Below the pieces are notes generated by a model that saw only the letters and a program-made list of their open reading frames with translations, made no database searches and was not told the DNA's origin. From Cyclobacteriaceae bacterium (GTDB lineage: Bacteria; Bacteroidota; Bacteroidia; Cytophagales; Cyclobacteriaceae): DNA of 50,005 nucleotides. The stretch spans positions 1 through 50,005 of the forward strand of contig JAHBUB010000028.1 in assembly GCA_019638285.1 (NCBI GenBank), read 5' to 3'. Positions 1-50,005 of this stretch are shown in pieces. Numbering within the stretch: the first letter of the stretch is position 1; each line of letters begins with the position of its first letter. A program made the translations under genes and the position numbers.

Positions 1-1
1 A

Positions 2-418
2 GGAACTCCAGTTGGTTCTGTGCTGCTGTGTAAAAAGGAACTGGAACATCAGGTGCGAAGAATAAGAAAAGTGTTTGGCGGAGGCATGAGGCAGGCTGGC
101 TATCTTGCTATGGCCGGAGTATATGCCCTGGATCATCATATCAAAAGACTAGGGGATGATCACAAGAGAGCCAGAGAAATGGGGAAAGTGTTAGCATCCC
201 TTGGCTGGGTGGAAATGGTAAAGCCGGTAGATACCAACATTGTGATTTTTGTAGTAGATAAGAGATTCACGCCAGAACAAGTACTTCAAAAGTTATCGGA
301 GAATAGCATCAAGGCATTAAAGTTTGGGCCACGAGAAATAAGAATGGTTACACATCTGGATTTTACCGATAACATGCTGGAACAAACCAATGAAATATTC
401 AAGAAGGTATCATTCTAA
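2..418 (+). CDS. ltaE: Threonine aldolase family protein, 3' part only
   Basis: This is the C-terminal 138 residues of a PLP-dependent low-specificity L-threonine aldolase (GLY1/LtaE family), which splits L-threonine or allo-threonine to glycine and acetaldehyde. The reading frame is open from base 2, so the gene starts outside the window. The visible part begins with GTPVGSVL, which in the family lies just after the PLP-binding lysine, so that lysine is off the left edge. The FGGGMRQAG motif and the C-terminal small domain are typical. An internal methionine at base 20 is not the real start. The next gene, rarA, begins 37 bases downstream on the same strand, so the two may be cotranscribed. 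The family assignment is good; substrate preference cannot be judged from this fragment. Confidence 0.85.
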   Translation, partial: GTPVGSVLLCKKELEHQVRRIRKVFGGGMRQAGYLAMAGVYALDHHIKRLGDDHKRAREMGKVLASLGWVEMVKPVDTNIVIFVVDKRFTPEQVLQKLSENSIKALKFGPREIRMVTHLDFTDNMLEQTNEIFKKVSF

Positions 419-455
419 TTTAGGGGCCCCATAAGAACGCTAATTCCTATATGAC

Positions 456-1724
456 GTGCATATAAATAGTCAAATACCCCTGGCGGAACGTATGCGCCCA
501 ACAAAACTCAGTGAGTTAATTGGGCAAGAGCATCTTGTAGGGGAGGGAGGAATTATTAGAAAGGCTATCGCTTCTGGAAATATACCTTCTATGATTTTGT
601 GGGGTCCTCCGGGTGTAGGAAAGACGACCATTGCAAATATTATTGCCAATGAGGTAAAGAAGGCTTTTCATACACTAAGTGCTGTAAGTGCCGGTGTAAA
701 GGATGTAAGGGAAGTAATCGATAAAGCCAAGCGATCGGGCAAGAGCATTTTGTTTATAGACGAGATTCATCGTTTTAATAAATCCCAGCAAGATGCCTTG
801 TTGGGTGCTGTTGAGAAAGGTACTATCACCCTCATTGGAGCAACTACTGAGAATCCATCGTTTGAGGTAAACAGCGCACTGCTTTCTAGGTGCCAGGTGT
901 ACACATTGAAACCTCTGTCAGAAGAGAATTTGATACAATTGGTTCAGGATGTTCTGAAAAAGGATCAGGAATTAAATAAGAGAAGGATAGAAATCAAGGA
1001 GCATAAGGCATTATTGAATATATCTGGCGGGGATGCGAGAAAGCTACTCAACCTGGTGGAACTAATTACTGATTCCATTGAAGGGGATGTGGTGATTACT
1101 GATGAACTGGTGGTGAACGTGGCTCAAAAAAGAATTGCGATTTATGATAAAAGTGGAGAGCAACATTACGATGTCATTTCGGCATTTATAAAATCCATAC
1201 GTGGTAGTGATCCCAACGCAGCTGTCTATTATCTTGCTAGAATGATTGAGGGGGGCGAAGACGTTAAATTTATCGCCAGACGAATGGTAATACTGGCTTC
1301 TGAAGATATAGGAAATGCGAATCCCACTGCGTTGGTATTGGCGACTAATGCTTTTCAGGCAATCAATCTTATCGGTTATCCTGAATCAAGGATAATTCTT
1401 TCACAATGTGCATTATACCTAGCATCTTCACCAAAAAGCAACGCAAGTTATGTGGCGATTAATCAGGCACAGCAGAAAGTAAGTGAAACCGGTGACCTGC
1501 CTGTACCGTTAGCCATTAGAAACTCACCAACCAAACTAATGAAGGACCTTGATTACGGCAAAGGTTATAAATATGCTCATGATCATGAAGGCAATTTTAC
1601 AAACATGGAATTCCTTCCTGAAGAAATTAAAGGCACGAGATTTTATGACCCTGGACAAAACCCTCGTGAGTCTGAATTGAGAGTTTTTTTAAAGAAATTG
1701 TGGGGCAAGAAATATGACTACTAG
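456..1724 (+). CDS. rarA: Replication-associated recombination protein A (AAA+ ATPase)
   Basis: RarA/MgsA is a AAA+ ATPase related to clamp-loader subunits that acts at stalled replication forks with single-strand binding protein. The 422-residue length is normal. Walker A is GPPGVGKT at residues 50-57, Walker B is [10 protein letters not shown] at 98-107, and sensor 1 is in GATTENPSF near 128-136. The C-terminal part carries the family's tetramerisation region, with [16 protein letters not shown] and a late [12 protein letters not shown] stretch. The only possible start in frame is GTG at 456, because a TAA stop lies at 441-443 and no upstream ATG is in frame. The stop codon is followed without a gap by the GTG start of the VWA protein, so translation of the two is probably coupled. 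Confidence 0.95.
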
Positions 1725-3806
1725 GTGAATCAACAACGCTTACTCTTCGAATATTCTCCGGTATTTGTTTTACTCAGTTTGGCATTGGGGCTACTTTATG
1801 CTTACCTGCTTTACCAATCAAAACATACCTGGACGAAAAGGACCAATCAGATTCTATTTACATTTAGAACGACACTTGTTTCATTTTTGGCCTTCTTGTT
1901 AATTGGACCCATTTTGAAACTTACCCTTAATGAGTATGAGAAACCGTCAATAGTTTTTTTGGTAGATAATTCTGTTTCAGTCAAAGAGACAGTGGACTCA
2001 CTGAAATGGAACAACATCAACAAGCAGTTGATGTCAACTAAGGATGAGTTGCTGTCACAAGGATTTAGTGTAAAAATGACAACTTTGGATGAAAGCGAAA
2101 ATGCCAAGATTGTATTTGATCATCCCACGTCAGATTTAAATGGGGCTGTTCGTAACCTAGTGGGGCAATATGAAGGGAAAAATCTAGCTGGGCTGGTGGT
2201 GATGTCTGATGGTATTTATAATTCAGGGAGCTCTCCACTTTACTCACCATCAAGGGTGCCAGTATATACTGTCGGAGTGGGTGATACCACGGAGAGGATA
2301 GATATTGTATTGCGAAATGTGCTTTACAACAAGATAGCCTATCAGGGAAATCAATTTCCACTTCGTGCTGAGGTTTTGATACGGGGCATTAGCGCACAAG
2401 AGATAATTGTTTCAGTGTACCAAAAAGGCAAACTGATTGCCCGCGACAGTAAAAACTCCGGAGACAAATCAATTTTGAATTTCGACTTCCAGTTGGATGC
2501 AACTGAAAAAGGACTTCAGCGAATAGACATCACAGTGACACCTATTGCACAAGAACAAAATAAAAAAAATAACCATGCAAGTGCTTTTGTCGAGGTCGTT
2601 GAAGGAAAGAAAAAGATATTGATGGTTGCCCCTGCGCCACATCCCGACATCAAAGCGATCCGCACCGTGGTAGAAGAAAATGCCAATTATGAATTTATTG
2701 TTCACATACCCGGGATAACAGATGCACCACCAGAAGCACTTCGGCCCGAAAATATAGATTTGGCAATATTTCAGCAGGCGATTGATTATTCTGGTAAAAC
2801 CACACTACTATTCAAAAAACTTTTAGAGAGTGGAACATCTTTGTTTATTATGTTAGGTGACAGATCGAACTTAAGACAATTAGCTGCTAACGGTGTACCA
2901 ATTACATTTGAAAACCCTGGACAATGGGACGAGGTGACGCCTGTTATCAACGCGGATTTTAAAGATTTTGGTTTTAGTGATAAGTTAAACAGCATTTTTT
3001 CCCGATACCCTCCGGCCCGGGTGCCTTTCGGAAAATTCACCTATCCGCCAAATGCCAATGTTTTACTTTACCAAAGGATTGGAAGGATAACTACCGACCG
3101 ACCCTTATTATTTACTGCTACTTCGAATGATCAAAAGATGGCTGTGTTGATAGGTGATGGGGTGTGGAGGTGGAGACTTGATGAATTTGCAGAGACTCAG
3201 AAAACAGGAGGATTTGACGATGTTTTTTCAAAACTGATACAATACCTGAGTACACGGGAAGACAAAAGAAAATTCAGAAGCTTCCCTCTTCAAAATGAAT
3301 TTACAGCCAGTGAGCCTGTGATTTTTGAAAGCCAGGTATATAATGAATTATTTGAGCAGGTGTACGGCCAGAAAATAGAAATTGAGCTTTCGGATGAGAA
3401 AGGAAATAGATCTCAATATAGTTATATCACGAGCCCTGGTAATTCAAGGTATCGAATTGGAGGACTTACAGAAGGTGTTTATGCCTACACTTCTTCAACC
3501 AATCTTAACGGGGTGAAACAATCTGTGAAAGGTGAGTTTTTGGTTGTTGAGCAGAACATTGAATCTCAAAACTTGACGGCAGATTTTGATTTATTGCGCA
3601 GATGGGCCAGCAATACCGGGGGTAGCTTCTATGCGGTAGACAATTTACAAAAACTTGAAGAGGATTTCTCTAGAGTGAAGGCACAAAATCTGATTCATTC
3701 TGAAGAATCGTTCAATCCACTGATCAATCTTAAGCTTGTTTTTTTCTTTCTGCTTGCGTTGATCACAGTGGAATGGTTTACCAGAAAATTCATGGGGGGG
3801 TACTAA
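1725..3806 (+). CDS. Membrane-anchored VWA-domain protein
   Basis: This 693-residue protein has two N-terminal membrane helices (about residues 11-30 and 48-66), then a von Willebrand factor A-like domain with a complete MIDAS-type DNSVS motif at residues 81-85 and a second typical strand at LVVMSDG. A long extracytoplasmic region with Ig-like and glutamine-amidotransferase-like character follows (about residues 290-450), and it ends with one membrane helix (about 667-686). Proteins of this layout are common in Bacteroidota and are usually left as hypothetical; some resemble the Bat aerotolerance family but I cannot tie this one to it. GTG at 1725 touches the rarA stop and no other in-frame start is nearer the first helix. 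A run of seven G bases just before the stop does not disturb the frame. Function unknown; cell-envelope location likely. Confidence 0.75.
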   Translation: MNQQRLLFEYSPVFVLLSLALGLLYAYLLYQSKHTWTKRTNQILFTFRTTLVSFLAFLLIGPILKLTLNEYEKPSIVFLVDNSVSVKETVDSLKWNNINKQLMSTKDELLSQGFSVKMTTLDESENAKIVFDHPTSDLNGAVRNLVGQYEGKNLAGLVVMSDGIYNSGSSPLYSPSRVPVYTVGVGDTTERIDIVLRNVLYNKIAYQGNQFPLRAEVLIRGISAQEIIVSVYQKGKLIARDSKNSGDKSILNFDFQLDATEKGLQRIDITVTPIAQEQNKKNNHASAFVEVVEGKKKILMVAPAPHPDIKAIRTVVEENANYEFIVHIPGITDAPPEALRPENIDLAIFQQAIDYSGKTTLLFKKLLESGTSLFIMLGDRSNLRQLAANGVPITFENPGQWDEVTPVINADFKDFGFSDKLNSIFSRYPPARVPFGKFTYPPNANVLLYQRIGRITTDRPLLFTATSNDQKMAVLIGDGVWRWRLDEFAETQKTGGFDDVFSKLIQYLSTREDKRKFRSFPLQNEFTASEPVIFESQVYNELFEQVYGQKIEIELSDEKGNRSQYSYITSPGNSRYRIGGLTEGVYAYTSSTNLNGVKQSVKGEFLVVEQNIESQNLTADFDLLRRWASNTGGSFYAVDNLQKLEEDFSRVKAQNLIHSEESFNPLINLKLVFFFLLALITVEWFTRKFMGGY

Positions 3807-3811
3807 ATAAA

Positions 3812-3840
3812 AAAGGCAGGATTTAACCTGCCTTTAGTTT
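3812..3840. terminator. Bidirectional terminator between the VWA gene and clpC
   Basis: A perfect 9-base stem, AAAGGCAGG at 3812-3820 and CCTGCCTTT at 3827-3835, has a 6-base loop and lies between two convergent genes. On the minus strand the stem is followed by a run of T residues (TTTTTTATTT), so it fits best as the clpC terminator; on the plus strand the tail AGTTTT is weaker but usable. Confidence 0.8.
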
Positions 3841-3859
3841 TATAAATTGAAGACCCTTG

Positions 3860-6406
3860 TTACTCGCTCTTCTTTTCCTTTGAAGAAGCTTTTGGCTTCT
3901 TTACTTTAATAATCAGTGTTTCACTTTTTTCATCGTGGTCAGCCATAAGAGTAGCACCTTCTTCAATTTCTCCTTTTAGTATTTCCTCCGCTATAGGATC
4001 CTCAAGATACTTTTGAATGGCCCTGTTAAGCGGCCTAGCACCAAACTGTTGATCATAACCTTTTTCAGCCAGAAAATCCTTGGCTTTATCAGTTAGTTCA
4101 ACATTATAGCCAAGTGTTCTGATTCTCGCGAAAAGTTTGCTTAATGTAATGTCAATGATCTTGTGGATTTGCTCGCGTTGCAGTGAGTTAAATACAATTA
4201 CATCATCCAATCGATTAAGAAATTCCGGACTGAAAACACGCTTCAATGCATTATGAATAGTACTCTTCATGTTTTCTTCTTCATTGGACTGCTTTGCTTT
4301 AGTAGCAAAACCAATTCCCGAACCGAAATCTTTCAGATCACGAACCCCAATGTTGGAAGTCATAATGATAATGGTATTTCTAAAATCCACCCTACGGCCC
4401 AAGCCATCTGTGAGTATTCCATCATCCAATACTTGTAAAAGAATATTGAATACATCTGGGTGTGCCTTTTCGATTTCATCTAACAACACAACACTGTAAG
4501 GCTTTCTTCTCACTTTCTCTGTAAGCTGCCCTCCCTCTTCATAACCTACGTATCCTGGAGGTGCTCCAACAAGTCGTGATACAGAGAATTTCTCCATGTA
4601 CTCGCTCATGTCTATTCTTACGAGGGCCTCTTCCTTATCAAATAAGTACGTAGCCAGTACTTTTGCAAGTTCTGTTTTACCCACTCCAGTTGGCCCCAGA
4701 AAAATAAATGACCCTATTGGCTTCTTTGGATCTTTTAATCCGACACGTGTACGCTGAATTGCTCTTGTTAATTTTTTAATTGCTTCTTCTTGCCCAATCA
4801 CTTTTCCACTAAGCTCTTCGGACATACCCAGCAATTTGTTGCTTTCCTTCTGAGCTATCCGATTGGTGGGGATGCCGGTCATCATGCCAATGACATCTGC
4901 CACATTATCCTCTGTAACGGTATACTTTTCAGTTCTTGTTGTTTCTTCCCACTTGGCTTTTGCAATATCCATCTGCTCGATCAATTTCTTTTCTTTATCC
5001 CGCAGTTGGGCTGCCTCTTCATACTTCTGGCTTTTCACCACACGATTCTTTTCTTTCTTCACGTCCTCAATGGCGCTTTCCAGTTTAAGAATGTCTTCTG
5101 GTACATGAATATTATTCATATGTACCCTTGCTCCAGCTTCATCCAATACGTCAATGGCTTTATCTGGTAGAAAGCGATCACTGATGTAACGATCGGATAG
5201 CTTCACACAAGCATCGATTGCCTCCTTGGTATAGCTTACATGGTGGTGATCTTCGTATTTGTCCTTAATGTTATCAAGAATTTCAATGGTTTCTTCCACG
5301 GTAGTAGAATCTACCATTACCATTTGAAAACGTCTCGCCAAAGCGCCATCTTTTTCAATGTACTGTCTGTATTCATCTAAGGTGGTTGCACCAATACATT
5401 GAATTTCGCCTCGAGAAAGCGCTGGTTTAAACATGTTGGATGCGTCCAGTGAACCGGAAGCGCCACCTGCACCAACGATAGTATGTAATTCATCAATGAA
5501 TAGGATAACATCCGCAGATTTTTCCAATTCATTCATTACCGCTTTCATACGCTCCTCAAATTGGCCGCGATATTTAGTGCCAGCTACTAGAGAAGCGAGA
5601 TCTAAAGTGACTACACGCTTACCAAAAAGAACACGAGATACTTTTTTCTGGATAATGCGTAGTGCAAGACCCTCTGCAATAGCAGTCTTACCCACACCTG
5701 GTTCTCCTATTAAAATAGGATTGTTTTTCTTTCTTCTGCTCAGAATCTGAGCTACGCGCTCTATTTCCTTTTCTCGTCCTACTATTGGGTCAAGCTTATT
5801 ATCTTCTGCCAGTTTTGTAAGATCTCTGCCAAAATTATCAAGGACAGGAGTCCGTGATTTTTCACCTCCTTTTTTCTCTTTGCCTGATCCTGTTGCGCCT
5901 GATCCGCCACCAAACATTTTTGATGAATCTTCATCTGGATCATCTGTATCAGAAGAAGCAAGTGGTTGATCACTTTGATATTCTAACATTTCTTTAACCA
6001 CATCATAGGCTACATCAAATTTGTTTAGAATCTGAGTAGCCAGATTGTCGGGATCTCGCAGTATAGAAAGCAATAAATGTTCTGTTCCTATCAATTGTGC
6101 TTTAAAAATTTTGGCTTCCAGATAGGTGATTTTGAGTACTTTTTCAGAAGCCCTTGTTAAGGGAATATTTGCTAGATTTTTAACATCATGCGTGGCAGTG
6201 CCCTTAGAAACTTTTTCGATTTCTCCTCTAAGCTCTTCAAGTGGTACACCCAATTTCTTGAGTACGCCCACAGCAACTCCTTCCCCCTCACGTACCATCC
6301 CCAAGAGCAGATGCTCTGTGCCGATATAGTCGTGACCCAATCTAAGGGCTTCCTCCCGGCTCAACGAGATGACTTCCTTTACTCGGTTAGAAAATTTGGC
6401 TTCCAT
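3860..6406 (-). CDS. clpC: ATP-dependent Clp protease ATP-binding subunit ClpC
   Basis: ClpC is a Hsp100 unfoldase that feeds substrates into ClpP. Two Clp_N repeats fill residues 1-145, then a flexible glycine/serine/lysine linker to about 190. The first AAA module has Walker A GEPGVGKT near 234-241 and Walker B ILFIDEL near 301-307. A UVR-type coiled coil (about 447-482) is the mark that separates ClpC from ClpA and ClpB. The second AAA module has GPTGVGKT near 571-578, and GIGF near residue 700 is the ClpP-docking loop. Length (848) is normal. I chose ATG at 6406; the frame stays open to a TTG at 6415, but the N-terminus from the ATG matches the family start. A clpS adaptor gene lies 19 kb away. 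The gene stands alone, with its own promoter candidate and terminator. Confidence 0.96.
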
Positions 6407-6426
6407 ATTAAACAATTCTGTTTGTG

Positions 6427-6458
6427 TAAATGTAAAGTTTTAGGGTTGATTAATCAAA
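6427..6458 (-). promoter_or_regulatory. Candidate clpC promoter
   Basis: On the minus strand, TTTG (6458-6455) is followed after 20 bases by TACATTTA (6434-6427). This matches the Bacteroidetes primary sigma consensus (TTTG, about 19 bases, TAnnTTTG) except for the last base. It sits 21 bases before the clpC ATG. The assignment is by consensus only. Confidence 0.4.
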
Positions 6459-6533
6459 GTGCAAACTTCTCGTTTACTATCTGATTTTCAAGCCATTTCT
6501 TGATGTATCCTACTTAAAAACAACGATCAATTT

Positions 6534-7169
6534 TTATTTGTTCAGATCACCCTTGATGGAGGATTTAATTATTTGAATCGCGTTGGGTCCTTCGCAGAAC
6601 AACAAGTCTATAATGCTGAGGTTGGATGCAAACTTATTGCCAAAAACTTGTACATAGGGTATTGGTAAATAATAATATCGGTCTGAATGTTGATTTTTAG
6701 CGCTTATAACTGATCTAAGGTCGGTTACCCCTCTTTGTGGTTCTTTTTCATAAGAGGCACTTTCCGTCAGCGTGAGTGAAACTTGCAAGGATTGCAGACA
6801 GAATGACAGCAAATCTATATTGAGTTCATATAGAAAAATGTGACCCTTGAACAAAATATTATGAAGTTCATCAGCGTAATGATTAAAGAAAGGAGCTTTA
6901 CCATAGGCGGAAGAAATCGCACGCCAATGATTGTTTTGCCAGTTGCCGTTTTTATCTACTTGCACATCTTTTACTAGTGCCTTTCCGTGTTTTGCAGTCA
7001 CAGGAACTACGAGCATTTGCGGCCCATTTGCGGTATTGATGTAGCATCGATTGCGATAGCTTTGTTTTACGTATTGCTCATGTTTTTCAATAGTTATTTT
7101 TTCAGCATGCAGTATAATCGTAAAGTATTCCAGATTAGGAAGATAATGAAGAGCAAGAAGTGCCTTCAT
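6534..7169 (-). CDS. WbqC family protein
   Basis: A 211-residue protein of the WbqC-like family. Visible family features are the N-terminal HYLPNLEYF stretch, the central [21 protein letters not shown] region leading to AYGKAPFF, and the late [15 protein letters not shown]. WbqC proteins are found near polysaccharide or housekeeping genes and have no settled biochemical role; some are annotated in O-antigen clusters. No signal peptide or membrane helix is seen, so it is probably cytoplasmic. Its ATG overlaps the stop of the upstream yciO-like gene in an ATGA junction, so the two form one translational unit. The family call is confident, the function is not known. Confidence 0.85.
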
Positions 7170-7795
7170 AAGTAGGGGGCAAAATCACCCAACCCATTTC
7201 TGATAATTGTGGGTGTGGCACCTGTAAAGTCGACTACTGTAGAAGGAATATGGCCGCCTGGGCCTCCATCAATCACCAAATCAACTTCATTTTTAAAATC
7301 ATCATAGATTTCCTCAGGGTCAGTGGTGTAGACTTTTATCGCGTCATCGTCTTTTATAGAGGAGGTAATTAAAGGGTTGCCGAGTTTTTCGACCAATGCC
7401 CTCGGAATAGGATGATCAGGAATTCTTATTCCAACAGTTTTTTTATTTACGTCCAAAATTTTGGGAACCTTACTGCTCGACTCAAAAAGGTAAGTGAAAG
7501 GCCCTGGCAGTGACTTTTTTAATATTTTAAATACAGGTGTGTCTATTCTCTTCACATATTCAGAGATATGACTTAGATCATTACAAATGAATGAAAGATC
7601 AAGTTTATGTGGTTTCACGTTCATTATCTTGCAAAGTCGCTCAATGGACTTTCGGTTGGTAAGGTCGCAACCAATACCATATATGGTATCAGTGGGGTAA
7701 ATGATAATTCCCCCTTTGCGAAGCAATTCAGTAACCTGAGCGATCTTCCTCTGTTCAGGGTTTTGAGGATGAATGGAAAGAAAAACAGCAGCCAT
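7166..7795 (-). CDS. yciO: Sua5/YciO/YrdC-domain protein, YciO type
   Basis: This 209-residue protein is a Sua5/YciO/YrdC fold protein. TsaC/Sua5 members make threonylcarbamoyl-AMP for the t6A modification of ANN-decoding tRNAs. By eye the match is to the YciO branch: the segments [38 protein letters not shown] and [19 protein letters not shown] follow the E. coli YciO order closely. The TsaC-type nucleotide signature is less clear. YciO proteins are reported to have weaker or undefined activity in this pathway, so this is probably the second paralogue and a true TsaC/Sua5 should be elsewhere in the genome. It is the first gene of a two-gene unit with wbqC-like and is divergent from mltG. Confidence 0.85.
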
Positions 7796-7873
7796 AATAT
7801 GGGTTAAATATATCCAATCTTGCGCTAGAAGTAAATTCTAAAAATTATGAGAAGGGTCTATAGCCCAATTTTG

Positions 7874-7881
7874 TAATTTTG
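7874..7881 (+). promoter_or_regulatory. Possible -7 promoter box for the mltG operon
   Basis: TAATTTTG matches the Bacteroidetes -7 consensus TAnnTTTG exactly and lies 75 bases before the preferred mltG ATG, in the divergent yciO-mltG gap. I could not find a TTTG at the expected upstream spacing, so the call is weak. Confidence 0.3.
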
Positions 7882-7955
7882 GATACTTAATTATAGATCA
7901 AATTTTATTATAAGGCTTGGCCTTTGCTGAAAATATTAATTTAGCGCTAAATCTC

Positions 7956-9011
7956 ATGGATGAAATACCAAAGAAAAAACTGATATTGTTTTTAGTCGGA
8001 TCAACCCTTCTAATCACATTTACTTTTTACGCGTATCAAATATTTTATACTGCTAATATCCTTGTAGACAGGGAAGATAAAATATTTATTATCGAGCCGG
8101 GAGCCACTTATCGGCAGGTACAAGAAAATCTTGGACGTGGAAGATTTGTAAATGATATGGTATCATTTAGTTTTCTCGCAAGGTTATATGATTACGACAA
8201 ATCGATAAAACCGGGACGATATCGTCTGCAAAGAAACATGACTAACCTTCAGGCCATCAGAATACTCAGAGCCGGCATGCAGGAGCCAGTAAACGTTACT
8301 TTCACACACGTACGGCTGATAAGTGAGATGGGTGAAAAGATCACCAAGAATTTAAGCATAACCCCTGAGCAATTTTACAGCGCACTCAATGAATTTATTG
8401 CGACCAATAGTGAAGGATTCGATGCAGACAATATCCTTTGTATGTTCATCCCCAATACTTATGAGATTTATTTTAACATTTCAGCAGATGACTTGGTGGC
8501 TCGGATGCACAAGGAATATCAAAGGTTTTGGAATGCTGAGCGAATAGAAAAAGCGGACTCACTAGGGCTTTCACCCATTGAGGTTTCCATACTGGCATCC
8601 ATCGTGCAGGCCGAAGCAGTAAAAGATGATGAAGCGCCCACCATAGCAGGACTTTATCTTAACCGACTGAGAGAAGGTATTCCTCTTCAGGCAGACCCCA
8701 CACTGGTTTTTGCTGTTGGAGATTTTGCATTAAAACGCGTTCTTAACGAGCACAAGGAAGTAAACTCTCCTTACAACACTTACAAGCATACGGGACTTAC
8801 TCCCGGGCCTATTAATATGCCAAGGATTGCCATTATTGATGCAGTACTAAATGCCAAGTCTCATAATTATATTTACATGTGTGCCAAAGAAGATTTTTCT
8901 GGCTATCATAATTTTAGTTCCAGTCTGAGTCAACATATGATCAATGCCAGGAACTATCAACGAGCACTAACAATTGAACAAAGAAAAGGAAGAGCGTTGC
9001 GCAACCAATAA
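7956..9011 (+). CDS. mltG: Endolytic murein transglycosylase MltG
   Basis: MltG (YceG family) cuts nascent peptidoglycan strands in the periplasm and is thought to set glycan chain length. One N-terminal membrane helix (about residues 6-26 from the ATG) anchors it. It is followed by a LysM-like part and the YceG catalytic domain with ASIVQAEA, in which the family glutamate is kept, then NRLREGIPLQADPT and SPYNTYKHTGLTPGPI. The total of 351 residues is normal. I start at ATG 7956; the frame is open back to a TTG at 7917, but the extra 13 residues add nothing recognisable. The stop overlaps the ATG of the thioesterase gene by one base (TAATG), so it leads a three-gene operon. Confidence 0.93.
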   Translation: MDEIPKKKLILFLVGSTLLITFTFYAYQIFYTANILVDREDKIFIIEPGATYRQVQENLGRGRFVNDMVSFSFLARLYDYDKSIKPGRYRLQRNMTNLQAIRILRAGMQEPVNVTFTHVRLISEMGEKITKNLSITPEQFYSALNEFIATNSEGFDADNILCMFIPNTYEIYFNISADDLVARMHKEYQRFWNAERIEKADSLGLSPIEVSILASIVQAEAVKDDEAPTIAGLYLNRLREGIPLQADPTLVFAVGDFALKRVLNEHKEVNSPYNTYKHTGLTPGPINMPRIAIIDAVLNAKSHNYIYMCAKEDFSGYHNFSSSLSQHMINARNYQRALTIEQRKGRALRNQ

Positions 9012-9418
9012 TGTATATCTCAGAGACCCACTTGCGTGTAAGATATGGCGAAACCGACCAGATGGGTTATGTATACTATGGCAATTATGCTTCTTATTTT
9101 GAAGTGGCCAGAGTTGAAAGCCTGAGGCAATTGGGGATGACGTATAAAGAACTTGAAGAGATGGGTGTGATGATGCCGGTTTTGGAAAACAAATCAAAAT
9201 ACCTTTCTCCCGCATTGTATGATGACAATCTTAAGATTGTGACCACGATCAGAGAAAAGCCGGGTGTTCGCATTCGTTTTGAATATGAAATCTACAATGA
9301 GGCAGGCAAAAAGCTTCATCAGGGAGAGACTTTGTTAGTCTTTGTAAATAAGACAACGGGTCGCCCATGCAAACCCCCAAAGGCATTTGATAAAGTGCTT
9401 GAACCTTTCTTTCAATGA
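9011..9418 (+). CDS. Acyl-CoA thioesterase, YbgC/FadM-like (4HBT fold)
   Basis: A 135-residue single-domain hot-dog thioesterase. The N-terminal motif ETDQMGYVYYGNYASYFEVAR carries the catalytic aspartate (Asp16) and the helix-start glycine typical of the 4-hydroxybenzoyl-CoA thioesterase family, and matches the YbgC pattern. It would hydrolyse short-chain or aromatic acyl-CoA in the cytoplasm; the true substrate is unknown. Its start overlaps the mltG stop by one base and its end overlaps the YihY start by four bases (ATGA), so it is made together with two envelope proteins. In other bacteria YbgC is linked to the Tol-Pal envelope system, so an envelope-lipid role is plausible but not shown. 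Confidence 0.88.
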   Translation: MYISETHLRVRYGETDQMGYVYYGNYASYFEVARVESLRQLGMTYKELEEMGVMMPVLENKSKYLSPALYDDNLKIVTTIREKPGVRIRFEYEIYNEAGKKLHQGETLLVFVNKTTGRPCKPPKAFDKVLEPFFQ

Positions 9419-10413
9419 ATTTTACCATAAGAAAATGGATTTTGCGTTTTCCTTCTCTCATGCTGATTCGAGGCTGGATGAAGAATATAAAATTCAAAAA
9501 GCATCAGAATTTATCCCTCTATCGGTTTATTAAAATATTTATTTCCAACATTCAGAAGGATGACCTTATTAATAGGGCCAATGGTGTAGCCTATAACTTT
9601 ATATTGGCTATTTTCCCCGCAGTTATTTTCTTGTTTACATTAATACCATACATCGCACGCTATTTTCCTGAAGTAAACAAAAATAGTATTATGGAATTTA
9701 TTGGCGAGATGCTTCCGCCCAGTATGTATGAGGTAATTTCCTCTACGGTTTTTGACATTATTAGCAATCAAAGAGGAGGTCTATTAACATTCGGTTTTTT
9801 ATTCGCCTTATATTTATCGACCAATGGGATGATGGCTTTGATGCGAGCATTTAACGCATGCTACCAAACGGTAGAGCGGAGAAGTGCATTTAAAATGAGA
9901 ATTACAGCCACAGGCCTCACCTTTATGCTGGCCGTTGTTGTTATTATGGCGGTGGCACTTTTAGTAGTAGGCCAGTTTGCCATCGACCATATCACAGCAA
10001 ACCTCTCCGAGTTCAGCAGCTTTAATTTTGATGCTTACACCGTTTATTTGCTTTTGGGGTTGCGGTTTCTGGTAATATTTGTGGTATTCTTTTTGGCCAT
10101 TTCATTTATTTATTATTTCGGCCCTGCGGTACATTACAATTGGAGATTCTTTTCGATAGGCTCATTTGTTGCTACACTTGGTTGCCTTGGAATTTCTTAT
10201 CTTTTCTCTTACTACATTACGAATTTTGGTACTTACAATAAATTATATGGCTCCATCGGAGTGCTGATTGCCCTTATGATTTGGGTTCAACTAATCACAG
10301 TAGTGCTTTTGTTTGGATACGAAATCAATGCTAGTCTTCATCATGGAATTAGATTGGAAGCAATTGAATCGCATAAGAGACAGATGCGGATCGCCAACCA
10401 GGGAGATGAATAG
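9415..10413 (+). CDS. YihY/UPF0761 (BrkB-like) inner membrane protein
   Basis: A 332-residue polytopic membrane protein with about six helices. The family marks are the N-terminal RANGVAYNFILAIFPAVIFLF segment, LYLSTNGMMALMRAFN, the YYFGPAVHYNWRFFSIG stretch, and the terminal YGSIGVLIALMIWVQLITVVLLFGYEIN. The family was once called ribonuclease BN or BrkB, but neither the RNase nor a serum-resistance role is accepted for the general family, and its function remains open. About 55 cytoplasmic residues precede the first helix. It is the last gene of the mltG operon, overlaps the thioesterase by four bases, and is followed directly by a terminator. Confidence 0.9.
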   Translation: MNFTIRKWILRFPSLMLIRGWMKNIKFKKHQNLSLYRFIKIFISNIQKDDLINRANGVAYNFILAIFPAVIFLFTLIPYIARYFPEVNKNSIMEFIGEMLPPSMYEVISSTVFDIISNQRGGLLTFGFLFALYLSTNGMMALMRAFNACYQTVERRSAFKMRITATGLTFMLAVVVIMAVALLVVGQFAIDHITANLSEFSSFNFDAYTVYLLLGLRFLVIFVVFFLAISFIYYFGPAVHYNWRFFSIGSFVATLGCLGISYLFSYYITNFGTYNKLYGSIGVLIALMIWVQLITVVLLFGYEINASLHHGIRLEAIESHKRQMRIANQGDE

Positions 10414-10718
10414 TTGATGAAATTTTCTTTATAAAAAGACTTTCTATAGAACAGTCTTTTTTTGTTGGGGTCAGAATATGTAATCAACTGACTATTCAAG
10501 TCAGAGTTACCAACTACTTAAATCTTCTGTCGGGGAGAAATTACCCATATAATTCTAAAGTTATTTTGCATAGGGGAATATTTTCTTTGCCAAGATTATA
10601 AATGTTGAGTTATCTATAAGGTTAGGCTCATATTTTATTTATACGGTAAGTTCAATCTTAAAAGTTGTCATTAGCCTTGCGCCTTAACTTTTAATACCTA
10701 AACCTAACTTATTTAAAC
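10414..10718. other. 305-base gap before susC
   Basis: Apart from the terminator at its left end, this gap holds no gene I can support. It is AT-rich and should contain the susC promoter. The nearest match to a Bacteroidetes -7 box is TAGCCTTG at 10672-10679, one base off consensus and without a clear upstream element. No riboswitch or sigma-factor recognition palindrome is obvious. Confidence 0.5.
10433..10463 (+). terminator. Rho-independent terminator after the mltG operon
   Basis: AAAAAGACT (10433-10441) and AGTCTTTTT (10453-10461) form a 9-base stem with an 11-base loop, ending in a run of seven T. It lies 20 bases after the YihY stop. Confidence 0.8.
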
Positions 10719-13700
10719 ATGGCCAAATTTTACGCAACAATAATGGGCTTGCTTCTATTTGCGAGTACTATTAATGCCCAAACCCGAGTAGTGTCGGGTA
10801 GGGTTACTTCGGCAGAGGACCAGTCCGCTCTGCCTGGGGTGAATGTGGTAGTTAAGGGAACCACCACTGGTAGCATTACAGATTTTGATGGTAATTACCG
10901 TCTTGAGGTTTCTGGACAAAACACAGTATTGGTTTTCTCATTCATTGGTTTTCTAACTCAAGAGGTTTCTACAGAGGGAAGGTCTGAGATCAATGTCTCC
11001 ATGGCAAATGATGTAACTGAGTTAAGCGAAGTTGTAGTGGTGGGATATGGAACACAACAAAAGAGAGATCTGACAGGCGCAATCTCTTCTGTAAGTGGTA
11101 AAGATATTAACAATGCCCCAGTACAAAGTTTTGATCAGGCATTACAAGGTAGATCAGCTGGGGTAAGTGTATCATCACCAAATGGGGCATTAAATAACCC
11201 ACCGGTTATCCGAATTAGAGGTATAAACTCTATAAATCTGAGCTCTTTTCCATTGGTTGTAATTGATGGAGTTCCTACTTACACTGACAATATATCTACT
11301 AACTCGGCTCCATTTAACCCATTGGCGAGTGTGAACCCCGCAGATATCGAAAGCATAGACGTATTGAAAGATGCTTCTGCAACAGCTATTTATGGATCAC
11401 GCGCGAGTGCAGGAGTTATCTTAATTACTACCAAAAAAGGTGGTAAGGGAAACATGAAGGTAAACTACGATTCGTGGATTAGCTGGACCAGCCAAGCAAG
11501 GAAAAACATCAAGATTACTGGAGCTGAGGACTTCATGACTCTAAAAAATGAAGGATTGGTAAACGCAGGACTACCGCCAGCTTATTTCCCAAGCTATGAT
11601 GCTGATGGTAAATTAATTGATACAGATTGGAGTAAATACTTTTTTCAAACAGGTTTTTCTCACTCGAATGCATTAAGTTTTTCTGGAGGATCGGATAAGA
11701 CCAATTATTATATGTCAATTGGGTATACTGATCAACAAGGATTTGTGAAACTAAATGAATTTTCGAGAACCCAGGGAAGAGCAAGGGTTGATCATAAACT
11801 TTTTAAAACGGTAACCATTGGTGCTAATGTTTCATTTTCTAATACTGCTACAGTTTCAGCGAATTCCGGATCTGTGTCAGGTCAAACGGGTGATTTTGCC
11901 AACGGGCCGCGCTTAGTGCTTAATGTCGATCCGAATATTGCCCCTTATAATAACGATGGATCGTATAATATAGGCACGGGAGGTGCCATTGGAAAAATGA
12001 ATAACCTTCGGGCATCACCGTTTCCAAACCTTGCTATCGCAATGGATAAAGACAGATTCAGTAGCGAGGGTAGTCAAATTCAGGCGAGTGCATATCTCAA
12101 CTGGGAAATTTTGAAAAACCTGAACCTCAAAACGCAATATGGGATAGATCGTCTTTCATTGACTGATGAAGCGTATGAGAACCCACTTCAAAATCCTGGT
12201 TTTGCTGTGGGTGGTAGAGCGGTGAATATTCAACGTTTAAATACAAGATGGAACTGGCAAAATACTGCTCAATACGATTTTCAATTAGCCGATAACCATA
12301 ACGTTTCATTGTTGGCAGGTGGAGAGCAACAATATACGCAAGTGAACAGATGGGGTATTTTAAGATCAAACCAATCAGACCCATTCTTTACAAATGCATT
12401 GGGGAATTTTGTAAATACCATTCCTAACCAAGATCAAGCAGGAAACAATATTGCTATCGCTGGAGAGAACTTCTTGCTATCTTATTTCGGAAGGGTGAAT
12501 TATGATTTTAATAAAAAATATTTTGCTACGTTCAATTACAGAAGAGATGGGTACTCTGCATTTGCAGCTGGAAACAAGTGGGGTAACTTCTACGGAGGAT
12601 CTTTGGGTTACTCAATCTCCGAAGAGGATTTTTGGCAGAATTCAAGCCTCAGCTCTAAGGTTAATTATTTGAAGTTGCGGACAAGCTATGGCCTTGTAGG
12701 AAATAATCAAGGGATTAATGATTTCGCTTCATTACAAACTTACAGTGGAGGCTTGTACGGAGATAAGCCCACATTGTACTTTTTCAGAGCTGGAAATACT
12801 GAATTATCCTGGGAGACAAGTAAGAAAATGGATGTCGGTTTCTCTGCTGGATTATTGGATGATAGAATCAGTTTAGAGTTTGCGTACTACAAAAATGATG
12901 TGGATGGTTTGATCCTAAATGTGCCTCAGTCACCTTCGAAAGGCGTGCCTAATCCTGACAATCCAAATATTATTCCTCAAAACGTGGGTTCAATGCGTAA
13001 CACTGGAATCGAGTTATCATTGAGAGCAACAGCTATAAGAAATACAGATTTTAGCTGGGTTATCAGTGCCAATGTGACCACGCTTAAAAATGAAGTGCTT
13101 TCTTTGGATGGTGACAATCAACAAATACTGTCTTCAGAAAACGTTATTCGAGTAGGTGAGTCGATTTCTAGTTTATGGGCTGTGCCTACCTTAGGTGTTA
13201 ATCCTGACAACGGAAGACGCCTGTTCGAAAAAGCAGATGGTACAGTTGTTCAATATGATCTTGCGGCACCATCAAGCCAGCGCTGGACGAGGGTATCTGA
13301 TGGCGGAGCAGTAACTCCGATAAATGCACAATCAGATGGTAGGATACAAGGTCCCGCTTTGCCTAAATGGTATGGCGGCTTTGATAACACCTTCAAGTAT
13401 AAGAACTGGGACCTGGGTCTATTTATGCAGTTTTCAGGTGGTAATTATATCATGAATGGTACTAAGGCAGGTCTTAGAGATCAGAGATTTTTCAACTTTA
13501 GTACGGATGTACTAGATCGTTGGACACCGACCAATACAAGTGGTTCCATCCCAAGACTTGTGTTTGGTGATAATATTTCTAACGGAGGTGCTGCATTACC
13601 TATTTCTGAGAATGTGGAAAAAGCTGACTTTTTACGTATGAGAAACATTATGTTAGGATACACTTTGCCTCCTGCCGTAATTAGTAGGTTAAAAATATCA

Positions 13701-13868
13701 AGCGCCAGGATTTATGGACAGGTTCAGAACCCATTTATTATTACAAAATATGAGGGATTTGATCCTGAGATATCAGTAAATGGTAATAGTAACTTGACTC
13801 CTGGAATTGATAGGAATGCAATAGGACAAGCAAGGACTATTTCACTTGGAGTAAATATTGGATTCTAA
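10719..13868 (+). CDS. SusC/RagA family TonB-linked outer membrane protein
   Basis: A 1049-residue TonB-dependent transporter that imports oligosaccharides or peptides across the outer membrane with its SusD lid. Residues 1-20 are a signal peptide ending near INAQ. Residues 22-105 are a carboxypeptidase-regulatory-like domain (VSGRVTSAEDQSALPGVNV, GTTTGSITDFDGNY). The SusC link motif SEVVVVGYGTQQKRDLTG follows, then the plug with IRGINSINLSSFPLVVIDG and a 22-strand-type barrel to the aromatic end SLGVNIGF. No N-terminal extension for an anti-sigma partner (STN domain) is present, so it is probably not controlled by a FecI/FecR pair. The susD partner starts 42 bases later. The substrate cannot be read from the sequence, but neighbouring peptidase genes favour peptides. 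Confidence 0.95.
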   Translation: MAKFYATIMGLLLFASTINAQTRVVSGRVTSAEDQSALPGVNVVVKGTTTGSITDFDGNYRLEVSGQNTVLVFSFIGFLTQEVSTEGRSEINVSMANDVTELSEVVVVGYGTQQKRDLTGAISSVSGKDINNAPVQSFDQALQGRSAGVSVSSPNGALNNPPVIRIRGINSINLSSFPLVVIDGVPTYTDNISTNSAPFNPLASVNPADIESIDVLKDASATAIYGSRASAGVILITTKKGGKGNMKVNYDSWISWTSQARKNIKITGAEDFMTLKNEGLVNAGLPPAYFPSYDADGKLIDTDWSKYFFQTGFSHSNALSFSGGSDKTNYYMSIGYTDQQGFVKLNEFSRTQGRARVDHKLFKTVTIGANVSFSNTATVSANSGSVSGQTGDFANGPRLVLNVDPNIAPYNNDGSYNIGTGGAIGKMNNLRASPFPNLAIAMDKDRFSSEGSQIQASAYLNWEILKNLNLKTQYGIDRLSLTDEAYENPLQNPGFAVGGRAVNIQRLNTRWNWQNTAQYDFQLADNHNVSLLAGGEQQYTQVNRWGILRSNQSDPFFTNALGNFVNTIPNQDQAGNNIAIAGENFLLSYFGRVNYDFNKKYFATFNYRRDGYSAFAAGNKWGNFYGGSLGYSISEEDFWQNSSLSSKVNYLKLRTSYGLVGNNQGINDFASLQTYSGGLYGDKPTLYFFRAGNTELSWETSKKMDVGFSAGLLDDRISLEFAYYKNDVDGLILNVPQSPSKGVPNPDNPNIIPQNVGSMRNTGIELSLRATAIRNTDFSWVISANVTTLKNEVLSLDGDNQQILSSENVIRVGESISSLWAVPTLGVNPDNGRRLFEKADGTVVQYDLAAPSSQRWTRVSDGGAVTPINAQSDGRIQGPALPKWYGGFDNTFKYKNWDLGLFMQFSGGNYIMNGTKAGLRDQRFFNFSTDVLDRWTPTNTSGSIPRLVFGDNISNGGAALPISENVEKADFLRMRNIMLGYTLPPAVISRLKISSARIYGQVQNPFIITKYEGFDPEISVNGNSNLTPGIDRNAIGQARTISLGVNIGF

Positions 13869-13910
13869 ATTAGGTATGTCATTCGTAGGAAGAGACATTC
13901 AAATTTTAAT

Positions 13911-15392
13911 ATGAAAAACATGAAAAACATAAAAATCATATCTCTGATCTTGATAATGGTTGCAGTTTCAGCATCGTGCGATACTGAGAAATTGGAGCCA
14001 GCACCTTCGATCCTTTTTTCTGACTTGGTAGTATTTAAAACACCAAGCAGAATTGCTCAACAGCTCAATGGGCTGTACAGTGGGAACTCCATTAAGAACG
14101 GAAACTTTCTGGGTGGTCGCTATTTTATCTATAGCGACATTAGAGGGGAGGAGTTTATTAATGTGCGTGGTAATGCCTCCACAGGACTAAATATCTGGAA
14201 CTTTACTATGGTAGAATCGTCAGGTCCACCAGCTTCAATTTGGCGATACGCCTATGCATCTATCAATTTGGTGAATACGTTTCTTGCCGGACTTGAGGCC
14301 AACAAAAATAATTTTGTTGCTCCGGATTTCCCGGCTGATTATTCAACGACAGTAGATCAATATATTGGAGAGGCCAGATTTATAAGAGCAGTAGCCTATC
14401 ATTACTTGTTACAAAGCTTTGCCAAGTCTTATCAATCAACGGGCAATGGCAGTAGCTTGGGGTTGCCAATACGCTTGAATGCTGAATCCAAAAGTGATAA
14501 CAACGATTTAGCAAGAAGTACCGTAGCTGAAGTTTATACACAAATACTTGATGATTTAAATTTTGCGGAAGCAAACGTTCCTTTAACATATGGCGAGGAT
14601 TTGCTTAACGTGTCTCGCGCACACCGCAATTCGGTAATAGCCTTCAAAACAAAGGTGTATCTAGCAATGGGAAAGTGGGATGATGTAATTACAGAGGCAA
14701 ATAAAATTGTTTCTGCGACTGCTCCGTTTGTAGCATCAACAGGTGTTGCCAATGCTTTGGAAACAAGCATTAGCAATGTTTTTGCTGCACCGCAATTGAC
14801 TAAAGAAAACATGTTTTCAATGATTTTCACTAACCAGGACAACCCGGGCACTCAGAATCAGCTTGGATTTTATTGGCAGGCAGCCGGTGGTGCTGAATAC
14901 TACCTTAATCCTACAGGAATTATAAGCGATCCAAATTGGCTATCGACAGATGATAGAAGGGATTTAATAGTGACTTCAGGTGGAAACGATTGGCTAAATA
15001 AATTTCCTACTCCTACGCCTTATACTGATAAAGTTCAAATTATCAGATACAGCGAGGTGTTGTTGAATTTAGCTGAGGCGAGAGTTCGTTCTACAAATAC
15101 TGTAGATGCACAAGCATTAGCGTTGCTTAATGCAGTGCGAGGAAGAGCAGACGCAAGCACACAATGGGTGGCTGGTGATTTTGCAGATGCCGATGCACTC
15201 ACTGCCGCAATTCTACACGAAAGACAAATTGAATTTTTGGGAGAAGGAATGCGCTCTCTTGATGTGATGCGGTTAAATATACCATTTGCAGCAAAGGGAA
15301 GTGTGCCTTCTGTGGATCCTACAGACCCTACTTACTTGTGGCCAATTCCGGATACTGAGTTAAGGGCAAATTCTTTGATGGTTAGAAATTAG
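13911..15392 (+). CDS. SusD/RagB family nutrient-binding lipoprotein
   Basis: A 493-residue outer-surface lipoprotein that forms the lid of the SusC channel. The signal peptide ends in the lipobox VSASC, giving lipidation at Cys23. The TPR-like SusD core shows GEARFIRAVAYHYLLQSFAKSY, VAEVYTQILDDLNFAE, HRNSVIAFKTKVYLAMGKWD and the C-terminal VRGRADAS and ILHERQIEFLGEGMRSLDVMRL motifs. A second ATG nine bases downstream (13920) is an equal start candidate. It is cotranscribed with susC. The gene ends 8 bases before a strong inverted repeat. Length is normal for the family. The ligand is unknown. Confidence 0.94.
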   Translation: MKNMKNIKIISLILIMVAVSASCDTEKLEPAPSILFSDLVVFKTPSRIAQQLNGLYSGNSIKNGNFLGGRYFIYSDIRGEEFINVRGNASTGLNIWNFTMVESSGPPASIWRYAYASINLVNTFLAGLEANKNNFVAPDFPADYSTTVDQYIGEARFIRAVAYHYLLQSFAKSYQSTGNGSSLGLPIRLNAESKSDNNDLARSTVAEVYTQILDDLNFAEANVPLTYGEDLLNVSRAHRNSVIAFKTKVYLAMGKWDDVITEANKIVSATAPFVASTGVANALETSISNVFAAPQLTKENMFSMIFTNQDNPGTQNQLGFYWQAAGGAEYYLNPTGIISDPNWLSTDDRRDLIVTSGGNDWLNKFPTPTPYTDKVQIIRYSEVLLNLAEARVRSTNTVDAQALALLNAVRGRADASTQWVAGDFADADALTAAILHERQIEFLGEGMRSLDVMRLNIPFAAKGSVPSVDPTDPTYLWPIPDTELRANSLMVRN

Positions 15393-15400
15393 TGAATTTT

Positions 15401-15449
15401 GGCCTTGCAGGTAAGTGGTTGTATTACTGCTGCCTGCAAGGCCTTACTC
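15401..15449 (+). terminator. Hairpin after susD, probable terminator
   Basis: GGCCTTGCAGG (15401-15411) and CCTGCAAGGCC (15433-15443) are perfect 11-base complements with a 21-base loop, followed by TTACTCTTTT. It may end susCD transcription or set a drop in level before the S9 peptidase gene, since the T run is interrupted. Confidence 0.6.
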
Positions 15450-15494
15450 TTTTGATATATCAGTTTACTCAGGCAAGATCTTAAACTTGTTCCC

Positions 15495-17666
15495 ATGAAA
15501 TCATTTATTACAACAATATCTTTAGTACTCCTCCCTTACCTAATTTTTGGACAAACCAAAAAGCCAATTGTCACATCCGATTTAATGAAAATTGTGAATG
15601 CCAGTCAGGTGGAAGTATCTCCTGACGGAAGCAGGGCAATTATGGTAGTTACCAGCAAAGCGGTAAAAGATGAATCAGATTACTATTATACCAGACATCT
15701 TTATTTGTCTAATCTTTCAACAGTCGAGGAAGCAAAGCAACTTACCTACGGTGACAAAAGCGCAGGTCAGCCGGTCTGGTCCCCAGATGGGAAAAAAATT
15801 GCATTCGTAAGAGTGGAAAAGAACAAGCCTCAAATCTGGCTAATGTCATTGGATGGTGGTGAGCCATACCCAATAACGAAATCGAAAAATGGCGCTAGCT
15901 CTCCTCAATGGTCACCAGATGGTAAAAGCATTTTATATTCTTCGAGCATTCCATACCATGAAATTGACTCAAAATTGCCTTGGAATTATGAACGACCAGG
16001 TCGGAAGTATAATGATGAGCCAAACTTCAAGTCTATGTCTTCTGATCAAAAAAAACAGACAAAAGCCAGTCAGGATGGATCTATCGATGAAGTAAGAGCA
16101 TGGCTAGCAAAAAATGCGAGTCAGGGCAACCCTAGGGTATTTATTAATGAAAGCTTTCAAGCTGAAAATAATCTCTATACCGATTTAAGCTTTACGCATT
16201 TGTTCATTAAAGACTTATCCAAGGATGAAGAAGCTCAAATAACCGATGGGTTTCAAAACTTTTTAGGCGCGCAATGGTCACCAGATGGTAAAAATTTAAT
16301 AGCTCACTCAAGAGCCTATAAGGTACACCCTGACAGAGACATGGATACTGACCTTTGGTCCATTGATCCTACTACCAAAAGCGCAAAATTATTTTTGTCT
16401 TACTCAGGGTACAGCAGTTCTAATCCTATCTATTCACCAGATGGAAAACAGATTGCATTTAATGTAAAACCTGAGAATGACATTTATACGGCTCAAAGCC
16501 AAATAGCAGTTGTTTCCGCCAATGGGAGCAACCCAAAAGTTTTAACAGCATCACTAGACAGAGACTCATATAACGCTTCCTGGTCAAAAGACAATCAGTC
16601 CATTTATTTTACGGCTGGCTCTGAAGGTGACGGCATTCTTTTTAAAGTTTCCGCTAAAGGAGGGAAAATATCAAAAGTGATTGAAAGGGATGATGTTTCT
16701 GTTTCTGGCTTCGCGCTAAATGGAGACAGATTGGTGTACACAATGGCTACAATTGAAAACCCATCTGAAGTTTATTTGATGAACTTGAAAGATAAGTCAC
16801 AAAGGCAATTGACTAAATTGAATGAATGGGTTAACGGCAAAATCATATCTGTTCCTAAAGAATATTGGGTAACTCGCCCCGATGGAGTAAAAGTTCAATA
16901 TTGGGTGATGGAACCAGTAGGAAAAAAGACCGGAGTCAAATATCCAACAATTCTTTATATGCATGGAGGACCAGCTGGTATGTATGGCCCACTTAGCCAA
17001 TGGGATGAATTTCAGTTAGAGGCAAGCTGGGGATATGGAATTGTTTTCGCGAATCCTCGCGGTAGCAGCGGCTACGGAGATAAGTTCAAGAAGGGAAATA
17101 TGAAGGACTGGGGCCATGGCCCCGCTGGCGATATTTTGGGATCACTGGATGATGCAGCAAAGAACAATGATTGGATTGATCAAGATCAATTATTTCTTGC
17201 GGGAGGAAGTTATGCTGGGTACATGGTGGCATGGATTGTTGGACATGACCATCGCTTTAAAGCAGCAAATGCACAGCGTGGTGTTTATGATTTAGTTACT
17301 TTCTTAGGTGAGGGAAATCAATACCGATTGGTTCCTTCCTACTTTGGTGGTTATCCATGGGATGCTAAGTCCAAGGATTTAATTTATAGCGAATCACCAT
17401 TGTCGTATGTAGATCAAATAAAAACACCTTTGTTAATTATGCATAACGACAAAGATTTGCGAACAGGGGTAATTCAATCTGAGATGCTGTACAAAAGCCT
17501 CAAACTGCTTAATAAACCTGTCGAATATATTCGCTATCCTGATGAAGGTCATGAATTGTCGCGAAGTGGAAATCCACTCCGTATGATGGATCGAAACATT
17601 CGTATCATAGAGTTTTTTGAACGTTACGTTAATCATCCGGAAACGCCTGCGGCAGTTTCTCATTGA
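15495..17666 (+). CDS. Secreted S9 family prolyl-oligopeptidase-like serine peptidase
   Basis: A 723-residue peptidase of family S9 (acylaminoacyl or dipeptidyl peptidase type). A signal peptide of about 19 residues ends near IFGQ. The N-terminal half is a beta-propeller with repeated WSPDGK blades (VWSPDGKKIAF, QWSPDGKSILY, QWSPDGKNLIA, IYSPDGKQIAF). The C-terminal alpha/beta-hydrolase domain holds GGSYAG with the nucleophile Ser572, HNDKDL with Asp654 and EGHE with His686. It should act in the periplasm or at the surface on short peptides, which suits a position directly after susCD. A unit with the next gene is possible (76-base gap). Exact specificity (Xaa-Pro, acyl-amino acid or other) is unresolved. 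Confidence 0.92.
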   Translation: MKSFITTISLVLLPYLIFGQTKKPIVTSDLMKIVNASQVEVSPDGSRAIMVVTSKAVKDESDYYYTRHLYLSNLSTVEEAKQLTYGDKSAGQPVWSPDGKKIAFVRVEKNKPQIWLMSLDGGEPYPITKSKNGASSPQWSPDGKSILYSSSIPYHEIDSKLPWNYERPGRKYNDEPNFKSMSSDQKKQTKASQDGSIDEVRAWLAKNASQGNPRVFINESFQAENNLYTDLSFTHLFIKDLSKDEEAQITDGFQNFLGAQWSPDGKNLIAHSRAYKVHPDRDMDTDLWSIDPTTKSAKLFLSYSGYSSSNPIYSPDGKQIAFNVKPENDIYTAQSQIAVVSANGSNPKVLTASLDRDSYNASWSKDNQSIYFTAGSEGDGILFKVSAKGGKISKVIERDDVSVSGFALNGDRLVYTMATIENPSEVYLMNLKDKSQRQLTKLNEWVNGKIISVPKEYWVTRPDGVKVQYWVMEPVGKKTGVKYPTILYMHGGPAGMYGPLSQWDEFQLEASWGYGIVFANPRGSSGYGDKFKKGNMKDWGHGPAGDILGSLDDAAKNNDWIDQDQLFLAGGSYAGYMVAWIVGHDHRFKAANAQRGVYDLVTFLGEGNQYRLVPSYFGGYPWDAKSKDLIYSESPLSYVDQIKTPLLIMHNDKDLRTGVIQSEMLYKSLKLLNKPVEYIRYPDEGHELSRSGNPLRMMDRNIRIIEFFERYVNHPETPAAVSH

Positions 17667-17742
17667 GAGCTAATGCGGAGTTATGGATTAAAATGAGTTG
17701 TCATTACAATACCAGAATATCAATTATTTTAAATAAGACAGT

Positions 17743-20700
17743 ATGAAGAAAAGTATAATTAAAATCACAATCATCGCTTTGTTAATGTCGGTTGTGATCA
17801 ATTTGCCAGCTCAGCAGCTTGATATGGATAAATTGACCGGAATGAAAGCCAGAAGCATAGGCCCGGCAGGTATGAGCGGAAGGGTAACTGCCATCGATGT
17901 AGTATTATCCAACACAAGTATAATTTATGCGGGTACAGCATCCGGTGGATTGTGGAAAAGCACAAGCGCAGGGATTAATTGGACTCCTGTATTTGATAAA
18001 GAGAATACCCAATCCATAGGAGACATCGCTATCCAACAAAGTAACCCTTCTGTAGTTTGGGTAGGGACAGGTGAGGGAAATCCGCGTAACAGTATGAACA
18101 GTGGAGGCGGGATTTATAAATCGCTGGATGGTGGGGCGACATGGAAAAATATGGGACTTGAAAAAACAAGGAATATCCATCGCGTAATTATTGACCCGCA
18201 AAATCCCAATGTAGTATATGTAGGTGCCATTGGAGTCCCCTGGGGTGATCAAAAAGAAAGAGGTGTTTATAAAACGACAGATGGCGGAAAGACTTGGGAA
18301 AATATATTGTATATCAATGAGAAAACAGGAGTTGGTGATATGGTGATGGATCCATCTAACCCCAATAAATTGATTGTTGGTATGTACGAACACCACAGGA
18401 AGCCATGGCAGTTTGTAAGTGGTGGAGATGGCTCTGGCATGTATATCACCTATGATGGTGGTGCTACTTGGCAAAAGAAAACCAGCAAGAATGGCCTGCC
18501 TGAAGGAAACTTTGGACGTATGGGTTTTGCAATATCAATGAATAGACCTGAAATAGTTTACGCTTGGGTTGAAAGTTCCAAAAACGCTATTTACCGATCA
18601 GCTGATGGAGGTGAAAACTGGGTAAAGATGAACGATAAAACGGATGATATTGGAGGGAGACCTTTTTATTATTCCAGCATAGCGGTAGATCCAAAAAATG
18701 AAAATAGACTTTATACTTACTATTCTGAAGTGAATGTAAGCGAAGATGGAGGGAAAACATTCCGTAAATTACTTCCATACAGTGGTGTACATCCCGATCA
18801 CCATGCATGGTGGATTAACCCTGAAGACCCTGCTCATATGATCGATGGTAATGATGGAGGTCTTTATACTACGCATGACTATGGGAAGAATTGGAGGTTT
18901 GCCGAAAATATTCCGGTTACTCAATTTTATCATGTCAATGTGGATATGGAATTACCGTACAACGTATATGGGGGCGCACAAGACAATGGTGTATATGCTG
19001 GCCCAGCCTACATGTGGAAGGATCAAGGAATTTACAACACCTACTGGAAAGAACTCATGTTTGGTGATGGTATGGATGTGATTCCTGACCCTGTAGATAA
19101 CAGGTATGGTTATTCCATGACACAGAACGGAGCCTTGGTTCGTTATGATAAAGAAACAGGATATAAACATTCCATTAAGCCTACGCACCCTGATCCTAAA
19201 ATGCGATTGAGATTCAATTGGAATTCCGGACTGGCACTCGATCCATTTGACAACAACATCGTTTATTATGGAAGTCAATTTCTTCATAAGTCAACCGATA
19301 AGGGAGTAACCTGGGAAATAATTTCACCAGATCTTTCTTCAAATATGGAGTTCGATTATGAGAAAGAAGCCAAAGGTGGTGTGGGAACAGAAATAGGTTC
19401 TGAAAACTACGGTAACATTATTACTATTTCACCGAGCACTCTAGAGAAGAATGTGATCTGGGTAGGTACTGATGATGGCCACGTGCAACTTACTCGCGAT
19501 GGAGGTAAAACATGGACGGATGTGACACCTACAGTGGGATTTGCGAAAGGATCATGGATACCTCAGTTAAATGCCTCTACTTACAATGCAGGTGAAGTGT
19601 TTGTGGTAGCAAACAATTACAGAAAGGCGGACAGCAAGCCGTACCTTTTCCGCTCGAAAGATTATGGTAAAACATGGGTGAGTATGGTAAGTGGAGCGCA
19701 GCTGGGCGAAGAGAATTATGTGTTGGCCATGGTGCAAGACAAAGTTGAGCCAAAGTTGATATTTGTAGGAACTGAAAATGGACTTTTTATAAGTTTAGAT
19801 GAAGGGAAAAACTACACCAGATGGACTGTTGGATTTCCAAAATCAGCGCCTACGATGGACTTAGTAATTCATCCAAGGGAGCAAGATCTGGTGATTGGAA
19901 CATTTGGAAGGTCGTTCTATATATTAGATGATATTCGACCATTAAGAGAATTGGTAAAAAATGGAACGCAAGTATTATCCAAGACCATTCATTTATTCAC
20001 ACCTCCAGAAGCGTATATCGCAGAGTATCAATATGCGGATGGTGTAATGTTTCCTGCTGAGGGTATGTATATGGGTGAGAATCGTGCTGCGGGTGCAATG
20101 ATTTCTTACGTTGCCAATAAAGCGCAAGCTAAGAAGGAAGTTGCTGTAGAAGCACCATCTAAGAATAAAGGTAAAAAGACAGAAGTAAAACCAGAGCCGG
20201 TTCCTGCACCTGAAATAAAGGGCAATGTAAAGTACGATTCTGTTAAGATCGAGATATTCAACACAAAGGGAGAAAGGATTGTAAATGACAGAATGAAGTC
20301 ACCAGAAACTGGTGGTTTGCATCGCTATCAATGGGATTTAACAGAAACTGCACCAAAGGCACCATCAAGAGGCGGAGCAGGTGACAGATGGGGCGGATCA
20401 GTGAGTATAAAAGCATTGCCAGGAACTTATAAAGTAAGAATGACATATGGCGATGCAAAAGATTCAACACAACTCGTTGTAAAGTATGACCCACGTTTCA
20501 GTGTGTCGCAAGATATTTTGGAAGCCAGGTATAAAATGCAAAAAGATTTGGGTCAGATGATGGAGGTAGCAGCTACTGCTACTACTCGCCTGCGCGAATC
20601 CAATGATCTTGCTGCCGAATATTTGAAAGAAATGGAAAGCAGAAAGAATGAGGATTTAAAATCTAAAATAGACCAGACGAAAGCAGTTAAAGATTCTATT

Positions 20701-20991
20701 AAAGCGATCATGGATAGTATCTTAGGCATACCACAAGTAGGCTTGGGTACAAAACCGGCAGATCCGACTCTTACCCGGATGATCATTTCCGCCTTGGGAT
20801 ACATCAGTTCCGCCAAAGGAAGCATTAATGCTACTGATAGAAGGGTGTATGGCTTTGCTGAAGATGAGATTAACAAAATCGTTGAGCGTGTAAATAAATT
20901 TTACAGCACCACTTGGTCTTCTTACAAACAGCTGATGGAGGCCGCGAATCTTTCACCATTCAAAAGCTATCCACCATTAAATCGTAATTAA
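17743..20991 (+). CDS. Secreted BNR/VPS10-like beta-propeller protein
   Basis: A 1082-residue exported protein with signal peptide ending near NLPAQQ. Most of the length (about residues 30-730) is a double propeller of sortilin/sialidase type with many Asp-box repeats (SLDGGATWKN, TTDGGKTWEN, TYDGGATWQK, SADGGENWVK, TRDGGKTWTD). A lysine/proline-rich linker near 800-825 leads to a fibronectin-like part and a charged helical C-terminus. Databases tend to label such proteins glycosyl hydrolases, but Asp boxes are structural and I see no sialidase arginine triad, so an enzyme role is not supported. It follows the S9 peptidase by 76 bases and probably belongs to the same surface nutrient system. 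It ends just before a strong terminator. Confidence 0.8.
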   Translation: MKKSIIKITIIALLMSVVINLPAQQLDMDKLTGMKARSIGPAGMSGRVTAIDVVLSNTSIIYAGTASGGLWKSTSAGINWTPVFDKENTQSIGDIAIQQSNPSVVWVGTGEGNPRNSMNSGGGIYKSLDGGATWKNMGLEKTRNIHRVIIDPQNPNVVYVGAIGVPWGDQKERGVYKTTDGGKTWENILYINEKTGVGDMVMDPSNPNKLIVGMYEHHRKPWQFVSGGDGSGMYITYDGGATWQKKTSKNGLPEGNFGRMGFAISMNRPEIVYAWVESSKNAIYRSADGGENWVKMNDKTDDIGGRPFYYSSIAVDPKNENRLYTYYSEVNVSEDGGKTFRKLLPYSGVHPDHHAWWINPEDPAHMIDGNDGGLYTTHDYGKNWRFAENIPVTQFYHVNVDMELPYNVYGGAQDNGVYAGPAYMWKDQGIYNTYWKELMFGDGMDVIPDPVDNRYGYSMTQNGALVRYDKETGYKHSIKPTHPDPKMRLRFNWNSGLALDPFDNNIVYYGSQFLHKSTDKGVTWEIISPDLSSNMEFDYEKEAKGGVGTEIGSENYGNIITISPSTLEKNVIWVGTDDGHVQLTRDGGKTWTDVTPTVGFAKGSWIPQLNASTYNAGEVFVVANNYRKADSKPYLFRSKDYGKTWVSMVSGAQLGEENYVLAMVQDKVEPKLIFVGTENGLFISLDEGKNYTRWTVGFPKSAPTMDLVIHPREQDLVIGTFGRSFYILDDIRPLRELVKNGTQVLSKTIHLFTPPEAYIAEYQYADGVMFPAEGMYMGENRAAGAMISYVANKAQAKKEVAVEAPSKNKGKKTEVKPEPVPAPEIKGNVKYDSVKIEIFNTKGERIVNDRMKSPETGGLHRYQWDLTETAPKAPSRGGAGDRWGGSVSIKALPGTYKVRMTYGDAKDSTQLVVKYDPRFSVSQDILEARYKMQKDLGQMMEVAATATTRLRESNDLAAEYLKEMESRKNEDLKSKIDQTKAVKDSIKAIMDSILGIPQVGLGTKPADPTLTRMIISALGYISSAKGSINATDRRVYGFAEDEINKIVERVNKFYSTTWSSYKQLMEAANLSPFKSYPPLNRN

Positions 20992-21015
20992 TCCTTTGTA
21001 ATATTTATGGTGTGA

Positions 21016-21070
21016 GAGGACGGATAGGGAAGAAACTTTGTTTCTCCTTATCCTCCTCTTTATTTTTTTT
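21016..21070 (+). terminator. Terminator after the BNR protein gene
   Basis: A long imperfect stem pairs 21016-21036 with 21040-21058 through a three-base loop, then TTTATTTTTTTT follows. It ends the susCD-peptidase-BNR region. Confidence 0.75.
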
Positions 21071-21097
21071 CAGGCAGAGCAATCGCATTACTAAAAT

Positions 21098-21114
21098 CAT
21101 AGGCATTGCCTATG
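21098..21114. repeat. 17-base near-perfect palindrome
   Basis: CATAGGCA and TGCCTATG flank a single central T. It could be an operator or a cruciform-prone site, but no regulated gene lies close on either side. Confidence 0.4.
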
Positions 21115-21274
21115 CACCAGATCAATTTAATTGTAGGTCTTATAGATAAAACGCTAAATTATTCGCAATAAAAGACCAGTGGTATCCAAAATCAAATACT
21201 TGGCCTCTTTTTTATTCACTTGTCTTTTTACCAATAAAAACCAACAGGATATTATTATTTCATTTTTTGAATAA

Positions 21275-21287
21275 AGGAGGAGGGATT
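21275..21287 (+). repeat. 13-base direct repeat of the tRNA-Ser 3' end, outer copy
   Basis: AGGAGGAGGGATT occurs here and again at 21449-21461, where it is the acceptor and T-arm part of tRNA-Ser. The spacing is 174 bases. Such repeats can mark an attachment site, but this one is short and purine-rich. Confidence 0.35.
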
Positions 21288-21405
21288 AATTGCATTGATC
21301 CCTTTGAGAGGAAGCCAAACAATCTGCTCAAGCGTGCTTCGCTCGATTTGTTTTGTGCCTTCTCCTCACTCAAAATTTTGTTTTGGTTTAGATCCATCAC
21401 AAACA

Positions 21406-21432
21406 AAAATGCCCCGACATTCGGGGCATTTT
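21406..21432 (-). terminator. Terminator of tRNA-Ser
   Basis: AAAATGCCCCGA (21406-21417) and TCGGGGCATTTT (21421-21432) form a perfect 12-base stem with a three-base loop. On the minus strand it is followed by TTTTTGTTTG-like sequence and lies 14 bases after the tRNA 3' end. Confidence 0.85.
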
Positions 21433-21445
21433 ACTGCGGTGTTTG

Positions 21446-21530
21446 CAGAGGAGGAGGGATTCGAACCCCCGGAACCTTGCGGTTCAACGGTTTTCAAGAC
21501 CGCCGCATTCGACCGCTCTGCCACTCCTCT
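21446..21530 (-). tRNA. tRNA-Ser (anticodon UGA)
   Basis: The minus strand folds into a class II tRNA of 85 bases. The acceptor AGAGGAG pairs with CTCCTCT and the D arm begins TGGCAGAGCGG. The anticodon loop CTTGAAA carries TGA (plus-strand 21494-21496). The long variable arm GAACC-GCAA-GGTTC is typical of serine tRNA, and the T arm contains GGTTCGAATCC. The discriminator base is G at 21446, and CCA is not encoded. It has its own promoter upstream and a strong terminator downstream. Confidence 0.95.
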
Positions 21531-21575
21531 GTAAATGCTAAACCTAAGTTTTAAACCTTAGCGCGGATCGGTCGG

Positions 21576-21606
21576 CAAAAGTAATTGATAAATCGCTTTC
21601 AACAAA
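21576..21606 (-). promoter_or_regulatory. Promoter of tRNA-Ser
   Basis: On the minus strand TTTG (21606-21603), a spacer of exactly 19 bases and TACTTTTG (21583-21576) match the Bacteroidetes primary promoter in full. The predicted start lies about 40 bases ahead of the mature tRNA. This is the best promoter match in the window. Confidence 0.7.
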
Positions 21607-21614
21607 GTTTAGAC

Positions 21615-23138
21615 CTACTCCTCACTAAAATCCGGAAAGGTTTTCTTGAGTTCTTTGTTGGAATAGTTACGGTAACTCGGCTTGCTGGCATCCAACTCTA
21701 AAACGACCAATTTCTGATTGTTGATAATGGGAAGGAGTTTGTCTCTGTCAATGTCAAATTCCTGGTTCCTTCTGCTCGTCTTGAGTGCATACTTTCTGGC
21801 AAAATTATCTCCAGCCACCTGAAGCTGATTTCTTATCTCCACATTTACCTTCATTTTCTCCAGAATGTCATTTTTCGACTTCCCTAGTAGCTCCGTGGCT
21901 TCCAGTGTTCCCAATGTAAGCACTGTGGTGCCCCCTATTGCAGAGACAACTTTTGAAGGATCCGTAGGAAGGATAACAGGAGATAACCCTGTAGTAGCTC
22001 CCAAGGATGCATTAATAAGGGCCCTATTTTTCTTTCCTCTTTTAGCTTTTTTATATGCTTTTGAAAGAGTTTCATGATTATCATCCAGAATGTCGATGAG
22101 TCCCTTCGCCTGGGTAAGTGAATTTCGGTATTTGATATAGGTAAGCTTGTCCTTTTCTTCAATGTTCTCAGCATCTCTCACGATCACTCTTACTTTGCGT
22201 TGGGTACGGTTATTAGCGTTGTCAATGGCAAAAAAGATAAAGTCAACCTTTTTTGTAGTATCCGTCTCCTCTACAAATTCATACCCTGGCCTCCATATAA
22301 ATTCAGATTGTACTTTTGTGTTTTCTTTAAAGCTTTCCTTGGGTACCTGTGGATCCGAACAAACAAAGCCGACCTGAGCAATATTGTCGTCTCCATTAGG
22401 ATCTGAAACATACATCTTAAGGTTAACCACATCACTTTCTGAGACGGTAATGATACTATCATTTGGAACTAAAAATATTTCAGGAGGCAAATCCATTTGA
22501 GTTTGTGCAATCTTCAATTTACCAAGGCTGGTTGCTTTGGCGGGTTGGTCCTCCACAATAAATTCGACTGTGAGAGGATTGTCCCTTAGTGCGTAAAACT
22601 GACTTTTTGAAGGGGTCCAGGTAAATAAGCCAAGGGAACTCAAATGGGCACCCTGAGGCATTTTTTCTTGTACTGGTTTAAAAGTTATGGGGTCGCCATC
22701 CATATCCTTTACATATTCCGCAGGTATTTGATAACTATTGCTTGAGGCCATTTTTACATAGACTACAGGTAACTCTTCAATAACAGGGGGGCGATTTTTA
22801 TGGAGCACGGTAAATGTGATGGCTGTTCGGGCTTTCCTTCCATCCTTCATTAATACCTCAAAAATTACATTGAAATCTTTTTGTTTTTCTAAACGGTCAA
22901 CCAAATCAAAACCAGGTTGCCAGAAGAAATTGCCCAAGGTATCAAACTGGATACCCGTAGATCCAATCCCCTCTAATCTAAAAAGCCTGGGGGAAATTGA
23001 ATCCCTTACCTCTAGTTTAAATTTCAACTCATCGCCCTCCGACAATATATTCCACCCATATTGGTAAGGGAAAATCAGGTCTTGCGATAGTGCCAGATTG
23101 GCAAAACAAACAAAAGCTAAAATAATTACTCTCTTCAT
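21615..23138 (-). CDS. Secreted protein with cadherin/Ig-like repeats, function unknown
   Basis: A 507-residue exported protein; the signal peptide ends near ANLALSQ. Residues 20-320 hold three similar Ig/cadherin-like domains, each carrying an aromatic-W-x-P turn (FFWQPGFD, LFTWTPSK, FIWRPGYE) and acidic stretches (DMDGDP, DPNGDD) that could bind calcium. The C-terminal 180 residues are helical, with a basic patch (KKAKRGKKN), a small glycine/threonine-rich hydrophobic segment near 378-418 and a charged end. No lipobox or type IX sorting tail is seen. A -7-like box TAAATTTG sits at 23154-23161 on this strand, very near the ATG. I do not recognise a named family. It ends next to the tRNA promoter and is divergent from the alkyltransferase-like gene. 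Confidence 0.75.
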   Translation of the reverse strand: MKRVIILAFVCFANLALSQDLIFPYQYGWNILSEGDELKFKLEVRDSISPRLFRLEGIGSTGIQFDTLGNFFWQPGFDLVDRLEKQKDFNVIFEVLMKDGRKARTAITFTVLHKNRPPVIEELPVVYVKMASSNSYQIPAEYVKDMDGDPITFKPVQEKMPQGAHLSSLGLFTWTPSKSQFYALRDNPLTVEFIVEDQPAKATSLGKLKIAQTQMDLPPEIFLVPNDSIITVSESDVVNLKMYVSDPNGDDNIAQVGFVCSDPQVPKESFKENTKVQSEFIWRPGYEFVEETDTTKKVDFIFFAIDNANNRTQRKVRVIVRDAENIEEKDKLTYIKYRNSLTQAKGLIDILDDNHETLSKAYKKAKRGKKNRALINASLGATTGLSPVILPTDPSKVVSAIGGTTVLTLGTLEATELLGKSKNDILEKMKVNVEIRNQLQVAGDNFARKYALKTSRRNQEFDIDRDKLLPIINNQKLVVLELDASKPSYRNYSNKELKKTFPDFSEE

Positions 23139-23228
23139 AGTTTAAAATCTGGGCAAATTTAAGGCCTCAAGCATTCCAATGCCTCAATAACTGCTAATTT
23201 CAACCTATCAATTTGATTACTGGTAGAT

Positions 23229-23570
23229 ATGGGCAAAAAGGAGAGAGAATATAATTTTTTTAATGATGTATACGAGGTGGTGAAGTTAATTCCGAAAGGA
23301 AGGGCCACCAGCTATGGTGCCATCGCTGCCTATTTGGGCACCAAAATGAGTGCGAGGATGGTTGGCTGGGCAATGAATGCTGCTCATAATGATAAGACCA
23401 TACCTGCTCATCGTGTCGTCAATAGAAACGGGCAACTAACAGGAAGATTTCACTTTAAAGCACCTACCACCATGCAATACAGGCTAGAAAAGGAGGGTGT
23501 GAAAGTAAAAGATGATACTATTGTAGACTTTTCAAAGGTCTTTTGGGATCCACACAAGGAGTTGTACTAG
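23229..23570 (+). CDS. Alkyltransferase-like protein (MGMT fold without the catalytic cysteine)
   Basis: A 113-residue protein with the DNA-binding domain of O6-alkylguanine-DNA alkyltransferase. Seen are IPKGRATSYGAIA, the SARMVGWAMN helix with the base-flipping arginine (Arg43), and NRNGQLTGR. The active site, PCHR in true MGMT, reads PAHR at residues 59-62, so the alkyl-accepting cysteine is replaced by alanine. Alkyltransferase-like (ATL) proteins, usually PWHR, bind O6-alkylguanine and pass the lesion to nucleotide excision repair; this protein fits that group in size and layout. It stands alone between divergent and downstream genes. DNA damage recognition is a sound guess; direct reversal is excluded by the missing cysteine. 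Confidence 0.88.
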   Translation: MGKKEREYNFFNDVYEVVKLIPKGRATSYGAIAAYLGTKMSARMVGWAMNAAHNDKTIPAHRVVNRNGQLTGRFHFKAPTTMQYRLEKEGVKVKDDTIVDFSKVFWDPHKELY

Positions 23571-23654
23571 TCTCATTGGGATACGCATTCCCGAAATGGG
23601 ACTCTTTTAATACTCTAACCCCCTTATTTAATCATTTTTGATCGTTTTTAGTGC

Positions 23655-23670
23655 TGGCACACCATTCGTA
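23655..23670 (+). promoter_or_regulatory. Possible sigma-54 type promoter
   Basis: TGGCAC at 23655-23660 and TTCGTA at 23665-23670 place GG and GT twelve bases apart, the spacing of the -24/-12 elements. The -12 GC is GT here, which weakens the match. The predicted start would give a leader of about 37 bases for the small secreted protein gene. Confidence 0.3.
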
Positions 23671-23717
23671 TAGGTGTATTCAAAAATTAAATAAAACATA
23701 AAACGAATAAAAATTAA

Positions 23718-24056
23718 ATGAAAACGCTCAGCATTATCCTTACCATCTCTTTATTCTCCTTTACAGCAAACGTATTGGCTTCTAATTCTAATCCGGATTC
23801 AGTTGAGATAGCTGAGTCTAACCGGATGGATGTGATGGTTTTGAGATTTCACAAGGATCAGGTAGGTGGACAAATTGTAATATCAGACTCGAAAGGTGAA
23901 GAGGTATCAAAAATGACCATCAAAAGAAAAAGAATGATTATCGACTTTGATAAAGTAAATTTTGGTGCTTATAAAATTAAAGTAATGAAAGAAGGCGCTG
24001 AAATAGCAACATTCAATTATAATAAAGAACTCATCTTGAGTGAGGTTGTGCGATAA
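23718..24056 (+). CDS. Small secreted beta-rich protein, function unknown
   Basis: A 112-residue protein with a signal peptide of about 21 residues (cut near VLAS). The mature part is a single small beta-sandwich: alternating strands VMVLRF, GQIVISDSKGEEV, MTIKRKRMIIDF, GAYKIKVM and ATFNYNKEL. This resembles the fold of DUF3244 proteins and of the C-terminal sorting domain of type IX secretion substrates, but here it forms the whole protein and is not a tail. No lipobox is seen. A possible sigma-54 site lies upstream and a hairpin shared with the convergent symporter gene lies downstream. I do not recognise a function; export to the periplasm or surface is likely. Confidence 0.65.
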   Translation: MKTLSIILTISLFSFTANVLASNSNPDSVEIAESNRMDVMVLRFHKDQVGGQIVISDSKGEEVSKMTIKRKRMIIDFDKVNFGAYKIKVMKEGAEIATFNYNKELILSEVVR

Positions 24057-24079
24057 TAAATGTCAGTTGGATTAATCGG

Positions 24080-24110
24080 AAAAGGCTACTCATTGGGTGG
24101 CCTTTTCTTT
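24080..24110. terminator. Shared hairpin between convergent genes
   Basis: AAAAGGC (24080-24086) and GCCTTTT (24100-24106) form a 7-base stem with TTTTCTTTT following on the plus strand. The stop codon of the symporter gene (24090-24092) lies in the loop, so that gene's last codons are part of the terminator. Confidence 0.65.
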
Positions 24111-25544
24111 TACGCTGATTAAATACAATCCAAGAAAAGTGAGGAATCCATTGAGGATCAAATTTTCGTATCCCACCTGATAACCGTTGAATAGCTTTGG
24201 CGCATAGTGAACAAAGAGATAACAAATAAGGGGAGAGAGTATACAAATAAGAGGGACTAACTTTCCATTCACTTTTTTTGTGGTAAGGATACCAAATGCG
24301 AACAGCCCAAGGAGTGGCCCATAAGTGTAAGTAGCTACTACCAATACGGCATCAATTAAAGATCGCTCATTTATTTCTTTGAAAACCAAGATAATAATGA
24401 GAAACAAAACAGAGAATCCGACATGGACTATGTTTTTTTGCTTTTGCTTAGTTTTTTCAGGTTTGTTTTTAAAATCTAAAAAATCAATGCAAAAGGAAGT
24501 TGTTAAGGCAGCCAAGGCAGAATCGGAACTTGCATAAGTGGAAGCGGTGATGCCCAGTAAAAACAGGATGGCCGCAAATAAGCCAAATTCATTAAAAGCA
24601 AGCATGGGAAAGAGTTCATCGCGAACCAAAGGCAACGAAATACCAAACTCTGTACTGTAGAGATAGAGGAGAGCACCCAATACCAGAAAGAGCAGATTGA
24701 CAATTACCAATGTACTGCTTAGCCAGAACATATTTTTTTGAGCCTCGCCCAGATTTTTGCAGGTGAGATTTTTCTGCATCAGGTCTTGGTCCATACCGGT
24801 CATCGTAAGAGCAATAAAGGCACCTCCAAAAAATTGTTTTGGAAAGAAGAGCGTACTTTTTGGATCGTCAAAGAAGAAAATGCGAGCGTAGTCACTCTCA
24901 AACACCAACGACAAAAGACCCCCAAAACTAAGATGCATCCGCTGTGCAATTAATACCACGGAAATGACTACGGCCAAAATCAAGAACGTAGTTTGAAATG
25001 TGTCTGTCCACACAATCGTTTTTATTCCACCTTTAAACGTGTAGACCCAGATAAAAAAGATAGTGATCATCACTGTAACAAAAAATGGGATGTCCCAGGC
25101 ATCGAAGAGAAACAATTGCAATACCGAGGCGGCAAGGAAAAGTCGGAGGGAAGAACCCATAGACCTGGAGAGTAAAAAAAAGAACGAACCCGTTTTATAG
25201 GAAATGCGATCAAACCTGTCTTCAAAGTAAGAATATATAGAGATGAGGTTCAATCGGTAATATAAGGGCATCAGTACACCGATAATGACCCAGTAACCCA
25301 ATATATACCCCAGGACCACCTGAAAGTAGGAAAAGGCAGTGCTCCCCACGCTGGCAGGAACAGAAATAAATGTTACTCCAGAGAGTGATGCACCAATCAT
25401 TCCATAGGCAACCAGGTACCAGGGAGATTGCCTGTTTGCGGTGAAGAAAGTGTCTGAGGTAGCTCCTTTGGAGGTAACTATAGAAATGGCTATTAAAATA
25501 GTGAAGTAGGCAAGCAGGATAAACAGTACTAATGAAGGACTCAT
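24090..25544 (-). CDS. Sodium:solute symporter (SSS family)
   Basis: A 484-residue inner membrane protein with about 13 helices and the LeuT-like arrangement of the SSS family. Family marks are the N-terminal FFTANRQSPWYLVAYGMIGASLSGVTFISVP, the GYILGYWVIIGVLMPLYYRLNLISIYSYFEDRFD loop, TGMDQDLMQKNLTCKN and the ASTYASSDSALAALTTSFCIDF segment with the Ser/Ser/Asp sodium-site region. It would drive uptake of a small solute with sodium. The substrate (sugar, amino acid, carboxylate or other) cannot be read from sequence. The ATG at 25544 fits the first helix. It stands alone: convergent with the small secreted protein gene and divergent from clpS. Confidence 0.92.
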   Translation of the reverse strand: MSPSLVLFILLAYFTILIAISIVTSKGATSDTFFTANRQSPWYLVAYGMIGASLSGVTFISVPASVGSTAFSYFQVVLGYILGYWVIIGVLMPLYYRLNLISIYSYFEDRFDRISYKTGSFFFLLSRSMGSSLRLFLAASVLQLFLFDAWDIPFFVTVMITIFFIWVYTFKGGIKTIVWTDTFQTTFLILAVVISVVLIAQRMHLSFGGLLSLVFESDYARIFFFDDPKSTLFFPKQFFGGAFIALTMTGMDQDLMQKNLTCKNLGEAQKNMFWLSSTLVIVNLLFLVLGALLYLYSTEFGISLPLVRDELFPMLAFNEFGLFAAILFLLGITASTYASSDSALAALTTSFCIDFLDFKNKPEKTKQKQKNIVHVGFSVLFLIIILVFKEINERSLIDAVLVVATYTYGPLLGLFAFGILTTKKVNGKLVPLICILSPLICYLFVHYAPKLFNGYQVGYENLILNGFLTFLGLYLISVKEKATQ

Positions 25545-25653
25545 GGCGGGTTGTAAACGCTAAAACTTGTTAATTTTTTTTAATTTTGAAACAGGAAGTT
25601 GAAAAACAGATTTTTTAGAGCGTCAGGCAAGTGGATAGTTGAACAAAGAGGTT

Positions 25654-25935
25654 ATGAAAATGTCGGATCAGGAACAAGGGCTCGTTGAAGTTCTGGAATC
25701 TATTGAGACTACAGATGCGAAGGACCTTGTGGTTTTTAATGATGATTTCAACACCTTTGAGCATGTCATTCAAACATTAATGCATGTGTGCGGACATACA
25801 CCAGAACAAGCAGAGCAGTGCACTTGGATTATTCATCACCGTGGTAAGTGTACCGTGAAAAATGGATCTTTTGAGGAATTGCAACCCATGCGTCAGGCAA
25901 TTTGTGAAAAGGGAATAGACGCTAAGATACTTTAA
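25654..25935 (+). CDS. clpS: ATP-dependent Clp protease adaptor ClpS
   Basis: A 93-residue ClpS adaptor, which binds N-degron substrates and the N-domain of ClpA or ClpC. Seen are the hydrophobic-pocket motif VVFNDDFNTFEHVIQTLM, the helix with HTPEQAEQCTWIIHHRGKC (the usual histidine of the N-degron pocket) and the C-terminal strand with GIDAKIL. I place the start at ATG 25654; a TTG at 25639 and an ATG at 25660 are other options in the same frame. A -7-like TAATTTTG lies at 25581-25588. RecR follows after 10 bases, so the two are likely cotranscribed. Since the unfoldase in this window is ClpC, not ClpA, ClpS should serve ClpC here. Confidence 0.9.
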   Translation: MKMSDQEQGLVEVLESIETTDAKDLVVFNDDFNTFEHVIQTLMHVCGHTPEQAEQCTWIIHHRGKCTVKNGSFEELQPMRQAICEKGIDAKIL

Positions 25936-25945
25936 CAGCAAATAC

Positions 25946-26554
25946 ATGGAATATCCCTCCAAGCTTATTGAAGAAGCTGTTAACGAAGTGTCTAAACTAC
26001 CCGGAATCGGAAAGAAAACCGCTTTAAGGTTAGTCCTTCATCTTATTAAAGAAAATGAAGTAAGCACCTTTGCGCTCACCGCAGCGCTAAATAAGCTCCG
26101 GGCTAATATTGTTTTTTGTAAATATTGCCATAATATTTCTGACGAAGAGGAGTGTTCTATATGCCGTAGTCATCGGAGGGATCGAAGTATACTTTGTGTA
26201 GTAGAGGAGACAGTTGATGTTTTGGCTATAGAGAACACCTCACAATATTCTGGGTTGTACCATGTATTAGGAGGCGTGATATCCCCTATGAATGGGATAG
26301 GACCTTCTGAGTTGAAAATTGAAACCCTATTGCAGCGTGTGTCTCATCGGGAATCTGAGATTAAAGAAGTTATTCTCGCCTTAAGCCCGACCATGGAGGG
26401 AGATACTACTGCGTTTTATGTGAGTAAGCGATTGAAAGATTTTCCGCTAAAGTTAAGCTCTATTGCGCGGGGCATTCCTATAGGCGGAGATCTGGAATAT
26501 GCGGATGAAATTACACTTGGGAGAAGTATTCTGGGTCGAACGCTCTTTAATTAG
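25946..26554 (+). CDS. recR: Recombination protein RecR
   Basis: RecR works with RecO (and RecF) to load RecA at single-strand gaps. The 202-residue length is normal. The order is a helix-hairpin-helix (LIEEAVNEVSKLPGIGKKTALR), a four-cysteine zinc motif (CKYC to CSIC), then a Toprim domain with ILCVVEETVDVLAIE and the typical YHVLGGVISPMNGIGPSEL, and a C-terminal Walker-B-like hook region ending GRSILGRTLFN. It starts 10 bases after clpS. No anomalies. Confidence 0.96.
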   Translation: MEYPSKLIEEAVNEVSKLPGIGKKTALRLVLHLIKENEVSTFALTAALNKLRANIVFCKYCHNISDEEECSICRSHRRDRSILCVVEETVDVLAIENTSQYSGLYHVLGGVISPMNGIGPSELKIETLLQRVSHRESEIKEVILALSPTMEGDTTAFYVSKRLKDFPLKLSSIARGIPIGGDLEYADEITLGRSILGRTLFN

Positions 26555-26652
26555 CTTGCCTACATAAGGAACCGTTACAATAAGTCAAACCATTGTTTTC
26601 CTTCTAGATTTATATGGTTTTCTTTGCGTGAAATACTTTGAAACTGACGATT

Positions 26653-27852
26653 ATGAAAGAAACGCTTTCCGACCGCATTGAAGCCATTGAAGAGTCTGCC
26701 ACCCTGGCAATGGCTGCAAAGGCCAGAGAATATAAATCCAGGGGTATAGATGTGATCAGCCTTAGTTTAGGCGAGCCTGATTTTAAAACGCCTCAACATG
26801 TGTGCGATGCTGCAAAAAAGGCAATAGATGACGGTAAATATTTTGCTTATCCGCCCGTGGCCGGATACCAAGACTTAAGGGAGGCTGTGGCTGCCAAGTA
26901 TGCCTCACAAAATAATGTGCCTTATAAAGCAGAGAATATAGTGGTATCCAATGGCGCTAAACAGTCCATTGCCAATGCAATGATTGCGCTACTCAATCCC
27001 GGTGATGAGGTGATCGTTTTTTCTCCTTATTGGGTAAGTTATGATGCATTGGTACGTCTGGTGGAAGCGACTCCAGTAATTGTAAAAGGCACACTCGAAA
27101 ATGATTTTAAGGTGACTGCCCAGCAAGTAGAAAAGGCAATTACATCAAAGACACGGGCCATTATTTTTTCTTCACCTTGCAATCCTACCGGATCTGTATT
27201 CAATAAAAGTGAGCTGGAAGCGATCTCTCAGGTAGTACTAAAGCACGACAACCTATTGGTAATCGCAGACGAAATTTACGAGCACATTAATTATGCAGGA
27301 GGGAACACGAGTATCGCCTCCTTGCCTGGCATGTTTGAAAGAACAATAACCATCAATGGTTTTGCCAAGGGCTTTGCCATGACTGGCTGGAGAGTTGGTT
27401 ATCTCGCGGCACCAAAATGGATTGCAAATGGGAGTAATAAAGTACAAGGACAGTTAACCTCTGCCAACTGCTCTATCGCACAACGCGCTGCACTGGCAGC
27501 GATCACTAGTGATTTGACTTCTACGCTAAAAATGGTAGAGGAATACAAGCGAAGAAGAGACATCGTTTATAATCTGCTAAAGGAAATTCCAGGCATTAAA
27601 GCCAACTACCCTCAGGGGGCATTTTATTTCTTTCCAGACGTAAGTCACTACTACGGTAAATCAGATGGCACCAGCATTATAAACAATGGAGAAGATTTTT
27701 GTATGTATATCTTAGACAAAGCACGCGTTTCGTTGGTGGCCGGAAGTGCATTTGGTGAAGAAAAATGCATACGGTTGTCATATGCCGCTTCGGAAAAAGA
27801 ATTGGTGGAGGCGATGAAAAGAATGAAGGAAGCCCTATCTCATTTGAAGTAA
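26653..27852 (+). CDS. Class I PLP-dependent aminotransferase, aspartate aminotransferase type
   Basis: A 399-residue aspartate aminotransferase of the Ib subgroup, transferring amino groups between aspartate (or related amino acids) and 2-oxoglutarate. It begins in family fashion, LSDRIEAIEESATLAMAAKA, then SLSLGEPDF. PLP contacts are in SNGAKQSI, FSSPCNPTGSVF, ADEIYEHI and NGFAKGFAMTGWRVGY, where Lys239 is the Schiff-base lysine. The residue before that lysine is alanine instead of the common serine. The ATG at 26653 gives the standard N-terminus; a TTG at 26638 is the other option. The heptose kinase gene follows with no gap. Substrate breadth is not fixed by sequence. Confidence 0.92.
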   Translation: MKETLSDRIEAIEESATLAMAAKAREYKSRGIDVISLSLGEPDFKTPQHVCDAAKKAIDDGKYFAYPPVAGYQDLREAVAAKYASQNNVPYKAENIVVSNGAKQSIANAMIALLNPGDEVIVFSPYWVSYDALVRLVEATPVIVKGTLENDFKVTAQQVEKAITSKTRAIIFSSPCNPTGSVFNKSELEAISQVVLKHDNLLVIADEIYEHINYAGGNTSIASLPGMFERTITINGFAKGFAMTGWRVGYLAAPKWIANGSNKVQGQLTSANCSIAQRAALAAITSDLTSTLKMVEEYKRRRDIVYNLLKEIPGIKANYPQGAFYFFPDVSHYYGKSDGTSIINNGEDFCMYILDKARVSLVAGSAFGEEKCIRLSYAASEKELVEAMKRMKEALSHLK

Positions 27853-28851
27853 ATGAAATACCAATCCCTGGAGAATATTTTTGAGGCTTTTAACGGATTA
27901 ACTGTGCTGGTGATAGGCGATATCATGCTTGACAGTTATATATGGGGAAGCGTGGATAGAATTTCTCCAGAGGCTCCAGTGCCTATTGTTCGTGTTAAAA
28001 AAAGAGATTTCCGGTTAGGAGGCGCTGCCAATGTTGCCCTTAATGTAAAGGCACTGGGCGCAAAACCAATTCTATGCGCCTTGATTGGTGAAGATGATGC
28101 AGGAACAAAATTGTTAACCTGCATGGATGAGCAAGGAATGAGCAAAGAAGGAATTGTAATAAGTAAAAATAGACCGACCACTATTAAAACCCGTCTTATT
28201 GCCAGCCATCAACATGTGGTACGCATTGATGAAGAATCGGATATGGAGCTGATGAAGGATGAGGAGACGCAGTTGTTGAAACAAATTGATGAATTGATTG
28301 TGAGTTGTGACGCAATTATTTTTGAGGATTATGATAAAGGTGTGATTAGTTCGAGCCTGATAGAGAAGACCGTTGCGTTGGCTAAGAAAAATAATATCCC
28401 TACCATTGTAGACCCGAAGAAGAGAAACTTTTTGTCTTATAGCGATGTGACACTATTCAAACCAAATTTAAAAGAACTTAAAGAGGGCTTGAAACTGGAT
28501 ATTGACGCAAGAGATCAAGAGCAGGTTGGAAAAGCAGTGACTCTTCTCAGTGAAAAACTTAATGCGGGTGTGATGGTGACTCTCTCTGAACATGGGGTTT
28601 ATATTGACTATCAATCCGAACAAAAAAGATATCCTGCACATAAACGAGAGATTGCAGACGTGTCGGGAGCAGGGGATACAGTGGTAAGTATAGCAGGGTT
28701 GTGTGTGGCCCTTGGCCTTAAGCCCGGATTAATTGCTGCGCTTTCAAATCTTGGAGGAGGCTTGGTATGTGAATACACAGGCGTGGTGCCTATTAATAAA
28801 GCAGAGCTATTGGCTGAATCCATTGAAAGAGAATTTGAAAAACTTATTTGA
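27853..28851 (+). CDS. rfaE1: HldE-type D-beta-D-heptose 7-phosphate kinase domain protein
   Basis: A 332-residue PfkB/ribokinase-family sugar kinase. The N-terminal IGDIMLDSYIWGSVDRISPEAPVPIV and LGGAANVALNVKALGA follow the kinase half of HldE, which makes heptose 1,7-bisphosphate for lipopolysaccharide core. The PfkB signature DVSGAGDT holds the catalytic base Asp275. Only the kinase half is present; the adenylyltransferase half (RfaE2) must be elsewhere if the pathway is complete. The gene starts directly at the end of the aminotransferase gene and overlaps the next small gene by one base. A kinase for another phosphosugar is possible. Confidence 0.88.
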   Translation: MKYQSLENIFEAFNGLTVLVIGDIMLDSYIWGSVDRISPEAPVPIVRVKKRDFRLGGAANVALNVKALGAKPILCALIGEDDAGTKLLTCMDEQGMSKEGIVISKNRPTTIKTRLIASHQHVVRIDEESDMELMKDEETQLLKQIDELIVSCDAIIFEDYDKGVISSSLIEKTVALAKKNNIPTIVDPKKRNFLSYSDVTLFKPNLKELKEGLKLDIDARDQEQVGKAVTLLSEKLNAGVMVTLSEHGVYIDYQSEQKRYPAHKREIADVSGAGDTVVSIAGLCVALGLKPGLIAALSNLGGGLVCEYTGVVPINKAELLAESIEREFEKLI

Positions 28852-29066
28852 TGGTGGAGGTGATATTACAATCCATAATAACTTGCCCTCACTGTGGGCA
28901 TGAAACGGAAGAAATAATGCCTACCGATGCTTGTCAGTATTTCTTTGAATGTAAAGAATGTAAGAAAGTTTTAAAGCCAAAACCAGAAGATTGTTGTGTG
29001 TTTTGCTCCTATGGAACTGAACCATGTCCACCTGTTCAGATTGAAGGAAAGAAATGTTGTGATTAG
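28851..29066 (+). CDS. Small GDCCVxC-type cysteine-rich protein
   Basis: A 71-residue protein with three cysteine clusters: CPHC and CKEC (a likely zinc ribbon), then EDCCVFCSYG, and a CC pair near the end. It matches the GDCCVxC family, in which some members carry selenocysteine; here all positions are ordinary cysteine codons. The family often lies near metal or mercury resistance genes, but its function is unknown. No such genes are next to it here. The ATG at 28851 overlaps the kinase stop (TGATG); a TTG three bases earlier is also in frame. Coupled translation with a heptose kinase is unexpected. Confidence 0.8.
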   Translation: MVEVILQSIITCPHCGHETEEIMPTDACQYFFECKECKKVLKPKPEDCCVFCSYGTEPCPPVQIEGKKCCD

Positions 29067-29079
29067 TGTGACTTGATTT

Positions 29080-30306
29080 TTAGTTATTCTTTCGAAACTG
29101 TTTATCTAAAGACATATCTTTTTCCAAATCGTTGATTATTTTTCGATCCAGAGGGCTTTCTTTAATCACATTGTAATTATCCCAAAATTCTTTATTGTAC
29201 CTAAGGTCCTGGTATTGAAGGCCGTAGTTTTTCATTTTTTCAGTAGTTCCGATATATTCATCCGTGTTAGGATACACTTTGTTAATTAAAAGTTGCTGAT
29301 GCAATTGAGTTTCAAATTTCAATTCTTCTGTCTTTCTATCATACCAGTTAATTTTGGAATCTAGTGTGATGTAGTTAAGGAAAAGCACACCGTTGTATGA
29401 TTTAAAATCAATTACTCTTTTTAAGTTGACAAACTTGCTTACTAGCCCTCTTCTTTTCCTAATGGTCTCCTGTTCATTGTTTTCATACTCAAGGTGTATG
29501 ATTCCATAAGTATTTTTGTCAACAAAGATGGTAAGCCTATAATTATATTTTTGAGAGATCACATATACCGGATGGCCGTTATAGTAGGAATCTTTTCCTC
29601 TGATCATTCCTTTAAAAAATATTTCTTCTTCAGGAAATTGGCGGTAGCGTATATTATTATGAAGTAATATGTCCTCGAGCAGGTTTCCTTCATCAAAATA
29701 GGCAGTGAATTTATTTTCGTAACCAAGGCTTCGCCTCACCTCCTGAAGGGCCACGCGTTCGCGAAGTTTAAATTTATTTCGAGGGGCCTTGTAGTCTTCA
29801 TCAAATATTTTGACAGCTGCCTCCAAAAGTGAAACATAAGTGCCCCCTACCTCTTTTATGTCACGGTAAAAACCATCGAGAAGAAAAGGCTTCATGGGGT
29901 AATTTTGTGTAATGCGGCCTAGGGCTATGCTAAGAATTTCTCCTCCGCGCAAGGAATCAGAGACTACCACTTCATCAAGAAATTTGGTGGATTTTACCAT
30001 TTCAATATTTAACTTATCCGTGATAGTCCAGGCGGGGTTTTCGTAAGGTTGATAGCCAAGCATGTTGATAACCAATACATCATTTCTAAATTCAATGGGA
30101 ATATGAAAATCAAATTCGCCATGTAAATTGGTGATGGTACCAATGGGTCTGTTTTTTAGACCTACTGAAGCGAAAGGCAAAGGCTCCTTTGTTTCCCTGT
30201 CTATTACCCGAGCACTAATGGTAATAGTTTGTGCAAGGAGCTGGCCTGACAAAAAAAGTAGTACTACAATGAGAAAACAGCAGTTGTGGCTTTTCATTTT
30301 TGTCAT
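29080..30306 (-). CDS. Secreted CarboxypepD_reg-like domain protein
   Basis: A 408-residue exported protein; the signal peptide ends near GQLLAQ. Residues 27-113 are a carboxypeptidase-regulatory-like (transthyretin-type) domain with RVIDRETKEPLPFASVGL, PIGTITNLHGEF and INMLGYQPY. The DEVVV motif after it resembles the SusC linker, but no TonB plug or barrel follows. The remaining 290 residues are mixed beta/alpha, with YYNGHPVYVISQKYNYRLTIFVDKNTYGI near the middle, a pattern common in outer-membrane-associated Bacteroidota proteins of unknown role. It is convergent with the GDCCVxC gene (13-base gap) and divergent from the LytS gene. Confidence 0.82.
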   Translation of the reverse strand: MTKMKSHNCCFLIVVLLFLSGQLLAQTITISARVIDRETKEPLPFASVGLKNRPIGTITNLHGEFDFHIPIEFRNDVLVINMLGYQPYENPAWTITDKLNIEMVKSTKFLDEVVVSDSLRGGEILSIALGRITQNYPMKPFLLDGFYRDIKEVGGTYVSLLEAAVKIFDEDYKAPRNKFKLRERVALQEVRRSLGYENKFTAYFDEGNLLEDILLHNNIRYRQFPEEEIFFKGMIRGKDSYYNGHPVYVISQKYNYRLTIFVDKNTYGIIHLEYENNEQETIRKRRGLVSKFVNLKRVIDFKSYNGVLFLNYITLDSKINWYDRKTEELKFETQLHQQLLINKVYPNTDEYIGTTEKMKNYGLQYQDLRYNKEFWDNYNVIKESPLDRKIINDLEKDMSLDKQFRKNN

Positions 30307-30441
30307 TCGTCATAAAGATATGAACAATCTGACTGCTAAATTGGCATTCTTATCGATCATACAGTCACTTTAACCTTGCAAAGTTTACTATGACGGTCTT
30401 TCTTTCCAAATCATTAAATTTAGGACACAAATTTCCCCACT

Positions 30442-31572
30442 TTGAAATTATTTGACAACATACCCAGAGTATGGAGGCGAGCATATCTTCTCATCTGCCT
30501 TTGGTATGCAATCAACTTTTTTATAAGTGCCATATTTGAATGGAAATTTGTTCATCCGGCATCTTATGTTTTTTGGAATGCTTTGTTTCTTTATGAGGCA
30601 TTGTGTGTTTCAATTATTCTAATTTTTCTGTGGTCGCATTGGCTGTCGCGCTTTAAGCCATCCATTCAGATATCCGCTCACGTTTTTGGCATTCTCATGT
30701 TCTTCATGGTGATGGGAACCCTTTCTTATTATTTTACAGATTATCTTGATGGGTTGGTGTATTTTGATCATTGGAAGGAGTACATGTTGGAGCTTATGAG
30801 CTGGGATGCATTGCGATTTTACGATCAATATATAATTACGGTAGGGGTATATTATGTGATTCGTTATTTTCAGGGCTTACAAAAACAGGAACAGGAAAAG
30901 AGTGAATTGGCAATTAAGAATAAAGAAATGCAAATCTCTTTGTTGAAGTCACAGATCAATCCACATTTCCTTTTTAATACTCTCAATTCCATTAGTACGC
31001 TGATGCATTCGAATAAGGAGAAGGCCCGAAGGGTAATTACCCAATTATCGGACATATTTCGATATGCACTCGATTCTCATAGTGATGAAATGGTGAAACT
31101 GATACATGAGATTAATTTCATTGAAAATTATGTAAGAATACAACAGGTAAGGTTTGGCGAACGTTTACAGTTTGAAACGGATATTGATCCCGATTGTCTG
31201 GGCATTGAGATCCCTCCTATGATACTTCAACCTTTGGTAGAGAATGCCGTGAAATACGGTATAGCACCCAAGGAAGAGGGGGGCACTATTTATTTGACCG
31301 TAAGAAGATCTGGCAGAATAATTTTTTTTGAAGTAAGAGATAATGGATTGGGAACGAAGGCAAAAAAAATAATGGATGGCAGCTCAAGTGGAGTGGGCAT
31401 GGCAAATACAGACCAACGATTAAAAAGTTACTATGGACATCAGTCGGGATTGAGAATACGTGCTAATGATAAAGGATATGCCGTAAGTTTTTTTATAGAA
31501 GAAAAGGAAAAAGAAAATAAAAACAAGGAAAAGGAAAAAGACGAACCTGAATTAGAAAAACAAGCTGTATGA
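30442..31572 (+). CDS. LytS-type sensor histidine kinase
   Basis: A 376-residue membrane kinase of the His_kinase (LytS/YehU) family. Four helices fill residues 10-145, a coiled coil covers about 148-170, and the phosphoacceptor helix has QINPHFLFNTLNSI with His175. The ATP-binding domain follows with PPMILQPLVENAVKYG (N box), EVRDNGLG (G1) and SGVGMANTDQRL (G2). The last 25 residues are almost all charged. TTG at 30442 is the only start before the first helix: a stop codon lies at 30421 and no ATG occurs until about residue 86. The response regulator gene overlaps the end by four bases (ATGA). The signal is unknown. Confidence 0.93.
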   Translation: MKLFDNIPRVWRRAYLLICLWYAINFFISAIFEWKFVHPASYVFWNALFLYEALCVSIILIFLWSHWLSRFKPSIQISAHVFGILMFFMVMGTLSYYFTDYLDGLVYFDHWKEYMLELMSWDALRFYDQYIITVGVYYVIRYFQGLQKQEQEKSELAIKNKEMQISLLKSQINPHFLFNTLNSISTLMHSNKEKARRVITQLSDIFRYALDSHSDEMVKLIHEINFIENYVRIQQVRFGERLQFETDIDPDCLGIEIPPMILQPLVENAVKYGIAPKEEGGTIYLTVRRSGRIIFFEVRDNGLGTKAKKIMDGSSSGVGMANTDQRLKSYYGHQSGLRIRANDKGYAVSFFIEEKEKENKNKEKEKDEPELEKQAV

Positions 31573-32312
31573 ATATAACCTGTATTATTATTGATGACGA
31601 GAAGTTAGCGCGTGAGTTACTTCATGAATTTTTGGAATCATTTCCAAAAATTGAAATTGTGGCCGAATGTGAAAGAGGTAAGGATGCAGTAGAGGCCATT
31701 GGCGCTCTGAAACCTGATTTGATATTTTTGGATGTACAAATGCCGGGCATGAATGGATTTGAAGTGTTAGAAAAAATTGAACATGATCCTTATGTGATAT
31801 TTACCACAGCATATGATCAATATGCAATTAAAGCATTTGAAAAGAATGCAGTGGATTATTTATTAAAACCTTTGGATGAAGAGCGATTTACCCTTTCAGT
31901 GAACAGGGCGCTCACCCGCAAAAAGTTAGAACAAAACAACATTGAAGATTTGTTGAAAGGGATAAGGGGAGAGCGAAAGGAGAATTACGAGTCACACATT
32001 TTTGTTCAAAAGTCTGAGAAACTATTTAACCTGCCAGTAGATGAAATTATTTACTTGGAGGCCTCTGGAGATTATACCATTATCACTACTAAAGCTGATC
32101 AGTTTGTAAGTAGCTCAGGAATAGGAAAGCTGGAAGAAATCATGAATCCGGATATGTTCATAAGAGTACATCGATCAACCATTATTAATCTCAATTTTTT
32201 AAAGGAGATAGAAAGACACTTTAACGGAGGAATGATTGTTAAAATGCAAAGTGGAAAAAGTTTTCCCGTCAGCCGCACCTATGCCAAAGTAATTCGCAAA
32301 AAAGTAGTTTAG
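31569..32312 (+). CDS. LytTR family response regulator
   Basis: A 247-residue response regulator. The receiver domain (residues 1-120) has the acidic pair DDE, the phosphorylated Asp55 in FLDVQMPG, and the conserved threonine and lysine in FTTAYDQ and LLKPLDE. A LytTR DNA-binding domain follows (about 140-245) with IFVQKSEKLFNLPVDEIIYLEASGDYT and VHRSTIINL. It forms a pair with the upstream LytS-type kinase, overlapping it by four bases. Targets cannot be named; no clear LytTR direct repeat was found in the neighbouring gaps. Confidence 0.95.
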   Translation: MNITCIIIDDEKLARELLHEFLESFPKIEIVAECERGKDAVEAIGALKPDLIFLDVQMPGMNGFEVLEKIEHDPYVIFTTAYDQYAIKAFEKNAVDYLLKPLDEERFTLSVNRALTRKKLEQNNIEDLLKGIRGERKENYESHIFVQKSEKLFNLPVDEIIYLEASGDYTIITTKADQFVSSSGIGKLEEIMNPDMFIRVHRSTIINLNFLKEIERHFNGGMIVKMQSGKSFPVSRTYAKVIRKKVV

Positions 32313-32315
32313 TGG

Positions 32316-33425
32316 TCAGCCAGTTTTTTCCATCCAATTGTTTTTGATTAACCAATTGGTGATAAATGCGGTGTAGGCATCTACATCGCGTGGTGTGTTG
32401 CACAGAATCACAAACAAGATTTCCTTTTGTGGGACTGTAACATAATTGCATAGAAAACCGCCCTGACTACCAGTGTGGCCTACGGTCTTCAATCCGTCAG
32501 GAGTCTTATTTATAAACCAGGACCATCCTATAAAAGGAGGAACTGAATCTGCCCAATTTTCCCAAGGAGTTATAGTTTGAGACCTTTTAATAATAGAATC
32601 ACTTAGAAATGTTCCCTTGCGAAGAGAAAGTTCATACTTACTAAGCTCTTCCACGGAACTCCACACTCCACCATTACCGGCAGCTGCAAATGTAGGCTCC
32701 TCGCCATAGTCCTTTTCTACCCACTTGCCGCTTCTATTTAAATATGCATGGGCTACACCTGTTTCAGGATAGGGCCCGTCTGTAATGGTAGAGGTTGCCA
32801 TCCCGGAGGGATCAAAGATATTTTTCTTAATAAAATCCTGCCATTTCATTTTGCTTACCTGCTCCACGATTAACGCCAATCCGTTATAGGCAGGATTGGA
32901 GTACTCATAGTGAGTGCCGGGCTCAAACACGAGCGTATCTGTTTGGGTGACAGGGTACCAGTTTTCGGCATCCTTGGCGGTTATGTAAAACGCAGAGTCA
33001 GATTTCGTTTGGCGATTATCAGGAAGGCCTGAAGTGTGCGTTAGTAAATGTTTGATCTTAATCTTTGAAGCAATTTCTTTGTTTTTAAAATCAGGAAAGT
33101 ATTTGTCCATCGGGTCTTCTACGGAAAGTTTACCCTCTGATTGCAAAATCAATATGGCGTTGGCCACAAAAGTTTTTGAAATGGAGCCTAGGTTGAATAA
33201 GGTTTTTGTGGTGATCGGAGCTTTAGTTTGCATATCAGCAAGACCATAACCCTTACTATATATCATCTTTTCTCCCTTCATAATAAGAATAGCTCCACCT
33301 GGCTCATCAGCGGGTAATGTTTTTGAAAATAGAGAGTCTAATGAAGAGGTAGCCTGATCACTTTCAGAAGAAGAACATCCAATAAGAAAAATGGCTCCTA
33401 ATAGGGTAATTAAAATGAGTTTCAT
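32316..33425 (-). CDS. Beta-lactamase family serine hydrolase (lipoprotein)
   Basis: A 369-residue lipoprotein; FLIGC gives lipidation at Cys17. The penicillin-binding-protein/class C beta-lactamase fold is shown by the catalytic SISK (Ser81, Lys84), the YSN motif (residues 175-177) and HTGSQGG near the C-terminus. Such proteins are esterases, D-aminopeptidases or carboxypeptidases; true cephalosporinase activity is not implied. Its stop is only three bases from the stop of the convergent LytTR gene, with no clear terminator between. Envelope location, outer face or periplasm, is likely. Confidence 0.9.
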   Translation of the reverse strand: MKLILITLLGAIFLIGCSSSESDQATSSLDSLFSKTLPADEPGGAILIMKGEKMIYSKGYGLADMQTKAPITTKTLFNLGSISKTFVANAILILQSEGKLSVEDPMDKYFPDFKNKEIASKIKIKHLLTHTSGLPDNRQTKSDSAFYITAKDAENWYPVTQTDTLVFEPGTHYEYSNPAYNGLALIVEQVSKMKWQDFIKKNIFDPSGMATSTITDGPYPETGVAHAYLNRSGKWVEKDYGEEPTFAAAGNGGVWSSVEELSKYELSLRKGTFLSDSIIKRSQTITPWENWADSVPPFIGWSWFINKTPDGLKTVGHTGSQGGFLCNYVTVPQKEILFVILCNTPRDVDAYTAFITNWLIKNNWMEKTG

Positions 33426-33627
33426 GAAGGCTAATTTAATTGAAATTCTACAATAGAAAAGGTTTATTGCATCGCACTAATATAATAAACGCCTAAATTG
33501 GTTAGCGATTTTAATATCCTGAGAAGGCTCACATCAGATGACATTGCAGTGGTCAAAGCCAAACGAGTGCTCAATCGGACACATAACCGATCGCAAAACA
33601 CCCAAGTTAAAGTTGAAAGCAAATTTT

Positions 33628-34215
33628 ATGGCAAAGAGAAATAAAAGAGAATTGTCACCGAAGCAACGTGAAGAACTACTCAACATGTTGAAAGCCCGTT
33701 TTGAGCAAAACAGGTATCGCCACAAAGGCCTGGAATGGACAAAAGTACAGGCAAAATTGGAGGCTAATCCTGAAAGTAGAAAACTGTGGTCGCTCAGTGA
33801 AATGGAAAGAACTGGCGGTGAACCGGATGTTATTTGGGGTGATGAAATGACGGGCGAATACATTTTTTATGATTGCTCAGCAGAAAGTCCCACAGGCCGC
33901 AGAAGTGTGTGCTACGACCGGGAAGGGTGGGACTCCAGAAAAGAGCACAAACCAAAAGACAATGCTGTTGATATGGCTACAGCCATGGGCATTGAACTTT
34001 TAACGGAAGGTCAATATCGGGAACTTCAATCTTGCCAAGAGGCAGGAAAAAATTTCGATACAAAGACATCAAGTTGGTTGAAAACACCTTCTGAGATAAG
34101 AAAACTTGGTGGCGCTATCTTTGCTGATTTCCGTTACGGCCAGGTCTTCGTGTATCACAATGGAGCGCAATCTTACTATGCCTCTAGGGGGTTTCGTGGT
34201 TTGCTGAGGATTTAA
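33628..34215 (+). CDS. DUF4256 domain protein
   Basis: A 195-residue soluble protein of the DUF4256 family. Visible marks are LSPKQREELLNMLKARF, HKGLEWTKVQAKLE, WSLSEMERTGGEPDV, YIFYDCSAESPTGRRSVCYD, KDNAVDMATAMGIELLTEGQYRELQ and FADFRYGQVFVYHNGAQSYY. The family has no known function. I use ATG 33628, which gives the usual family length; the frame is open from an ATG at 33538, but those 30 residues are basic and not family-like. It is convergent with the alpha/beta hydrolase gene, 11 bases apart. Confidence 0.85.
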   Translation: MAKRNKRELSPKQREELLNMLKARFEQNRYRHKGLEWTKVQAKLEANPESRKLWSLSEMERTGGEPDVIWGDEMTGEYIFYDCSAESPTGRRSVCYDREGWDSRKEHKPKDNAVDMATAMGIELLTEGQYRELQSCQEAGKNFDTKTSSWLKTPSEIRKLGGAIFADFRYGQVFVYHNGAQSYYASRGFRGLLRI

Positions 34216-34226
34216 GCGAATATTGA

Positions 34227-36482
34227 CTAATTGTTTTGAAGTCCTATTTCATCCAAAATCAAAACGCCTTTTTCTGTTTTGTTAAAATTGATATTAATGC
34301 TTTTGAGATGGTCTAATTGAACATCGGTGATCTTAAAACGGGACAGAGGTAATTCAAAGGTTTCCAGAGTGGGTTCCCACGCGTCTCCATAATCCTCTTC
34401 GCTCAAGCTTTTTATTTTTGTGTATTGCACCTTTAGCCTGGGTGTTAATTTCTTAATGTCATTAATATCCATAATGGCATCATGGCCGAGGCTATCTATT
34501 ATTTGAATTTGGAAATTTAATTCCTGAGGATCATTCGAATCGTTTTCATTTTTCTTTTCACCGGTTTTTAGTTCATTAATATCTCCTTGGGCCATTGAGA
34601 AAAAAAGTGAGGCAGTGGAGTTTAAGGAGATTGAAGATTTGAATGAAATATGATAAGAAGCCGCGCTAAATGTTGAGTCTTTTTCCCAACCCAATATGAC
34701 TGCATTGTTGGCTTGTGTGTCTTTGTCTCTGTATTTTAGAGTAGCTTCTCTCCAAACTTTCAGGTTTTCAGCAGTAATGGTAGCGCCTGCCATTGTTCCT
34801 GTGGTTACATCAATGTCTTCTTCATAAGTGATAAGGCTTTTGGTGTTGGAATCTTTATATGCATTGATGAGTATATGATGAGGAAGCCAATCCTTGCCGG
34901 AGGCAGCGTTCTTAAAAAGTTCGCTGTAGCTTTTCTTATGGTGCAAAACATCTTCAGCAAAGGCACCTACATAAACTTTCGCAATTTGCTGCTGCTCTTC
35001 CATGGTCATCATGGGTGCGATATTTAGCAAGTATTTTCCTGGAGCGCCACCATCGTATGTGCCCCACACGCTATTGAATTGTCCGTGATTGGCGCCATGT
35101 ACATACAAACCTGACTTAAAATAAAAAACACTATCCGTAAATGTGATTCGCTGGTATTGGCGAAAGCCAAAAAAGCTGGCTTCATCACTATCGTAAGATC
35201 CTTGAATAGAAAGATAATTAACGTTCTGTAGTTTAATTCTTCGGTCGTATCGTTTGTCTGTGGGCGCAATGGACAGTACTCCTTTGATTCCAAAGTTGAA
35301 ATCAAATTTTTCGTTAGCATTATCCGGAAAATGGTTAAGCGTATTAAAATGGGTGGCTATGGGCGCTGCTTCCCCGCCTCTGGAGTGTCCGACCAGAATT
35401 ATATTTTCCAAATCAGCTTTTTGATATAATTCATGGGTAGAATCATTTGCCCATGTTTTCCACAGCTCGAGGTGCTTCAGCAAAAGCCAACTACGCGCTG
35501 GCATTTCTTTGCCCATAAAATCCCCTGACCAGGTGCCGTTGACAAAATTCTCATCAACAGATACAGTAATAAACCCTCTGCTTGAAAGTAGCTCTCCCAA
35601 ATACGCATAGCCCGGGTCTGAATATTCTTCCATGCCATGATTGCCATGTACAATGAGGATAATGGGAAACTTACCTTTTCCCTCCGGCATCCACACCCTG
35701 CCGTTTAACGGAAAATTCTTAACGCCAAACCCCCAGTATCGCTGTCTCCATTTTCCTTTAGATCCTTTCCATTCAGGTAGGAGCAAGGAGGCGTCCACAG
35801 ATTTGCTTCTGTATTTTACGCCACTACTAAATTCTTCACGCTGCTTATCTGTGCCACTGCCATATGTAAAATAAGTGGTTGAGTAAGATCCCTTTTCTCC
35901 AGGGTTGGGTATTCCCTTTTCAGAAAGTAAGGCTGTAGGTGTTTGTTCAAATGAGGTCTTATAGGGATTGTAGCCTTTATAGAATAGAAAATAGCTGCCA
36001 ATAGCAAAGAGGGCGATAGACGCTAAAAAGGCGATGATATGAAGGCTTTTTAATTTTGAAACACGCTTGTAAAGGACGAACCCTGAACCAAACAGGAATG
36101 TGATGCTTACGATGACTAGTGCAAATCCGATGTAATAAACCTGTGGAGGAAACCCAAACTGGATATACCGAGCCAGAATAAGAATACCAATGGTGCCAAA
36201 GAAGAGAGCGAAGATGAAGGCTGGAATCTTTAAAATCCATTTATGAAGTAGTGTACCTATAATACGAAAGAACCAAAATGCGACAATCCCTATTGCCAGT
36301 GTTGCGCTGGCCATGACCCAGGAGGGTAAGCCGACACGGAAAAAAACACCAGATAACAGCATTACCGCAAGGCTAAGTGCCGCCAATCCATAAAAAGCGC
36401 CCCACCAAAACACAGTATAAGAAGTTTCTTCACTCCTTGGTACGCAGATGAGTTTGTTTAATCGCTTAATGAATGATATCAT
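34227..36482 (-). CDS. Membrane-anchored alpha/beta hydrolase
   Basis: A 751-residue protein with five or six N-terminal membrane helices (about residues 22-170), a linker, then an alpha/beta-hydrolase domain (about 255-510). The hydrolase part has the oxyanion-side motif PIILIVHGNHG, the nucleophile elbow GHSRGGE with Ser367, and a likely catalytic histidine in HGANHGQFN. The C-terminal 200 residues are a beta-rich domain that may bind a ligand. The catalytic part resembles the platelet-activating-factor acetylhydrolase/esterase group, but no substrate can be named. It lies 86 bases downstream of pxpC on the same strand, so it might be the last gene of that operon, though the gap leaves room for its own promoter. 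Confidence 0.8.
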   Translation of the reverse strand: MISFIKRLNKLICVPRSEETSYTVFWWGAFYGLAALSLAVMLLSGVFFRVGLPSWVMASATLAIGIVAFWFFRIIGTLLHKWILKIPAFIFALFFGTIGILILARYIQFGFPPQVYYIGFALVIVSITFLFGSGFVLYKRVSKLKSLHIIAFLASIALFAIGSYFLFYKGYNPYKTSFEQTPTALLSEKGIPNPGEKGSYSTTYFTYGSGTDKQREEFSSGVKYRSKSVDASLLLPEWKGSKGKWRQRYWGFGVKNFPLNGRVWMPEGKGKFPIILIVHGNHGMEEYSDPGYAYLGELLSSRGFITVSVDENFVNGTWSGDFMGKEMPARSWLLLKHLELWKTWANDSTHELYQKADLENIILVGHSRGGEAAPIATHFNTLNHFPDNANEKFDFNFGIKGVLSIAPTDKRYDRRIKLQNVNYLSIQGSYDSDEASFFGFRQYQRITFTDSVFYFKSGLYVHGANHGQFNSVWGTYDGGAPGKYLLNIAPMMTMEEQQQIAKVYVGAFAEDVLHHKKSYSELFKNAASGKDWLPHHILINAYKDSNTKSLITYEEDIDVTTGTMAGATITAENLKVWREATLKYRDKDTQANNAVILGWEKDSTFSAASYHISFKSSISLNSTASLFFSMAQGDINELKTGEKKNENDSNDPQELNFQIQIIDSLGHDAIMDINDIKKLTPRLKVQYTKIKSLSEEDYGDAWEPTLETFELPLSRFKITDVQLDHLKSININFNKTEKGVLILDEIGLQNN

Positions 36483-36568
36483 AAATAGAAATAGACTTTA
36501 TCTGAAATTAAGATAACCATAGGATTTTGGTTCCCTTAACTTTAATCCATCAGCGGAGTATTTTTAGT

Positions 36569-37435
36569 TTAGTTTATGTCTATGGGTGTAAACGAGATAT
36601 TATCAGTTGCTTTTTTTTGGGCCAATATATTGACGCCATTTCGCAATAATTGAAGGATTCTTGGGTATCCGCCCGTTGTTTGGCAATCCTTCATTAAGGC
36701 GATTAGGTTTCCTGATGGAGTGAGTTGGATCGTTCCAGGCAGAACAGCCGATGTAAGCATATTGTAATCGGAGGGATATTGAAAGGCGTTGCCTTCTAGC
36801 CGGTAACCCATTCTGTTGTTGTCGTTGCTAACCGATAGAATTGTATTAAAAATGATTTCTTTTTCTTTGGGATTAAGTAGGTCAAACTCAGGGCCTTTGG
36901 TGCATACGAGGTTGATGGATGAAAAATGCGATTCCTCTACTTTTACAGAAGAGAAATGATTTTCATGATTATTGTAATGCTTAATCTGAAATTGGTCGCC
37001 ACTTTTAATAGTACTGTCTGATGTTACCGGGGCAAAGCACGACCGACTGTTCAAAATACGCTCTGTTTGAAACCCACCTTTTACGGCAAGGTAACATCGA
37101 AGTCCGTACCTCAATGAACCAAAGGAGAGCAGGTCGCCTTGGTTCACAACAATTGCTTTATTGAGTGGAATGGTGACTCCATTTAATTGTGGTGAAATAT
37201 CCGCTCCTGAAATTACAATTTGGGTAGGGACGGAAAATAATAATTTAGGCCCTGTCATGGTTATCTCCATTAGCGCAGACTCCAGAGGGTTGTTCAATAA
37301 GTGATTGGCCAACGAGGCACTCTGCTCATCCATTACTCCGGAAACTGGCACACCGTATTTCCGAAAACCAAATCTTCCGCGATCCTGAATGGAAGAGTAA
37401 AGTCCGGGAGATATCACTTCAACAAATCCAGTCAT
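36569..37435 (-). CDS. pxpC: 5-oxoprolinase subunit PxpC (KipA-like)
   Basis: PxpC (biotin-dependent carboxyltransferase-like family, KipA in Bacillus) is part of the prokaryotic ATP-dependent 5-oxoprolinase PxpABC, which opens 5-oxoproline to glutamate. Family marks are VISPGLYSSIQDRGRFGFRKYGVPVSGVMD near the start, ISGADISPQLNG, GLRCYLAVKGGF, NRMGYRLEG and the late SAVLPGTIQLTPSGNLIALMKDCQTTGGYPRI. The 288-residue length is normal. ATG at 37435 overlaps the pxpB stop (ATGA). With PxpB and the fused PxpA next to it, the set is complete. Confidence 0.93.
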   Translation of the reverse strand: MTGFVEVISPGLYSSIQDRGRFGFRKYGVPVSGVMDEQSASLANHLLNNPLESALMEITMTGPKLLFSVPTQIVISGADISPQLNGVTIPLNKAIVVNQGDLLSFGSLRYGLRCYLAVKGGFQTERILNSRSCFAPVTSDSTIKSGDQFQIKHYNNHENHFSSVKVEESHFSSINLVCTKGPEFDLLNPKEKEIIFNTILSVSNDNNRMGYRLEGNAFQYPSDYNMLTSAVLPGTIQLTPSGNLIALMKDCQTTGGYPRILQLLRNGVNILAQKKATDNISFTPIDIN

Positions 37436-38169
37436 TCTGATTTGGATTCAATTTTAAATATTCCAAGTTCAACTTCACGTAAGATTTTCTGATGCTCCTT
37501 TTTATCAATTGGATAAAATTGCAACAAGTCTCCGGCACGTGCAAAACAGGGGGGGGTGAGTTTTGGATCAAAAAATAGTAATGGGCTATTACCAATAATA
37601 TTCCACCCACCTGGACTTTCAGAGGGGTAAACACCGGTTTGTTGTCCACCAATTGCCACGGCTCCCTTTTTGATTCTAAGGCGTGGTGTTGATTTTCTTG
37701 GTGTGTGGATAGGTTTTGGCAAACCACCCAGGTATAGGAAGCCAGGAAGAAAACCAGTGAAGTAGACAGTGTATTCGGCCATACAATGGATAGCTATAAT
37801 TTCCTCAACAGAGCGCTTATTCTGATTGGCGACATCATCCAGATCTATTCCAAATTCTTTATCATAGCACACTGGGATTTTCCAGGTATTCCTTTTTCTC
37901 TCTATAAGAAGAAACTTTAATTGATAAAGGCGTTGCGTTTTTTCCTTTATTTCTTTAAAGGATATAATATCAGATTGAAAAATAACAGTTAATGAATTGT
38001 AAGCATTTACAGTTTCTATCAGCACATCACACAGTTCGTTCTCAATGCTGGATTGGAATTGTAAAACGTCAACTAGAATAGCTTGGTCAATCTCACCCGG
38101 CCATTCAATAAGGAGTGTGGACTCGCCAAAAGCCTTGTAAATAAGTGGGTATGAATTCAAGTTATTCAA
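37432..38169 (-). CDS. pxpB: 5-oxoprolinase subunit PxpB (KipI-like)
   Basis: PxpB/KipI is the second allophanate-hydrolase-like subunit of 5-oxoprolinase. In 245 residues it has YKAFGESTLLIEWPG, VNAYNSLTVIF, IPVCYDKEFGIDLDDVA, YTVYFTGFLPGFLYLGGLP, PRLRIKKGAVAIGGQQTGVYPSESPGGWNIIG and PPCFARAGDLLQF, in the family order. There is no ATG near the start. TTG at 38169 is the first codon after an in-frame stop, and it overlaps the end of the transporter-PxpA gene by eight bases; a second TTG lies at 38160. Both ends overlap neighbours, so the three genes are translated as a unit. Confidence 0.92.
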   Translation of the reverse strand: MNNLNSYPLIYKAFGESTLLIEWPGEIDQAILVDVLQFQSSIENELCDVLIETVNAYNSLTVIFQSDIISFKEIKEKTQRLYQLKFLLIERKRNTWKIPVCYDKEFGIDLDDVANQNKRSVEEIIAIHCMAEYTVYFTGFLPGFLYLGGLPKPIHTPRKSTPRLRIKKGAVAIGGQQTGVYPSESPGGWNIIGNSPLLFFDPKLTPPCFARAGDLLQFYPIDKKEHQKILREVELGIFKIESKSE

Positions 38170-40114
38170 TACTTACATTATAATTTTTTAGATTCTTAGC
38201 TAACTGAGAGAGAATTTCTTCTGCATGAGGATTGTCGCCATGAACACATATTGTGCCTGCTTCAATGGTGACAAGATTCCCATTGATTGTCTTTACCTTT
38301 TTTTCTTTGATCATTCGAATGACATGATCGGTTATCTGATCAGTATTCTCTAATACTGCATTGTCCAATTTTCGTGAAACCAAGGTGAGATCATCATTGT
38401 AGTTTCGGTCTGCAAAGGCTTCGTACCTAATGGGCTGCTTTCGCTCTATGGCTTTTTTCGCTATCACCGATCCGTAGGGAACGTATAGAATCAACTCCTT
38501 ATTAAATGGAGCCATGGCGTCTAACACTGCTTCTGCGGTGCTATCATTTACAGCCGCCATATTGTACAGGGCTCCATGCGGTTTTACATGACTTAGCTTT
38601 CCACCCACTTCTTCAGTTAAAATTTTCAGCCGCATAATTTGCGCTATAATAATTGTGGTCAGTTCATTATTGGGAAGATTCATTTCAGTGCGACCAAAGT
38701 TTTCTTGATCGGGGAATGATGGATGAGCCCCTATATTCACATTGTTTTCTAGGGCGAGGTGTATTGCTTTCCGCATCGTATTATCGTCTCCGGCATGACC
38801 GCCACAAGCAATGTTACAAGAACTGAGGTAAGGCATTAATTGAGCATCATTGCCAATACCCTCTCCTAAATCACAATTAATGTCAATTGAATAAGTCATA
38901 TTCTTATTGCTGTTGATTACCTGAACTATACTTCTTAGCCCCAGTACGATTGATAAGATAAAGATGATGATCCCAACAGAATTTTGAAACCTTGTATTAC
39001 GGTTTTTACCTAAAACGGATTCTTTATTCATGATCCATAGCAGGATACCAACAATAATGGGTAAAGCAGCGCCATTGGCTATCTGAGCAAACTGAATAAT
39101 TTCTATGGGATTGATCCCAAGAGATGAAAACAGCACCCCAAGAAATAGAACAAACATCCACGCCATTCGGAATTTGAAACTCTTCAGATTGCCATCCCAT
39201 CCAAGGCATCCATTGGCCACGTATGCCGCAGCCAACGGTGCGGTGATGGCGGAGGTGATGCCTGCGGAAAACAATCCTACACTTAAAAAATATTTCGCAA
39301 AACTTCCGAAGAGTGGCTCTAGTCCTTTGGCCAGATCAGTGGCACTGGTAACGGTGGCGATATTAGCAGAGGCGGCAGAGACGATGATGGCCATTGAAAC
39401 CAGTCCGCCAAATGCGACAGATATAATCGTATCTTTTTTTGCATAGTGCAAATCACCCTGTGTTTTCCATTTTTCTTTTACCAATGAGGCATGAAGAAAT
39501 AAATTGTAAGGCACCACAGTTGTGCCAATGAGTCCAACGATAGTAAATAAATTGCTTTCACTAACAGACGGAACAAACATCCCTTTTACGACTGAAAGCA
39601 GGTTGGGTTTTGTAAGTATGGCGGTGATCACGAAAGCAATACTCATCAGGATGACCAGTGAAACGAGTGTACGCTCCAGGATTTTATAATTGCCCAGGTA
39701 GAGTAATATAAAAGCAAAGACACCTATGACGAGGCTTAGGTATTTTAAAATATTTGGATTTGAAATATTAAATAATGTTTCAAGACCTAATCTGCTTCCG
39801 CTGATGTTACCGGCTTCATACACAGCATTTCCGATAACGATGGCAAAGAGGATCAAAGCGACAATGATGTATTTGATGACTGGACTTTGAATCTCCTGCC
39901 GAATAACGTCAGACAAGCCCTTTCTCGTAATAATGCCTAATCGTGCGGCCATCTCTTGCAGCACGATGGTAGCGATGGTAGATAACACCATAGCCCACAG
40001 GAGATCATAACCGAAACGGACACCAGCAATGGTGCAAACGGTGACCGTACCCGGACCAATAAAGGCTGCAGCTACTAAAGCTCCAGGCCCTGAATTCCTA
40101 AACCATTTACGCAT
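38162..40114 (-). CDS. pxpA: Nramp-like transporter fused to 5-oxoprolinase subunit PxpA
   Basis: One 650-residue open frame holds two proteins that are normally separate. Residues 1-395 are an Nramp-family transporter with about eleven helices; the first has GPGALVAAAFIGPGT and the sixth GTTVVPYNLFLH. The metal-site DPGN and MPH of true Nramp proteins are replaced by GPGT (residues 20-23) and VPY (201-203), so divalent metal transport is doubtful. Residues 406-650 are a full LamB/YcsF (PxpA) domain, starting MTYSIDINCDLGEG and keeping IACGGHAGD, IGAHPSFPD, SHVKPHGALYN and HGDNPHA. PxpA's own start methionine is kept at the joint (ATG at 38899). ATG 40114 is preferred over a GTG at 40120. In Bacillus, ycsF lies next to the Nramp-like ycsG, so the fusion joins known neighbours. 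Confidence 0.9.
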   Translation of the reverse strand: MRKWFRNSGPGALVAAAFIGPGTVTVCTIAGVRFGYDLLWAMVLSTIATIVLQEMAARLGIITRKGLSDVIRQEIQSPVIKYIIVALILFAIVIGNAVYEAGNISGSRLGLETLFNISNPNILKYLSLVIGVFAFILLYLGNYKILERTLVSLVILMSIAFVITAILTKPNLLSVVKGMFVPSVSESNLFTIVGLIGTTVVPYNLFLHASLVKEKWKTQGDLHYAKKDTIISVAFGGLVSMAIIVSAASANIATVTSATDLAKGLEPLFGSFAKYFLSVGLFSAGITSAITAPLAAAYVANGCLGWDGNLKSFKFRMAWMFVLFLGVLFSSLGINPIEIIQFAQIANGAALPIIVGILLWIMNKESVLGKNRNTRFQNSVGIIIFILSIVLGLRSIVQVINSNKNMTYSIDINCDLGEGIGNDAQLMPYLSSCNIACGGHAGDDNTMRKAIHLALENNVNIGAHPSFPDQENFGRTEMNLPNNELTTIIIAQIMRLKILTEEVGGKLSHVKPHGALYNMAAVNDSTAEAVLDAMAPFNKELILYVPYGSVIAKKAIERKQPIRYEAFADRNYNDDLTLVSRKLDNAVLENTDQITDHVIRMIKEKKVKTINGNLVTIEAGTICVHGDNPHAEEILSQLAKNLKNYNVSIE

Positions 40115-40168
40115 AGACACTTCTTGAATGGATAAGATACTGTTTTACTGAATACGAGAAATAGGTTG

Positions 40169-41125
40169 TTACCCTTTTGTTTTTTGGTAAATGAGTTTAG
40201 CAATCTGAATGTCTTGAATGGCCACTCCAGTGAGATCAGCAATTGATATCTCGGAGTCATTTTTCCTTTTTTGACCCGTGGAAATAAGAGTGCCTAGTTC
40301 TGTAATCTGATCTTCCTTAATGATGCCTTGGTGAACAGGATGAAAAATATCACCATGATCCATGCATTGTGATTTACTATCGGCTATAATAAGCGATGCT
40401 TTTCCAAATAAACTGGCTTCTAACTCTTGCTTACCCGGTGTATCGGCACCCACAGCGGTGATGTGGGTTCCGGGCTGAATTTCTTTCGCCAAAAGAAGTG
40501 GCTTTTTAGAGGGAGTAGTTGTAACGATATAATTACAATGTTTGGCTAATTCAGTTATATTTTTTGTTGTATTGATATCAAAGCCGGCTAACATTGGATC
40601 CTTTTTATAATCATTTAGTTTGTCATCACTCCTGCCCCAAACGATTACATTCCTGCAATCAATTACAGATTTTAGAAACTTGAGTTGAAGTCTGGCTTGA
40701 ATTCCGGTACCGACAATTCCAATCCTGTTTATTTGTGCAGGCGCAAGGTGTTTGGCTACTACTGCTCCTGCTAATGCGGTTCGAATATCAGTGAGATGGC
40801 CCTCATCCAAAAGTATAGAAAGCAGTTTGCCTGTCTTTTGGCTGAACACCAACATTAACCCATTGCTGGAACTTAGTCCTATTTTAGGATTATCATAAAA
40901 GCCGGATGCCAATTTGATTACATAGTAGTCATCTTCCTTGATGTAACCGTATTTAATATGCAGGTCTCCCGGAGGATTGATAAAAGGAAGATGTCCTACT
41001 GGAGGAACTACCACGTCTTCCTTTGAGTAACTGACAAAACCATCTTCAATGATTTGAATTAGTTCTGAGTCAGCGCATGAACTCAGAGATGATTTTATTT
41101 TATCAAGTGAAATAATACTAGACAT
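40169..41125 (-). CDS. Ornithine cyclodeaminase/mu-crystallin family protein
   Basis: A 318-residue NAD(P)-binding enzyme of the ornithine cyclodeaminase/mu-crystallin family. Ornithine cyclodeaminase makes proline and ammonia from ornithine; relatives are ketimine reductases, alanine dehydrogenases or EutC. Seen are the substrate lysine region HIKYGYIKEDDYYVIKLASGFYDN, DEGHLTDIRTALAGAVVAKHLAP, the Rossmann motif GIVGTGIQARLQL and GTHITAVGADTPGKQELE. ATG 41125 is preferred; a GTG three bases upstream is in frame. The start overlaps the dehydratase stop by eight bases. It is followed after 54 bases by the transporter-PxpA gene. True ornithine activity is not certain. Confidence 0.88.
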   Translation of the reverse strand: MSSIISLDKIKSSLSSCADSELIQIIEDGFVSYSKEDVVVPPVGHLPFINPPGDLHIKYGYIKEDDYYVIKLASGFYDNPKIGLSSSNGLMLVFSQKTGKLLSILLDEGHLTDIRTALAGAVVAKHLAPAQINRIGIVGTGIQARLQLKFLKSVIDCRNVIVWGRSDDKLNDYKKDPMLAGFDINTTKNITELAKHCNYIVTTTPSKKPLLLAKEIQPGTHITAVGADTPGKQELEASLFGKASLIIADSKSQCMDHGDIFHPVHQGIIKEDQITELGTLISTGQKRKNDSEISIADLTGVAIQDIQIAKLIYQKTKG

Positions 41126-42074
41126 CACAAACTACCCTTTTAAGAACTGCCTCACTTACATTACTGCCGCAAATGACAGCAGCCACTTTCTTGCCTTTGA
41201 GTTTTTCTTTTTGTTTAAGTATTGCAGCTACCGCCACTCCGGCCGATCCTTCAATAACTTGATGGTGATGTTTTAATACAAATCGCATCGCACTTAAAAT
41301 CTCTTCTTCTGAAGTAAGAACGTAGTCATCTATCAGGTCCCTACACAAATCAAAGGTGATAGTGTCATGGTCTATGCCACCGGCAGTTCCATCAGAGAGG
41401 GTAGGCTGTTCTGGCACGTCTATGACTTTCCCGGCTTTGATACATTCGTACATCACAGGGGCATTGGCCGGTAAGCATCCGATTATTTGAATGGTGGGGT
41501 TCACTGATTTAAGATATGCTGCAATTCCAGCAATCAAACCGCCACCTCCAATCGATACAAAAACCGCATCTAGTTCTGGTAATTGCCGGTAGAGTTCTAC
41601 TCCAATTGTACCCTGACCTGCTATTACATCTTCATCATTGTAGGGAGAGACATAAACCTGATTTGTTTCCTTCGCATATTTTCGTGCATACACTTCGGTG
41701 ACTTCACCACTATCTCCATGAAACTCTATTGCGATACCTCTTTGCTTGATGGCTTCTACTTTGGCAGCCGATGCTTTGGTGGGAAGAAAGATGGTGCCTT
41801 CTTTTCCTGTTGCTTTTAAGGCGTTTGCTACTCCAAGTCCATGGTTACCTGTGGAGGCAGTGATGATTTTTCTTTTGTCGTCTTTTAGAGAAAGAATTTT
41901 GTTCATCGATCCCCTGGCTTTGAAAGATCCTGTGATCTGTAAGTTTTCCAGTTTTAGATATACCTCACAACTGGTATCGGCAGATAATGGATAAGAATAT
42001 TCTAAAGGAGTTTCTCGAATAAACGAAGAAATAGTTTGATGTGCTTCCAAAACTTTATCTGATAATTTTTTCAT
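41118..42074 (-). CDS. Threonine/serine dehydratase-like PLP enzyme
   Basis: A 318-residue fold-type II PLP enzyme of the threonine dehydratase group without the regulatory ACT-like domain. The PLP lysine is Lys52 in TGSFKARG; the phosphate loop is SIGGGGLIAG; STGNHGLGVANA binds the substrate carboxylate; the cofactor ring is met by VICGSN near the end. The likely reaction is deamination of threonine or serine, but the family also has serine racemase, hydroxyaspartate dehydratase and EutB. It overlaps the ornithine-cyclodeaminase-like gene, the same pairing seen in ectoine-use loci (EutB/EutC). It starts 16 bases after the fusion deacetylase gene. Confidence 0.88.
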   Translation of the reverse strand: MKKLSDKVLEAHQTISSFIRETPLEYSYPLSADTSCEVYLKLENLQITGSFKARGSMNKILSLKDDKRKIITASTGNHGLGVANALKATGKEGTIFLPTKASAAKVEAIKQRGIAIEFHGDSGEVTEVYARKYAKETNQVYVSPYNDEDVIAGQGTIGVELYRQLPELDAVFVSIGGGGLIAGIAAYLKSVNPTIQIIGCLPANAPVMYECIKAGKVIDVPEQPTLSDGTAGGIDHDTITFDLCRDLIDDYVLTSEEEILSAMRFVLKHHHQVIEGSAGVAVAAILKQKEKLKGKKVAAVICGSNVSEAVLKRVVCDV

Positions 42075-42090
42075 AGAACGTTTCTAATAT

Positions 42091-43824
42091 TTACATATAA
42101 TATCCTTCCCACAATCCTTCAAAGAAGTGGCGGGCATTAATGCCAAGGTCCCGGTTTTTATATCCTCCCTCCTGAACGATAAGCGTTGGTAAATTAAGCT
42201 TTGCCAAAATTTTTCCGTTTTCTACAAAATCTTGAGAAGACAGCCTCCAGGTTCCGGTAGGATCACCTTGTGCGGTGTCCAGACCAAGCGCAATGATTAA
42301 ATAAGTAGGATTGTATTTTTTGATTTCATCAATGGCGAGCGCCAATGCTTTTCGATATTGTTTACCATCGGTTCCTTTTTTTAAAGGAATGTTCAGGTTG
42401 TAACCATCACCTTCATTCAACCCACGTTCATCCGCAAAACCAGTAAAGTTGGGATAGGCATATAATGGATCGCCATGAATGGAGATAGTGTAAACATCAT
42501 TGCGTTCATAAAAAATATTTTGCTGCCCATTGCCATGATGGTAATCGATATCAAGAATAACCACTTTGCCTTTTTTGCTGAGGTAGTTAGCAGCTACTGC
42601 ATTAGAATTTAAGTAGCAAAATCCTCCAAAATATTTCCGTTCAGCGTGATGACCGGGCGGGCGCACGAGCGCATAGGCCATCTGCCTGCCCTGGAGCACC
42701 TGATCAGCCGCAGTAAGTGCACAATTGACGGCCGCACGGGCGGCTTTGTAAACATTGACATGGATAGGAGTGGTGCTGTCAATACAATAATAGCCGATCT
42801 GATGCTCTGGTGAGAGAGGGATGCGTTGGGAAAATCTTTTAGGAAAAATTTCAGGATAAAGAATAGCGCCATCCTTTGCAGCAGCACAAACTTTTTTAAG
42901 AAAACTGACAAACTCAGGATGATGAACCTCTTCCACCCAACTATCGGGATAAGATTTGGAGGCTGCGTTTTCGAAGATATTAACCTTTTCAAGTTCCTTC
43001 AATATCGACTTGACCCTTACCGGAGATTCCAAATATCCTTTGTCTCTAACGTGATGGATGATGTGACCTTCACTTATAACCAACCCGATTTTCTTGTCAG
43101 AAGGGATCTTCTTTTTTATTTCTATATACTTCTCCTTTTTAACATATCGCTTCTCTCTTAACAATAAGGAGGTTCCTTTTATGGAGTCAATAACTTTCTT
43201 AATATATTCCGGAGAACATTTTCCGCCTTGTTTATTCTCCAGGATAGCCCTGATGATTCGCCTTCCATCAGATGCTTTGAGTTCTGGTTTTTCACCGGGC
43301 CCTTCAAAGACCAAATGAAAAATGGAGTTGTCGTTCCGTGGGAGCTCGTATTGAGTGCCTATTATTGGACGAGCACCATATCGCTCATAGAACTTTAGCC
43401 TTGCAATATTTTGTTTCCTTTCAGTTTCATTGAGACATAGCTCAGGTTCATCGGGAAGGCAATCAAAAAATATTCCGATGACATTATTTGTAGCGGCTTC
43501 TTCACGCAACCTTTCATACAATGCCCCACCAATACCCCCACTGCTTCTTTGTTGGTGAGAAGCTATATAATCAAGAAAGTAAAATTTTTCCTTTGGAAAG
43601 TAAGAGGCAATAACAAGACCTAATACTTTTTTATTGCGTGCCTCAGCTACGAGGATAACATAACGAAAATGTACCGCCAATGGATTTTTGGCAGCAGCAA
43701 AGATATCATCTGCTTCTGAAGGAGTTAGGTGAGGGAACTGAGCAACCAGTATTTCTTTGCATTGGACCAATGCATTTTGATTAACTGGATTATTGTGATC
43801 ATAAATTCTGCGAATTGCAATCAT
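42091..43824 (-). CDS. GNAT acetyltransferase fused to acetylpolyamine-type deacetylase
   Basis: A 577-residue protein with two opposing domains. Residues 1-170 form a GNAT acetyltransferase: FYFLDYIASHQQRSSGGIGGALYERL carries the acetyl-CoA loop (RSSGGIGG, 93-100), and FYERYGARPI the last strand. After a basic linker (180-245), residues 247-577 form a histone-deacetylase-fold enzyme closest to acetylpolyamine amidohydrolase. It has RPPGHHAERKYFGGFCYLNS with the His392/His393 pair, zinc ligands Asp427 and His429 in DIDYHHGNGQ and Asp516 in GLDTAQGDP, and Tyr555 in QEGGY. All key deacetylase residues are present. One would expect deacetylation of acetylpolyamines or acetylated amino acids in the cytoplasm. 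It starts 61 bases after the aminopeptidase gene and heads the overlapping catabolic block. Confidence 0.9.
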   Translation of the reverse strand: MIAIRRIYDHNNPVNQNALVQCKEILVAQFPHLTPSEADDIFAAAKNPLAVHFRYVILVAEARNKKVLGLVIASYFPKEKFYFLDYIASHQQRSSGGIGGALYERLREEAATNNVIGIFFDCLPDEPELCLNETERKQNIARLKFYERYGARPIIGTQYELPRNDNSIFHLVFEGPGEKPELKASDGRRIIRAILENKQGGKCSPEYIKKVIDSIKGTSLLLREKRYVKKEKYIEIKKKIPSDKKIGLVISEGHIIHHVRDKGYLESPVRVKSILKELEKVNIFENAASKSYPDSWVEEVHHPEFVSFLKKVCAAAKDGAILYPEIFPKRFSQRIPLSPEHQIGYYCIDSTTPIHVNVYKAARAAVNCALTAADQVLQGRQMAYALVRPPGHHAERKYFGGFCYLNSNAVAANYLSKKGKVVILDIDYHHGNGQQNIFYERNDVYTISIHGDPLYAYPNFTGFADERGLNEGDGYNLNIPLKKGTDGKQYRKALALAIDEIKKYNPTYLIIALGLDTAQGDPTGTWRLSSQDFVENGKILAKLNLPTLIVQEGGYKNRDLGINARHFFEGLWEGYYM

Positions 43825-43885
43825 AGTATTGGATCATTATCATCGAATGAACACAAAAAATACTACGATTGCAATTTATGGAAAT

Positions 43886-45349
43886 CTACTTTTTGTTTTT
43901 CAAGTCGGGAAGGATAAAGTTGTCTAACGGACTTGGTAGTTTCATTGTGGCTTCAATATCCTCTGTTGTGCGAGGGGCGAGATCTGATAGATGTTCATAT
44001 CCGTTTTTAGTCGATCTGAAATCATCTTCAATACGAACTGCAATACCCCACCAGCGAGGATCACAATTGCTGTTTTCTGGAATATAAATTCCGGGTTCTA
44101 TGGTAAATGTCATATTCTCTTGAATGGCATCTCTGAATCCTTTGTCGTGTACATCCAATCCTATATGATGGCAGCAGCCATGTGGATAATACATATGATC
44201 TTCATCTAAAGATTTTATAATACCCAGGTCTTTCAATCCTTTGTTTACAACATCTTTGGTTACTTGATTGAGTTCAGCAAAGCTTACACCGGGCTTTACT
44301 TTTTTCATTGCTGCTTCCTGGGCCTTCAACACGATGTCATAGATGGCTTTTTGATCAGGAGTAAATTTGCCACTGATGGGAATGGTTCTGGTAATATCAG
44401 CAGTATATCCATGATACTCTGCACCAAGGTCCATTAAAATCAAATCCTTCGAAGAAATTTCTGGCCTGTAGTTTTCGATATAATGAAGAATGCAACCATT
44501 ATGTCCTGCACCCACAATAGATGGATAGCCCACGTCTTCAGCTTGATATTTCTTGAATACAAACTCATGGATGCCTTGTATCTCTCTTTCTGACATTCCA
44601 GGCTTTATGGCTTTCATTACTTCAATCTGTCCCTGGCATGAAACCAATACCGCCTTGCGGATCATTTCTAATTCCTCTTCAGTTTTAACGCCTCTAAGTT
44701 CACGCATGTACCCATCCAGTGCAGTAAGGTTCAGGTTGTTTTTTCTTTGTTCACGGGAAACGGTCATGCCATTAGCTGCGTCATAATTGACCTTTACCTT
44801 GAAGTCTTCGATTAAACTGTAGAGATCGGATGAATCAGCAGGGTTGTTTCTTACATCATTAAAGAAATCGTAAAACAATACCTGGCTGAGTTTTGAAAAA
44901 TCCACATTGTACTTTTTAAATTCAGTATTGTTGAAAGATTGCTCAAAGCCTAGCGTATTTTTTACCCCTGCATCACCAAGCCTTCGCCCTGTCCACATTT
45001 CACGCATGGCATCACGGGGCTGAACAAATATGATTTCATTATAAAATTTTCCATTGGCCGCAATCTGGTTGTCTTTGAAGATAAGCAATACAGCATCGGG
45101 CTCAGTATAGCCTGTGAGATAAAAGAAATTAGGATCCTGATGATAAACAAAATCCACATCGTTGGCACGGTTTCGCACCGGATTGGCAAAAAACACAGAC
45201 ACCGAATTGGGTGGCATTTTTTCACGGAGTTTTTGCCTTCGCTCTTTGTGGAATTCTTTTGATAAGAAATCACCAGGCAGATCACTTTGAGCAAATAGTG
45301 AAATAGTAGTAATACAGAGAACCGCGGCAATCAGTGATCGTAAATTCAT
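43886..45349 (-). CDS. Exported Xaa-Pro aminopeptidase (M24B)
   Basis: A 487-residue metallopeptidase with a signal peptide (cut near SLFAQS), so it acts outside the cytoplasm. Residues 25-180 are the aminopeptidase P N-terminal domain (RRQKLREKMPPNSVSVFFA, FYLTGYTEPDAVLLI). The M24 pita-bread catalytic domain has the metal ligands in DLGAEYHGYTADITRTIP, HGCCHHIGLDVHD, TIEPGIYIPE and AVRIEDD. It removes N-terminal residues that precede proline. Most bacterial PepP are cytoplasmic, so export is notable though common in Bacteroidota. It lies on the same strand as the deacetylase-to-pxpC block, 61 bases upstream, and may be its first gene. Confidence 0.92.
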   Translation of the reverse strand: MNLRSLIAAVLCITTISLFAQSDLPGDFLSKEFHKERRQKLREKMPPNSVSVFFANPVRNRANDVDFVYHQDPNFFYLTGYTEPDAVLLIFKDNQIAANGKFYNEIIFVQPRDAMREMWTGRRLGDAGVKNTLGFEQSFNNTEFKKYNVDFSKLSQVLFYDFFNDVRNNPADSSDLYSLIEDFKVKVNYDAANGMTVSREQRKNNLNLTALDGYMRELRGVKTEEELEMIRKAVLVSCQGQIEVMKAIKPGMSEREIQGIHEFVFKKYQAEDVGYPSIVGAGHNGCILHYIENYRPEISSKDLILMDLGAEYHGYTADITRTIPISGKFTPDQKAIYDIVLKAQEAAMKKVKPGVSFAELNQVTKDVVNKGLKDLGIIKSLDEDHMYYPHGCCHHIGLDVHDKGFRDAIQENMTFTIEPGIYIPENSNCDPRWWGIAVRIEDDFRSTKNGYEHLSDLAPRTTEDIEATMKLPSPLDNFILPDLKNKK

Positions 45350-45428
45350 AACACTCAGTTTTTAGGAAATTCAAATAAAATCAAAAGAGCTTACTCCTCC
45401 TATACATATAGAGAAATAAGAAGACGTA

Positions 45429-45641
45429 TTATGGCATTCTTAACTCGTCCAGGCGAAAATCATTCCCTTTTCCAAATTTAAAAGTGTCCTTTAGCAGATA
45501 TCTTTCTAGGGTATGGATGTCCTTTACCTTAAAGTCTCCGTTGGAAAGCATAGACTCAATAATAAAGTCATATTTATCACCATAATTGGTAAGTCGATAT
45601 TTTTTTCCAACTCGTAAAACATCAAATGAAAGTCCGGCCAT
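45429..45641 (-). CDS. Small hypothetical protein, 70 residues
   Basis: A 70-residue soluble protein, charged, with the pattern RVGKKYRLTNYGDKYDFIIESMLSNGDFKVKDIHTLERYLLKD. This reads as a small beta-barrel, Tudor- or SH3-like, but I do not recognise a family. The ATG follows the stop of the GroES-like gene directly (TAG then ATG), and codon use is like its neighbours, which supports it as real. It is the last gene of the rmuC group. Confidence 0.65.
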   Translation of the reverse strand: MAGLSFDVLRVGKKYRLTNYGDKYDFIIESMLSNGDFKVKDIHTLERYLLKDTFKFGKGNDFRLDELRMP

Positions 45642-46016
45642 CTATAAATCTTCTTCTCGCTCCAGCATCAATATCGATGATTGAGGCACAATGAAATATT
45701 TTTCATTTTCATACATGACTTCCACTGCACCTTTTTGAAGAAAAATTGCCAGGTCTCCTTCAAGCGCCTGTAATGGTAGGTATTTTACCATTTCCTCTTT
45801 CCCTTTCCACATTTCTTCTTCATCAGCTGGAGTAGGAATGGGGTAACCTGGGCCTACTTTTATAATATAACCGCTTTGAATTTTTTCCTTTTCTTGAACG
45901 CCAGGAGGGAGGTACAGTCCACTTGCCGTTTTGTCATTTTGTTTTTTTGGTTTGATGAGTACTCGGTCACCAACAATTATTATTTTTTTGAGTTTGTTAT
46001 CTGCTGTTAATTTCAT
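45642..46016 (-). CDS. GroES-like co-chaperonin paralogue
   Basis: A 124-residue protein of the Cpn10/GroES fold: VGDRVLIKPKKQNDKTASGLYLPPG (mobile loop region), KIQSGYIIKVGPG, a 25-residue insert (PTPADEEEMWKGKEEMVKY) and GDLAIFLQKGAVEVMYENEKYFIVPQSSILMLE. It is longer than a standard 92-97 residue GroES and the usual IVLP-type groEL contact is replaced by GLYLPPG, which still fits. No groEL is adjacent, so this is probably not the main co-chaperonin. It overlaps the gene before it by four bases and touches the gene after it. Its partner is unknown. Confidence 0.82.
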   Translation of the reverse strand: MKLTADNKLKKIIIVGDRVLIKPKKQNDKTASGLYLPPGVQEKEKIQSGYIIKVGPGYPIPTPADEEEMWKGKEEMVKYLPLQALEGDLAIFLQKGAVEVMYENEKYFIVPQSSILMLEREEDL

Positions 46017-46486
46017 GTTTCATTGAAGTGTAAGGTTAAAGTATCTCCAACGGGCAGAAGGTTCCACTTATTAAGTAATTTTTCTAAGTCTTTTCGTATA
46101 GAAACTAAGATTTCATTTCTAATACTGGTGGTTTTGTCAATTCCCAATGCATTTGCGCTTTCCGCTAAGGTGGCATTAAAATTTTCCGAAAGTTTATTAT
46201 CGGCTCTTTCTGTTAAAATCTGACCAACAATAAGTTCTATAATCTTAGCTTCAGAAGGCAGGTTTTTGGAGTTAATTTTTTGCTTGTTTTCAAAATCTGA
46301 AATATCAATTCCTGTTGCGATTAACCTATAAAATCCATTGAAGGCCCTTAGTTTGCTTTCTACACAAAAATGGGCCAAGTCATGTACAATCATAAATGGA
46401 TCCATAGCGCTCCAGAAAGTCGATCCGTCTTTCCTTTTGCACACTTGAGTACTCTTTGTTTTTCCTTTTTTAAACGACACTTCCAT
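46013..46486 (-). CDS. Hypothetical protein with HxxxHxxxE motif
   Basis: A 157-residue protein with no signal peptide or membrane helix. The best-defined part is MIVHDLAHFCVESKLRAFNGFYRLIATGIDISDFE; within it His35, His39 and Glu43 are spaced like a metal site on one helix. I have an impression of similar HDLxHFxxE segments in other unnamed bacterial proteins but cannot name a family. The rest is helical and charged. It starts one base after the rmuC stop and its own stop overlaps the GroES-like start by four bases (ATGA), so it is surely translated with them. Confidence 0.7.
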   Translation of the reverse strand: MEVSFKKGKTKSTQVCKRKDGSTFWSAMDPFMIVHDLAHFCVESKLRAFNGFYRLIATGIDISDFENKQKINSKNLPSEAKIIELIVGQILTERADNKLSENFNATLAESANALGIDKTTSIRNEILVSIRKDLEKLLNKWNLLPVGDTLTLHFNET

Positions 46487-46487
46487 C

Positions 46488-47777
46488 TCACCGATCGAAC
46501 AAATCCACCTGATCCTCTGCTCGTCCCAACAACTGCTGGTCTATTGTTTTCTCCGCCTTGGCACCCAGTTTTTTTAAATTCTCTACTTTACTCACCAGAT
46601 TGCCGTTCCCCTCAGAAAGTTTTTTCATGGATTCTTCATAGAATTTTTTGGAGGAATTCAGATGTCGGCCTAATGTCAGCAGGTCTTCTGTGAAACCAAC
46701 AAATTTGTCATACAAATCACCGGCACGCTTAGCGATTTCAACTACATTTCTATTCTGATGCTCCTGACGCCATACACTTTTGATTAGTTGCAATGAAGGG
46801 AGGAGCAAAGTAGGACTCACAAAAACGATTCTTTTATCAAAAGCCTCTTCATATAGCTTAGAGTCGGTTTGAAGGGCCAATAAGTAAGCCGTTTCAATGG
46901 GGATAAACATGATTACAAAATCAAGCCCGTTATCGCTGTAATTTTTCTGATAATTTTTGTCGGTAAGAATTCGCATGTGTTGCTTGATGGACTGCATGTG
47001 CAGTTTTACCTGTGCGTCCCTCTCATCATCTTTTTCAGCATTCACATAATTGTTATAGGCTGTTAAGCTCACCTTTGAATCGATAATAATATGCCTTGAG
47101 TCCGGCAGATTTACGATTACGTCAGGTCTTTGTCTTCTGCCATCTTCTGCATAAAACGTCTCCTGCACCATATATTCCCTCCCTTTCTCCAATCCGGATT
47201 TTTCGAGGATGGTTTCCAAAATCAATTCTCCCCACGAACCCTGGGTTTTGGTATCACTTTTAAGTGCGCGCGTCAGATTACGTGCATCCTCACCCATTTG
47301 AAGATTGAGGTCTTTTAGGTTTTTTAGTTCATTGAAAAGGCTGGCGTTTTTTTCTATCGCATCTTTGTGGGATAGGTCTATTTTTTTTTCAAATTCCGTG
47401 ATCTTTTCACCCAAAGGTTTCAGTACATCCGTAAGATTACTTTTATTTTGCTCTGTAAATTTTTTACTTTTTTCTTCAAATATTCTATTGGCAAGATTCT
47501 CAAATTGAATGGTAAACTTCTCTTGCAGCGTTTCCAATTCTTTCTTTTGAACGGTCAACTTTTCCTGAAGGTTGCGATAGTCAGCCTCGGTAGAAGATAA
47601 ACTGGTGTTAAGTCTCAGGTTATCCTGGCGGAGTTGTTCTAGCTCTTTTTTTAGATCTGAAGCTTGAAAGACGAAAGCACGCGCCTCTGCATGATCAGCC
47701 GAATACTTATATTTTGCAATTAGCCACCCCGCAACGGCACCAATTACAACTCCCGAAATCAAAATCACTATTTCCAT
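46488..47777 (-). CDS. rmuC: DNA recombination protein RmuC
   Basis: A 429-residue RmuC-family protein. One N-terminal membrane helix (about residues 3-20) is followed by a long coiled coil (30-145) and the RmuC nuclease-like domain (about 150-370) with KTQGSWGELILETILEKSGL, RRQRPDVIVNLPDSRHIIIDSKVSLTAY and DFVIMFIPIETAYLLAL. The DSK motif is the PD-(D/E)XK-like core. RmuC limits inversion at short inverted repeats and has been linked to defence in some bacteria. It leads a four-gene unit with two unknown proteins and a GroES-like protein. The promoter side faces rocD. Confidence 0.94.
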   Translation of the reverse strand: MEIVILISGVVIGAVAGWLIAKYKYSADHAEARAFVFQASDLKKELEQLRQDNLRLNTSLSSTEADYRNLQEKLTVQKKELETLQEKFTIQFENLANRIFEEKSKKFTEQNKSNLTDVLKPLGEKITEFEKKIDLSHKDAIEKNASLFNELKNLKDLNLQMGEDARNLTRALKSDTKTQGSWGELILETILEKSGLEKGREYMVQETFYAEDGRRQRPDVIVNLPDSRHIIIDSKVSLTAYNNYVNAEKDDERDAQVKLHMQSIKQHMRILTDKNYQKNYSDNGLDFVIMFIPIETAYLLALQTDSKLYEEAFDKRIVFVSPTLLLPSLQLIKSVWRQEHQNRNVVEIAKRAGDLYDKFVGFTEDLLTLGRHLNSSKKFYEESMKKLSEGNGNLVSKVENLKKLGAKAEKTIDQQLLGRAEDQVDLFDR

Positions 47778-47822
47778 CGATGTAAAGTTAAGGCAAAAAA
47801 CGGCAAGCCCAACCTCAACTTC

Positions 47823-47853
47823 TTAGGCGATTGAACCCAAATCATTATCTTTG
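47823..47853 (+). promoter_or_regulatory. Candidate rocD promoter
   Basis: TTAG (47823-47826), 19 bases, then TATCTTTG (47846-47853). The -7 box matches TAnnTTTG fully and the upstream box differs by one base. The leader to the rocD ATG would be about 105 bases. Confidence 0.4.
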
Positions 47854-47965
47854 TCATCATCAGACTAAGCGCATCTTACGTGATTTAGCAGGGTAATTCC
47901 GGGCCGGACCAATCGGGGATCAGGCGCACAATTTCTGAAGATTTACATTAAAAAATATTTTAATT

Positions 47966-49204
47966 ATGGAAACAGCTATCACATCCAGCCAGGAGGCTAT
48001 CGCTTTAGAACAAAAATATGGGGCACACAACTACAAGCCAATTGATGTAGTTCTGAATAAAGGAGAAGGAGTATTTCTATGGGACGTGGAGGGGAAGCGA
48101 TATTACGATTTCCTTTCGGCATATAGTGCAGTCAACCAAGGTCATTGTCATCCGCGAATTATAAATGCACTGATCGATCAGGCAAAAGAATTGACCCTCA
48201 CTTCCCGGGCATTCTATAATGATAAGCTAGGCGTAGCAGAGAAATTTATTTGCGAAATGTTTGGCTATGATAAGGTGCTATTTATGAATAGCGGAGCTGA
48301 GGGCGTTGAAACAGGAATAAAACTGGCGAGAAAGTGGGGATATAACGTAAAGGGAATTCCGGAGAATCAAGCCATTATAATTACTGCAGAGAAAAATTTT
48401 CATGGTAGAACTACCACAGTTATATCTGCTTCATCAGATCCCTCAGCAAGAAAGGGTTTTGGGCCATTTAATCCAGGGTTCAAGATTGTAGAATACGACA
48501 ACATTGAAGTATTAGAGAAGGAGCTTAAAAATCCAAATGTAACTGCGCTGTTGATTGAACCCATTCAGGGCGAAGCCGGCATTTATGTGCCTTCTGAAGG
48601 ATACTTGAAAAAGGCAGCGGAGTTGTGCAAAAAGAACAACGTGTTGTTGATGATGGATGAGATTCAAACCGGAATTGCCCGCACTGGAAAGATGTTGGCA
48701 AGTGATCACGAAGGCGTTTATCCCGATCTTTTGATTTTGGGAAAGGCCATCTCTGGTGGTGTGCTTCCGATTTCTTGTGTGCTCGCCAATGATGAAATTA
48801 TGTTGGGCATCAAACCGGGTGAGCATGGCTCCACTTTTGGAGGCAACCCCCTGGCAGCGGTGGTGTGCAAAGCAGCACTTGAGGTCGTAATCGAAGAAAA
48901 GCTGGCAGATAATGCAGAGAAGTTGGGAAAAGTATTCAGAGAGCGTATGAATGCACTCATCAAAAAATGTGACTTGGTGACATTGGTGCGTGGAAAAGGG
49001 TTACTCAATGCGGTAGTTGTAAATGATACGCCTGACAGTAAAACGGCTTGGAATATTTGCGTGCAATTAAAAGAAAATGGATTACTTGCTAAACCTACTC
49101 ATGGAAATATCATTCGTTTTGCCCCTCCACTGGTAATGACAGAGGAGCAAATCCATGAATGCTGTGATATCATTGAAAAGGTAGTTACCAATTTTAAGAA
49201 ATAG
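47966..49204 (+). CDS. rocD: Ornithine--oxo-acid transaminase
   Basis: A 412-residue class III PLP aminotransferase that turns ornithine and 2-oxoglutarate into glutamate 5-semialdehyde and glutamate, linking arginine/ornithine to proline and glutamate. The signature HNYKPI near the N-terminus separates RocD from acetylornithine transaminase. Other marks are FMNSGAEGVETGIKLARKW, NFHGRTTTVISASSD, LLIEPIQGEAGIYVPS, DEIQTGIARTGKM, and LGKAISGG with the Schiff-base Lys260. It is a single-gene unit with a candidate promoter and a strong terminator. It is divergent from rmuC. Confidence 0.95.
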   Translation: METAITSSQEAIALEQKYGAHNYKPIDVVLNKGEGVFLWDVEGKRYYDFLSAYSAVNQGHCHPRIINALIDQAKELTLTSRAFYNDKLGVAEKFICEMFGYDKVLFMNSGAEGVETGIKLARKWGYNVKGIPENQAIIITAEKNFHGRTTTVISASSDPSARKGFGPFNPGFKIVEYDNIEVLEKELKNPNVTALLIEPIQGEAGIYVPSEGYLKKAAELCKKNNVLLMMDEIQTGIARTGKMLASDHEGVYPDLLILGKAISGGVLPISCVLANDEIMLGIKPGEHGSTFGGNPLAAVVCKAALEVVIEEKLADNAEKLGKVFRERMNALIKKCDLVTLVRGKGLLNAVVVNDTPDSKTAWNICVQLKENGLLAKPTHGNIIRFAPPLVMTEEQIHECCDIIEKVVTNFKK

Positions 49205-49225
49205 TTTATTGTTTGATTTTGTTGA

Positions 49226-49258
49226 GAAGGGCAATGGTTCCATTGCCCTTCTTTTTTT
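49226..49258 (+). terminator. Terminator of rocD
   Basis: GAAGGGCAATGG (49226-49237) and CCATTGCCCTTC (49240-49251) are perfect complements; seven T follow. It is one-directional, since the minus-strand side has no T run. Confidence 0.92.
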
Positions 49259-49315
49259 GACTTGGTGCCTTATTGACATAAAACGCCAAGTACAGATTGT
49301 TATCTGTTAAAGCCC

Positions 49316-50005
49316 TTAAAGAATAGCTTTTACAATCCTGTCTTTTCCTGAAAGATCCTTTATGGTTTCCACGAAACGAAACGAATTATTCATAAATATT
49401 AATTCAACATCATTAGCGAATAATTGATTTATTTCTACCACAACCATCCCTCCATAATTTAAACATGCTTCGCTCTTTTTCGCGATGACCTTATAAAATA
49501 ATAGGGGGTCATTATCAGGCACAAACAATGCGTTGTGCGGCTCGAAATTCAGCACATTTATTTTCATGCCCGCTTTTTCCTTTTCAGTGACATAAGGCGG
49601 ATTGCTGACAATGATGTCATAATGATTGTCTGGAAGAGGATGGCTCAATACATCAACAATTGAAAACTTAGCTTGTGTATGATGTAGTTCGTTATTACGG
49701 TTAGCGGTGGCAAGGGCTTTTTCACTAATGTCTATTCCGGCTATATCGGCTACACCTAACTCTAATTGTAATGTGATAGGAATACAACCTGAACCGGTTC
49801 CAATATCAAGAATTTTGGGATTTAATACTTTTGATCTAGTGAGATGATCCAATACAATGGAAATGAGTATTTCCGTTTCTGGTCTTGGAATTAATACTGA
49901 GGAATCGACTATAAATTCTCTTCCATAAAACTCCTGACTTCCAATTATGTATTGAATAGGTTCACCAATATTGATTCTATCAATTAATATTTGTGCTTCC
50001 TCTTG
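49316..50005 (-). CDS. prmC: Release factor glutamine N5-methyltransferase, 5' end beyond the window
   Basis: PrmC (HemK) methylates the GGQ glutamine of peptide-chain release factors. The frame is open from the right edge, so the start codon is outside the window; 229 codons plus the stop are seen. The visible N-terminal part has GEPIQYIIGSQEFYG and LIPRPETE, the SAM site is ILDIGTGSGCIPI, and the family motif NPPY sits in DIIVSNPPYVTEKE. A TTG at 49852 could be mistaken for a start but lies inside the gene, after the RPETE motif. It is convergent with rocD. Confidence 0.95.
   Translation of the reverse strand, partial: QEEAQILIDRINIGEPIQYIIGSQEFYGREFIVDSSVLIPRPETEILISIVLDHLTRSKVLNPKILDIGTGSGCIPITLQLELGVADIAGIDISEKALATANRNNELHHTQAKFSIVDVLSHPLPDNHYDIIVSNPPYVTEKEKAGMKINVLNFEPHNALFVPDNDPLLFYKVIAKKSEACLNYGGMVVVEINQLFANDVELIFMNNSFRFVETIKDLSGKDRIVKAIL

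Follow-up and report, generated by a model that had tools for sequence, protein, structure and literature searches.

An in-frame fusion of an NRAMP-fold transporter and the 5-oxoprolinase subunit PxpA, with a conserved ATG as a probable internal start, in Cyclobacteriaceae-type Bacteroidota

In the pxpTABC locus of Corynebacterium glutamicum, the gene of an NRAMP-like secondary transporter stands directly before pxpA and is followed by pxpB and pxpC, and both the transporter and the enzyme are described as needed for growth on 5-oxoproline (PMC13274462). The cargo of the NRAMP-like protein in pxp operons is disputed. Growth tests with C. glutamicum support an uptake of 5-oxoproline by YcsG/PxpT (PMC13274462), whereas YcsG of Bacillus subtilis has been reported as a manganese importer (PMC10448178). 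Here we describe a locus in which the transporter and PxpA share one reading frame. A literature search with partial coverage returned no NRAMP-PxpA fusion.

The fused frame and its neighbours

The window is a stretch of 50,005 nucleotides from a Cyclobacteriaceae bacterium (assembly GCA_019638285.1). Within it, open-frame analysis delimits a single frame on the minus strand, from ATG 40114 to a stop at 38162-38164 (Table 1). GTG 40120 is an alternative start; ATG 40114 is the one that aligns with relatives. Residues 1-405 form an NRAMP-fold transporter and the remaining 245 form PxpA. Numbered from the GTG, Pfam places Nramp at residues 30-376 (300.4 bits against a cut-off of 29.8) and LamB_YcsF (PF03746) at residues 412-644 (288.6 bits against 22), and the first codon of PxpA is ATG 38899, residue 406 counted from ATG 40114. 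The in-frame joining of an NRAMP-fold transporter to a complete PxpA is thereby confirmed. A first-pass annotation of this DNA had read the frame in the same way, with no stop, eleven membrane helices and the PxpA start methionine still present at the joint, and had placed it in an operon with pxpB and pxpC; each of these points agrees with what we found.

Table 1. Features of the fused locus and its surroundings, in window coordinates.
Feature	Coordinates	Strand	Basis or remark
pxpC-like gene, overlaps pxpB	36569..37435	-	CT_A_B; below NCBIfam cut-offs of TIGR00724 and NF045499
pxpB, TTG start at 38169, overlaps end of fused frame	37432..38169	-	TIGR00370, 184.5 bits against cut-off 145.55
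Fused frame, NRAMP-fold transporter + PxpA, 650 aa	38162..40114	-	Open frame; Pfam Nramp + LamB_YcsF; same fusion in L017, L018, L022
PxpA (LamB/YcsF) domain, 245 aa; retains the conserved residues	38162..38899	-	Profile matches, alignment
PxpA start, ATG kept, start-like context	38897..38899	-	Present in 4/4 fused genes
Linker, eight codons before PxpA methionine (QVINSNKN)	38900..38923	-	Protein-level conservation across four species
Transporter part, 11 TM helices; GPGT and VPY replace the DPGN and MPH metal motifs	38900..40114	-	Motifs, hydrophobicity, fold model
Ornithine cyclodeaminase/mu-crystallin family gene, upstream, same direction	40169..41128	-	Domain matches
Threonine/serine dehydratase family gene	41118..42074	-	Domain matches
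Histone-deacetylase-fold protein, N-terminal weak GNAT match below cut-off	42091..43824	-	Domain matches

The PxpA part passes the cut-offs of NF003814 (272 against 226) and NF003816 (230.3 against 213) and scores below those of three narrower PxpA models. In a 28-row alignment that includes the window as one row, 34 columns are invariant, all of them within PxpA, and the fused protein keeps these residues. PF03746 matches one gene in the genome (99.39% complete, 85 contigs), the fused one; a second pxpA was not found there. The products of pxpB and of the pxpC-like gene carry CT_C_D and CT_A_B domains (Pfam), so that the gene set for PxpABC is present next to the fused pxpA, with the PxpC models scoring below cut-off.

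An aminopeptidase P gene also lies upstream of the fused frame in the same direction. The cyclodeaminase/dehydratase pair gives sub-threshold matches to the models of EutC and EutB. The gene order around the fusion is common to the fused species; it recurs in one unfused relative (L125), where the cyclodeaminase gene was not found. In one fused species (L017/L124) the comparison is incomplete, since the contig stops within the histone-deacetylase gene. The histone-deacetylase-fold protein is 69-93% identical over its full length in L022, L018/L123 and L125.

Occurrence, origin and probable translation of the fusion

A scan of genome contigs yielded nine relatives, three of them fused over the full length: UBA2371 (L017), HKST-UBA63 (L018) and UBA2338 (L022), with L013 and L056 taken as the same record as L018, and L057 as L017. 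All four fused genes have 650 codons and zero indels, and neither a stop nor a frameshift interrupts the joint in the three relatives. Thus, the joint is not a sequencing slip, and the occurrence of the same fusion in four assemblies rules out an assembly error.

The taxonomic spread is narrow. The genus sample contains a full-length fusion without a stop in 3 of 62 genomes, and the family sample, which includes genomes of the genus, in the same 3 of 390. Only the window itself is fused in the phylum sample (1/395 genomes); in the family and phylum samples no more than three candidates were scored per genome. A search of 390 genomes of the order with PF03746 gave, among the matches listed, a frame of more than 600 aa for the window only. 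One of 1070 plasmid records with a match covers at least 80% of the query, its two genes being separate, and the fusion is present in 0 of 15 phage records. Outside Bacteroidota, coverage comprised plasmids, phages and a pattern scan able to find close relatives only. Longer open frames in other family members were considered and set aside: the transporters of L154, L155, L157 and L158 have 410-428 aa with no pxpA joined, and the frames of L156 and L159 are extended upstream only, likewise with no pxpA joined. A widespread architecture is rejected within the genomes sampled, all of them from Bacteroidota. The fusion is, however narrow, confirmed as real and lasting.

The fused sequences cluster in both trees (NRAMP 83/81, PxpA 99/97), and their nearest unfused relative there is L024, whose transporter is 73% identical. 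We examined 36 distinct transporter/pxpA pairs: 4 are fused, 6 lie in one frame with one or two stops between, and 26 lie in different frames. The unfused pairs mostly touch or overlap at their ends, the transporter stop lying in most cases only a few bases from the pxpA start; L093, in a different frame, has a gap of 250 bases. In L024 the transporter ends one residue past the QVI that closes TM11 and pxpA is in another frame, and in the fused genes five further codons follow QVI up to the PxpA methionine. A small indel may have joined the two frames. The fusion can be seen as a small step because the unfused neighbours mostly touch or overlap and 6 of 32 share one frame. The simplest account has it arise a single time, within a clade of Cyclobacteriaceae-type Bacteroidota and inside a 5-oxoproline utilisation operon. 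The pairs in one frame with one or two stops between are from Bacteroidota (L019, L020, L085-L088, L158). Frequent read-through of such stops was considered for the unfused pairs and rejected, as 6/32 is no excess over 1/3.

Several observations bear on whether the long protein is made. Both parts of the gene are under purifying selection among the four fused sequences, and the fusion has been kept in four species despite near-saturated synonymous divergence. In the eight linker codons, the window and UBA2371 differ by four synonymous and no other changes, and HKST-UBA63 and UBA2338 by two synonymous and one other; six of the seven differences sit at third positions. We simulated neutral evolution of the linker along the tree from four-fold sites (20,000 runs at full, 0.6 and 0.4 rates). 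The observed amino-acid identity was reached in no run at the full or 0.6 rate and in 0.005% of runs at 0.4 (0.085% for the last six codons alone), a test that draws on four sequences and few sites. The linker would stay open under neutrality with P 0.28-0.48, and its openness was accordingly rejected as proof of selection. Conservation of the linker at the protein level makes it probable that ribosomes read the transporter frame across the joint and translate the fused frame.

The probable internal start and the predicted side of PxpA

The methionine at residue 406 is kept in all four fused genes, which may be chance. To judge its context we used a model built on 450 kb of the genome, window included, with positive starts taken from open frames, which tells probable starts apart from internal ATGs with an AUC of 0.87-0.91. 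ATG406 outscores 95.6-96.7% of internal ATGs and is the best of 16 tested in the gene; its equivalents in the three orthologues outscore 90.3-98.2%. A first, smaller model (36 starts) gave 93, 94, 91 and 79% for the four genes, the lowest being UBA2338. The 30 bases that precede the ATG have a GC fraction of 0.23-0.37, lower than the 0.41-0.42 of the gene. In Bacteroidetes, Shine-Dalgarno signals are described as largely missing, with a drop in GC before starts (PMC3155529); codons for a membrane helix may, too, lower GC ahead of ATG406. Synonymous sites near ATG406 have no clear conservation in the four fused genes. The conserved ATG and its start-like context make it likely that free cytosolic PxpA is also produced, and the dual product that the first-pass annotation had raised, fusion plus free PxpA, stands as a possibility.

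Where the fused PxpA would reside depends on the transporter. The fused protein has eleven hydrophobic peaks, none past residue 400, and its fold model has eleven TM helices, the last at 375-404. The model aligns to DraNramp from 8 to 402, and the transporter part is thus an 11-helix protein of the NRAMP fold (SLC11/APC). K and R residues are split unevenly between the two sides, 20 to 7, with the excess on the side of the N-terminus (20:7, 20:7 and 19:8 in the other fused proteins). The 11-helix MntH of E. coli is described as having a periplasmic C-terminus, which a twelfth helix would return (PMC4659628), and a 12-helix member of the family is also on record (PMC5230734). The genome of the window offers a natural control, an MntH that likewise carries a C-terminal soluble domain. 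Unlike the fusion, this protein has the DPGN and MPH metal motifs and, after a hydrophobic peak at 409-427, an extra one at 441-459 ahead of its Usp domain (494-627). Its gene (L122:994-3544, contig G000:C23), a typical mntH fused to Usp, adjoins an iron-dependent-repressor-family gene with an FeoA domain. We detected no hydrophobic segment in PxpA, PxpB or PxpC.

From the eleven helices, the charge pattern and the homologues, the N-terminus of the fusion is predicted to lie inside, its C-terminus outside and the fused PxpA in the periplasm. The periplasm has no ATP. A PxpA so placed would be cut off from ATP, PxpB and PxpC. The hand-over of substrate to PxpABC at the membrane, proposed by the first-pass annotation, would run against this prediction and is not supported by it, though a changed topology could allow it. 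The conserved fusion clashes with the expected topology, and the clash could reflect a transporter that breaks the topology rule or a conserved nested gene.

Competing readings and comparison with described systems

We favour a nested gene, at a probability of about one half: a conserved fusion that also yields free cytosolic PxpA, the long form being a by-product or a second form. The functional steps, which we infer, would run as follows. The transporter would import 5-oxoproline, or another lactam resembling it, and not a metal. Translation from 40114 would give the long polypeptide, with its C-terminal PxpA predicted outside the membrane, and translation from ATG 38899 would give free PxpA, which would join PxpB and PxpC and open 5-oxoproline with ATP. 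Linker conservation suggests selection on the long protein, and a wasted periplasmic PxpA leaves that unexplained.

In a second reading, the one proposed by the first-pass annotation, the fusion is the working unit: with a cytoplasmic C-terminus, it would hold PxpA at the transporter's inner mouth, where PxpB and PxpC would join it. This would fit the conserved linker, which runs on without a stop in all four species, and the finding of no pxpA in the genome besides the fused one; it would also fit the fold of PxpA, modelled with high confidence from a strand at 408-416 directly after TM11. The models differ in this region. In the first, residues 406-439 are under pLDDT 50, probably because short rows are misaligned there; the model from a second alignment has a confident PxpA and a poor transporter (mean pLDDT 62). 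Yet eleven helices, the charge bias and the 11-helix precedent all place the C-terminus outside, the genome's MntH has an extra hydrophobic peak where the fusion has none, and the PxpA start is kept and start-like, and we consider this reading unlikely. A variant that keeps the internal start is also unlikely: a selected fusion with cytoplasmic PxpA despite eleven helices, through dual or changed topology, made alongside free PxpA, with substrate passed on at entry. Were PxpA cytoplasmic, the cell would hold membrane-tied and free pools of one enzyme subunit.

Neutrality offers a further account: an indel where the two touching genes meet would have merged their frames, only the separate products would matter, and the extension would be tolerated. 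Of the 32 distinct unfused adjacent pairs, 26 lie in different frames, mostly with ends that touch or overlap, and 6 share a frame, which makes such an event easy to envisage, and an open linker alone is what neutrality would often give. However, linker amino acids conserved beyond the neutral simulation, in a fusion kept through such synonymous divergence, render this account doubtful.

Could the transporter instead import manganese, for PxpA or for the cell, as reported for B. subtilis YcsG (PMC10448178)? The TM1 metal ligands Asp and Asn and the TM6 Met of DraNramp, whose DPGN/MPH motifs have described roles in the metal site (PMC8806188), are Gly, Thr and Val in the window, and GPGT is common to other members of the clade in the alignment. 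The transporter thus lacks the ligands of a divalent-metal NRAMP/MntH. It also falls short of the curated MntH cut-offs (NF001923, 166.6 against 430; TIGR01197, 118 against 272.5), although it passes the looser NF037982, 'Nramp family divalent metal transporter' (98.2 against 50); the genome's own MntH passes all three. EcoDMT with the binding-site Met changed, or with a Mg-type site, is reported to keep Mn transport (PMC8806188), so a missing Met alone does not exclude a metal. Still, a typical MntH beside a regulator of the iron-dependent-repressor family is already in the genome, and genes for two unrelated kinds of lactam enzyme stand next to members of this transporter clade. Identity to the YcsG model 9a52_A is 21-22%. 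Some loci have a second NRAMP type beside pxpA, about 21-28% identical to the transporter of the window, and the pxpA neighbour in Bacillus badius shares 62.8% identity with this second clade; the window transporter and YcsG thus belong to two clades. By this comparison it is no YcsG/PxpT orthologue, and of the homology to ycsG claimed in the first-pass annotation the NRAMP-like family membership holds and the closer relationship does not. Manganese import is, taken together, very improbable. The joining with PxpA, the lack of metal ligands in this clade and a second lactam enzyme beside haloarchaeal relatives instead point to a lactam as the putative cargo, a suggestion built on gene company and motif, not on orthology. 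Least probable of all is an external PxpA with a use of its own, for example catching substrate for the transporter: it would reconcile the predicted topology with linker conservation, but the residues shared with stand-alone PxpA are kept and a literature search of partial coverage returned no such case.

The locus can be compared with three described or sampled arrangements. Two haloarchaeal plasmids (L114:4001-8892 and L120:4001-8940) have a 46-47% identical transporter, also a member of this clade, directly before genes for hydantoinase/oxoprolinase A and B, also a lactam-opening type of enzyme, with zero gap between the first two coding sequences; unlike in the window, the enzyme family is unrelated and the genes are separate. 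A Pseudoalteromonas plasmid relative of the transporter lacks a neighbour of this hydantoinase/oxoprolinase kind. The unfused Bacteroidota pairs (L008/L024, L019-L021, L023 and most of L085-L113) share the transporter clade (48-73% identity) and the gene order of the window and mostly touch, but a stop codon closes the transporter ahead of pxpA. The C. glutamicum operon has the same order of transporter, pxpA, pxpB and pxpC, yet its genes are separate, and the identity of its transporter to YcsG is given as 50% (PMC13274462), against 21-22% to the YcsG model for ours.
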